From: Henricia sp. BOLD:AAB3569
Lineage: Eukaryota; Echinodermata; Asteroidea; Spinulosida; Echinasteridae
DNA: 64,000 nt
Direction of reading: 5' to 3'
Assembly: GCA_037783545.1 (NCBI GenBank)
Contig: JBBELK010000105.1
Coordinates: 1-64,000 of the forward strand
Numbering within the stretch: the stretch's first letter is position 1; every line of letters begins with the position of its first letter. The position numbers and the translations under genes were made by a program. Under the pieces are notes generated by a model, which saw only the letters and a list, made by a program, of their open reading frames with translations, did not search any database and was not told the origin of the DNA. Below are positions 1 through 64,000 of this stretch, one piece after another.

Positions 1-3000
1 AAATGTTATGATTTAGATTTTCCTTAACATTGCAGGAAATGTTGCTTAGGACCCATAGATGATATACCTTGAATTTAACATTGACTGGTCATCCAGAAAA
101 TAAAATATGAAATTTGGGAAATGATTTAGATTTTGAGAAAATTTGTTGAATTTTTGCCAAATTGTCCATTTTTCTTAGAAATAAGGTTCCAGACAGTCTA
201 AATTTTCATTATGAGTCATTTCTAAGACATTTTCAAAAACGTCAATTTTTGGCCAATTTTGATAAAAATTGATGGGCTAACCCCTTGTGATTTTTTTAAT
301 TTTTGGCCAAAAATGTTATGATTTAGATTTTCCTTAAAATTGCAGGAAATGTTGCTTAGGACCCATAGATGATATACCTTGAATTTAACATTGACTGGTC
401 ATCCAGAAAATAAAATATGAAATTTGGGAAATGATTTAGATTTTGAGAAAATTTGTTGAATTTTTGCCAAATTGTCCATTTTTCTTAGAAATAAGGTTCC
501 AGACAGTCTAAATTTTCATTATGAGTCATTTCTAAGACATTTTCAAAAACGTCAATTTTTGGCCAATTTTGATAAAAATTGATGGGCTAACCCCTTGTGA
601 TTTTTTTAATTTTTGGCCAAAAATGTTATGATTTAGATTTTCCTTAAAATTGCAGGAAATGTTGCTTAGGACCCATAGATGATATACCTTGAATTTAACA
701 TTGACTGGTCATCCAGAAAATAAAATATGAAATTTTGAAAAGTTTTTAGATTTTGAGAAAATTGGTTGAATTTTGGCCAAATTGTCCATTTTTCTTAGAA
801 ATAAGGTTCCAGACAGTCTAAATTTTCATTATGAGTCATTTCTAAGACATTTTCAAAAACGTCAATTTTTGGCCAATTTTGATAAAAATTGATGGGTAAC
901 CCCTTGTGATTTTTTTAATTTTTGGCCAAAAATGTTATGATTTAGATTTTCCTTAACATTGCAGGAAATGTTGCTTAGGACCCATAGATGATATACCTTG
1001 AATTTAACATTGACTTGTCATCCAGAAAATAAAATATGAAATTTGGGAAATGATTTAGATTTTGAGAAAATTTGTTGAATTTTTGCCAAATTGTCCATGT
1101 TGCTTAGGACCCATAGATGATATACCTTGAATTTAACATTGACTGGTCATCCAGAAAATAAAATATGAAATTTTGAAAAGTTTTTAGATTTTGAGAATAT
1201 TTGTTGAATTTTTGCCAAATTGTCAATTTTTCTTAGAAATAAGGTTCCAGACAGTCTAAATTTTCATTATGAGTCATTTCTAAGACATTTTCAAAAACGT
1301 CAATTTTTGGCCAATTTTGATAAAAATTGATGGGCTAACCCCTTGTGATTTTTTTAATTTTTGGCCAAAAATGTTATGATTTAGATTTTCCTTAACATTG
1401 CAGGAAATGTTGCTTAGGACCCATAGATGATATACCTTGAATTTAACATTGACAGGTCATCCAGAAAATAAAATATGAAATTTTGAAAAGTTTTTAGATT
1501 TTGAGAAAATTGGTTGAATTTTGGCCAAATTGTCAATTTTTCTTAGAAATAAGGTTCCAGACAGTCTAAATTTTCATTATGAGTCATTTCTAAGACATTT
1601 TCAAAAACGTCAATTTTTGGCCAATTTTGATAAAAATTGATGGGCTAACCCCTTGTGATTTTTTTAATTTTTGGCCAAAAATGTTATGATTTAGATTTTC
1701 CTTAAAATTGCAGGAAATGTTGCTTAGGACCCATAGATGATATACCTTGAATTTAACATTGACTGGTCATCCAGAAAATAAAATATGAAATTTGGGAAAT
1801 GATTTAGATTTTGAGAAAATTTGTTGAATTTTGGCCAAATTGTCCATTTTTCTTAGAAATAAGGTTCCAGACAGTCTAAATTTTCATTATGAGTCATTTC
1901 TAAGACATTTTCAAAAACGTAAATTTTTGGCCAATTTTGATAAAAATTGATGGGCTAACCCCTTGTGATTTTTTTATTTTTTTGCCAAAAATGTTATGAT
2001 TTAGATTTTCCTTAAAATTGCAGGAAATGTTGCTTAGGACCCATAGATGATATACCTTGAATTTAACATTGACTGGTCATCCAGAAAATAAAATATGAAA
2101 TTTGGGAAATGATTTAGATTTTGAGAAAATTTGTTGAATTTTGGCCAAATTGTCCATTTTTCTTAGAAATAAGGTTCCAGACAGTCTAAATTTTCATTAT
2201 GAGTCATTTCTAAGACATTTTCAAAAACGTCAATTTTTGGCCAATTTTGATAAAAATTGATGGGCTAACCCCTTGTGATTTTTTTAATTTTTGGCCAAAA
2301 ATGTTATGATTTAGATTTTCCTTAAAATTGCAGGAAATGTTGCTTAGGACCCATAGATGATATACCTTGAATTTAACATTGACTGGTCATCCAGAAAATA
2401 AAATATGAAATTTTGAAAAGTTTTAAGATTTTGAGAATATTTGTTGAATTTTTGCCAAATTGTCAATTTTTCTTAGAAATAAGGTTCCAGACAGTCTAAA
2501 TTTTCATTATGAGTCATTTCTAAGACATTTTCAAAAACGTCAATTTTTGGCCAATTTTGATAAAAATTGATGGGCTAACCCCTTGTGATTTTTTTAATTT
2601 TTGGCCAAAAATGTTATGATTTAGATTTTCCTTAAAATTGCAGGAAATGTTGCTTAGGACCCATAGATGATATACCTTGAATTTAACATTGACTGGTCAT
2701 CCAGAAAATAAAATATGAAATTTGGGAAATGATTTAGATTTTGAGAAAATTTGTTGAATTTTTGCCAAATTGTCCATTTTTCTTAGAAATAAGGTTCCAG
2801 ACAGTCTAAATTTTCATTATGAGTCATTTCTAAGACATTTTCAAAAACGTAAATTTTTGGCCAATTTTGATAAAAATTGATGGGCTAACCCCTTGTGATT
2901 TTTTTAATTTTTTGCCAAAAATGTTATGATTTAGATTTTCCTTAAAATTGCAGGAAATGTTGCTTAGGACCCATAGATGATATACCTTGAATTTAACATT

Positions 3001-3660
3001 GACTGGTCATCCAAAAAATAAAATATGAAATTTGGGAAATGATTTAGATTTTGAGAAAATTTGTTGAATTTTTGCCAAATTGTCCATTTTTCTTAGAAAT
3101 AAGGTTCCAGACAGTCTAAATTTCCATTATGAGTCATTTCTAAGACATTTTCAAAAACGTAAATTTTTGGCCAATTTTGATAAAAATTGATGGGCTAACC
3201 CCTTGTGATTTTTTTAATTTTTTGCCAAAAATGTTATGATTTAGATTTTCCTTAAAATTGCAGGAAATGTTGCTTAGGACCCATAGATGATATACCTTGA
3301 ATTTAACATTGACTGGTCATCCAAAAAATAAAATAAGAAATTTGAATTTTTTTTTAGATTTTGAGAAAATTGGTTGAATTTTTGCCAAATTGTCCATTTT
3401 TCTTAGAAATAAGGTTCCAGACAGTCTAAATTTTCATTATGAGTCATTTCTAAGACATTTTCAAAAAAGGCAATTTTTGGCCAATTTTGATAAAAATTGC
3501 TGGACTAACCCCTTGTGATTTTCTTTGAATTTTTGGCCAAAAATTGTATGATTTAGATTTTCCTTAAAATTGCAGGAAATGTTGCTTAGGACCCATAGAT
3601 GATATTCCTTGAATTTAACATTGACTGGTCATCCAGAAAATAAAATAGGAAATTTGGAAA
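1..3660. repeat. 310-bp tandem satellite array, about 12 units
   Basis: The sequence CCCATAGATGATATACC recurs near 52, 362, 672, 981, 1110, 1420, 1730, 2040, 2350, 2660, 2970, 3280 and 3592. The spacing is 309-312 bp except for one step of about 129 bp, so one unit lacks about 181 bp. Units are AT-rich and nearly identical. Two interchangeable variants exist in one segment (AATTTGGGAAATGATTTAG versus AATTTTGAAAAGTTTTTAG). The last units near 3300-3660 are the most diverged, as expected at an array edge. The array continues beyond the left end of the window. No gene is seen inside it. Confidence 0.97.
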
Positions 3661-3667
3661 TAATTCA

Positions 3668-3810
3668 GGGCTGCGTTCCAAACACGCGAACGTTGCCAAC
3701 GTTCGCCACTGGTTACAGTGCTTTTGTGCCTTAGTCTATGAAAAGTCGGGTACCAGTTGTTGGCGAACGTTGCAAACGTTTGCAATGTTCGCGTGTTTGG
3801 AACGCAGCCC
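3668..3810. mobile_element. Fold-back MITE, family A copy 1
   Basis: A 143-bp near-palindrome. It starts GGGCTGCGTTCCAAACACGC and ends with the reverse complement. Inner arms carry GAACGTTGCCAACG. It sits at the edge of the satellite. A second copy lies at 61070-61209 in DNAJC21 intron 1, which supports a mobile, non-autonomous DNA element. No coding capacity and no clear target-site duplication were seen. Confidence 0.85.
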
Positions 3811-4388
3811 AGAGCTAGCAGACGGCGCCCACATAGGTCAAAGTGATGCAATCATCACGCGATTTTCTGCCCATACAGTTTGTATGTTGTACGCGCCAGT
3901 GACCGGGTGAATTTTGGTTTCAATGTCGGGCGATTCGCTGTTCAAAGGTAGGAGAATTTGACCTTGACTGCTCATCTAGGAAATAAAACATGAAATTTTG
4001 AAACATTTGAAAATGTGCCAAATTTTGAGAAATGTACGCCCTGACCCCTTAAGTTTTAAAAAGCTGCTTTATTCCATCTGCAACCCCTAGGATTTTGCTA
4101 AAAATATGTAAGGACGAGAATTGACTTAGTGTTTTATAAAATAATGTGTATAATTTGTGCAATAGTATGAATAATTTCATTCGCCGACAGATTAGGATAG
4201 AATATTAAATCTATCACTGAATTAAATTATTTCTACTATTGCACTCATAAACATTCATTGTTTAAAATGAGCTGATCATGAGAAAACCGGGTTTAAAAAT
4301 GGCTTTAAACTAGGCAAACAACTTGTGAAAGTAGACCTGGCTACAATAAATTACTACAATTATGATAAAATTTGTAAGAACTCTGGAT
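3811..4388. other. Satellite relic and small fold-back, no gene
   Basis: Around 3955-4035 there is a decayed piece resembling the 310-bp satellite (CTTGACTGCTCATCTAGGAA followed by AAATAAAACATGAAATTTTG), so the array once reached beyond the MITE. At about 4157-4243 there is a short fold-back: GTGCAATAGTATGAATAATT pairs with AATTATTTCTACTATTGCAC. Nothing else recognisable. Confidence 0.5.
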
Positions 4389-4695
4389 GCGGCAATAGGG
4401 CGACAATTCGGGAAGCCTTTCCCCGAGAACCACCGAAATTTCGGCAAAAATCACTCAAATTGACACCTTATTTTTCTACCCAAAGCTTCCAAAAATGGTT
4501 CCAGACCTAAGAGAACTGGTTCTAGTCCTAATAAAAATGGTTTTTGACCTAAAATAAATGGTTTTTGACCTAAACAAATGGTTTTTAATCTCAAAAATAT
4601 TCGGGCGACACCAAAATGTCGCCCTAATAGAGCGTGTCACCCTAATATAGCTTTATTACACACAAATTGTCGCCCTATCCTAGCATCCAGAGTTT
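4389..4695 (+). repeat. AGGGCGACA-family dispersed repeat, copy 1
   Basis: Begins GGCAATAGGGCGACAATTCG and ends with ATTGTCGCCCTATCCTAGCA. It contains several oppositely oriented AGGGCGAC/GTCGCCCT words that can pair as hairpins, and a middle run of short repeats built around AAATGGTTTTTGACCTAA. Related copies lie at 37684-37775, 45513-45770 and 48706-49024, all in the same orientation. Non-coding. The class is not recognised; it may be a non-autonomous DNA element. Confidence 0.75.
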
Positions 4696-5202
4696 TTGTA
4701 GAACCCACGATAGTTACAAACCGATAAGACATCCTAAATACGAAATTAAAACCCTGCACCTCCATTACTTCCTAAAAATACCCAATGCTGTGTATCATTA
4801 CACCTTTAACAGACTACACAACTGCCTTTTTTCAACTTGGACTATACGTCACACAGAATTAAATCATACATAATTTCTTCAAGCTGGTTCAGTAAAGAAT
4901 TCTTCTGTACAAAGACTAATTTTAAGGTACAAGGAGTAATTTGATATTTGAAAACAGGAACTGTTTATCCTTATACGCAAATAGGGTTTAATTTTTAATT
5001 GTAAAACCTGCCTGCCAACAAATACCTTCTGTAATTACCTTCTGCCATATTAAAATTCTACACAAGTACACATTCGAGTACGCTATGCAGAGTCAGCATC
5101 ATGGAAACTTGGTTAGATAATGCGTAATCGGAATGGCAATACATGGCGGCCATTACAGTAGGTCTGTAATGTTCAACGGTAGGAAATTAACGCATGGTAA
5201 TG
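4696..5202. other. Intergenic stretch, nothing recognised
   Basis: AT-rich sequence between the AGGGCGACA repeat and a SINE. Only short open frames without family resemblance. It may include downstream sequence of the minus-strand YIPF gene. Confidence 0.4.
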
Positions 5203-5534
5203 GGAGCGCGTGTGGTCTAGTGGGTATGAAGCGGGACTCCCAATCAGAGGTTGGGGGTTCGAGCCCCACTTCGATCAACGTGTCTGTGTCCCTGGGCAAG
5301 GCACTTAATCTTAGTTGCCTCGTCAACGCAAGCGATATATGGGAAGCTGTTATGGGGAATGCCACAATCTAACCGCTGATAGGGTTGTGCGCCTTGGCCG
5401 GGTTGCCACCTAGTTGAAGCGAAATGGTTCTGGTGATTTCCTGATGGCAGCGGTAATAATGGCAACAGCCGCCTCGGAATATGTTTACATAGATAGATGG
5501 CGCTTTACAAATGCTTGTGATTATTATTATTATC
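5203..5534 (+). mobile_element. tRNA-derived SINE, family A copy 1
   Basis: The head has RNA polymerase III promoter boxes: box A GTGGTCTAGTGGGTA and box B GGGTTCGAGCCCC. The body carries CCCTGGGCAAGGCACTTAAT and the end carries GATGGCGCTTTACAAATGC followed by an (ATT)n tail. A closely similar full copy is at 38649-38990 and a decayed one at 29127-29300. Short open frames on both strands here are by-products of the repeat. Confidence 0.9.
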
Positions 5535-5630
5535 CTTGTACCTATCGAAATGGCAGCCACCTTCATTCTCTGATTAAACGTAAATGTACATGAAACATGC
5601 AGAGTTTAACTGGTATCCTGGTAAGTTTGC

Positions 5631-10766
<5,136 letters not shown>

Positions 10767-11388
10767 AACGCGGATACGAGATCGTGAAAACAAGAACAAA
10801 TTGTTCGCGTCGTCCTCTGGTTGCCAAAAAGATATTCTTCAGTACAGGAAGAATAAACATGCGCAGTTTTGTCACACTTTATCGCACTGCCCTGTTGGAA
10901 GTTTTCGTGTCAAAACATCAGCGCCATCTTTGACCTCGTTCGCTGTTAGATGCTAAATTCGAGGTATTATTGTTCGATTTTTTAACAACATTTTTCATAT
11001 AAAAATGTATTAGCTGTAATAACATTATTTATACATATTTTTTGTCATTTGCTGTTATCTAAAGATAGTTTTTAATCTAAATTGTAACATATACATGTTA
11101 TATTTTTGATAAAACATGAATATGCATAACGAATAATTGATTGATGGAACAGGTGTCAGCAGGTTCACGGCTGTTCTGTGATGTGAGAGCATTATTGAAA
11201 CTTGATCCAGGAGACGACCCTAGCAACGCGTCACCCCAATCGAAAATAAAGCAAGGCGCGTAAGACGGAAACAAAATCACGGTCGAGAATGTAATTTATC
11301 AAGGGCAATTTGTATGTTTGCTTCGCGTAAAATTCAGTTTGATTTCTAAAGATGTGATCAACACCTTGTGGGCATTAAACCACAAAAA
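10767..11388. promoter_or_regulatory. Divergent promoter region of YIPF and kelch genes
   Basis: The two start codons point away from each other across 622 bp, so both promoters and both 5' untranslated regions must lie here unless there are upstream exons. No TATA box is obvious at a convincing distance. The sequence near 10780-10940 is richer in CG dinucleotides than the surroundings. That the promoter is shared is inference from spacing. Confidence 0.45.
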
Positions 11389-14300
11389 ATGGCCCTTACT
11401 CTTGTGAGCTTGAAGTGGATTCCAAAAGAGTTCATTGGCAGACCTCCGTCTCCAAGGTATAGCTTAGTTATAGTACAACCATGGTACAACATGTACAAGT
11501 AGTAGCCAATTTTATATTAAAAACAAACTTTGTACAATGTCATTGACTGCCGTCTGCTGATTTGCACATTTCTTCCTCCATGCACATACAAAGGAAAATT
11601 GTCTTAATTCATGTTTTCATAAAATGAAGTGAATTTGTATAGTAAAACATCTGACACTGTCATCAACTTAATTGTTTTACAATGGCAAGTTGGCAAAATC
11701 CATCGTTTTGGGGAATATTAAAGCTCAATATTAAGCATAAAAAAATCAACTGTCTTTTGTATTTAATTCATAGCATAGAGACAAAACATTCTACATTATT
11801 ATACATTATTTCAATAAATGTTTTATTAATATCCGATTGTTCTATATTTTGTTTTAGACAAGGACACGCAATCGCTGTTATTGATAACACTGCCTACGTC
11901 TTTGGTGGAACTCGCTTTGTGGAAGAACCAGAGAGGGTAATTATAAACAAGCGTAGTCATTCAAAACAATATTCACATAAAAACCTTAATTTTTGAAAAT
12001 GAGGTTCAAAGGTTATTCTGTTCAATACATCATTTTCTTGGTCCATTCATTCAGTCTGCGTCTGTATTCTTTTCCTGATGTTAAATACGTAAATTTCTTG
12101 ATTATAAGTTTAGACTTATTTATTGTACTTTTGTTTTCCATTTAGGGGATCTTTTACTTCAGAGATTTGCACAAACTTCACTGTAAGTCGTTTGGAACTT
12201 GTCAAGTAATTGAACAGCTTTTGAAGTCAGTTAAAATTATTAAAATGCACATTTTAATATTTATGTGTATTGATCCCATTCCTGTAATTGGCGGTCCTTT
12301 CGCTGTTGGATATAGCGGATAAATAAATTTCTAAAAACAATTTAAAAAGTATTACGACTAATTTGGCTAAGTTGTAAGATGATGTTTTCTATAATTATTT
12401 GAGATAAACCAAATAGATGTAATATCTGAACTAATATCATATAATTAATTTTCTCCGTTTCAAACACAGTTGGCAAGGTATTAAGATGGGAGAAAGTCCG
12501 GTTCACTGGAGATGCTCCGATGGGTCGACATGACCATGCTTTGTGGTAAGAGGAAATTTAAAATTAAATTTTCTAGCTAAAAATAAATGAATTTCAAAAT
12601 AAACCATTACATTGTAAAATGCGAGAATGTTAAATATGCCTGCAGACTGAGCTGTGGCTGGGTTTGGGGTCATACAGTAAAAGTGAAATTTAACTACAAT
12701 TATACAATTTTAACACTATGTTTTTCTTATTATTTGTTTTCAGTGCAATTGACAACACACTGTATGTCTTTGGAGGCAAAAATGAGTTAAATGCTGAAGA
12801 GAATTTACCCGGACTCTACGCATTTAACACAAGTAAGTATGAAGAATCCTCTTACAAGAGACACTGGCAAATAATTATGCAAAATATCACAATCCTCAAG
12901 TCTTACTTCATTTCACTTAAAATCATTTAAATAAGATTTAACAATTAAAGGTAGTTCTTGGTTGTGACCAGACTTGTGTTAGTTCTCGTCTTCTAAATTT
13001 CTCAATGTGTGGTGAAAAATTTAAATATAATTCCTTTGTCTTATTAAATTTTCCATTGACAGAAACCTCTAACTGGAGACAGATACAAACACATGGTGTT
13101 GAACCCAGGTCATTGAACCCTGGTTGGGCGGTGATTAACAAAAAGATATTTGTGATTGGTGGAATCAACAAGGGCGTGGCACACTGCGACGTGGATGTCT
13201 TAGATACAGGTATGTCTAATGTAATATTTGCTTTATCTCTACTCCACAGTGGAACTAATTTGGAACTGCTAGTTATAAAAGATTTTATGCACTAGGATTT
13301 CATGCACTTGGTTGAATGTTTTCTTTGTAAATACTTTGTAAAAAAAAACTTATGAAGCATGGTTCAGTTACAGTTGAAAAAAGCAGAAAAATTTTCTGGC
13401 TGGTGTACAACTTTTAAAACATTTTTATGGAGTTGTATGATATATTTTCACAGTCAGAGGCTCTTTAGTTAGTCCAGCTTTTTAAACACTTTGTTCCCTT
13501 TGTTTAAATATTATTTTTTTGCAGAGACACATACATGGACTAAACTATCTGTGTCCGGTACACTACCTGCACCAAGGTATGTATGACATGGTTTACATAT
13601 TTTTGTAGCACATTTTTCAAATGATTGTTTGACGCACTCTTTGTCATTGTGTAAAGTTGACATGTTTTCTATACTGTTTGTTTGTCCAAGATAAAACAAT
13701 ATTGTAAAATTTGACATTTTCAATGTCTGCTACAAAACATTTCTGCAGGTGTGACCACAAGCTAGTAGCTGTTGGCAGCAATATCTTTCTGTTCGGTGGT
13801 TCCGGGGGCCAGGATAAATGTTTCAACGACCTACACATTCTTGATACAGGTACAAAACTTTGGTGATTTACGCAAACTTGGCCTTGGTGTAAAAAATATC
13901 AATTTCTTCAGTTTTCTAAACTAATGGAATACAGTCCCTGTGATTTTGTCTTTAATTACTTTGTGTCCAAAACAAAAATATTAAACATTTACTTTGCTCA
14001 ATTTAAAAAGAATTATATGGCCGGTTTCTCCTAATTTATTGAATTAAAAACTGTTTTTGCTGTACTGCATTTGTCTTAGATATTGTACACTGATGTTTTT
14101 ATGTTACGGTAATGTGACATACATGTATTTAAAACTGCTGTTCATTTGCTTGTCTGAAGTTGGTTTCTCTTTATTGTCTGGTAAATAGAGAATTCGCAGT
14201 GGTCATCACCGCCGGTTCGGGGAGACCCACCCCAGCCCAGAGGGTGCCATAGTCTGACCCTACATGCTGATAAGGTTGGTAAACGTTCTTGGGGCTTAAC

Positions 14301-15673
14301 ATTTTTGACAAAATTTTAATGATTACAACCAGAAAAAAAGACATCTGCTGTTTTAAAAATATTGTGATATCTCATTTCATCCTCAGGATATCTACGTGTT
14401 TGGAGGCTGCAATGACAACTTAAAGGGGAAGACAACACTCGGTGATTTACACAAACTCAGCCTTGGTAAAAAGCAAAAGACATTTCCAAAATTTGACAGC
14501 TTTCCCAATTAAATACCATAATGTCCGTATAAATGGTTGTGGTTGTCACATTCCTATCAAAATTTATTAATTGTAACCAATTTACGCTACGAGTTGCATT
14601 TCAAGTTGCATCCTTTTATTATTTTCTATATTTCAGCCAAAATTAAATGGAAGCGACCATTCTACTCAGGCGATCCCCCATTCAGACGATTTGGTCATGT
14701 TGCCTGCACATATCTTAATTTTGTGAGTACATGTATTTGTAACCTCAAGAATTATTCTCGACATTTTATTGATTGCTAACAAAATACTTTGTTAAAGTCC
14801 ACAGTTCAATCTTTTTCTCAGCTCTAACCATTTTAATATCTGTGATTTGATTGGTCACTGCAGTTTTACGTCTTTGGAGGAACCAATGAGGAGATGGATT
14901 ACAATGACGTCAGAACAGCCAAGCTGATCAATCCATCCAATCGCAAACCTTGTATGTTACAAACTTCATTGTCCAATCAAAATATATTCTGTGAAAATTT
15001 TACATATTAATAACAGAAAATGTCAGAAAATTGATTTGGAAAAATACCGACATTTAAATAAATCACAATAATTATAATATTTGAAACAATCAAACAATAA
15101 TTCAAATATGGCTCCCCTAAACTTTGTATTTTGGCAAAATATTGTTAAAACCCAACAGCTCAAAACAGCTTTTTGGCCCTGCATGAGTACTCCCCTCCCC
15201 CATAATATATTTAAGAATGAAGAACCAAATTTGTTTTCTTACCTTTTGTTCTCACTTTTCATCTGAAGTAAAAGTTTCTCCTGAACGGATGCACAACGTG
15301 CTTTACGGCAGATCAGAGGAGAGTGATGGGTTATCAGCATCATTATCACTGCACGACACCAAGCGACCTGAAAATACTGCCGTTAAGGATTCACAACAAG
15401 GTACATACATGTTTCGTTTGGCCTATTCTATATTTAGTTGTTCACTTGAGTGCAGTTGACTTTTGTCAGCACAAGACAGTCCAAAATCCCCAAACCACGC
15501 ATCGTTTCTGTCTAAAATCATTCTAAAACAAGTGCCTTGAGGTCCAGTCTAACTTAATATTTTTTTCCCCGTTTCTAGGCAACAGCTCTGATTTATCAGA
15601 CACAGCTTCATCAGGTTCATCTTCTGGCTCAGACTCTGGCTCAGGTTCAGACTCAAGCAGTGATGACGATTGA
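11389..15673 (+). CDS. Kelch-repeat protein (RABEPK/KLHDC-like) with Ser/Asp-rich tail
   Basis: Fourteen exons: 11389-11456, 11858-11936, 12146-12182, 12470-12545, 12744-12832, 13063-13209, 13525-13576, 13749-13849, 14189-14274, 14387-14465, 14637-14722, 14864-14951, 15269-15400 and 15579-15673. They join to 404 residues with consistent phases and a TGA stop. Six kelch-type blades are visible through YVFGG, YVFGG, FVIGG, FLFGG, YVFGG and YVFGG, each followed by a Trp strand such as WEKVRFTGDAPMGRHDHA or WTKLSVSGTLPAPRCDH. Such repeats fold into a beta-propeller that binds partner proteins. After the propeller come a charged linker and a C-terminal tail of Ser, Gly and Asp ending SDSSSDDD. The family call is firm, the orthologue is not: Rab9 effector RABEPK, KLHDC2/3-type substrate receptors and other six-kelch proteins remain possible. 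Confidence 0.92.
12271..12330 (+). mobile_element. 3' fragment of SINE family B
   Basis: GATCCCATTCCTGTAATTGG followed by CGCTGTTGGATATAGCGGATAAATAAAT matches the 3' end of the minus-strand SINE at 51186-51366. The tRNA-like head is missing, as is usual for 5'-truncated copies. It lies in intron 3 of the kelch gene. Confidence 0.7.
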
Positions 15674-16033
15674 ATCAAAATGCTGCACAGGTCTTGCACA
15701 TACTGTAATCGCAAGTGTGGTCTTCTACACAATTTCCACAGAAAACTTATTAATTTTTCTCCAAGGTTTGTCATGTTAAAGATCAATACAATTCGATCAA
15801 CAACGGTTGTGTTTTGTAGAAATTAGTGAAGAACCAGTAAAAATCAGGGATTATTTACTACATGTAGTTTCAATTGGGAATTTGTCTGCATCGTTTGCAT
15901 ACTGTAAACCCAAATTGTAATCATTTACACCAACATTTTTTAATGAAGTGTACGTGCTGACCTCCAACACTGTCGTTGAATAAAAAGCGTCAACATTTTT
16001 TCTAAAACAAGTATTTTTGAAAAAGTATTCAAA

Positions 16034-16407
16034 CAGGGTGTCTGGGGTTTCAGCAAGTCAAATTTAAGACTTTTTAAGACCTTTTTAAATGCTTCTTTAA
16101 TGGAATTTAAGACCAATTAAACCCTCAAAACAGGAATGAATTCCATACCCGGCCACCACAGGCCCAAAATCTAGCTAATAATTTATCATCTGCGTCCTAG
16201 CTAAAGCGAGAGCCGAGTTTGGAAACAATCCCGCCTCATTGCGAGCGAGCGAACATGGTGAACGTGACCGAGTCTAAAGATTCCCTGGCAGGCCCGAGGA
16301 AGCCAGAGCAACAGCCCCCTAATTTAATTCTTTTAATGATTTATAATGCTTTTTAATACTTTTTAAGGCCTTAAATTTAAAATAAAATAAAAACCGCGGA
16401 CACCCCA
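16034..16407. mobile_element. Inverted-repeat element starting GGGTGTC
   Basis: Left end GGGTGTCTGGGGTTTCAGC then CAAATTTAAGAC. The right end is its imperfect inverse, TTAAATTTAAAATAAAATAA then CCGCGGACACCCC. The inside is repeated TTTTTAAGACC-type sequence. It is 374 bp and non-coding, consistent with a MITE. Confidence 0.7.
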
Positions 16408-17286
16408 TCAAATGAAGTACTGAGTACATGTACTTCTTTTATCTTGGCATTTCAGGCTTTGTAATTGTTATTATTTTATTTTTTAAATGACTTTTTATAT
16501 TGTACATATTCACCTTTCTTCAAAGAGAGTTCAGTGCCGAGATTACTGAAAATAATGCAACTCATATTGGTGCTAGGATGTTTTTATAAATATATTTTAT
16601 ACAGTCACAAATTAGAATGTGGGTCAAATCTAGTGCATGCAGATTTTAAAAATGACATTATGCAAATAATCATTAGACTGAATTAGCAAGCCGAGATTTG
16701 AACATTTGTGATCCGAGCAGCTTATGGGTGAAGTATACCTAAGAATGAAAAGACATTAGCTTAACGAGTGAAACTTTGTATACAAAGGAACGAGAAATAT
16801 AACCCACTGAAAAGCGGATTCCGCTACGAACTGAACAAAGAATGGCAAATGCAGTAATGCCTTGTAGTATGGGTAATCACAGGGTTAAATTTCATTGTTA
16901 TACCCCGTCTTGGAATACTGCAGTTTCATTGGTCCAGAACGGTCACATGTCCATGTAATAAAAACTCCTATCACCCTGCCGTATGCGAATTTAACTTCAT
17001 ATCACCCGGCGTGTTCTTGCCCCTGTCCATAGCACGCGTAACGCGCTGTATGAGGCTCCATTAGTAAAAGAAACCGCGTGTTACGCCCGCTAGAGGCACA
17101 CAACGCGCACACACATCGCATTATTCCACACGCTGTGCGCGTGTTACTTTCGCAATGTTACGCACAGGTAGTAGCCTGAAGACTAGCGAAAGTGCAGAGA
17201 TGAATTGTTTTTACAATTTCAACCTTCCAAATAATAGAAACGATATTATGCTGTACGGAGACCATGAGACGGGATATAACAAAACA

Positions 17287-17390
17287 ATTGTTGACTGGTG
17301 TGGTGTGGGATATGGGTTTTAACACCCTCGGGTGCTATGAGCTCCCTCGGGTGTTAAAACTCCATATCCCACACAACACCAGTCAACAAT
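17287..17390. mobile_element. Palindromic fold-back
   Basis: ATTGTTGACTGGTGTGGTGT followed by GGGATATGGGTTTTAACACC pairs with GGTGTTAAAACTCCATATCC and ACACCAGTCAACAAT. Arms are about 45 bp around a short loop. Confidence 0.75.
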
Positions 17391-18465
17391 TTATATTATT
17401 AGTGAGGTAATCTTTGGGTTAAAGATACTTGGAGCACATACTTGCACTTGAACAATACTATAAAATGTTAATTTGTAAAAAAATTGTGAAATGAGCATAA
17501 CTCTTTAAAAAAAACCAGATGTAGACTTTTGAATATATATATCCATTTATTGTCATATCAAGAAGATATTGCATGGATAAAGTCAATAAATATTTAGCTA
17601 AAGATAAAGACAAAAAATTAAAATCAGTTATTTTTAAATCTATCTCATGCATGTACTACTACAATAAAATGATCAAATGTGTTGTCATAAGTTATATGTA
17701 GACTTAGTCTCATAAATTACTTCTTAATAATTCACATTCTTGTGTCAACATTTCGGCTTTGTATTATAACCCTTATCCACCAATTTGAAACATACCTAGA
17801 TAAAATTCTTAGCCAAAAATCCCAATATTACCAATAATACTGTCTATAATACCAAGATACTGGTATAAAAATCAGTCAGTTTTCCTAATGTAATAGTAGG
17901 ACAACTGAACATGTCGGTATTAAAACTGTGATTACCCGGTAATTTTTTTAAGTACACATAAAAGACCCTCTGCACCGGTGGCTAGGACAGGGGGAAGGTT
18001 TTCACATTTAAATGTGCCAATGTAACTGCGCTCTGTCATGGCTGCCCGTGCAAAGGGTCTATTTTAACTACAATAATCAAAATCTTGACCCCGAGTTTTT
18101 TGGCAAATAATCAAATAAATCAAAGTTCATGTTTAAGTATCTACACCATTTGGAAAAATCTGCATTGGAAGACATTAGGATTAGTTGCAGCTAAATGTAT
18201 AAAAACATTGTCCACGAAATGAACCTTTATATAGCCCTCTACCCAAGGCACATAAAATCCCCCAAAAGATCCCAAACTCAGTCTATCTATCATAAGTCAG
18301 CTCTAAAATTATTTTCAGTGTCACTGTGCTCAAAAGATTTTAGGGAGGCCAAAAGGCATATGCCTCCATTGTGCCCCTCTAAAAAAGTGACTGCCCCATT
18401 TTTCCCCTCAACTAAGCTACTACTCAGTGGCAACAAAATTGCAAATAGAAGGTTAAAAAGTGCCC

Positions 18466-18677
18466 AATTGATCACGTTCACAGACGCGATCTTCGTAGGA
18501 AAAAATGCCACTGCGTATTAAACGCCACAATGTACGCGCACGCACACGCTGGAACATGTTCCAAATGCGCACGTGTTGCTCGAAATTTGTTTAAAATACG
18601 GCGCAACCGAAAAATGCTCAAAATCATAATGCACGTGCCAATTTGTAGGAAGTGACGTCATTTGAACGTGATCAATT
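18466..18677. mobile_element. Fold-back MITE with ends AATTGATCACGTTCA
   Basis: The left end AATTGATCACGTTCA and the right end TGAACGTGATCAATT are exact inverse copies 212 bp apart. The inside has imperfectly paired CG-rich words such as CGCACGCACACGC and GCACGTGTTGC. Non-coding. Confidence 0.75.
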
Positions 18678-19207
18678 AAATAAATATACCCCAGATGAAT
18701 TCTCCTTAATTTAATGCAATCATGGTGTGTGTCTTTCAATAACATAGCCAGACTTTTCAAAGTTTGGGTGGGAGATGTGGGCAAAGGGGCAGCACGACAC
18801 TTTGAGGGCGCACACTATTTCCCCCAAAAAAAGCAGCTTACACAGGCACAACTTCCAATCTCATGGTTTTTTTTGGGGGGGGGGGGGGGGGGTGGGTTAA
18901 GAGGAAGAGGTCACAAGGGGCACACACACAACACTTTTGAGTGTTCAAGGAGGACAATGGTGTCCTTGAGCAAGGCACTTTGTCATGAATTGCTTCTCTC
19001 CACTCGAGAGTTGAGTATTGGTGAGGGCAAAGAAACGTCCCATGTTCTGTGTCATGCAGCAAGGCTATATATACACACACCGAGGGAATTTCAAAAGGAG
19101 GCTTATAGAAAAATGGCAAGCATTCATAAATACCTAACATTATTCTGCAAATCTACTTTAAACTCTCACCAATAGTAGAGATTCTTAGCCCATGAACTGC
19201 AATGTCG

Positions 19208-22200
19208 TCATATTGGTTTTGGTAACGACAGCTGGGCTGGTTTAGGAGGCTCATAGCTGTACAAAAAGGTTGCTGTTATAACTAATGAGGCTCCAATGAA
19301 GAAATAGCTGGAATGAGAAGATTAACAAAGATGTTTGAATGATCAAAATAGGATCAAAGTAGGATCAAAGTAGGATCAAAATAGGATCAAAGTAGGATCA
19401 AAATAGGATCAAAGTAGGATCAAAATAGGATCAAAGCTGTACAAAAAGGTTGCTGTTATGACTAATGAGGCTCCAATGAAGAAATAGCTGGAATGAGAAG
19501 ATTAACAAAGATGTTTGAATGATGCAAAATAGGATCAAAGTAGGATCAAAGTAGGATCAAAATAGGATCAAAGTAGGATCAAAATAGGATCAAAATAGGA
19601 TCAAAATAGGATCATAGCTGTATAAAAAGGTTGCTGCTACGACTAATGATGTTCCGTGTGGAAAGGAGAAAAAATATGACCTAAACTTATTTGACAGTTA
19701 TTTGGTCATAAATTCATGAATTTGAAAGAACCCAATTTTAAGACATACGAACCCAAAAATTTGACAACTTTTATCAACTTGTCAAAACCTTTGACAAATA
19801 CTATTGTATTTCTAAACTGCTCAATATTATACCTTAAGCACATTACTCCTCACTCCTCCAAAATCAATATGATTGTTCATACACCTTAGGGAGTTAGGGC
19901 TAATAACCGAACCACTCATTTTCCTGCATATTTCCATCAAATAATACTGCTGTATTTTCTTTACTTTGTCTCCGATTTTCATTCAGCAACAAACTTCTTA
20001 GGAATTGTTTTTCTTACCTTGACGGAACAAAATCATTGAGTAAATAGTAGGACACTAATGTTGAGGCAATGATAGAAAGCGACGTGGCAAAACCTTTCAA
20101 GATGTTATCAGCATACTTGATGACGGCTGCAATAACCAAACCACTGCAGGCCTAGACAAAAATGTCACAAACATGGGTTTTTATTTTTGCAATACTTTAT
20201 CAAGTCTTTCCAAACAAATTTCAAGTCTTTCCTGAAACAATTTAATTCTGGCTCGGAAAAGCCTTTTCTAAGTTTAGAGATCTGGCAAAGCAAATTTTTG
20301 CCCAAAGTAGCCCAGGGGGTGTCCAAAGTAGACAACAGATTTCTGGAAATGTTCAAAAATAATTTCCAATTGAGGAAAAGTGCCTTGCCAAAGGACATAA
20401 TCTTTGAAGGTTCTTACCTGGAATAAAATTACTATCCATGTAATCTTGTTGTAACCTTGGAAATAACCAGCTGAAAGAACTTTTTCCCCGTCGTTGATAA
20501 AAACTCCGCCCAGACCAAATAAAATACCAAAGAAAGCTGCAGGAATAAAAAATGGGACATTAAAGTAAAAGTCACAAGACAAAAAGAGAGAATCGTTCTC
20601 ATATTTTAAGTTATTCTATTGTTTGGAATTGTATTGTTTGCGTGCATTACACTAGATTTAATACAATGCATTTTAAACAAAAACACTACTCCCAAAGAAA
20701 ATGACAAAAATTGAACAAATACATAGGCTTATATTCCAAACAAAATTTAGATGATAACCTGTCAAAAACTATTCATACACATGTAACACGATATTTTAGC
20801 AGGTCATATCCTTTGGAAAAACCAGCCAGTTTGATATCTTTTTGCCAATTTCATAAAAATTATGTTTAACAATTTTTTTGCAAATATTTCTTACCAAGTT
20901 CGATATTCCGAAGCCAAAGCGACTGCTTGGTACCCTTGAGGATCTTCTCAAAGTAGACCCCAGCAAAGCCACTGGAAAAGCACGCCGAGAGGACAGCTAC
21001 CAGACCAACAATTTGGTTTTTGGACGTGGACTCGCTTTTTTCTCCGTCAGTACTTTCTGATGGCATCTGTACAAAAAAAAAGACCAAAGTTATTAGGAGA
21101 AAAAAGGAAACATTTTCTTTATCAGTCTTTCATCGGACTTTTAAAGTGAGAACTGTTTCAGAAGACTTGAATGTCAGATCCAAAACCTGGTCATGTTATC
21201 AAAACTTTCACAATTCCTTCACAATTTGGCTACCGTGTTCTTTGTTTTGTTCTTCATTGTACATTTGGGTCTTTCCACAGTAAAGGGGGCATTTTGGCAA
21301 CACAGACCATATTTTCGAGGAAATATCTTTGTCTGGTCTCAAAATACAAGTTGTTCTGAAGAGATAACTTAGACCCAAAAAGGGTTACAAATAGTGTGAC
21401 AAACATGCCTTTCTATAAATCCTGTGTACAAATTTCCAATATACACTCGTAACAGGGCGGACACTTGTTACATTTTAGGCCGTCCCGGTTACAAGCGTAT
21501 ATTGTAAATTTGTACACAAGGTTTTCAGAAAGGCATGTTGTCACACTATTTGTAACCCTTTTTGGGACTAAGTTATCTCTTCGGAACAACTGAAACTTAT
21601 TTCGCTTATTTTGAGACCAGACAAAGGTATTTCCTGGAAAATATGGTCTGTGTTGCCAAAATGCCCCCTTTACTGTGGAAAGACTCATTTAAAAACAGCA
21701 CAATCTGTCCTCACAAAAACCATTATAAGATTCACTTGACTATTTAAAGGAGCGTAACCAGAGTTTCTGGAAAATAGTTTTCGATGTAACTTACCAATAT
21801 TATCAAGTAACTCCCATACACACCTCCCATGTCCCAAAAACCCGAAAACATTCGCAATTTCCAGTAAAAAAATTGAACAAAACTATCGAGTCGGCTTTCA
21901 GCGGATAAACGTTGATACTGGAAAATTAGTTTACAAATAATCGGTAGATTTTCGACGATATCCTCGGAAATATGCGGCCTAGAAGCGCGGGAGTTTCAGT
22001 TTCGTAATCAGAAAAATATAACGGATGTTATGATATAAAAATCTCATGACCCATAAGGTAAGTCCCGGGGAGTTATGGGTAAAAAAAAGTGATCTGGTCA
22101 CACTTCTTTAATACCTCACACTGAACTAATATTTTGAGAAAATATCCTTGTGATACAAATCTGAACCCAGAAAAACACGAGCTAAAAACATGGGAGGCAT

Positions 22201-25200
22201 TTAAAAACTATGAGAACACAGACTTTTAAAGGAAAAAAATGCAAACAATATTCAAATACAAAGCACACAAAACAACTTGGCGACTCTCTCAATGTTCACC
22301 GGTAACCTTCTTTTGACTCACCTGAACCAATGCCACACCAATCATGAGGAATACCAGTGAAGCCCATTTGAGTGAGTGCAGCTTCCGACCCAGCATCATT
22401 ACAGAGAACATGGCCGTTGTTAAAATCTTCAGTTGGTATGTGACCTGCAAACAAACCATGACAACACATGCTATAGACCGTATCTAATAGCTGCCATTTC
22501 GTGGGGCACCTTCTGTTACTTAAACCGTTCATTTATTTATTCACCACATCCAACAGCGGAAGGACCGCCAATTACAGGAATGGGATCAATTAACATAGAT
22601 ATTCGAATAACTGTCAACTTCTAAGTTGAATTAGAAACGGCCAGAGATACCGGGGAATCCCTTGCTCTTCACGAAAGAATGCTCTGGGATCTTTAAAGTG
22701 CGTTACCGAAGGACGAAAAAAGTGTGATTAAGTGCCTTGCATAAGAGCACAAGTGCCACAACCCGTGCAATTTAATTGAAGTTCAAGCTTACTATCTTTA
22801 CTTATAAATAATTTTGCTATTTTAGTTATATTTTTCATAATCAAATATATTTTGGGGAGAAGGGGGCGGGGGAACCTTTGCAGTGGAGCTAATGCAGCAG
22901 AAACGTCAATTGTGGGAGGAGGCAATCACTACACATTCCGTTTGTGAAACCACCCTTTAAAGCCCTGGTTCTCATACATTTTTCTGGCCATTCCCACTCG
23001 ACGGGGTCTTGGTCCTTTAGGTTCTAAACCAGCCTGAAATATCGACGTAGGAATATTTTCAGCCAGTTTCGTTCAGGCGCCTGGGAGTTTATCAATAACA
23101 AACAGAAAAGGGCTTAATAAAATTTGTATACGATACACATTGCATTTGGGACCAATGATGGGTGGCCACTATAAACAGGTGGTCTCTTTATTAAAGTGGC
23201 CTTGATAGCAGATTTGAGTGTTTTTGATACAAACCTGATACGTAGCAGCATCCAGATTAGACAAAGCTAGAAACAGCAGATTGTTCTGTATGGTGTAAAG
23301 TCCCGATGGCACGGCAAGTTTAAGGGTGTCTACTGGTTTCTCGATAGCTTGCTCTTTGATTATCTTGACTAAATTTAATATCTCCCATTCACCTGGATGA
23401 AAAAAAGATTAAAAGTCATCAAGGAATCAAACACAAGCAACTGAAAAATTACCTCATTACATTGGCACATTTACTCCTAGCTGGAAGCAAGACATTTATG
23501 ACAAAGTGCCTTGCTCAAGGACACATGTAGGCAACTTCAGTGAAGCATGACCAATGTCATCAAGCAAGGAAACAACTCTTCAAATGCACTGAAGCATGAC
23601 GACTAATCTTACCTTCAGTACCGAGCACAAGCACAAGACATATAGACATCTTGACGAATTCGGCCACTACGATAGCGGTTGAGCTGATATATCGCGGCCC
23701 ATCGCCTTGGACCATACGTGAATATCGCAACGTTAAGACCAGCGATGTGGTCAGTAGAATTAAGATGGCCAGGGATATGTACTTGGGGTTCATCTTAACA
23801 GCTGGCATCTAAGAAAGAGAAAATAAGAATGTAATGAATTTCAGAAAAATCAAATTACAAGACGAGATTGTACTTTTGAAACAAATAAATTCCTGATTTG
23901 AATTAACCAAAATAATTAAGAGAATTTATAGAAAATTAGCTGAATAGTTTAATTGCTAAACTAATGGTGCTTGTTTGTCTACCCATAGGTCAAAGGAGTA
24001 AAAATTTTGAAGTTGCTTTACAATTATTTTCTTAAAATTACTTATCAAAGAGCATATTTGATAGGAAAACCCAAATTTAGAAGAGAACAAAAAATGCAGT
24101 TAAATTTTCAGCCAGTCTGTTTTGTTCACAAGGTATGAAGCCATGGTAAACTACTTAATTGTTTCCCATCAAAGGTTCGGTCAGAAATTGTTTGCTTTAA
24201 ATTTAAAGTCAGATTAAACGGTTGCTACCGAGCTGATGCCTTTGGTCTGATCTGCATCTGAAGAATGCAATGGTGCCATCTTGATTTGCCTGTTGCAAAC
24301 TGAAATGCTTCACACAAACGCTTTATTTATAATAAAATATGCTAATTTATGTTTAAAGACGAATGGCTCTACCATACAGGACAATTGCTCAACTACCGTA
24401 TCGTAGCATATTATTTAATTAAACTATATCACCCAACATTTTTCCCCCTTTTAAAAGGGAATAATAAAGTTATACGCCCACAATATAATGAAAGTATTCA
24501 ATTATGTTAGTTTAGTGTCAATAATTAAGATAGTGTCAATATCATGACTGTGCTGTGTAAATTGGTTGAGCGGTGTATTAAAGAGACACGCATATTATTC
24601 AATTTAGAAATCAACAGCTGGAGTACTATTTTAACCAAAATAATAAAATTTATGGACCAAAAAAGTTCATTAATGCCGAATCAAAAGGCTCTGAAATACA
24701 GTCACCAAATGTTTGGATTTAGCTACGATGTTTACTTTGGATTTCCTATCAATTTAATACAGAAACTGGTTTGTATATTTGATAATTACACCAGATGATT
24801 TTTATAAAATTAGTAATAGTATTATTCAGTTGAATTTACTGCTTATAATCATCATCTTCTGCATATCCAATTGGACGTTGCGACCCGGACAAGTTTCCTG
24901 TAAAAAGGTGTAAGCCTCTCTGTCCCGAGCACATCGACCCGCTTCCGATAGGCTCATATTAATCACCTCAGATACATCATCCTCCCACCTTCTCCTCGGG
25001 CTCCTTCACTGTCTCTTTCCTTGTACAACTCCTTCCATTTTTCCCCCAGCCCTTCATGACGCTTAAAGGTACAGGCTCGTCAGCAATGTGCGCGTGCCAA
25101 ATTGGTGTCACGAAATACGCAGAGCTGCCTTTGCTATGGACCTGCATATTTCAGGGCACGAATTTGGCGTGCACGCATTGCTGATGAGCCTATGCCTTTA

Positions 25201-25371
25201 ATGTGCCCAAAAAACCTTAGTTTTTGTGTGTATACAAAGTTCAGTAGCCAACCTCCTTATAATAAATTTAATATCAAATTAATTAAAATATTTGCTAAAT
25301 TATTTGTTTCATAATTTTAATCTTACCGTTTTTACATCTACCCCCGCTTTTTTATCTGTATCCGACTCCAT
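19208..25371 (-). CDS. SLC35A3: Golgi nucleotide-sugar transporter, SLC35A2/SLC35A3-like
   Basis: Eight coding exons on the minus strand: 25327-25371, 23613-23808, 23235-23392, 22322-22444, 20895-21066, 20418-20536, 20018-20151 and 19208-19307. They join to 349 residues, close to the family's usual 325-395. Signatures include [92 protein letters not shown] and [19 protein letters not shown]. About ten membrane helices are expected. The family exchanges UDP-GlcNAc or UDP-Gal against UMP across the Golgi membrane. SLC35A3 fits best by memory of the motifs, but A2 cannot be excluded. The short charged N-terminus (MESDTDKK) is its own exon. The last exon encodes [16 protein letters not shown] and is part of a local tandem duplication (see 19256-19675). 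It is head-to-head with ATPAF1. Confidence 0.94.
19256..19675 (-). repeat. Duplicated last-exon segment with 11-bp minisatellite
   Basis: GCTGTACAAAAAGGTTGCTG occurs at 19256 (inside the real last exon of the transporter), again at 19436, and in changed form at 19617, so the period is 180-181 bp. Between the copies are two arrays of an 11-mer (AGGATCAAAGT/AGGATCAAAAT), near 19346-19433 and 19528-19615. The middle copy keeps the splice acceptor TCATTCCAG and the frame, and would end SFDPILILL then stop. The third copy would end SYDPILILF then stop but has lost the AG of its acceptor. Confidence 0.85.
21267..21688. mobile_element. Fold-back element, family G copy 1
   Basis: GGGTCTTTCCACAGTAAAGG at the left pairs with CTTTACTGTGGAAAGACTC at the right. 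Arms of more than 150 bp continue through GACCATATTTTC, AGAGATAACTTAG and GGGTTACAAATAGTGTGACA. The inner segment carries CCGTCCCGGTTACAAGCG. A second copy is at 47297-47679. The only open frames are short and arise from the arms. It lies in an intron of the SLC35A gene. Confidence 0.88.
22528..22760 (-). mobile_element. SINE family B copy, long variant
   Basis: The 3' end ACCACATCCAACAGCGGAAG and CGCCAATTACAGGAATGGGA matches the SINE at 51186-51366. About 130 bp of extra sequence (GAAACGGCCAGAGATACCGG to TTTAAAGTGCGTTACCG) then separates it from the shared CCTTGC..AAGAGCACAAGTGCC part. The same extra sequence occurs at 31597-31735. It is either a longer SINE subfamily or a nested repeat. In an SLC35A intron. 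Confidence 0.65.
25063..25201. mobile_element. Palindromic MITE, family D copy 1
   Basis: Starts TTAAAGGTACAGGCTCGTCA and ends TGATGAGCCTATGCCTTTAA. A better-conserved copy is at 39301-39441 and a fragment at 28658-28712. It lies in the first intron of the SLC35A gene, shortly after its start exon. Confidence 0.85.
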
Positions 25372-26095
25372 GCTTTAATATAACTTCGGCATTCAATAAA
25401 TGTGATAAAAAATGCAAGTTTAACCAGGCTAATACACTGTAGGTTCAATCATTGCACGTCTTGTCGGTGTTCAATGTGTTCAAATGTAACTATACACTTC
25501 AACATAACAATGCTCAAAATTAAAACCAGGTGGCGTGTTATTGTATTTATCAAATATACCGTAAACTATTTACCTTGCTTGATCATGGGGGGTGTGTCTG
25601 ACCTCAATAGGTGTTAGGCATACACTGTACACATGATGAGTTGAGAAACATCTGGTTTCCCAATGTGGTTGTGTTAATGCTCAACGCCGTTTTTAATTTG
25701 CCAGGCCGGGCCTACATAAAAATAGTACAGATATCCTTTTGTTTTAGTACAATGGCATGCAGCTATAGCTATGCAGAGTTGATTATGTGATGTACGCAGA
25801 GCATCTGTGATCAGCATCAGGCATGTCTTGGACAATGGAGGTAGGCTTGGTCCGAAATAGCGACGCCGACAGCAATTTCAGTAACAGTACACAGACCAGT
25901 AAACGAGACAAGAACGCAGTGAATTAGTTTACAGATTAAAACTAATCCTTTCACACATCTAACAATTCTTTCCACTGTATTTTACAACAGATTTTTCACT
26001 GGATTATATTGATCGCTGCAAGCAACGTGTACAACATCGATTTTGTACAACTAAACCAGAGCGCCACCATTTGACGGTTTGTGACCAGTTTCAAT
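25372..26095. promoter_or_regulatory. Divergent promoter region of SLC35A and ATPAF1
   Basis: The start codons face away from each other across 724 bp. The region must hold the 5' ends of both transcripts or their upstream exons. No strong TATA box was seen. Close to ATPAF1 the CAATATGGCGGCGCC stretch overlaps the start codon and resembles a YY1-type site, as is common in mitochondrial housekeeping promoters. Use as a shared promoter is inference. Confidence 0.4.
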
Positions 26096-28968
26096 ATGGC
26101 GGCGCCCATGATTCGGATGATTTTGGCACAGCGCGCAAGAGATTCAACAGTTTTCTCGTCATTAGGGCGTCGACCGTCAACTAGTAACAATCAAAACCTC
26201 CCCAAAGAAAAAGATGAGCTTGATAAGAATCAATTTTATGACAAATATGCCCAGAAACTGAAGAAAGCTCAAAGGTAGGCCCCAAAACGAGTAACGTTAT
26301 TAACGATTTATCGATTAGTCATGACGTCATCATGGTCATGGCATCAGGATCATGAATAATTAAAATATGAGAAACTTTGGTCCAATGGTTTGAGATCTAT
26401 TGAGACTTGAGTGAATATTGCCACCATTTTAAGAGATTTTGTTCAGGTAAAAAAAAGGTAATAATTGAGAAGTTGACCATTAAACCTAGGGATTATATTA
26501 TTATTAAATTAGTAGGGAAAATTAGGGGGTTCATTAACCACGCACGGATACCCAGGATTTTCCTGACCTTGTTATGACATGATATAAACCATGTAAAGTT
26601 TGATGATAAAAATGCAAAATTAGGAGGGAAAAGTGTAATGAATTTACTAAGGAAAAGAAAAAAGAGTTTAGTGCATGCATAATCTTTCCGCCTTAGTTTC
26701 CGAGTAGGCTAAGTCAAGAACATTTTGCTTGAAATAACATGAAATACTTAAAAAATCTTTATTTTTTAACATTGATGGTGCCATTATGAAATTGGCCACT
26801 ATTTAAATGTTATTTGTTTTCTTAATTCAGCTCAGATCTTGCTATGTATCAGTCAAAGTTAGATGACTTGCGAGAATCCAAGCAAGAGACAAAATGGAGA
26901 GACGAACAGCAACGTGTGAAAACCGCTGTGAGGAAAAAATAATTGTCTGAACTTAAATGGAATATTCAGCATATTTTCAGTGTTGTGGCATTTTAAAGTA
27001 TTTTAATAAGAATGCATTTTAAAGCAGAGTTTTGTTCCTTTATTGGCAGAAATCAGAGAGCAAACAACCACGGCTACTCAAGACATCACAGGCTCAAGCA
27101 TCTAAGCAAGTGAGTATATTTCAATATAGCACAGTCTCAATAAAAGTCAAAATAATGGAGAACTGAATGTGAGGTACAATAAAACTTTATCAGAAAAAAA
27201 GAAAAACTTTCTTGTTGGGGGACGAGGGAGAGAAAGTTTTACTGCATTTGTGTTGTATTTTGTGTTGTTTTTGTTTTTTTGCAGGACCTGAATTCTATCA
27301 TGAAAATAGAGTTAATTCAGAATTTGACCAAAGAAGAAATTCAAAGAGTAAGTGAAACTATAAAGTTTTCTTTAACAATGTGCACCGTACTTTCCGATTG
27401 CCAGGTCGACATATCTCAATGTTTCAAATCATTTTTACATTGCTTTGAGTTGAGCAAGAACATTCGTTTTAACACATTTAATTTTTACAATGTTATCATT
27501 AATAAAATTTACTTGAGATTCATTCCCTCCTTGTTTGTGTTTGTAGATCTGGACTCGATACCACTCAAAAAAGGATTGCATTAGTGCTGTAATTCCGGTG
27601 AGTTAAACCATAAAATGTAGCAAATGTAGCAATGTGAAATTGCGAATAAAATACTTTTATTTTGAGCGCTTTCTGATAAATGAAATTTTCCTTTGATATC
27701 TATTTAACAGGGCGTAATATACAACAAGATTTACAAAACTGCTCAAGAAAACCCATTGGTAAGTATTGTGGCAAAAACTTAAAGGTTGTATACCAAAATG
27801 AAAGAATTTATCAGTAAACGTTTACTTGTTACTTTAATTTAACAAAGTAAAACATACCTTTTACACTCAAAAACATTTTCTAGATTCTTTTGACTTTCAT
27901 TGTTTGTGTTTTTCTTTTATATCATGTAGTTCCTGTATCCACTACCAAGGAAGACTGGCTATGAGTTTTTCTTTGCTCAGTTTGATAATAGTAACCATAG
28001 CTGCTTCTTCACGTCTCTCATCAACTACCAGGTAAAAAAGAAAATTGTCCTGCATTACATGTTATCCACTGACTTACATATGTGACTTCAATTCTAAAAC
28101 TTTCTGAAGTGTTTCTACCAAAGAAATGTTTTAAATTTTAATCTGATCTGTATTTGGTTTTTCAATGCTAGTACAAATATCCAATGTACATTCATGTCAT
28201 TTGTTTTTTGGGGATAATCCGTGATTTAATTTTCTTGACTGCAACTTGTCATAAAACTGACTGCTGTTTCGTGTTGAACACAGGCTTACCAGGAGAATGC
28301 TCCAATTATTTTGAGTATGAAGCACTTCACCGAGTTACAGAAAGAGAAAGGTATGTGCATGGATTCACTTGCTCATGAAGAGTAGATTCTCTCTAAAACT
28401 AAAACAAAAAACAAAAACTATTGAAATATATCAATATTCAAAATTTTACTTTTTACTTTAGATATCGTTCTTATGCGTGGAGAGATGGACACCAGTATGA
28501 TAGTAAGTAGACTGAAGGTCGTAGTTTGATCATTAAATTGATTAGATTTACTTTAAAATTAATACAATTTGGTTAAAAATTAATCGGTAAGAATTAGCGT
28601 AAAATCGCTCCAACTAATGACCATAGTATTTTTTCTTGGGCTGAAAATATGAGTTAAATGCACTGGCTTGTCAGCAATGCGCGCGCCAAATTCATGCAGG
28701 CCTTTAATACTTTTTCATCCCATGATGAAATATCAATTCATAATTGACCTCTGACCTCAAAATGTTCTCTTACAACCAGAGCGTTCAAGATGCGCAATTC
28801 TTGGCCAATCAGCTTCAACTCTACTACGCGACCGACGACCCAAATCGGCTGAAACTTCTCCGAACATTCAACCACCACCAGGATCAATTCAAACACACGG
28901 ACGTCATTGCGCAGTTGGAGAATTGTTCCATTAATCTGCCAGAGTCATCTACAGAGAAAAATTCATAA
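26096..28968 (+). CDS. ATPAF1: ATP synthase mitochondrial F1 assembly factor 1 (ATP11 family)
   Basis: Ten exons: 26096-26274, 26831-26927, 27050-27109, 27285-27347, 27547-27597, 27711-27758, 27930-28031, 28284-28350, 28462-28502 and 28780-28968. They join to 298 residues. ATP11-family proteins bind free F1 beta subunits in the mitochondrial matrix and stop them aggregating before alpha-beta assembly. The N-terminus ([20 protein letters not shown]) is Arg-rich without acids at first, as expected for mitochondrial import. Next come a charged coiled region, then the conserved core: [45 protein letters not shown], and [10 protein letters not shown] near the end. The start at ATGGCGGCGCCC is chosen because it begins the import-like leader. 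Intron 7 contains no recognised element, and a family D fragment lies in the last intron. Confidence 0.95.
28658..28712. mobile_element. Fragment of palindromic MITE family D
   Basis: CTTGTCAGCAATGCGCGCGC then CAAATTCATGCAGGCCTTTAAT matches one arm of the elements at 25063 and 39301. In the last intron of ATPAF1. Confidence 0.6.
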
Positions 28969-29126
28969 CTGTTTTTAAAAGGAATTTGCAAAACCGTAAA
29001 GGCTGTTCAGAATGGAGGTTTCCAGATAGACATAAAAACAAGTGCCATCTGTCAGTGTTGATCCTTTTTTTGCTTTTACCTGCGTCCCTCAATGTTGCAA
29101 TGTTGGAGTCATTGTTGGGACAATCA

Positions 29127-29300
29127 CAAGAAAGCATGTGGTTTAATGAGTATGAAGCTGGACCCACAATTGGGAGGTTGTGGGTTCAAGTCTCACTATG
29201 GCCAATGTTCCTGGACAAAGCACTTGATAGTCAAACCAAGCACTATTTGGGGAGCTGTTGGGGAAATGGTAAAATATAGGTTTTGTGCTGCGGCCAAGCT
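29127..29300 (+). mobile_element. Decayed SINE family A copy
   Basis: TGGTTTAATGAGTATGAAGC, TTGTGGGTTCAAGTCTCAC (box B) and CCTGGACAAAGCACTTGATA align with the SINE at 5203-5534 with many changes. It lies in the 3' flank of ATPAF1 and produces spurious open frames on both strands. Confidence 0.7.
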
Positions 29301-29872
29301 GAAGCCAGATGATGACGGCAGCACCATACAAAACCAGTTAAAGGTGGCTTTTACCAGGAGGGGACCAGCCCCCATCTGGAAGACACGCCTATCCTTGAAG
29401 TTTCAGCAGTCATCTGGGAAGAAGAAAATGTTTTATGAAGTGGTAATTGATTGAGACAGTATAACAAAACATCTCTTAGCCTTCTTGGGATGAACACTCA
29501 AATATGTGTTAAAAATAGTTTTTATTTCTCTCTACGATATTTACAATGGAAAAAGAAATGCTACTGGCACACACAAGACCCTGAACAATCTGTAAGCAAA
29601 GAATTAAAATCAAATGCACTTTATGCTTATGATCGTCCATTTGTTTACACTTCCAAAGTATCTTGTTAGTGTCAGAAGAAATTAAATCACTAAAGTTTAA
29701 TGAGTTGCACGTAGGTTTCTGTAATAATCTGTAAATTTTTAAGATAGTATACATGATTGGTAAACCGTTGCAAAATGTTTTATTCCCCTGTGTGATTGAC
29801 GATATGCATGATTAAAACCAACCCGAGCAAAAACAGTCAAAAAAGGGATTGCAGTCATTTCGGCCTGTGCAC

Positions 29873-30053
29873 GAAGTGGTTTGGGGGCAAAATGAATTTT
29901 CGTCTAATGAGACGAAAAATAATTGTTTTACTCATTTCTCAAAGACTATAGCACTTCAGACAAAACCATTTCGGGGGAAGTTTTCTACCGACATGTTTAT
30001 ATTGTGTAAGTTGGGCGTAAATCTGTGAACATTTCTGATTTTCGAGATACCAA
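29873..30053 (+). repeat. Dispersed repeat, family E copy 1
   Basis: AAGTGGTTTGGGGGCAAAAT through ATTTCTGATTTTCGAGATAC is repeated at 35889-36072 with few changes. It contains a small hairpin, TTTTCGTCTAATGAGACGAAAA. Class unknown, non-coding. Confidence 0.8.
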
Positions 30054-30640
30054 TCATGTATACTGCCTTTAAAGTAATTAATACTAAAGTAATTTTAGGA
30101 ATACCTTTGCAGGTTGTGCGCTTTGAGCTATAAAAAGCTTTCCTAAACTCGACAAAATCTGGGGTCGATTACACAAAAATTATCAATCGCAACTTGCCGA
30201 ACCCATGGAAAAATTACAAAGGGAAGTTGCAATAGATTTAGTACTTGCGGCGCGTCGCAAATCTTTGTGAAATTGACCCTTGAAAAGACAGTGAAAGAAT
30301 GAGTTTTCAGTACTAAAATTACAATTATTTTCTCAAATTAATAGCAAAGAAAAAAAATCGGATGTGTTTACAAGTCAAAACTTGACAAAAAGGACTTTTA
30401 AAGGGATTTATTCACACTACTTTCAAAAATCTTATCCTGCCAAAACACTTTAAATGGGGATCAACATACTCAAGTATAAAAACACTCTAGACAATATATT
30501 AAGACAGTATTGCATTGTGTTCGTTGCTCCAGCTCGGCCTTTTTACATGACATTGTTAATAAGATACCCTGACGGTAATATTACCCACCTTTAGTTAAAG
30601 AATACTTTTTGCCGAGATTAACCATCAAGTTTAAAGTATA

Positions 30641-30798
30641 CAAATATTGACTGCAATGAGGGGCATGGTTAAGATTATAGGCCCAAGGTGATCTCGAAGC
30701 CATGACTATGCCCCGAGGCGGAAGCCTCGAGATCACCTTGGCTTCGAGATCACCTTGGGCCTATAACCATGACCCGAATAAACAGCAGTCAATATTTG
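30641..30798. mobile_element. Fold-back MITE with ends CAAATATTGACTGC
   Basis: The end CAAATATTGACTGC is an exact inverse of GCAGTCAATATTTG. Inner arms share GGCCCAAGGTGATCTCGA. CAAGGTGATCTCGAAGCC is also present as a direct repeat. It is 158 bp and non-coding. Confidence 0.8.
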
Positions 30799-31596
30799 TT
30801 TTATATACCGAATGTGTAGATTTTTGTCATCTGGTTGGTTAAAAGTAACGATACATCATACAGTCATGAGAGTGGTCCTTCGAGTTTCGATTTCGGAAGC
30901 TGGTCTACGGCGGAAAGATTGTATATTTACAGCAAAAATTTGTAGCATAGGCCTAATCACCTGGCACTTTAGTAGCACATTTCACCTGACACAGTTTTCA
31001 CTGTAGTCTACTTCTCTTATTTTCTTAAGGACTTCATCATCTACGACAGACGACAAAACGACTTCGTCGAGATTCCGCCATTACCGTCCTGCTGAATGTT
31101 TACGTGAAGCGCCCAGCTGCATAGTTGGTGCACAGCTATGCTAACACATGTAATGCGCGCGTCCGGACCCGCTAAATGACCATGCCCGGGGCATGGCAAA
31201 GACTATTGCCCGGTGGGCATATATGCGCCGGGTCTAGCTGATTCAATGCCCCCACTTTTAACCAATCAGATGATAGGAATCTACGCATGAGGTATATAAT
31301 TCATATTCCATGACCAACTAGGAATACAAATGCATTCCTTTCCAATACCATGTTGCAAGTCGGATAATTTCCCAGCAACAAACGTTTCTAGTAACATGTT
31401 ACTGTGTTAGAAACGACACAACCATTCCTCATTGACACAGTCAAGCTTACCAAACAAAGAAATATTTGATTGATAAGTTTTAACTTCAAATTATTATTAG
31501 TATTACTACTTCTCTCTAGTACTGAAACCAAGGATTCCTCAAAATTGCCCATTGCACTGTCGCTCACAAGCGTGAGGAAAACCATGAGGAGAAGAC

Positions 31597-31735
31597 GAAT
31601 TAGAAACGGCCAGAGACACCGGGGAATCCCCTTGCTCTTCACAAAAGAATGCGCTGGGATCTTTAAAGTGCGTTACACCGGACCAACGGCTTTACATCCC
31701 TTCCGAAGGATGGGATCATCCAAGCCTCGGGTGTC
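31597..31735 (+). repeat. Dispersed repeat shared with the 22.6-kb SINE region
   Basis: GAAACGGCCAGAGACACCGG through ATCTTTAAAGTGCGTTACAC matches 22635-22710. The rest (CCCTTCCGAAGGATGGGATC) may be more of the same long SINE variant. Confidence 0.6.
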
Positions 31736-32436
31736 AGTGTAAAAACGCCTTTTCATTTTCAAAACTCGCCACAAAATAATGCACTAATGAGACACTTTCA
31801 AAATCTCTTACTCTGGTCCTCAAGGTGTAGAGATGTTAAAAGTGGCTTTTCACTCCGAGTAACAGAAAAAAGGTGTTAAAACAGTATGTCCAGTTACTGG
31901 GTTGCTAAGCTCTCAGGCTGTATCAAAATTTTATTTTAAAACTATATTATTTTGTATATATTTTCCTGTTTTGCTAGAAATTCTATCTACATGTTGAAAT
32001 GTTTGCCAGATACTGGCAAATGTCCCTCAGTTTGTAATATTTCTAACCTAGATTTAGGGAATAAATACTTAATAAATTTATTGTTAAAGTTTACAAAAAA
32101 TACACTCAACAAGATGAGAATTTTAAGAAGTAAACTAAGCTCCACTCAAATTATGTTACACCGAATCAGAAAGTTTAGTTTTAAAACTAGTTACTGGCAT
32201 CAGTAAATACTCAAATTTATATATAAAAAAACCTTGTTTGAAGCACGTTTGCATTGAAAGGCAACAAAAGTCGGAGTTTGGGTCACAATCTTTCGAGACT
32301 GCAATTGTGCATTTTATTTGAGCACAATCGTGCATGGGATGAGAAAAAAAAACACATGGGCGTCATGAGAATTATAACCTGACACCTCAGTCTCTTCAGG
32401 CCTCCACATAATATAACCATGGTGAATGTTTATTAT

Positions 32437-32490
32437 GTGAGAGGGGGGAGGAGGGGGGAGGAGGGGGGAGGAGGGGGAAGGGGCTGGGAG
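32437..32490 (+). repeat. Purine-rich (GAGGGGGGAG)n minisatellite
   Basis: Repeated GAGGGGGGAG units form several G runs in close succession. Such a tract can form a G-quadruplex or triplex in principle. It is about 340 bp downstream of the stop codon of the minus-strand threonine ammonia-lyase, where it would read as C/T-rich in the transcript. Confidence 0.8.
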
Positions 32491-32829
32491 GGGGCAGAAC
32501 TGAGCCAAGGCATTGCAATTTTCCCGTGTTTCTAAATTCATCTATAACAAACATAAAATAATAAAACAAAAGCTGTTTTCAATGTCTAAAGTCATTCTGC
32601 CTGCACCCACCCACACCTTTTAACTCTTTCTCCACCACAAGGATGGCTAATTCAGGGAAACGCTCATACTCAGGTAATGTGTGTGAAAAAGACAGTAAAC
32701 ATTTCCTGGGAACTTTGACGCAAAAATTAATTGAAGGGAACTCAAGTCTTCACTAGGTGGCCAACCTGTGATGGCTTAATTTACATAAACTCCAAACCTG
32801 AGAGAAGAGACAGACGACGTTAAGACATT

Positions 32830-35800
32830 TTACATGCAGTGTGGACCCCAGATGACTCTGCTACTGGAGTAATGATGCTCGAGTGCACGGTGGAGCTCGT
32901 TAGAATGCTCCTGGTCTCGAGTCTCAACTACACACTTGACCTGTAGCAACAACATAGATACCAGACCAGTATATAACAGGAATACAAGCTTTTGATTTGT
33001 TGAGCAAGGTGTTACATTTCAGAACAGTTCATGCTTAAATGTGACCTACTCTGCAAAAAAAAATGGAGTTTTCACGACCATAAGAATACAGATTATCCAT
33101 TTTTGCTTAGTATTCAGCCAAATAAATAAAACAAAACAGTCAGTACAACACAAGGAAAAACCTAAAACTTACCTGAACGTTGAATATTTCACTCTTCAAA
33201 AATGCCCTCTCATGAAAGATGTCTTTGATACTGAGGAGACAAAAGGTGATAATTTTTAAAAGATAATATTACATAATTATTTGGCAATGCACTTTTTATC
33301 AGGCACAATGAGAGATAATACATATTCCTATTTTGGTCTTTGAACTTAAGAAGATGACCTATTTTATCTTGTGAGCAGGGCTTGACATTATATAAATAAA
33401 AGGCAGCTCAATCTGAGGCGCGTTCAATAGCGCAATACGTATGCATACCGACAATACCTTCAACGGTGAAGGACAATTTGAAGGTCAATTTGAAGGTATA
33501 GGAAAATACCAATACCGGCGTACGTATTGTGCTATTTAATGCGCCCCTGGCCTTGACTTTGTTTGCATTTCAAAGGGCACCGAGGCCAACTGGAGTCCAA
33601 ATGTGTACTGGTTAATAGCTTCATGAAATTTAAGAGGGTAGGGCATGATGGCCGCAGAAAGAGTATGTCTTGAAGGGGCCAATTGTGAACATCACAATTT
33701 GTATATATTTTTACTTTTAAATAAACACAGCAGATGAATATACAGGATCTACCTCACAATAGAAGAAGAAATCTCATTTCGGATTTCTGAAGAACTCAGA
33801 AAAAAGTTACAGGAGTATCTTTACTAGTTTCTGCTAATATCTACTACACACAACGATTTTGCTTCCTTTTGTGTTTAAAACGACAGATTATTTATCCACC
33901 ACAACTTGTGACAAAAACGAATGATTGTAATTTTCCCTCGATGACCTCACCTAATACCCATTGAGCTGATAATCGTAGCCAGTTCAGCTATTCCACCAGG
34001 CCTGTCGCTGACTGTCACCACAAAACGAGCTAGGCGACCGTCAGCCGCTAAACCGCGCTCTAACACTCGGCCCAGAACTGTCGTGTCAATGTTACCACCA
34101 CACAAGGGTATGGCCACCCTGTAAAAATAAGACAATTATGGAAAGCTATTATTTGAGATCGTAAAATTTGAGAATAAACACTTTGCATAGCTGCCATCTT
34201 AGGGGACAAGTACATTGTGCTAATCCTGGGGCCAATTTCTTTGAGCACAAAAATTTGCTCAGCACTAAATTTGTTTTGCAAAAATGAGTTACCAGGGAAA
34301 AATCGTAAAAGAGGTGTATTGTGATTAACTGGTATTCTGCTACTGTTGCTAATAACACAAGTTGACATACAATTTTGGTTGTTAACCCATTTGTGCTAAG
34401 CAAATTTCTGTGCTTAAGAACTCCGAAAAATTGTCTCCTACCCACAAACATTTCCACGATTTTGACTAAGTACATATAAATTCACTTTAGAGATGATGTG
34501 TGTCAACTCACTTCTTGCCCTTAAGTTCAGGTAGTTTGTTTCCGAGGAGCGCGGCCAGTCCTGCCGCTCCAGCGCCCTCTACCACCGCTTTCTCCATTTC
34601 AATCAACCTGAGAATCGCAAGGGCTATTATGTCCTCGCTGTGACAAAAAGAAACATGCATACAGAAAAAATATGATTACAAAAAGTGCATGTAGAAGGCA
34701 TCCTCAGAATAACATTGCCTATGCTCAGTTGGGCATCTGTGCAACACTGAAAGAAACATTGGGTTCTATGGGGAAACCTGATGGAGTATTCCACTGTGCC
34801 TCTTAGCTCAGCTGGTACAGCATCTGCCTGGTGTGTCAGATGTCTTGGGGGAAACCTGATGGAGTATACCACTGTGCCTCATAGCTCAGCTGATAGAGCA
34901 TCTGCCTGGTGTGTCAGATGTCTTGGGGGAAACCTGAGGGAGTATACCACTGTGCCTCACACCTCAGCTGGTAGAGCATCTGCCTGGTGTGTCGGATGTC
35001 TTGGGGGAAACCTTATGGAGTATACCACTGTGCCTCATAGCTCAGCTGGTAGAGCATCTGCTCGGTTTTAAGTTTGAATCCCGAGGACCATGTCATTTTT
35101 CTCATTTTGGTTATTCACATCCTCTGTCTGTGATGACTGAACATATTTCTTTGATGTTAAATAAAATTGTTTCATACAAATTAAATAAAACACACTAACC
35201 TGACAACGACCATCTTATCAACATATTTCCTTGCAGTGACGAAGGCATTTACACCCACTGTGGGCACAGCAAGACCTGATGGGGCAGAAAAAGATGAAGT
35301 ATTAAACATTTTAAACAAGAAAACTTCAACTATGGGCTCAAAATAACATTTGAAACAACATTTAGACCATTTGCTTTACTATAATCTGTACAAATTATGT
35401 TCTAGTTTGGGGCAAACAAATAAACTGCATGTTCTCTTTTTTTTTATTGTGCGGGGATCAAGTGAGATTTTAAAGAAAAAACTCAACAATTCCTTGGTCC
35501 ACTTTTAAGTCAGTAGAAATTTTTTTTTTTTAATATTAACAATTTCAAAGCAGGCCGACTATCGGAACAGGCAAATGGTTGCATCTAATGACCTTTGACC
35601 TACCATCAGCCAATGAGGGCCCAGACTTGGTCCATATAGGATGACCAGCATCTAAAGCAGCTGAGAAACTCGGACACTGCTCCGCTTCAACACCCTAAAA
35701 CAATGACAATACCAATCACTTCATCTGGTAGTAAGACTAACTGGTACATGGTTCAAACCCACACAGAGATGTTTCAGGATTAAGTTGATCAAGACAGCTC

Positions 35801-38800
35801 TCCTCGTGAGGATGCTTGTAGTCTTGGGTTCGAATGCTACCCTATTAAACATTTTATGAACTACTCATGGGCAAAGTGGTTCAGGGGAAAGTGGTTTTGG
35901 GGCAAAATAAATTTTCGTCTCATGAGATGAAAATTAATTGTTTTACTCATTTCTCAAAGAATATAGCAGTTTAGACAAAACCATTTCAGGGGAAGTTTTC
36001 TACCATTATCATGTTTATATTGTGTAAATTAGGCGTAAATCTGTGAACATTTCTGATTTTCGAGATACCAACAATGACACCTCAAATTTACCACTCATAA
36101 ACAGAAATTACAAACTCCAACTCCATTCTCAACTATTTCATGTTTACACTCACAATAATTGTGGTTCTAGGCGAGAGACTTTTCACTGCAAGAGCCACAC
36201 CAGCAATGAGGCCTGCTCCTCCCACTGGAATGATAATGGCGTCCAGGTCGGGCACCTGTTCAACAATCTCCAATCCCATAGTTCCCTGCCCGGAAATGAT
36301 GTGCGGGTTGTCATACCTACAGAACAAAACACAAAATATGGGATGGGAAAACAATAATTGTGCTCTTATTGTGCACAAAAATGCAAGAAAACAAAAAGCA
36401 TTTTCTCAATTTTTAATAAAGCGTAATTTAAATTCATTTTGAATCCAACATTTTGACAATCGTTTTGACGGTGCATGTGGACATTGTTTTGGAATTTAGG
36501 ACTAAAACATCTCAACCTTTGATGTTGAAAAGAAATTTTAAACTGGACTGCACTAAAACCATACCATACTACATAATGATCAATAATGTTACTACAATTA
36601 TTTGTTTACCTTGCAAAACTAATCGTGTGACTTTTCTTAAGGCTATGGATATGACCAATGCAACAACCATTCTCTATTACACACCAACAGCAAAATGCCT
36701 TGGCCATAGCCAGATTTAAAACCAATTCAAACCTAGTGTAAAATTAATGCAACACAAAAACATACCCATTGATGTACATCTGTCCTGACTTCTTGGCAAG
36801 GCGTAAGGCATGTGATTTGGACTGTCAAGAGAAAAAGAATCAAAATCAGTCATTAATTACGTGAATAAGTTGTCACATGACGTGTTTTAGTTTGTTGTTA
36901 TAGTGGGGCCGGGTGTTGTGACTTGTGTGTTTTTTTTTCTTTTTGCAATTTATGCAAATTATTTGAAATTGATTTTGACTGAATGAATTGGGATTTTTAC
37001 ATAGAATCAGCGATGTCGCCAGACTTTTTCCAATGTGGGTAGGGTCGGCGTGGGGGAGTGGGAGGGGGTGGGGGAGTGGGAGGGGGTGGGGAGGGGGAGG
37101 TCAAGGGGGGAGGGGGGGTTTGAGAGGTCGCACACAAGCTAGTTTACATGCAGTTTTCCAAACCTCAGTTCTCATTTGGGAGGGAGGTTAGGGAGAGAGG
37201 GGCAGACGCACAAGGAGGGCACGACACTTTTTCGGGGAGCATGTGCCCCCGTCCCCAACTGTTTAGAATTGGAATAAAATAAAACATCTCCAACAGCTTG
37301 CATTTTGCTCCGTCCCACACAAATTCAACAAAACATTTCGTTTGATAATCACTAAAAAGGTAAAAAACAATTAAGCACACACCTCCCCTAAATCCTCTCC
37401 ATGTATGATGACCATGGCTCCGTTCTGCTTACATCGATTGATCTTCATAATTGGAGCAATAATAGGCATGACAACAGTTACAGGGACACCCAGACCATGG
37501 CCATGATAGGACAATGCCAGGGCATGGTTCCCTGCTGATGCAGCAATCACGCCCACCTTCCTCTGGTCCTGAACAACAAAATGGTGACAAAAATGGACAT
37601 TAAGCCTTGACATTTAAAGCACACTTTGTGTTTTAGGCATGCAACTATTATAGAAAAAAAAAATGGTTTAAAAAAATAAAAAATATTAGGGCGACATCAA
37701 ATTGTCGCCCTATTGAGCGTGTCGCCCTAATATAGCTTTTTTACACACAAATTGTCGCCCTATCCTAGCATCCATAGTTTTTGAGAATGTTATTATTTTT
37801 TTAAATGACATTTTACACCCAGCATGTTTTGTAGCATGGGATACCTCGATCTCCCCATTGCTCCTTAACACACTTAATAGTTGAATACACTGCCATGATC
37901 TGCACACACTACATGTATTTCACCTTAGAATGAGTTTTTACCATAGAGGTACATACCTCTGACAGAGTTAGAAGGGTGTTGCGTGCACCTCGCTCTTTGA
38001 AACTGCAAGTAAACACATCAAATAGTTAGTTGTAAAAAACATTTTCTACACTTTACTACAACTTACAAGGGTCATTCCTAAAATTAGGCGTCCAAAATTG
38101 TTGGTGTCCCAGTTACGTACGACACTCTCTGCTTCAAAAATCACCCCTCTTGATCACAAATTCTCAGTAATGGACTGTGGCCTGTGATCATAGGGGGCAG
38201 CATATTTTGTTCTCCGATTCCTGAAAAATATTTAAAACAAAAGACCATAAAAGCTTATAATTTGTTCCATGGTATTGAATAGGAGTTTGGTGTCCTGGGT
38301 TACCTACGCCAATGAAAATTGGCTGTAGAATGAGTTTGCATTAACCTTGGTGCCATATTTACACACAAACATTAAATTTAAGTGGCATTTGTTGAAATAC
38401 AAATAATTATTATCTACTGGGAAACCACTTTCAATCACTAAAAACACTTGGAAATCTTAAAAAGCATGTCACACTTTTGGACCCCTAATTTTGGGAATGA
38501 CCCCTAAATCAAAAGCTTGCCACACTATATAATAATGGTTAACTTATTACAATTTTTTAAAACCTCTTTTAGAACAAAATGTTGATATAGAAGTGTAATT
38601 AAAGTAAATTACTCTGAAACTTCACGGATGAAGGTGTGAAATTTATAGAGAGCGCGTGTGGTCTAGTGGGTATGAAGCGGGACTCCCAGTCAGAGGTTGG
38701 GGGTTCGAGCCCCACTTCGAACAACGTGTCTGTGTCCCTGGGCAAGGCACTTAATCCCAGTTGCCTCGTCAACCCAAGCGATATATATGGGAAGCTGTTA

Positions 38801-39759
38801 TGGGGAATGCCACAATCTAACTGCTGATAGGATTGTTCGCCTTGGCCGGGTTGCACACCTAGTTGAAGCGAAATGGTTCTGGTGATTTCCTGATGGCAGC
38901 GGTAATAATGGCAACAGCCGCCTCGGAATATGTTTACATAGATAGATGGCGCTTTACAAATGCATGTGTTATTTATTATTTATTATTATAGTTACTGTAA
39001 AGAGCCAAGACGTCAGCAATAGTACACAGGGACAGGGGTCCTGCTATAAACACACGTACACACCTGCCTGTGGCCTGCAGAAAATCCTTCTTGAAGTACA
39101 AGTCCATTCCAACAATGCTTGAGATTTGAGATCTCTGATAAATGAAAAAAATCTTCATGAAATCTGCTTATTCTAACAATAAGGATAACATTTTGTGGTA
39201 CTCCACTTTAACAGTAAATTAAGTGAAAGGACACTAGTCCATATACCATGGAGGAAGTGCTTATACCAAGAAACAAGAGTGAAATCTTGACGAGCCAAAC
39301 TTTAAAGGCACAGGCTCGTCAGCAATGCGCGCCCGCCAAATGTGTGCCACGCAATACGCAGCTCCATAGCAAAGGCATGAAGCTGCGTGTTTCGAGCACG
39401 AATTTGGCGGGCGCGCATTGCTGACGAGCCTGTGCCTTTAAGAGAATAATTAAGAGAAAAAAATTACGAATTTAATTCAAGTTTTGAATTAGACAGGGTT
39501 TGAATTAAGTGAAGTATACCTGACATGGAGTTCTCTGTATACCACTTTTGATCTTGTAAGCTGCGGCACTAACATCTTGAAACTTGACGACGACGGGATT
39601 GTCCGGGTCGCAAAATTCATCTTTCAAATCAACCTCGTCGTCACCGTCCTCAATGCTGTTGTTAATCAGTGTCGAGGATTTGTCCAGGTCCATTTTGATT
39701 TCACCGTTACACGTAGCTTGATCAGCAGAGGATTGTGGGATTACGTTTTCAATAGGCAT
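32830..39759 (-). CDS. L-threonine ammonia-lyase (threonine dehydratase), PLP-dependent, with ACT-like domain
   Basis: Twelve minus-strand exons: 39520-39759, 39064-39134, 37957-38002, 37383-37568, 36766-36821, 36154-36316, 35604-35694, 35200-35275, 34512-34637, 33951-34118, 33173-33230 and 32830-32940. They join to 463 residues and a TAA stop. The enzyme deaminates threonine to 2-oxobutyrate (and serine to pyruvate) using pyridoxal phosphate. An acidic 75-residue N-terminal extension precedes the fold-type II catalytic domain. The cofactor lysine is in SFKERGARN (about residue 106), the substrate loop is ASAGNHA (about 129-135) and the phosphate loop is GGAGLIAG (about 232-239). A conserved CGGNIDTTVLGRVLERGL follows. 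The C-terminal part (VVTVSDRPGGIAELA onward) looks like an ACT regulatory domain. Serine racemase is the main alternative, but it normally lacks the C-terminal domain. Confidence 0.93.
33417..33545. mobile_element. Fold-back MITE (GGCGCGTTCAATAGCGCAAT ends)
   Basis: The left end GGCGCGTTCAATAGCGCAAT then ACGTATGC pairs with GCGTACGTATTGTGCTATTT then AATGCGCCC at the right end. Lies in an intron of the threonine ammonia-lyase gene. Confidence 0.75.
34768..35150 (+). repeat. SINE family C copy with tRNA 5' half amplified as four 78-bp units
   Basis: GGGGAAACCTGATGGAGTAT recurs at about 34771, 34849, 34927 and 35005, exactly 78 bp apart. Each unit contains the tRNA D-arm/box A sequence TAGCTCAGCTGGTAGAGCAT. 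Only after the last unit does a box B follow (AAGTTTGAATCCCGAGGACC), then a tail like that of the SINE pieces at 43.6 and 51.1 kb (TTTTTCTCATTTTGG). Because 78 is a multiple of three, a 96-residue repetitive open frame arises; it is not a gene. Lies in a threonine ammonia-lyase intron. Confidence 0.85.
35889..36072 (+). repeat. Dispersed repeat, family E copy 2
   Basis: Near-identical to 29873-30053, including the hairpin TTTTCGTCTCATGAGATGAAAA, where a substitution on one arm is matched on the other. In a threonine ammonia-lyase intron, just upstream of exon 36154-36316 on the plus strand. Confidence 0.8.
37036..37130 (+). repeat. G-rich tract with quadruplex potential
   Basis: Runs of GGGAGGGGGTGGGGGAGTGG type repeat without interruption for about 90 bp on the plus strand. 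The transcript of the minus-strand gene would carry the C-rich strand. In an intron of the threonine ammonia-lyase gene. Confidence 0.8.
37684..37775 (+). repeat. AGGGCGACA-family repeat, copy 2 (3' part)
   Basis: ATTAGGGCGACATCAAATTG, then TCGCCCTATTGAGCGTGTCG and AATTGTCGCCCTATCCTAGC. Same 3' end as copy 1 but lacking the 5' portion. In a threonine ammonia-lyase intron. Confidence 0.8.
38069..38503. mobile_element. Fold-back element, family F copy 1
   Basis: The left end GGGTCATTCCTAAAATTAGG pairs with CCTAATTTTGGGAATGACCC at the right. It is 435 bp, non-coding. The ends and the adjacent inner sequence GTCCAAAA..GGTGTCCC..GTTAC resemble 49667-49917. In a threonine ammonia-lyase intron. Confidence 0.8.
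38649..38990 (+). mobile_element. tRNA-derived SINE, family A copy 2
   Basis: Nearly identical to 5203-5534: box A GTGGTCTAGTGGGTA, box B GGGTTCGAGCCCC, body CCCTGGGCAAGGCACTTAAT, end GATGGCGCTTTACAAATGC and an (ATTT/ATT)n tail. The close match suggests recent activity. In a threonine ammonia-lyase intron. Confidence 0.92.
39301..39441. mobile_element. Palindromic MITE, family D copy 2
   Basis: TTTAAAGGCACAGGCTCGTC at the left and GACGAGCCTGTGCCTTTAA at the right are exact inverses. The arms continue through AGCAATGCGCGCCCGCCAAA. In the first intron of the threonine ammonia-lyase gene. Confidence 0.9.
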
Positions 39760-41360
39760 CGTAGGGTGTCAACAGCCAATCAGAGGCTAGAACTGAGAAG
39801 GGTTAGGAAAAGAGTGATTAACGACAGATCAACTATATGTGATATAACCTGCAAAAGTCATGAACAAAATAGATGATGTCCCAAATAAAATTATTTAAAA
39901 TGCATAAAAATCTAATTAACATGATAAGGCAATAATACAAACAAAAACAAATTTAACAAACAACCTTCGCAGCAGCCCCAAACAAATGAGGCCTACACAA
40001 CAATGGCCAAATCAATACAATTTCAAGGACCCCATAAAGGCCATGGCTAACTGAATATAATCTTTTAGGTCCATTACCTGGTATGACCATTAATTTCTCT
40101 GCATCAGCGCTTTTTTACCAGCTGTTCCCTTTCCTTGCTCTGTTAAAACATGCACATTGTGAAAAATAGATAGGGCTACAGATCCGCATGGATTCCTTTC
40201 AGCACTACCTCGATGCTTTCAGCATAAAATTATTGTGACTTCTGAAATCTGTGCAAATCATACTGACTGGTGTTTGTTGTACTGTTGTAAGGTTCATAAA
40301 ATCAGCCTTTGTTGGTGTGCACGTACAGCCCAGGCTAACCACAGCTCTTTTAAAACTGCAAAACCGACCTTGAATGTGTGTAAAGCCAAGTCCTTTTCCA
40401 ATCACAATCACAGGAATTCCAACTCAAACCTCAACCTTCGTGTACCACAAATGATGTACCAGCACATGGAGTATAATGTTCAAAGTGTCCCTCTAGCTCA
40501 AAACCACTGACCATGGTCACATGTGGGTTGTGCTGGTCCTTAGGGCACACAGATGCTATGTGCATTACTTGTTACTGGTTTTACCTTGAACAATATTATT
40601 GAAATGAAGGACACATTTTTTGTGGCCACTGAAACCTTGACATCATTCAGACTCCAGTGCTTCAAAGTTCAAACAATGGTTGAATTTCTTTCTTTGGAAA
40701 TTGTTGGTGAACATGGTGTATGCATGGGTGTATGGATGGTTTTATATGTTTTTGACCTGACACAGGCCTGGTTTCTCCAGATAAATTGAATATTCTTCTG
40801 AAAGCCATCATCCTGTGTGATAGTTTTATTTCTTACAAATTTTCGAGCGTAACCCGCTCCTCGTCAAGTAAGACTGAATATATACAAAATACACATATAT
40901 ACAAATATTTGCACCAAAATGGTTTTATCTCGCCAATAAGGTACACCATGGAGCTATAAAAGGAGGTACACATACTTTAAAGGCACATGTGTCATTTGCA
41001 AGATTTTTTTTTCTTGGACAAAAATAAATTCATGTGGTGTTTGTTATGTTACTATTGCTGTCAAGACTGAGTATTTTTTTCTTATCAACTCCAAAGTAAA
41101 TTTGTTGGTCATTGCAAATGGGCTTTTACCACCTCACAGGGTAGGTTTCGCCTGCTAGTGTTCTAAAGCAAGAATGGGGCAAATCTTATTGGTACTGTGA
41201 ACTTTTTTATTGAAATGGCATTTAACCTTATTTTCACTAATTATGAAAATACAGATCTTTCTCATGTTTGCTACCAACCTGAGCATTGATAGATGAAATA
41301 AGTGCAAGGTGATGAGCCACACTACAAACTTAACGCTTTGTTGACCACTGTTGATGCTAA

Positions 41361-41831
41361 GGCCAATGAAATTAGATTACTAGTTTCTCGTCAACCATTT
41401 TTCAAATTTTGTTCATTATTCATTATTCATTAATTAATCAAGGAAAAATACAACCTTTACACATATACGAACTGCCATTTAGAAACCGAATATTAAGGCT
41501 TTAAACTCGCCCATAAATGGTTTGGTGCCAGTATAAATTCCATTGAGTTATACCGGGTAGCTTGTGTCTGAAGGAACAAGTTGAGATGACAAAATCATGG
41601 GAAATGACAAAGGAGATGTCTGGTTATGAAAGAGCAAACACAAAAGCTGCAAAACACAGATCGCGACTGCTCAACTTAAATGGAAACTCTTCACTTAGGA
41701 GTAGTTTGCATCTGATTTTTCCCCTTTTTTGCAAAATAATGAAATGTTGGCATATAAATGAAATGTTTTGGTGCGGGGTCAAAATCACATGCGGGCACTG
41801 ACGAGAAACTAGTAATCTAATTTCATTGGCC
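41361..41831. mobile_element. Inverted-repeat element with exact 33-bp ends
   Basis: The first 33 bases (GGCCAATGAAATTAGATTAC...) are an exact inverse of the last 33 (...GTAATCTAATTTCATTGGCC). The 471-bp element has no convincing transposase, only short open frames, so it is non-autonomous. Confidence 0.88.
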
Positions 41832-42156
41832 TAAGCCTGTGCGTTGACGCTTGTCGACGCTAAATAGCATGACTACAATTTTAGGGCAGATATGTTATTG
41901 TATTAAATGCGACAAACGTTTAAAAAACTAATCCACCTTAAAACGACTATAATTGGCATGAAGTTTAGTATAACTGCTGGCTATAGTGTGCGCTCCAGGA
42001 AATAGTGATCGCGCTGTTGACATGCCTACGATAAAGGTCGAAGTAACAACGTAAAAAATTGAAAATGTTAATTTGCTTTATAAATATTTATTTTATTTCT
42101 TATTTGAAGAATTTCACCATTTATTCTTTTTAATTTGACTTAACTACCACCAAAAA

Positions 42157-42607
42157 TAGCTAAGATAATCTCAGCTCTTGCTTTATCATTTTTCATTGGG
42201 ATGTGGTCTTTTCACCAGTAGAGCTGAGAAGCTTTAAGAACATGAACACGCTATCACAAAACGAATGTGTCATTTTCTCACCGTGACACACTAATTCCCC
42301 CTAAAACTCACCCAAACCTTGTCAGGCATAACCACTAGTACTACGCAGGTCCTTGAGGGAAATAACCAGCCACGATGAATATTTTGCCAACAATTCCAGC
42401 GAAACAAACCGGTATGCTCACAGCCTAGCCGTTGTCTGGTTGTTATGTTGTGTTCAAAAAGTCTATCTGCCTAGTCTGTGTACAAAGGAATACCAATGCG
42501 CATTGGTTACCAGACGTGATCTATTTTTAAAGCTTCTCAGCTCTACTGGTGAAAAGACCACATCCCAATGAAAAATGATAAAGCAAGAGCTGAGATTATC
42601 TTAGCTA
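42157..42607. mobile_element. Inverted-repeat element with identical 81-bp ends
   Basis: Bases 42157-42237 (TAGCTAAGATAATCTCAGCT...) and 42527-42607 are perfect inverse copies over 81 bp. The 290-bp middle is unique and non-coding. Perfect arms suggest a recent insertion or arm conversion. Confidence 0.92.
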
Positions 42608-43504
42608 CACCAAAAAGGGTTAATATTTTAAAGGAAAGTTAATTTACACGTACATATACAAACAAACATTGAAAACCATTGAAAAAGGCCTAGGCCTACT
42701 TAAACTTCTTAGTACTAGATCATGTCCATGTTGCATGTCCATGTCCTGACCTTGAACTGAAGTTGAACACAAATTGAACAGAATGGAAATGGAATGCCAA
42801 ATTGCAAGCTGAAGCTGACAAAAAGTAAACTCTGGGCAGGTAAATATTGGTAATATTTATTAAACTTATCCTACCTTCTTTTGGTGAACCACACAAATTG
42901 GCCGAGCTTAATATATCAGAAGACACATCGAACGAAACTCGTTTTCAGCTGACAGAATTTGAACAGAAAATCCCGAGTCATCTTCTCCGCGCTTCGAGAA
43001 ACGCAAACCGCGGCGACCACACACCTTTTTTTTCGTGCGTCATTCATCACCCAGACTGATCAGCTGATACGTCGAGTGCGGTACCGAGAACACAGGGAAC
43101 CAGATCGTTCCGGTTTGTTGAAGGTTGTCAACATATTTTATCAACAAGATTCCTGTCCTCCGATTGGTTAATGGAGACGACGCCCACAAAATTGCATCAT
43201 TTTCTTCACGGGGACTGAACTAAAGAGGGCGCTATACAAATTTTACGTTTACATCACTTGGTGTGTTCGTTTAACTTCCCCGAGTTACTTTGGATCGTTC
43301 GCTTAGCCATGATTTTATGGTGGTACATCCGATCCGAGAGCATTATCTCGGGGAACTCCTACTAATCTAAGCAAATAAAATTGTTGAAATCGGCCAAATT
43401 TTATACATTGAACTTTCGAAATACACTGGTGCTTTTTTTTTTATTCCTTCCTTATACGTATTCAAAGAAGAATAAAGTAAAACTTAAACAGATTTATAAC
43501 CAAA

Positions 43505-43690
43505 CAGATGAGAAAAAAACATATTGTGGTCCTCATCGGAATTCGAACCCGACACCTCGGACATGCTGGCCAGATGATCTACCACCTGAACTGTGACGCA
43601 AGAAGTCTCGGGTTCGAATCCCGATAAGGTCCATACGATTTTTCTCTCATCCCATATTTGGTTAATTTTCTGAAACGACCCACCAAAGAA
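43505..43690. mobile_element. SINE family C, two tRNA-like pieces in opposite orientation
   Basis: The minus strand of about 43520-43602 reads CAGTTCAGGTGGTAGATCAT (box A) and GGGTTCGAATTCCGATGAGG (box B), a tRNA-like head. Immediately after it on the plus strand comes TCTCGGGTTCGAATCCCGAT then AAGGTCCATACGATTTTTCTC, the 3' part of the same family. The pair could form a hairpin. Not a functional tRNA gene: the heads are not flanked by a proper acceptor stem. Confidence 0.7.
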
Positions 43691-44825
43691 AGTGAATAGG
43701 CCAAAATAGTGACAATTTTTAAAACATGTAATTTCGAACTTTAGACACCACAGTCCGACAGACTAGTTGCCAACCCTCCCGGAATTTGCAACATATTCTT
43801 CGGAAAATTACTAATTTTGTCAGTCCTGGCAAAATGGATAGAAGAAACCTCCTGGATTGTCAATTAACAACCTAAGATAAAAACGGACTGAAAGAAATGT
43901 ACAAAATGTGATGACGCAACTGGGAGTGAAAGAAACTCACAAAAACGCAACTTTCGCATGCGCAATCGTGACCTGTTATCGATACGAAAAGTTTGAAAAG
44001 TTGCAGCAGGCGTGAAGATTAATTTTCACTTGGGAGAAATATCGAATCAAATCCATGGAAAAACAACATCGATAAGTTCTGCCCTTTCGAGACAAAAGTG
44101 GGGGAAAAGGTGCGCTCAACAATTTTGTCCGCCATGTAAATACCATGATTACGTCCGTTGCCGTGATCCATTGTAAAGCATATAGAGCCTCCCTTTGAAT
44201 GCAGACGTGCAAGGACGCCATAGCAAGCACATCTGGATAATTAATTTCTTCCTGGTTTTATCGAAAACAGAATCTAAAATGTTAAATTTTAATTGTCAAA
44301 ATATGCACAATTTCAACAAAACAGGTGTATTTGGCAGGCTAATAAAACACGAACTAATGATAACGACAAGCCATATATTTGTGCTTGCTGCCTTGTTTAT
44401 TTTAACCAAAAAGGAATACCATTCATTTCAGACTGAGCCAAGAAACTTTAGATGAATTTGGATTTACTCCAAATATCTTTGCTCACCTTGAAAAGAAAAG
44501 AAAAACCACACCCATAGGTTTCTCTAAATGTTAGGAAACGATTGTTACCGAGGCTTAGGGGCAGCTGCAAAAGTGTGTTTGTAGGACAGTTTACCAACAT
44601 ATTTTTCTCTTGCCGTTGTAGACATTTTATTCTCAAATATTGGAATTAAACAAACGTGGAAGGACAGTTTGGTTTTATTTCCAGTAGGCCTCGGGAATGA
44701 AATGAATACAACGAACAGCAGGCTGGCTCATGTTGAAATGGGCCTTTGGGGGAGGGTATCAAGATCAACCGTTTTGTACATGTACAATACAAACCAGTAT
44801 CCATTTCCGTTTTACAGATACAGTG

Positions 44826-45216
44826 CGAAACGTGATGTGAACACGAATTGGCATTTAATACATGTACAAATTGCATTGTTGACATTTAAAGCCCTTCATG
44901 GATATGCACCATCTTACATTCAAGACTTGCTACAAGTCCGCACAATGAGACCGAGTCTCAGGTCAACAGGTAACACGCTCTATGTCCCTAGAACCCGTCT
45001 GGTAACCTATGGGGTTAGGGCATTTTCTAGTTATGCACCCCGTCTTTGGAATTCTTTGCCAAATGAGCTGAGAGCCACACATGATATTTCTGTCTTTAAA
45101 CGTCATTTAAAGACATTTCTTTTTCACCAGGCTTTTCACAACAATTAGTGACTTTCTTTCTTGACCTGGCGCCTTTGAATGGCCTCCAGATATTGTGCGC
45201 CTAATAAGTGCTTTGC

Positions 45217-45250
<34 letters not shown>
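44826..45250 (+). mobile_element. 3' end of a non-LTR retrotransposon (L2/CR1-type LINE)
   Basis: The frame ending at 45148 reads ALLTFKALHGYAPSYIQDLL, VPRTRLVTYGVRAFSSYAPR and LWNSLPNELRATHDISVFKR, then KTFLFHQAF and stop. This is the conserved C-terminus of reverse transcriptases of L2/CR1-like elements. After the stop come a short 3' region (TTGTGCGCCTAATAAGTGCT) and an (ATT)n tail at 45218-45249. The rest of the element is missing: a typical 5'-truncated, dead copy. Confidence 0.88.
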
Positions 45251-45334
45251 CATTATTCAAAATTAATTACCAAAAATTTATTTTGATGCGTAAATTTACC
45301 TTATGAGTGAAGACAAGTCTGTTGCAATGTTAAC

Positions 45335-45446
45335 CAGTGGCGGATCCAGTCTCATTAAAATACAGGAATACAATGCATTTCAGGGGGTCCGACCCCCTGA
45401 ATTCCATTGTATTCCTGTATTTTAATGATTCTGATTCCGCCTCTGG
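45335..45446. mobile_element. hAT-like palindromic MITE (CAGTGGCGGATCCAG end)
   Basis: The left end CAGTGGCGGATCCAGTCTCA and the right end TGATTCTGATTCCGCCTCTG are imperfect inverses. The centre TCAGGGGGTCCGACCCCCTGA is a perfect palindrome. Ends of the form CAGTGGCG are typical of hAT-superfamily elements. Confidence 0.75.
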
Positions 45447-45512
45447 TATATACCTTTCAATGGTGAAATACGTCACCATAATAACCTCAGTAATTTAAAC
45501 AACGCTGAATGC

Positions 45513-45770
45513 CGCAATGGGGCGACATTTCGGGAAGACTCTCACCGGAGACCACCGAAATTTCGGCAAGAGTGACTCAAAATGACACCTTATTTTTTTA
45601 CCCGAAGCTTCCAAAAATGGTTGCAGACCAAAGAGAAACAGCTCGTTTTTGACCTAAAAAAATGAATTTTAAACTAAAATATTAGGGCGACACCAAAATG
45701 TCGCCCTATTGAGCAGGTCGCCCTAATATAGCTTTTTTACACACGATTTGTCGCCCTATTCTAGCATTGA
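45513..45770 (+). repeat. AGGGCGACA-family repeat, copy 3
   Basis: GCAATGGGGCGACATTTCGG to GATTTGTCGCCCTATTCTAG. Same structure as copy 1, including ACCACCGAAATTTCGGCAAG in the 5' part. It lies about 500 bp downstream of the EEF1D stop codon. Confidence 0.8.
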
Positions 45771-46274
45771 TAGTAATTACACACAGGAGGAATTGGGTAG
45801 AAATAATCCCACGGGATAAATCATGTAAACAGATTAATATCTGGGGAACTTTTACATGAAAACAGATAAATAACTGAGGAAATTTCACAAAGGCCCCGAG
45901 AAATTTCACAAAGCTTGTGAGCTAAAAAAAGTGCCTGTCTGAGAATATTTTTGCCAAGAAAACATTCTAGCTGAAATGTCAAGTGACATATCGATGCTGT
46001 TGATTCCTTGCATAGTATTAAATGCCAAGTACACAGTTTCTGAGCAATTTGCTGAATAATAGTAAAATACACTGTGTGCAAACACAATAGATGTAAAACG
46101 AGAGCGTGAACCAGTAACCATTGTTACGGTCCAGCGCCTGCGTCAGACTCTGCCAGTGCATATCTTCACAAAATGGCAGTTTTTTGTGAAGATGTTTGAC
46201 TTAATTTAGCCACCCTTCAAGCATAGGAAGACTTGCAACCCATGAAACAAACGCCAAACCTGATTCTCTTCAAT

Positions 46275-49200
46275 CTAGATCTTATTAAAGGCAGCAATGT
46301 CCACACTTTGAACCTGAAAGAAGAAAAAAACACACAAAAAGGACCTTAAAATGTAATTTGAAAGCTTGGCATGTGCAATGGATAAACAAAAAAAGGCAGA
46401 GGACTTTCACACTGATACCCTGAGATTAAGGGCAGATGTACATGTATGTCACTTTACAGTATTATGGCCTAGCAGTTAGTGTCCTTGGGCAAGACACTTG
46501 CATATTTCTATTCCATGCTGAAAATCTATCAAGTGGTCAATGGGCAACAGCTTTGGGCAGCTAAGCTCAATAAGCCAATAATGCGAAGGATTTACAAGAA
46601 AAAAACAAGTACTCACAACAAAAATGGCACTAGAAAAATTTGCATTGTTCTAACCACAGAAAGCAGAAAGGGTCCCCGAAATGCTAAATAACCTTTTGGC
46701 ACAGTTTTTGCTGCATATAAAGGATTACTTGTTTAGAAAGACATTACCACTGTTCATTTTGATCCCCTATTAATAAAAGGTGGCATTTTTCAACAAAAAC
46801 CTCACAAAAGGTGGCATTTTTATGTACAAAAACTCACATACTGTTTGGGGAATGTCACTTTAGCAACACACAGCAGAAAAGCAAAGAAAAAACATAAGAC
46901 TTTAAACTGGAATTATGGAAAATTGCTGTAGTTTCTAGCCTTAGTTTTTTCATGACGTACAACAGGCATGTAAAACAAACTCAAACAACCATGGGTTATA
47001 CCTTTCTGCAAATTGGAGAAAATACTAAAATCTTTTATCTAAAAATTCATACCAGGATTTCGTGTTTGGTGATCTCCTCTTCAAGAAAATCAGTTCCAAC
47101 TTTGTCGTCTTCGATAACACAAGAGATCTGAAGTTTCTTGATACCGTAACCCACAGGAACAAGTTTAGCTACAAAAAACAAAATGAAGACACACACACTT
47201 ATCAGATATTAACTTGCAATATTTCAATACAATTTTTAACTTTGATCTATTGTCAAACAGACGGCACCTACCCAAATAAAACAAAATAAAAAATCTGTGT
47301 CTTTCTACAGTGAAGAGGGCATTTGGCAATACAGACCATATTTTCCAGAAAATACCTTTGTCTGGTCTAAAAATAGAAGAAATCAGTTTCAGTTGTTCTG
47401 AAGAGATAACTTAGGCCAAAAAAGGGTTACAAATAGTGTGACAACATAGCTTTCTAAATACCCAAATTTCCAAAATACGCTCTTAACCAGGACGGCCTAA
47501 AATGTAACACAAGTGTCCGTCCCGGTTACGAGCGTAACTATTTGTAACCCTTTTTGGGCCTAAGTTATCTCTTCAGAACAACTGAAACTTATTTTTTTTA
47601 TTTTGAGACCAAACAAAGGTATTTCCTCGAAAATATGGTCTGTGTTGCCAAAATGCCCCTTTTACCGTGGAAAGACCCATCTCAAAGTAAAATATTGCTG
47701 TGTTCACTTCGTTTGGCCATGGCCAGTAAAAAAAAAAAAGGCTACATCACCAAGTATGGTAGCTACTCACATGCTCCCCATAACAGACCGTCAGTTTTAA
47801 CTGCTCGCACAACCTTTTCTATGTCCTTCATATCTGAATAAAGAAGCACAAAGCATGCATCAAGAACACTGGCTTGAGTATGTAAGAGGTCATGGGTTCG
47901 AGTCCCACTCAGCACACAATAAAGCTTTTCACATAAGTCTTGGCATTCAGTGTTGATAACTTACATTTTGAAGACCGAGCGAGACAAAACTGAAAACAAT
48001 TTATATATACTGTCCATCAATTTACTTTTGAGTTAACTAAATAAAATAACAGAAAAATCTATATTTGCAAAGTTTTGTGAATTGGTAATTATGATGAAAA
48101 TGTAGAGATAAGGTATGTTTTATAAATATACTTTATTCAAAATAATAAAAAGGATGCATTGGTATTCATATGTCAATATGAAGATGTAAAACGGTCAATC
48201 TTGGTACCAATTAGAGTCGGGGAAACTTCAGAAAAATTTACATTAATTTCCATAAAATTGCATTATTAGGGTCCCAATATTAATCAAGACAATGTGACTC
48301 TTACCTGTTTCATCGTCCCACTAAAATAAATTTATGAATGAAAGAGAGAAAAAAAATCAGGTGAGAAATTAACAATAATTAATAAGAAAAAGGCAGTTGA
48401 CTACATAAGCAGTTCACAATCAAAACATTTTTGTAAATTTAATTTTATTTTTTTTTTATAAATGAAATGAAATGAAATTCATAACGTCATAATTGCCCTC
48501 ATCAGCTTCACCTTGGGAGTTATTCATATCCGGGTCCCTATCCAGTTTTAAAAAAAGAGGCCAATCACACATTTTTACCTCTGAAAAATCCTGTACATTT
48601 AGAAATTATTAACATGATATAAAACAAACATGCCTTCATACCCTCATAAAAATACAAACTGAAAGTCAAACTGAAACAGATGATTACAGTACTATATATA
48701 AGCCCCTTTCCCGTATTAGGACCGTTTTGGGTAGAGAGCTCACAGAGACCACTAAATCTTCAAATTTGGTGGGAAAAAGGTCATGAATTGACACCGATTT
48801 TCTCGACTTAAAGCTCTCATAAACATGTTTTTTTAACTAGACGAAAATGGATTGCGACCTAATAAAAATGGTTAAAAACCTAATAAAAATGGTTTTTGAC
48901 CTAAAAAAGATGGTTTTTGAAGCACTTATCATTAGGGCGACCGATAGCCGGTCGCCCTAATACGGCCGGTCCCCCTAATACGCCTTTTTTACCCACATCC
49001 GGTCGCCCTATCACGGGTATAAGGAAGATATATATATATATATCTATATTTATTTGTTTAAACCAGCTTTTTCATTGAAATGTTTTTCAGGCTGTAGTAA
49101 TTAAAGACTTTGATATTTGTGAAACTACTGATTTAAACAAGAAAATGGATTTTGCATTCAAATTCAGGACTCACCGGTTTGACGTCAAGTATAATGCTGG

Positions 49201-52200
49201 ACTTGGCTATGACGACTTTCTTGGCTGTGTGAACAACACAAAAAAGAAGATTTTTATTAAATTCATTGAGGCTTGGTTTGCACTGCGCTCGTCCGTCTGT
49301 ATCGGTATATGGAGCGATTCAGACGCAAACCAAACGCAAAGGGATGAAGAACGCAAGACGGATGAAAAACGGACCAAAGGAAAGGCGCCTTAAATCGTAT
49401 ATGTTGGCATCTCTGTGACACGCACGCCGATGCAGTGCACTGAATGTAGCCTTTCCGCGTCAAACTCTTGGTGGTATCTGTAATATGAAACGCCCAAATT
49501 AACTTACGTTTCTTTGTAGTTTCCGCCTTCCTCTCAGCTACCATCTTGGCATAACCTTCATCGTCACCCTGTAGGATCAAAATATTCATCCAATTATCAT
49601 TTTGTTGTTACAGCTCATAACTCGTTTTGCAATATTTCATGGCTACCAAATTCAATATAATTAGCCATAGGGTCTTTCTATAAATTAGGGGTCCAAAAGT
49701 GTGGCATTTAGTGTCCCCCGTTACACCTGATAGGTGTTATTTTTCGTACAAAAATCATTAAAATGGCTTTTAAACCATTTTGTATGAATTGTACTTTATG
49801 TACACACTCTTTGAGATGGAAAGTATTTAAAGAATGTGTCCTGAATTTACAAAAACAAGATGTAAAATGTAACGGGGGGACACCAAAGCTGGACCCCTAA
49901 TTTATAGAAAGACCCCATAGGTTTCTTTATTTTTTTTGCTAAGATACACACTCAAACCTAGAAAAAAGCTCCAACAATGCAGCATACCAAAATGCATCTT
50001 CCTCCATAATAATCCTGATTTGGTTTTAATCCTCCACAATCTTTCAAATCCTCTGGGAGGATTCGGGAGAACTGAGGGGGGTTAAGGGTGGCACCAGTAT
50101 CCACATAAAGAAAACATTTACACATTTTGTACTGACCAATCATTGTGCAAGTACAAATGATCCACCTGTTTAGGTGTAAGACAATTACCTTCATTAAACC
50201 CAATATAATGTGCAGCGCATCTAAACATATCCTTATGGAATGTGCGCTGTATAAATGTAATAATTATATTGTGAAGGAAAATAGCAATCTACGTAATTTT
50301 TCGTGATCCACGTGATTCACTGATTGTGTGTCTAAAATTGTTAGACACATTGCACTACAGATGTAGTGTAGTAGATCAGTCTATAAAGCAAAAAATCATT
50401 ACAATACATACATCTTTGTCTAAATCAAACATATCACTGTCAATGCTATCATCGTCGTCATCATCCTCGGACACTTCTTGCTTCGATGGTGCAGCCTGCA
50501 AAAGTGATTAAGGAATCAAAAATTAGGATTTCTGTTTTAAATTGAAAACTTCAAATTTACTTATAATACTTGCTATTGATGACAGTACCACGAAGAGTAT
50601 CAGTCAATTTATACTGAGCGACAACAGAAATAAGAATTTCTTAGGAAACAAGTAAATAATAAAAATTTAAAACGTCTTTTCTATTTAAGTTCACATAACA
50701 GACTAGTTACCGATGACTACATAAAGTTTGTGTGTGGTAAAAATTTCCACTCAGATTGACTTTAAAAAAAAATAAAAATAGAGAAAATTTTTAAGATTAT
50801 TTTGTTGCTTGGTTTAAATGTGCAAGTCACAGTAATAATTATTAAATGTAACATTTTTATTAAGTTATTTCACCCTATGAGATTAAGACTTACTGGAGGT
50901 GCAGACCCTGAAGATGTTTTGTCGAGTGCATCAACCCTTGCTGTTAGTTTCTTAACCTGTGCTTCAAGATCGGACGTTACTGCATAACAAAAAAACAAGA
51001 AGAAAACAACTGTCATCAAGTGTAAATGCCTCATTTTTTGTGCAATTATAGATTAACCTGAAACCCCTTGCAAGAGGTCTCGGGTTCAAATCCTCATGAG
51101 AACCATATAATTTTTCTCTCATACAATGTTTGGTTTTTCATGGTGATTTGGCACCATACAGAATATTGTATTCTTTTTATTTATTTTATTATTATTTATT
51201 TACCACATCCAACAGCGGAGAGACCGCCAATTACAGGAATGGGAGCAAGTGTGGTTGAGTGCCTTGCTCAAGGGCACAGGTGCCACAACCCGTTGCGGCC
51301 CGGAATCGAACCTACATTCTAGTACTAGCACAGGAACTTAAGTTCGACGCACTAGACCGCTCGGCCGTAACACCCCACCCCATTCAATACAGATGATTTG
51401 AAATTCTTTCATGTTTTAAGCCCGCCGCACACCTTTGCGATTCACCGGCCCATCGAACACCGGACCATCGGATCCGGAAAAATAAAACAAGTTTGATTTG
51501 CTCCGGTCTTATAGCATACGGTCAGACTGGCCCGAATTGTTTCAGCGCACACCTTTCCGGTATGTGGTCCGATGATCCGATTATCCGGTAAATCACAAAG
51601 GTGTGCGGCGGGCTTTATTGTCTTTTACCTTTACGTAGTTGAGCGTTTTCTTTCTCTAAAGCAGAGATTCGTGCCGTCACTTCAGAGCTTTCTACAGCCA
51701 CGCCAATCCCAAGACCAACTCCCTGAAAAACATTGGAGAGATGTTACAAAATACGCGGTAAATTGCTATTAAAGGGAGACTTTTATTTGTGCATGTATAT
51801 GGCATGATTCTTTTCGAGACTTAACAGAAGTTTGAAACTTATTTTTGTTTTTCAAACTAACAATTCTTAACCATCATCCCATGATTTGCTAGCTTTCTAT
51901 ATATCAGTGGTTCTCAAACAGACAGTTCTAAGACAATTGTATGGTAAAAACGGCTTAACTCAAAAAGTACAGTTGTACCAAAAATACATTTGGACCAAAA
52001 CAGAATTTAAATATAAATGTATGAGAGAATGAAGACAAGAAGTGTACAATTTTCTGTGCCCTAATTTAAACGAGCATAAACAATATTTCCACAGAAAAGC
52101 CAAGAAAAAACAAAAAGTTGGGACGAAGGAGGAAAAATGAAGTTACAAAACAAAGGTTAATGTGTAATAAGGAAAAGTTAATCATGGACAGCAAACTGAA

Positions 52201-55200
52201 AACTACACAGCAAAGGTTTTTAAAAAGTACACACATATCTGCAGTCTATTTAAACCAGTGCTAACAACTACTCTGACAAAACACGGATCTATGAGTTGTG
52301 TTACATTGTAAGTTGCATTCCGCGTCACACGTTGTGTCATATGTGATGTCACAAGTTATGTTACACATATGTCACATGTCTTATCACATATTGCGTTTGG
52401 GTTGTATATCACGTCACATATCGTGTCACACATCAAGTCACATGTCCCAAAACACATCCCATCATATGTCCTATCACATGTCCCATCCCAACATATTCTC
52501 AACACATTTCACAAATTTAACAAAAACGAATTTTCAAGACAAGTTTCAAAGTCCGAGACCCAAATTAAGACCGGAGTAATGATCACAATTATGACTGTTG
52601 TGGGATTACTTTGCTAAAACTGTCTCTAAAAACATGGCATGCACAAGAGACAACAAACAAACAAACAAATACAGTGAAAAATGTTAGCTAGAACCCCAAA
52701 ATGGAACAACCACAAGTTCAACACAGATTTTATTGAGCTTGTGCCAATGACGTCATTTTGGGAGTCAAATAATGCCGCGTCGTTGTGGAAGCAATGTGCG
52801 TGCGCGTTGTGTGTGTCCATAGCGCGCGTAACGCACTATGCTAAGGCTCCCATTGGTGAATTAAACTGCGTTACGCCCACCAGAGACACACACAACGCGC
52901 ACGCATATCCCTTCCACAATGACTCAGCATTATTTGACTCCCAAAATGGCGTATTCGCACATGTTCAAAGGGGGTCAATAAAAAAATGTTAACAATCACA
53001 GAAAACATGCATTTAAATATGTTATGAAAGAAATATCTACGAGGGTAGGAGAGTATGGCATGCGAAAATAAATTTGTACACATTAGCTTAGGAACTATTT
53101 ATTACTGGACATTGCAACGTGGACTTGTCTACTCACAGAATTCAGTGTGTTTTGGATATTTTGTCGTGCACGTGCAATCTGACCGGCGAGGCCGCTGTTG
53201 GCCAATTCTGATTGGCTGTCAGCTGAGGCGGATGCCTGTGTACAGATTGGAGTGCAGAGAGAAACAACTAGGTGTAATTTGCACATACGAACAGACGGTG
53301 AGACTAACGTCTACAAATCCCACAATTAAGTAGGCAAGCCTGCTTAATTGCCAATTTAGATTAGGATTATGATTTATAATTTTTTTTCCTGCTTCTTAAC
53401 TAAACTACATAAGCGGTGTCTGCATTGGACTGCATTGGAGTTTTTACTAAGCTGATGGTTAAATGAAAAATGGCTAAATTTTACTGCTGTCCGCATTTGG
53501 ACTTTTTCGAGACCATGGGAGAGCATGCGCAGTGTCCCTTCGCAGTATGACCTTCACGGCCTGGACGTACCGTGTACGCTTTCCATAGCGCTTTGACTGA
53601 CTCGTTGTGTCCGCACAGGAAAAGTAATCGCTGGACTCAGGAAAAGTAACTGAGAGAAAAACGTCCTAGGCTTGTCCGCACTGGACTAAAAATGGGAAAA
53701 GGACCCATCGTCTCGGTTCGTTTAAAAAAAAAAGTCCAATGCGGACAGTCCTATAAATACGCAGCAGTTAATATCCAGGTTAGCAAACCCAAGTTGCCTA
53801 TTGACCAATTAGAGGCTTTGGGGAGAGGGCCAATTGTAGTAAAGTGCCTTGCTCAAAGACACACAAGTTCGTGGCCATAACACGTTATGGTTCTGAAACT
53901 GAAGCTACTTGATCATGCACAGAAATTGTGTGCTGTAACATAATACGACTTCTCAATTTTATTTTAACATCAAATGTCCTGAAAAGATACTTTGCTTCCT
54001 AGCTGGGAGAAGTGAGAATTAATGGTTGATTATGGGCACCATGGGCTGATGGATTAATGGGAACAGCCACCAGGATAAATCTCTAATTATGCAGATGACT
54101 GAGGGGATCTAAAGCAATGAATTAGGGATTAAAAGTGGGTTTGAATTGTCTTAAACATACGTTTTAAACCGGATAGGGGCCTGGACGCTGATAATGGCCC
54201 AAGCCGAAGGCGCGGGCCATTATTAGCGTCCAGGCCCTATCCGGTTTTAAACGGATTGTTTAAGACCTGCCAAACCCACTTTTAATCCCATTCATAAATA
54301 CCTTTTTTGTGTAAATCGGTAAAACTCACGCGCGTTACGCGTAATGCAAGCGTGTTGTATGCGCACGCACACAATCGGGTACTTGTCACAGTGCACAATT
54401 TGCTTTCGGAAGCGTGCAGTTTCTGTATGCGTGTTTCATACGCGCCGACCAGAGCGAGGGTGCGGCCTCGAGCCATAGGCTCAAAAGTGTTTAAGACTGA
54501 CTGGGCCTTTATCATCTGTTTAAAACTGCCCACGTGACATGCTCTCGGCCAATAGGGATGCGTAAACTGTCTAAGGTATTTATGAATCTTCAATAAAATT
54601 GTTTTCCTATCAGAAAATTTAAACATCAATGTGGATGATATGAAATGCATTGCAAAACAGCTTAAACTGTGTTAGTAGGATGTGAATGCAAGGTGTAACT
54701 GGCAACTGCAAGGTAAACAACAAAGTATTACATGTATATAAAAAATGATAACGTCCCAATATAAACGTCAAAAACAACACTTTTAGCCTTCTAAAGGTAA
54801 TCTCAGATAATTGCACAGAAGGTCAATGGGTCAACTCTACTTGGATGTTCTTAGGTATATTCAAGTGGAATACAGTCATATGCCACTTTTATATTTCAGA
54901 TATTTCAATCTATTTTATCATTTAATAATTGCTGTATTCTTGAAGGACAGATACAGTAGCGAAATTATATTTTGTTTATAAAGTTGACAAGATTTCTGAG
55001 CAATTTGCATTAACAAAAATGTATTCAGCACCGAATAAAAAACGATTAAAAACTGATAGTAAAAAAAAGAAAATGTGCCCTTTGATTAAATTTGCCTATT
55101 ATTTGAAATTTGATAGCTTGAACCCTTTAATTCTTGATAATTTTACTTGTTTGCTCATCAACTTCATGAAATTAACAGAACAGTTTAATAAAAGCTTAAA

Positions 55201-56520
55201 CAAGCACACTAAAAACTAATCAAAATTCCAAACTGTCCAGTAAGGCAAAGCTGGTGGAAAAACAAAACTTGGACACAGCACCGCTAAGTCTGAGCACTTT
55301 GTTAGCCAAGAATCAAAACTAAAGACTTATGTAAGTCAAATGTTTGGCTGATTTGGCCAAGCCTCATTCTAAACGCTGAGTTTTAGACATCCCGGCATAG
55401 CCTTACTTGTCTGTTTGGACTGTATATGCAAAAAAAAAAGCAACATGGTTGGTATTTTTTTCGTATACATTGAACAGAGATTTTAAGGAAATTACCTCCT
55501 GCAGCCGATTTCACGAAACTTTACGCAATTGCGCAAGTCCACTTACGCCATAAGTTATTGCGCAAGTAATGGCGTAAGTGGACTTGCGCAATTGCGTAAA
55601 GTTTCGTGAAATCGGCTGCTGGAATCAATAGATAATGCAATTTTAAGATATACTTGCACTTTTGTCGCAAATGTTGCTTTTCTGTAGAAAAATCACGTTT
55701 TCTTCTTCAAAAATTGCCTTCAGTTAGTGCACAAGATAACCATTCACGCGCGCGCGCAGCGCCCTCTGTTGTCGCGCTTACGCACAGACCGCTCGCCACG
55801 TCATTTTGTGCATTACTTTATGCAGTAATTTTATCATTTATTTATCTCAGAAATTCAACACTTGCGACGGAAGTGTCATTGGGAAGTATATCTTAGAATT
55901 TAATAAGCTATCGATTCCAATATATATAAATTCACCGAAATCCGTGTTCAATGTATATATGAAAAAAATCCACATGGTTATTTGGCAAAAATCGCTTAAA
56001 TCTCTTGTAAGGCAACAACGAACACACCAACTCAGCAAGAATTCACAACTCCAACTAGTTAGTAAAAAGATGTTATGCCCCCAACTACTACAGTGACCCA
56101 ACCAAGTTGGTGTAGTCTAGAATTTGGAATATTTATTTTAAATTCCTGTTGGATTCTCTAGGTTTTCCTTAGTCCAACTTTCTCGGACATTACCAGGACT
56201 CTCCCAGCGACTTGGCTGACCAAGTTAGGTCAGTCGTTAAAGAGACTCCTTGTAACATTAGAGGCAGTCAGACTAGGTTTCTCTTTACTCTTCTATGCGC
56301 TGGGATGGTGCCAATAAGCAATGATATGCTAAGATGGTGGCAACCACAGTTGGGATAGGTACACCAGTTGGGCATATCAGAGCAATGGATTAAAATCTGC
56401 TCCTACCTGCACTACTAGTCCGTTAATTTCCTTGGCCCTGTTCTCCTGGTATAGTTTCTCCGCATCGTCAGCCTTGTACTTGTCAAACCATACACTGTCC
56501 AGCATCATTGGATGGGCCAT
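46275..56520 (-). CDS. EEF1D: Translation elongation factor 1 subunit delta
   Basis: Eleven coding exons on the minus strand: 56407-56520, 53137-53235, 51629-51722, 50894-50979, 50412-50495, 49508-49568, 49175-49224, 48305-48320, 47771-47833, 47053-47168 and 46275-46313. They join to 273 residues with every phase consistent. The protein exchanges GDP for GTP on eEF1A within the eEF1B complex. The N-terminus ([17 protein letters not shown]) is the eEF1D signature. A leucine zipper follows ([11 protein letters not shown] and [15 protein letters not shown]), which separates it from eEF1B2. Next come an acidic stretch ([12 protein letters not shown]) and the exchange domain: [43 protein letters not shown] and the universal end [12 protein letters not shown]. 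Exon 8 has only 16 bases. Introns carry many mobile elements. Confidence 0.96.
47297..47679. mobile_element. Fold-back element, family G copy 2
   Basis: Same element as 21267-21688: AATACAGACCATATTTTCC, GAAGAGATAACTTAGGCC, AAAAAGGGTTACAAATAGTG and their inverses. Lies in an EEF1D intron. Confidence 0.85.
47868..47935 (+). mobile_element. Short tRNA-like SINE fragment
   Basis: GTCATGGGTTCGAGTCCCAC is a good box B with T-arm, but no convincing box A or acceptor stem precedes it. Probably a SINE head fragment in an EEF1D intron, not a tRNA gene. Confidence 0.4.
48706..49024 (+). repeat. AGGGCGACA-family repeat, copy 4, diverged subfamily
   Basis: It starts CCCGTATTAGGACCGTTTTG, has the central AAATGGTTTTTGACCTAAAA block, and ends CCGGTCGCCCTATCACGGGT. 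Relative to the other copies the GTCGCCCTA words have become GGTCGCCCTA and the partner word AGGGCGACA has become AGGGCGACC, so pairing is kept. In an EEF1D intron. Confidence 0.7.
49667..49917. mobile_element. Fold-back element, family F copy 2
   Basis: The left end ATAGGGTCTTTCTATAAATT then AGGGGTCC pairs with GGACCCCTAATTTATAGAAA then GACCCCAT. Inner GTGTCCCCCGTTAC pairs with GTAACGGGGGGACAC. Related to 38069-38503. In an EEF1D intron. Confidence 0.85.
51055..51150 (+). mobile_element. SINE family C 3' fragment
   Basis: GAGGTCTCGGGTTCAAATCC then AACCATATAATTTTTCTCTC resembles the plus-strand piece at 43605-43680 and the tail at 35070-35120. In an EEF1D intron. Confidence 0.6.
51186..51366 (-). 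mobile_element. tRNA-derived SINE, family B, full-length copy
   Basis: On the minus strand the element begins GGCCGAGCGGTCTAGTGCGT (box A) and has box B GTAGGTTCGATTCCGGGCC. The body carries GCCCTTGAGCAAGGCACTCA, then CTCCGCTGTTGGATGTGG, and the tail is AAATAAATAATAATAAAATA-like. The head resembles a Leu/Ser-type tRNA. Related copies lie at 22528-22760 and 12271-12330. Confidence 0.88.
51418..51615. mobile_element. Inverted-repeat MITE (AAGCCCGCCGCACACCTTTG ends)
   Basis: The first 20 bases AAGCCCGCCGCACACCTTTG are an exact inverse of the last 20. Inner words such as CGGACCATCGGATCCGG and GGTCCGATGATCCG also pair. It is 198 bp, in an EEF1D intron, directly beside coding exon 51629-51722. Confidence 0.88.
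52310..52500 (+). repeat. Degenerate CACATGTC-type simple repeat
   Basis: Words such as GTCACATGTC, TCACATATCGTGTCACA and CATGTCCCATC repeat irregularly for about 190 bp. The open frames made of Ser/His/Val here are by-products. In an EEF1D intron. Confidence 0.7.
52726..52982. mobile_element. Fold-back element with GGGAGTCAAATAATGC arms
   Basis: ATTTTGGGAGTCAAATAATG on the left pairs with CATTATTTGACTCCCAAAAT on the right, and GCGTGCGCGTTGTGTGTGTC pairs with GACACACACAACGCGCACGC. The centre has GCGCGTAACGCACTATG. Similar inner words occur at 16990-17160. In an EEF1D intron. Confidence 0.85.
53482..53770. mobile_element. Fold-back element with GTCCGCATTTGGACTTTTT arms
   Basis: ACTGCTGTCCGCATTTGGAC then TTTTTCGAGACC pairs with GGTTCGTTTAAAA..AAAGTCCAATGCGGACAG and GCAGCAGT. 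A related direct piece (TGTCTGCATTGGACTGCATTGG) is at 53417. In the first coding intron of EEF1D. Confidence 0.75.
54125..54289. mobile_element. Long hairpin element (GGGATTAAAAGTGGGTTTG ends)
   Basis: Outer arms GGGATTAAAAGTGGGTTTG and CAAACCCACTTTTAATCCC are exact inverses. Inner arms GTTTTAAACCGGATAGGG and AATGGCCC..GGGCCATT also pair. A second inverted repeat, TTCATAAATACCT at 54290 and AGGTATTTATGAA at 54573, flanks the next 300 bp. That may be another element or part of the same one. Confidence 0.8.
55501..55619. mobile_element. Perfect palindromic MITE, family C
   Basis: Bases 55501-55550 (GCAGCCGATTTCACGAAACT...) and 55570-55619 are perfect inverse copies over 50 bp with a 19-base loop. 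A decayed relative with the same ends is at 8945-9110. Lies in the first coding intron of EEF1D. Confidence 0.92.
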
Positions 56521-56722
56521 CGTGACTGAGATAGAGGTTGTGGTGATCTATGTGTACTGACAAGGAGTTAAAAGAGACAAACATTGTTTACAAAAACATT
56601 TGATTTTAACGTAACGTGTTGAAGTTTTAAAAATGAAAAAATAATAATAGTATACTCGAGTAGGCCTAAAGTCATGACATGCTGGGTAAGGGCCTAACGG
56701 TTTGTCATGTAAATGCATTGCC

Positions 56723-56928
56723 ATAAGCCTTTTGGAGGTTTCTTGGGGTCAAAGGTCAGGGGTATCAAACGGCACACGTCAGACGTGTTATTCGCTGGCA
56801 GAGTGTCACGTCAACTTCTGCCCAGGTCGCTGGAAGACGTTGATGCACACACTGCCAGCGAATAACACGTCTGATGTGTGCCAATTGGTACACCTGACCT
56901 CCGACTCAAAGAAACCCCCAAGGCTTAT
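56723..56928. mobile_element. Fold-back element in the EEF1D 5' UTR intron
   Basis: ATAAGCCTTTTGGAGGTTTC pairs imperfectly with GAAACCCCCAAGGCTTAT. Inside, GGCACACGTCAGACGTGTTA then TTCGCTGGCAG pairs with CTGCCAGCGAA then TAACACGTCTGATGTGTGCC. Confidence 0.8.
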
Positions 56929-57339
56929 TTATTGCAAAATCATTTGCACATGGATTTACTACCATGCCAAGTTCAGCAACTAACTTTTCCTACATGTAAA
57001 TAGCGCCCTCTATAGTAGTAGTAGCAGTATACAGTATACCATGCGCCAAGCTCGTTCACATTCACGAGGTCGGAGGTGGGGAGCTAAATTTTTCATCCAA
57101 ATTTTACCCATTTCCCATTTTTAACTACGAATTAGTTCTTCAAATTACGATACCTTTATGCTTTTATAAACTATTCTTAAAGTCGGTATCATATCATATT
57201 TACACTTTACTCGTAAATCGAAAGTTTAAAAGACCAAAAAATTACAGGTGATTAGACCCGGCAGAGTGCACACGTCAAAAAGAAAAACAACCTTGTTCTC
57301 ACCATCCAACAGCAGCAACATGCACGTAACATGTCTTAC

Positions 57340-57422
57340 CTCTGAAAGAGAGGTTGTTTTCAGTAGTATGGTGCCTTCTAATCGTTTGCGATTGTAGTGT
57401 TGAAGTAAGGGACAGAAAGGGG
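57340..57422 (-). promoter_or_regulatory. Probable EEF1D untranslated first exon with 5' TOP-like tract
   Basis: On the minus strand a good splice donor (CTTTCAGAG then GTAAGA) ends at 57340. About 80 bases upstream is a pyrimidine tract CCCCTTTCTGTCCCTTACTT (57403-57422). Messenger RNAs for elongation factors normally start with such a 5' terminal oligopyrimidine tract, which makes their translation depend on mTOR. An acceptor (TTGTCAG) lies shortly upstream of the EEF1D start codon. The exact start site is inference. Confidence 0.5.
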
Positions 57423-57568
57423 TACCATTCATTGCAGACGACAACGAAAATCCATCCAGAAGGTCGCTCGCTGCACATCGAGTTCACATTTTGTGCGGTT
57501 TTACCGTAATTTTCGATGCCGATTCTTTCTGATTTCTTTGTTGTCCGTAACAAAACAATATCAGGCAC

Positions 57569-59729
57569 AACTATAGAATACAGGGCCCACTATACTTCAA
57601 TCTCAACGTCTCCGGAGACGGAGTCACCGTCACGCACTGACGCACATTCATATATTGCGCCCTCTCTAGAATGAAATCAAAACATTCACAGACGTCTCCC
57701 GTCTCCGCGTCTCCGCGTCACCAGATACCCTCTTGCCCAGAATAATCGAGTCACACACGTCACGCACTTACACATTCATATATTGCGCCCTCTTTAGAAT
57801 GAACTGTTCAAACCTATATTGCGCCCTCTTTGGAATGAACTGTTCAAGCGGCGCGCTCGGAAACGATCCCGTCGCCGGAGACGGAGTCGCGCACTTCTTT
57901 TATTTTAATTACCGACGAACTAATCCCCCCCCCCCTCCCCCTCCCCCATGGCGGCACGAGAGGGATGTTTTTAAAAAGGTAAATAAAGACCGGAAACAGT
58001 GACGTTTTTATTCAAAGTACTTCGGTGTCCAGAGAGGGCGCTTTTCTTTTTAATTACCGACGGGATACCCCCACAGTGGATACCCCCCTCGAATTCAAAA
58101 CATTCACAGCCGTCTCCCGTCTCCCCGTATCCGCGTCTCCAGAGACACTCTTGCCCAGAAAAATGGCGGCACGAGAGGGATGTTTTTAAAAAGGTAAATA
58201 AAGACAGGAAACAGTGACGTTTTTATTCAAAGTACTTTGGTGTCCAGAGAGGGCGCTTTTCTTTTAATTACCGACGGGATACCCCCCTCGAATTCAAAAC
58301 ATTCACAGCCGTCTCCCGTCTCCGCGTCTCCGCCTCTCCAGAGACCCTCTTGCCAAGAAAAATGGCGGCACGAGAGGGATGTTTAAAAAAAGGTAAATAA
58401 AGACCGGAAACAGTGACGTTTTTATTCAAAGTATTTTGGTGTCCAGAGAGGGCGCTTTTCTTTTAATTACCGACCGGGTACCCCCCTCGAATTCAAAACA
58501 TTCACAGCCGTCTCCCGTCTCCGCGTCTCCGCCTCTCCAGAGACACTCTTGCCCAGAAAAATGGCGGCACGAGAGGGATGTTTTTAAAAAGGTAAATAAA
58601 GACAGGAAACAGTGACGTTTTTATTCAAAGTACTTTGGTGTCCAGAGAGGGCGCTTTTCTTTTAATTACCGACGGGATACCCCCCTCGAATTCAAAACAT
58701 TCACAGCCGTCTCCCGTCTCCGCGTCTCCACCTCTCCAGAGACCCTCTTGCCAAGAAAAATGGCGGCACGAGAGGGATGTTTAAAAAAAGGTAAATAAAG
58801 ACCGGAAACAGTGACGTTTTTATTCAAAGTATTTTGGTGTCCAGAGAGGGCGCTTTTCTTTTAATTACCGACCGGGTACCCCCCTCGAATTCAAAACATT
58901 CACAGCCGTCTCCCGTCTCCGCGTCTCCGCCTCTCCAGAGACACTCTTGCCCAGAAAAATGGCGGCACGAGAGGGATGTTTTTAAAAAGGTAAATAAAGA
59001 CAGGAAACAGTGACGTTTTTATTCAAAGTACTTTGGTGTCCAGAGAGGGCGCTTTTCTTTTAATTACCGACGGGATACCCCCCTCGAATTCAAAACATTC
59101 ACAGCCGTCTCCCGTCTCCGCGTCTCCGCGTCTCCAGAGACACTCTTGCCCAGAAAAATGGCGGCACGAGAGGGATGTTTTTAAAAAGGTAAATAAAGAC
59201 CGGAAACAGTGACGTTTTTATTCAAAGTATTTTGGTGTCCAGAGAGGGCGCTTTTCTTTTAATTACCGACCGGGTACCCCCCTCGAATTCAAAACATTCA
59301 CAGCCGTCTCCGCGTCTCCAGAGACACTCTTGCCCAGAAAAATGGCGGCACGAGAGGGATGTTTTTAAAAAGGTAAATAAAGACAGGAAACAGTGACGTT
59401 TTTATTCAAAGTATTTTGGTGTCCAGAGAGGGCGCTTTTCTTTTAATTACCGACCGGATACCCCCCTCGAATTCAAAACATTCACAGCCGTCTTCAGAGT
59501 GTCCCTTCTCGGACACTTTGTACTTCGGAGATTTTTTATAAAAGTAGAATAAAGCCCGATAACAATTCCGGTAACGAATTCACGGCACATTGGTGCTTTC
59601 GACCACCAGAGGGCGCTCATCTCCCGTCTCCCGTATCGCCGTCTCTGCTAGATGTTCGATCACATCGTCTACGACGTCTCCATTCAACTTTGAAAAGGTG
59701 CTGTCGCGTGGGCCCTGTATTCTATAGTT
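57569..59729. mobile_element. Element with exact 22-bp inverted ends, filled by a 199-bp tandem array
   Basis: Bases 57569-57590 (AACTATAGAATACAGGGCCC..) are an exact inverse of 59708-59729. Inside, AAAATGGCGGCACGAGAGGG-like sequence recurs with its ATG at 57948, 58163, 58362, 58561, 58760, 58959, 59158 and 59342. The spacings are 215, then 199 five times, then 184. Two unit types alternate: one with CTTTGG..GACGGGATACC, the other with TTTTGG..GACCGGGTACC, so the real repeat is about 398 bp. Each unit holds only an 8-codon frame (MAAREGCF). The outer parts carry degenerate CGTCTCCGGAGACGGAGTC words. No transposase is seen. Confidence 0.88.
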
Positions 59730-59928
59730 ACTCCCAATATCAAAATTCATTGTGTAACTGTGGTGAGAATTATGTGCTTGAAGTATTGAAGTAAATTTAT
59801 GCCTTTCGAAGGTCATGTTGCAATGTTGATCTTGATTCAGCTCGGTACAGTGAGTGTGTCGGTCATGTCAGTGTGATTGCGCAATACACCAACCGTGGCG
59901 GCCCGGCCGGCTGCTGCCGGGGGTGTGG

Positions 59929-60305
59929 GTGAAAGACGGACCCTCCGGATCCTTCCAGATCTTCCGGATCTTTTTCAAAAATGGCTATTTAATGAACAGA
60001 AAGTGCTTAGTTTGACTTCTTAATACGCTTCCATACCTTTTACCGCCATGTACGAGCCTTATTTTTAAAGATCCGGCGTGGAAAAAAAACCAATTTCTTT
60101 TTTCTTAGTGTCCTGCACTTCCTACGCCTATTTCTTCGAAAATTTCACTTTGTGGATAGTCGATGTGGTGTATGATTACAAATTAGTGCAATACATGGTA
60201 ATAAAAGGTATGTAAGCGTATTTAGAAGTCAAACTAGGTACTTTCTGTTCGTTAAATATCAATTTTTAACAAAGATCCGGAACATCCGGAGGGTCCGACT
60301 TTCAC
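59929..60305. mobile_element. Large fold-back element (GTGAAAGACGGACCCTCCGG ends)
   Basis: The left arm (about 59929-60050) GTGAAAGACGGACCCTCCGG, then ATTTAATGAACAGAAAGTGC and TTTGACTTCTTAATACGCTT, pairs with the right arm (about 60190-60305) carrying AAGCGTATTTAGAAGTCAAA and CCGGAGGGTCCGACTTTCAC. Arms are about 115 bp with some mismatches. Non-coding. Confidence 0.88.
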
Positions 60306-60932
60306 AGACTGCCTGCTGCCGGTACGGTTGGCGCGGCGCGCCGCCAGCAGAGCCTTGCCTAGCCTGGGCCGCACGGTGTGTTGATAATCCATTCAGTCAT
60401 TGGTGGAAGGGAGAAGCGGGACAGGGGAGGGGAGGAGGAGTTCATTAACTAAATCCCATGTGTACTAACTGACTCAGTGACTGGCTAGTTTTACTCAATT
60501 ACTGTACCTTAACTTACCTTTCTCATGTTTGTATTCGGTTTTCACAATTTCAGTAATTCACTTTATATTATTTCCTATTGAAAACTAATGTATAATGATT
60601 TAGGGATACCCACACTAGACAAACTATGCTTCTTGTGGGTTTTCTCCATACTTACATATGTGTATTTGTACTTCAAATTCATAACATACTTATTGTTCAA
60701 ATCCAGTTCTGCACTGCAGTGTTGTATTATGCAAATTTGCCATACTGTCCGTGTGTTACCGTGAAATTTCAACATCAATGACATCAACACATGCAGTTCC
60801 GAGTTGTGACCAACTTAAACAAAATTCAAGTAAAATAAAATGCTTCATATTTTCCTGTTATATTTGGGATTTAATTCAGATTTGCCACAAACGTTCACTG
60901 TACTACTCTGTAGAGCCCCAGATTTTGCAGCT

Positions 60933-63737
60933 ATGGCTACCCAGATGATGTGCCACTACGAGGTTCTTGGGGTGAACAGAGATGTCTTGGATGAAGACCT
61001 GAAGAAAGCTTACCGAAAATTGGCACTAAAATGGCACCCAGGTGAGTTATAAAAAAATTGGAGAACTGAGCTGCGTTCCACATATGCAAATGTTGCCAAC
61101 GTTTGCCATTGGTTACAGTGCTTTTGTGCACTCGTTTATGGAGAGCCGGGTACCAGTTGTTTGGCGAACGATGCAAACGTTTGCAATATTTGCGTATTTG
61201 GAACGCAGGCATGATCTTGCTCATAAAATTAAGTTTGTAGAAAGAATGCGCAAGTGTATTGGTCATCAGAGTCTAAGTCGTTTAAAATAAAGAGAAAGAA
61301 AGATTATTATCTTGAATAGAATGAGTGGTGGTTAGATATTCTTTCTTCAGCAGTACGATTTTGTTTCTTTTTCTGAATCGTTTAATTTCCTCAGATAAGA
61401 ATCGTGACAATATGGACGAGTGCACGGAGAAGTTTGCTGTTATCCAGAAAGCATTTGATATACTGAGCGACCCACAGGAACGGGCTTGGTACGACAAGCA
61501 CAGAGAGGCAATATTAAAAGGTGAGAATGTCTAGTCTTGTTGTGCCCAACTATGGACTCTGTCCCAATTGATGGGTCAGACGTCCAAGAAGAACCATTTT
61601 AGTATAAATACCGTAAACGTTCGCCACTAATTCTTCTTCCAAATATGACATTCCACAGAAAGTGTAAATTTGGTTAGGAAACATGATTTTAGCAATGAGA
61701 AAATACCAAGTTTTTCTTTGAAAACACTTTTTTTTTATGTCATGTTCCATAGACTTAGTGCATGGAGTCTCAACTGGCGAACGTGTATGGTACTTTTCCC
61801 ACCATTTTATCCTTAATGAAACTTTACTTTTAAAAACTGAAAGATTTTGAGAGCTAGTGTCTTTTCTTCCAACAGGCTATGGGGATGACTACGAAGGGAG
61901 TTTAGTCAATCTCATGAAATACTTTACAACATCTGCTTATTCGGGATTTGGAGACGATGCAAAGGTTAGCTATTTTAAAGTAAATTTTCAAGATGGACCT
62001 GAAACAATGTTGCCTCGTTAATTTTTTTATTTGGTGGTAAACTGTATCATTCAGAATTCATGAAAGTCACAACTTTCTTGAATTTTTGTCTGCATTCATT
62101 TTCAATTTACAGTACAATCTGCTATTCTGCTTACTGATGTATTGTAAAATTTCACATTGAAATTGATAAATTTATGTTTGCAACTTTTTCCGGATAAAAG
62201 GGCTTCTACGCAGTGTACAGCGAGGCATTCAGAGAAATCACAAAGGAGGACCTGAAATTTATGGAAGGCAAAAAAGCAGAAGAAATTCCAGAGTTTGGGT
62301 CCTCGGACAGCTCATATGAAGATGTTGTGCACCCCTTCTACGCTTACTGGCGGAGCTACAGCACATCTCGGTCGTTTGTTTGGGTTGAGACGTACGACAC
62401 ACGAGATGCTCCTAATCGCAGGGTGGCCAGACTCATGGAGAAGGACAATAAAAAGTTGAGAGATGCAGCCAAGAAGGAATATAATGAGGAAGTTAGGGTG
62501 AGTCTGGGTGGGATGGCGTTTTCAGGAGTTGTAATGTTTGGTTCATTGGCCAAAAATCTCACTCAAATCAACCTTGAAAGTATTTGGGGGTGAGGAAATG
62601 CTGTGTATTTTGCTGATTATGTGAGTTAGAATAGAGGTAAATATAATCAATGAGTTCAAAACACAGTAAACTTTCAACAAGGATAAGGGATTCTCTTTAA
62701 CATGGTAATTTTGGTTTTATTACATTTACCATTTCAAAAAAATTCATGAATCCTGTTTTCTTTGCAGGCATTGGTGTCCTTTGTACGCAAGAGGGACAAA
62801 CGAGTTCAAGCTTACAGGGTGAGTAGTAAGCAGGATGGAGTTCATACAACAATTTAAAAAATTACACTTGACATTCAATTTTTTCTGTAATTTTTGAAAA
62901 ATAGAAACTGTTGGAAGAGAAAAATGCTGAAAGAGCTCGTCTGGATGCGGAGAAGAGAAAAAGAGAAAGAATCGAGAGGGAGAAGTAAGTTTTGCCTAAA
63001 AAAATTATAAGAATGTTTCATTCCAAATGCTGCATTTTGTAGCTACTGCATCACATTTTTCTTTCATTTTAATTAAATGGTCTTCACTGTCACATTATTC
63101 CATTTTGTTTCATTTGAAATCTTCCAGGCAATTCCGTGAGTCTGCCAAGCAAGGAGCGGAAGTCAGAGCGTCGATGGAGGAGGATCTTAGACAGGTTGAA
63201 GCGGCTCTTCAGGAGGAATTTGGGGATGATTCAGAGGGCAATGCCTCAGGTTGGTCACTTAGAGCTTATGACCTTCCGGTAATTTCACTCTAAGAAGTGA
63301 ACTTCTTGGTAGTTATTTAAGAGGTGTTTGGGGACGATTCAGGGGGCAATAAGGTCACTCAGGGATACTCCAAGATTGACCATAAAAAAGGGAAAGAGGA
63401 AATGAAAAATATCTTTAAACATCGACTTGTGATAATCTTACTCCAAAGAGCACCCTTGAAAGTGTTCCAGGGTGAGGTTGGGAGTAGGCTTGGGCAATTA
63501 AAAATGTTTTGAATCAATTCCATGCTTATCCGATTCAATTTTCAGAACAAAAGTTGGCGCAAAAATGATCAATATATCTCGCGAACCTGAGACAAAACAC
63601 TGCCAAACCCCTAGAATTGTGTATTTTGTGCATTTTTTATATTTGAATGTTTCAGATTCCGTTAACAGTCAGGATGAAGAGCTGGTCAATGACCTTTTCT
63701 GTGTTGCCTGCAACAAAGATTTCAAGAGCGAAAAGGC
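60933..63737 (+). CDS. DNAJC21: J-domain protein DNAJC21 (JJJ1 family), incomplete at right edge
   Basis: Eight exons are visible: 60933-61041, 61395-61520, 61876-61964, 62201-62497, 62768-62818, 62905-62984, 63128-63249 and 63656-63737. They encode the first 318 residues; the gene continues past the window. The J domain comes first ([20 protein letters not shown] then [13 protein letters not shown]). The HPD triad (residues 35-37) that stimulates Hsp70 is split by intron 1. Next is the DNAJC21/JJJ1 region ([56 protein letters not shown]), then a charged coiled coil ([19 protein letters not shown]). The start of the C2H2 zinc finger follows ([15 protein letters not shown]). The protein works with Hsc70 to recycle factors from pre-60S ribosomes in the cytoplasm (family knowledge). 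Intron 1 carries a family A MITE. Confidence 0.96.
61070..61209. mobile_element. Fold-back MITE, family A copy 2
   Basis: GCTGCGTTCCACATATGCAA to TGCGTATTTGGAACGCAGG, with the same order of inner words as 3668-3810 (CATTGGTTACAGTGCTTTTG and GGGTACCAGTTGT). It lies 29 bp after the donor of DNAJC21 exon 1. Confidence 0.88.
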
Positions 63738-64000
63738 GTAAGTCACTTTGGAGAACATTTGACTGAAATAGTAGCAGTAAACCATTTTATTTTCTATAAG
63801 CAAGTTTTTAGCCTTTTTTGGGGGGTATGTGCACATGCAGTTGACCTCCAAGGTCAACCTGATTGAAACGTACATGTAACACAAACTAATAGGAAGAATG
63901 GTCAACAACCGTGGAAAAAGTGTGTTCTCTCAGAAAACACGTGACTGTATTATTTAGCCATAACGGTATTTAGGCATTAAACTATGTCCAAACATGTGTT
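63738..64000. other. DNAJC21 intron, running off the right edge
   Basis: After the donor at 63738 (GTAAGT) no further exon is seen. The next exon, which should encode the rest of the C2H2 finger, lies outside the window. Confidence 0.6.

Follow-up and report, generated by a model that had tools for sequence, protein, structure and literature searches.

The window analysed here, by which we mean the whole 64,000-nucleotide stretch at C105:1-64000 (assembly of 740.7 Mb in 2104 contigs, probably of a sea star), contains on its minus strand a transporter gene whose last intron carries two short-unit arrays and two partial copies of the gene's own last exon. If the middle of the resulting three exon-end copies (E2) is real, it was probably made by unequal exchange between the live exon (E) and a dead exon fragment (E'). 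Events of this kind are known; the intermediates at this locus are unusually clear. Its three versions in one assembly show stages that normally have to be inferred, namely a dead fragment of the exon, arrays of variable length, a hybrid exon whose acceptor is intact and an array that takes the place of the intron tail next to the acceptor. The features are listed below.

19208..19307, minus strand: E, the live last coding exon, stop included; identical in C105 and in the other two versions, C216 and C204
19308..19344, minus strand: intron tail before E (GATCATTCAAACATCTTTGTTAATCTTCTCATTCCAG), of which only the last 15 nt occur in C216 and C204
19345..19432, minus strand: array 2, eight 11-mers (units counted by eye), gene-strand order TCTCTCCT, between E2 and E
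19435..19487, minus strand: E2, the middle exon copy, with 53 nt of exon homology and an intact acceptor, running into array 2
19488..19525, minus strand: intron tail before E2, carrying a one-base insertion compared with the tail before E
19526..19613, minus strand: array 1, eight 11-mers (units counted by eye), gene-strand order TTTCTCCT, between E' and E2
~19608..19655, minus strand: E', the dead last-exon fragment of ~48 nt, in frame, without acceptor, overlapping the first array unit
20018..20151, minus strand: exon 6, the upstream splice donor partner (phase AG|C)
20418-20536, minus strand: exon 5 of the gene model for the 333-aa product
20895-21066, minus strand: exon 4 of the same model
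22322-22444, minus strand: exon 3 of the same model
23235-23392, minus strand: exon 2 of the same model
23613-23808, minus strand: exon 1 of the same model; exons 5 to 1 span 20418..23808

A preliminary description of this DNA reported three exon-end copies 180-181 bp apart with two 11-mer arrays between them, and TRF and direct reading both recover that arrangement. In TRF the 11-mer array spans 19341-19614 and a period of 181 bp (95% matches) spans 19247-19649; exact copies of the exon start begin at 19307 and 19487 on the minus strand, and the three exon-end copies are spaced by 180 and 181 bp, with eight 11-mers in each of the two intervening arrays. Moving upstream from E on the gene strand, one meets in order the tail, eight 11-mers, E2, a second tail, eight more 11-mers and E', so that the repeat structure can be written E'..TACAGCT (unit, 181) (unit, 180) ATGAGCC.. 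with array units of two gene-strand types, T (GATCCTATTTT) and C (GATCCTACTTT). The count of three stands, but E' is shorter (~48 nt) and more diverged than the description implied: it comprises only an internal piece of the exon (GGARC...TATGATCCT), and its identity to E is 38 of 44 nt (86%) in the window and 44 of 48 (92%) in C204. Aligned locally to E, the window fragment scores 58, where the highest score from 500 dinucleotide shuffles was 24, and direct reading agrees with the earlier statement that the copy nearest the upstream exon keeps SYDP and has no acceptor.

Seven AG/GT-bounded exons on the minus strand encode a protein of 333 aa that matches Nuc_sug_transp at full length (Pfam PF04142, E 3.1e-124; residues 7-318 against positions 4-315 of a 315-position profile), and this match upholds the proposal that the exon copies derive from the last exon of an SLC35A gene. 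A PDB search with the same product matched the CMP-sialic acid transporter 6oh2 (E 2.5e-61); the three distinct PDB sequences recovered are all CMP-sialic acid transporters, with no A3 structure among them. Judged by its predicted protein, the gene is an SLC35A-type nucleotide-sugar transporter; the narrower SLC35A3 label is one that we presume from the C-terminal sequence.

Two more colinear versions of the locus, on C216 and C204, align over most of the window. In blocks of at least 400 nt their mean identity to it is 95.1% and 95.3% respectively, and 92.9% to each other; summed alignment lengths among the three are inflated by repeated satellite alignments. E' and E occur in all three versions, with E identical throughout, and E2 is confined to the window version: C216 and C204 have the order E', single array, E. 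Head-to-tail units of at least ~10 bp whose copy number varies among versions of the locus (8+8 in C105, 7 in C216, 10 in C204) make this a polymorphic minisatellite. All three versions encode an intact and essentially identical 333-aa transporter; pairwise, the coding sequences differ at 3, 7 and 10 synonymous codons and at 1, 1 and 0 non-synonymous ones. Within the last intron, C216 (~428700-428950) lacks stretches of 17 nt and 58 nt that are present in C105 and C204.

Under unequal exchange, the minisatellite in the last intron would have lain between E' and E as direct repeats, which have TACAGCTATGA in common, and in the window version E of one strand would have paired with E' of another. 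The segment duplicated in this exchange would have been the array plus intron tail plus the exon's first 53 nt, and E2 would have been left as a hybrid whose acceptor and 5' end came from E and whose array-fused 3' end came from E'. The observed pattern of E2 is mostly hybrid: by eye, it equals E at the acceptor, at the exon 5' end and at two of the three upstream sites that separate E from both E' types, and it equals E' at the 3' end, where GATCCTATTTT comes next. Of what an exchange predicts, the E-like start, the E'-like end and the like array lengths are all seen, and the equal unit spacing fits the parental distance from E' to E. The spacing of 180 and 181 bp together with array lengths of 8 and 8 (one unit differing) points to an exchange in the exon repeats and not at random points in the array. 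Support also comes from the two colinear versions that have E', array and E without E2, and the intact gene in all three versions was counted in favour of the explanation. Two details sit less comfortably with it. Firstly, at the junction E2 reads TTTGATCC where E' reads TATGATCC, a mismatch for which the exchange needs one further mutation. Secondly, a Val codon is GTC in E2 and E' and GTT in E, which breaks the single clean switch point that an exchange would leave.

The first of these details is better explained by a different event, namely a tandem duplication at short CT homology that joined exon TACAGCT to the inside of the array (ACTTTGATCC) with E' uninvolved. This CT-overlap join accounts for the E2 junction without added mutation, as E2 AGCTTTGATCC matches a C-type unit boundary exactly over CTTTGATCC, and array 2 (TCTCTCCT), eight units long, could represent the end portion of a longer array in the parent. 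It requires, however, that the parental array had at least nine units, and it leaves to chance the equality of the arrays as they now stand (eight units each, seven of the eight agreeing in register). Granted that E2 is real, we regard such a join as possible but doubtful.

It is unlikely, in our judgement, that E2 is absent from the animal and that C105 is simply chimeric or mis-assembled at this point. In favour of such an artefact, C105 begins inside a 310-bp satellite, the window locus is present in three copies where comparison loci have two (C40/C158; C70/C480) or one (C767; C228), and 1-kb bins of C105 against C216 run from 100% to ~81% identity. Against it, three substitutions and a one-base insertion separate the two units of 180 and 181 bp in the window, a finding that speaks against simple stutter in assembly, and C105 has private differences from both other versions (e.g. 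at 24-28 kb) that would be unexpected in a chimera of C216 and C204. The three versions could represent alleles drawn from more than two haplotypes or a segment that was duplicated, or could be in part products of assembly. Exchange between E and E' remains the reading that we prefer for E2.

Identity along the contigs changes in a patchwork. From 5000 to 64000 the window comprises long runs of ~100% identity to C216, a few of 100% to C204 and others unlike both. The 1-kb bins of C105 against C216 from 29 to 49 kb are at 98.9-100%, whilst in the aligning parts at 57 and 59-61 kb C105 equals C204 exactly; elsewhere it differs from both. The minisatellite falls in one such patch (~18-20 kb), where bins against C216 are at 96.2 and 91.6% and those at 17 and 21 kb are at 99.9%. 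This patchwork could come from the presence of more than two haplotypes, from gene conversion between duplicates or from switching during assembly. The left flank of C204 has no match in 70 kb of C216, and is found whole or in part on five other contigs. The satellite at the contig start (period ~310 bp, window 1-3668) is also present on the colinear C216 and C204.

A mobile-element origin of the exon copies was rejected, as all five genome matches of an 89-nt E2 probe lie at the locus or its two counterparts. A dispersed repeat of ~65 bp does lie nearby (window 19845-19906), and its matches stop short of E'. Among 40 scored of 1006 candidates, this repeat was found in at least 32 other places at 83-93% identity; six copies are 95-100% identical to one another.

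The origin of the array itself is a separate matter, on which the earlier proposal, that it was born from the Asp-Pro codons of the exon, survives in part: the E' junction fits it, but an array that met the exon copy at short homology fits too, and similar arrays occur elsewhere in the genome. If the array did arise from codons, an early partial duplication would have fused exon GATCCT (Asp-Pro) to intron ATTTT, and the resulting pair of GATC words, 11 nt apart, would have been the seed for later slippage. This may be entertained as a tentative account. In all three versions E' runs via TATGATCCT into the first unit; one of the few mismatches of E' to E in C204 is at the end, GATCCT in E' against GAGCCT in E, and at the end of the array C105 has GATCCTATTTT and then GATCATTC. 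Models in which arrays grow from short spaced repeats are established (Haber and Louis; Taylor and Breden; as cited in PMC3389668). Against codon birth stand the live exon E, which reads GAGCCT and not GATCCT, the lack in E' of the acceptor that a plain tandem duplication would have supplied, and the occurrence of AGGATCAAA-core arrays at ~5 other sites, where the exon probe found nothing. A further point against it is that four SLC35-like paralogue loci of the genome (C70, C480, C767 and C228) have no YDP; these loci have other C-terminal tails after the last helix and so cannot date the Asp-Pro codon of the window gene. That Asp is ancestral at this C-terminal position is presumed from SLC35A3 proteins, which typically have Tyr-Asp-Pro there.

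Alternatively, a GATCAAA-core minisatellite may have arisen alone in the intron, to be joined later by an exon copy at TGA or GA.CCT homology, a sequence of events that is credible enough to be held provisionally. Three GATCAAA words at 11-12 nt spacing gave 151 genome matches against 15 for the reversed pattern, and the AGGATCAAA pattern gave 62 against none reversed. These contrasts rest on one control pattern (the reverse), however, and common minisatellites make some sharing of cores expected by chance; the CCT match past TGA would also have to be coincidence. Of the 62 AGGATCAAA matches, 24 are at the locus (11 in C105, 8 in C204 and 5 in C216) and 38 on nine other contigs, which were grouped into ~5 sites partly by unit sequence alone (C11 and C399 as one). 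No exon homology was found at these other sites in a whole-genome search with the E2 exon probe, and window 19600-20020 had no match in the flanking DNA of other array sites (L046-L050). The flanks covered were those on C3, C141, C715, C147, C40 and C158. The AGGATCAAA arrays elsewhere differ in unit length (~11 to 12 nt) and remainder, and the window array may be drawn from one genome-wide minisatellite family or may share its core by chance.

More broadly, GATCAAA-core minisatellites with variable remainders of 4-5 nt recur genome-wide. Counting overlapping rows, TRF lists 8 rows with a period of 9-16 in the 64-kb window and 14 in 80 kb of C204. On C141, C3 and C715 (L046, L047 and L048) there are 12-mer arrays, AGGATCAAAAGT, with a flank that by eye is apparently common to all three; these are perhaps a dispersed or duplicated element carrying a related minisatellite.

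The array also bears on splicing of the last intron, in terms of the motifs that it contains. Its units are pyrimidine-rich and have no AG, and TTGAT at each unit boundary matches yUnAy, the branch-point consensus. The array of C216 and C204 extends to ATCTTCTCATTCCAG, replacing the intron tail and adjoining the only acceptor, and the sole yUnAy matches 12-60 nt from the live acceptor are those in array units, at 20, 31, 42 and 53 nt; the live acceptor of C105 has TTAAT at 15 nt and TTGAT at 36 and 47 nt. The array is a candidate provider of the branch point in the C216 and C204 versions. Four of the five other introns of the gene have a yUnAy match 12-60 nt from the acceptor and one has none, so the motif is neither rare nor required.

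For E2, the last 36 intron nt match those before E, the acceptor is intact, the phase fits exon 6 and the frame is open. The gene model and acceptor reading bear out the earlier expectation of an intact middle copy with the tail SFDPILILL: the conceptual product is unchanged through FLYS, after which SFDPILILL replaces the normal tail. E2 may be a putative alternative 3' splice site with a new stop, in the window version only. The suggestion that the locus offers a route to alternative C-termini is therefore structurally open, but in just one of the three locus copies. If E2 is a hybrid of E and E', its 'DPILILL' is array sequence and not a retained codon state. Changes of this kind could matter, because some mammalian SLC35A tails carry ER or Golgi sorting signals (PMC9368800).

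An improbable extension of these observations would have the array act as a modular 3' splice-signal array, in which each unit carries a usable branch point and a pyrimidine run and repeated exchange spreads acceptor-plus-exon cassettes to give polymorphic tails. Were it true, AG-free units would let the array adjoin and drive the last acceptor, as they may in C216 and C204, and the gene would be naturally polymorphic, some of its versions producing a transporter whose tail is encoded by the array.

The locus may be set beside several systems in the literature. Minisatellite birth from short spaced direct repeats (Haber and Louis 1998; Taylor and Breden 2000; as cited in PMC3389668 and PMC2820488) has its likeness here in a short array with the GATC word repeated at its edges, a partial end unit (in C216 and C204) and a copy number that varies (7, 8+8 and 10). 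Unlike in that model as cited, one flank is a coding-exon fragment and the array-plus-exon block has been duplicated again. A 1995 study, to judge from its title in the references of PMC3618361, likewise concerned an intragenic minisatellite with splice signals; those were splice donors, whereas the signals here are candidate branch points and an acceptor pyrimidine tract, as motifs alone. In SLC35A2, the two splice forms UGT1 and UGT2 differ such that a C-terminal motif of one sets ER localisation (PMC9368800), unlike the present isoform, which is conceptual and limited to one version of the locus. Among the matches listed in searches of open-licence papers in PubMed Central, none was identified as describing this locus or a minisatellite that provides branch points for its host intron.

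Tandem exon duplication reportedly gives rise to alternative exons (Kondrashov and Koonin; Letunic and others). E2 resembles such a duplicate in being a second acceptor and exon start, in frame and upstream of the original, and departs from it in that the hybrid ends in array sequence instead of forming a full duplicate exon. If transcripts use E2, the window would hold an unequal exchange caught in the act of making a new C-terminus; if E2 is unused, it would be an ordinary intronic structural polymorphism.

Other features of the assembly were noted in passing. Matches of the probes L043 and L044 are dominated by dispersed repeats. L043 (C105:150001-151500) contains a stretch of ~815 bp that is 98% its own reverse complement and has dozens of copies at 98-100% identity; it has the look of a palindromic element that was active recently. 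C955 carries three COX1 copies 16,221 bp apart and C2104 carries one; C955 is a mitochondrial genome in concatemer form. Translation of COX1 makes sense when AAA is read as Asn and ATA as Ile, as the echinoderm code has it, and the tRNA order before this gene appears to resemble that of sea stars.
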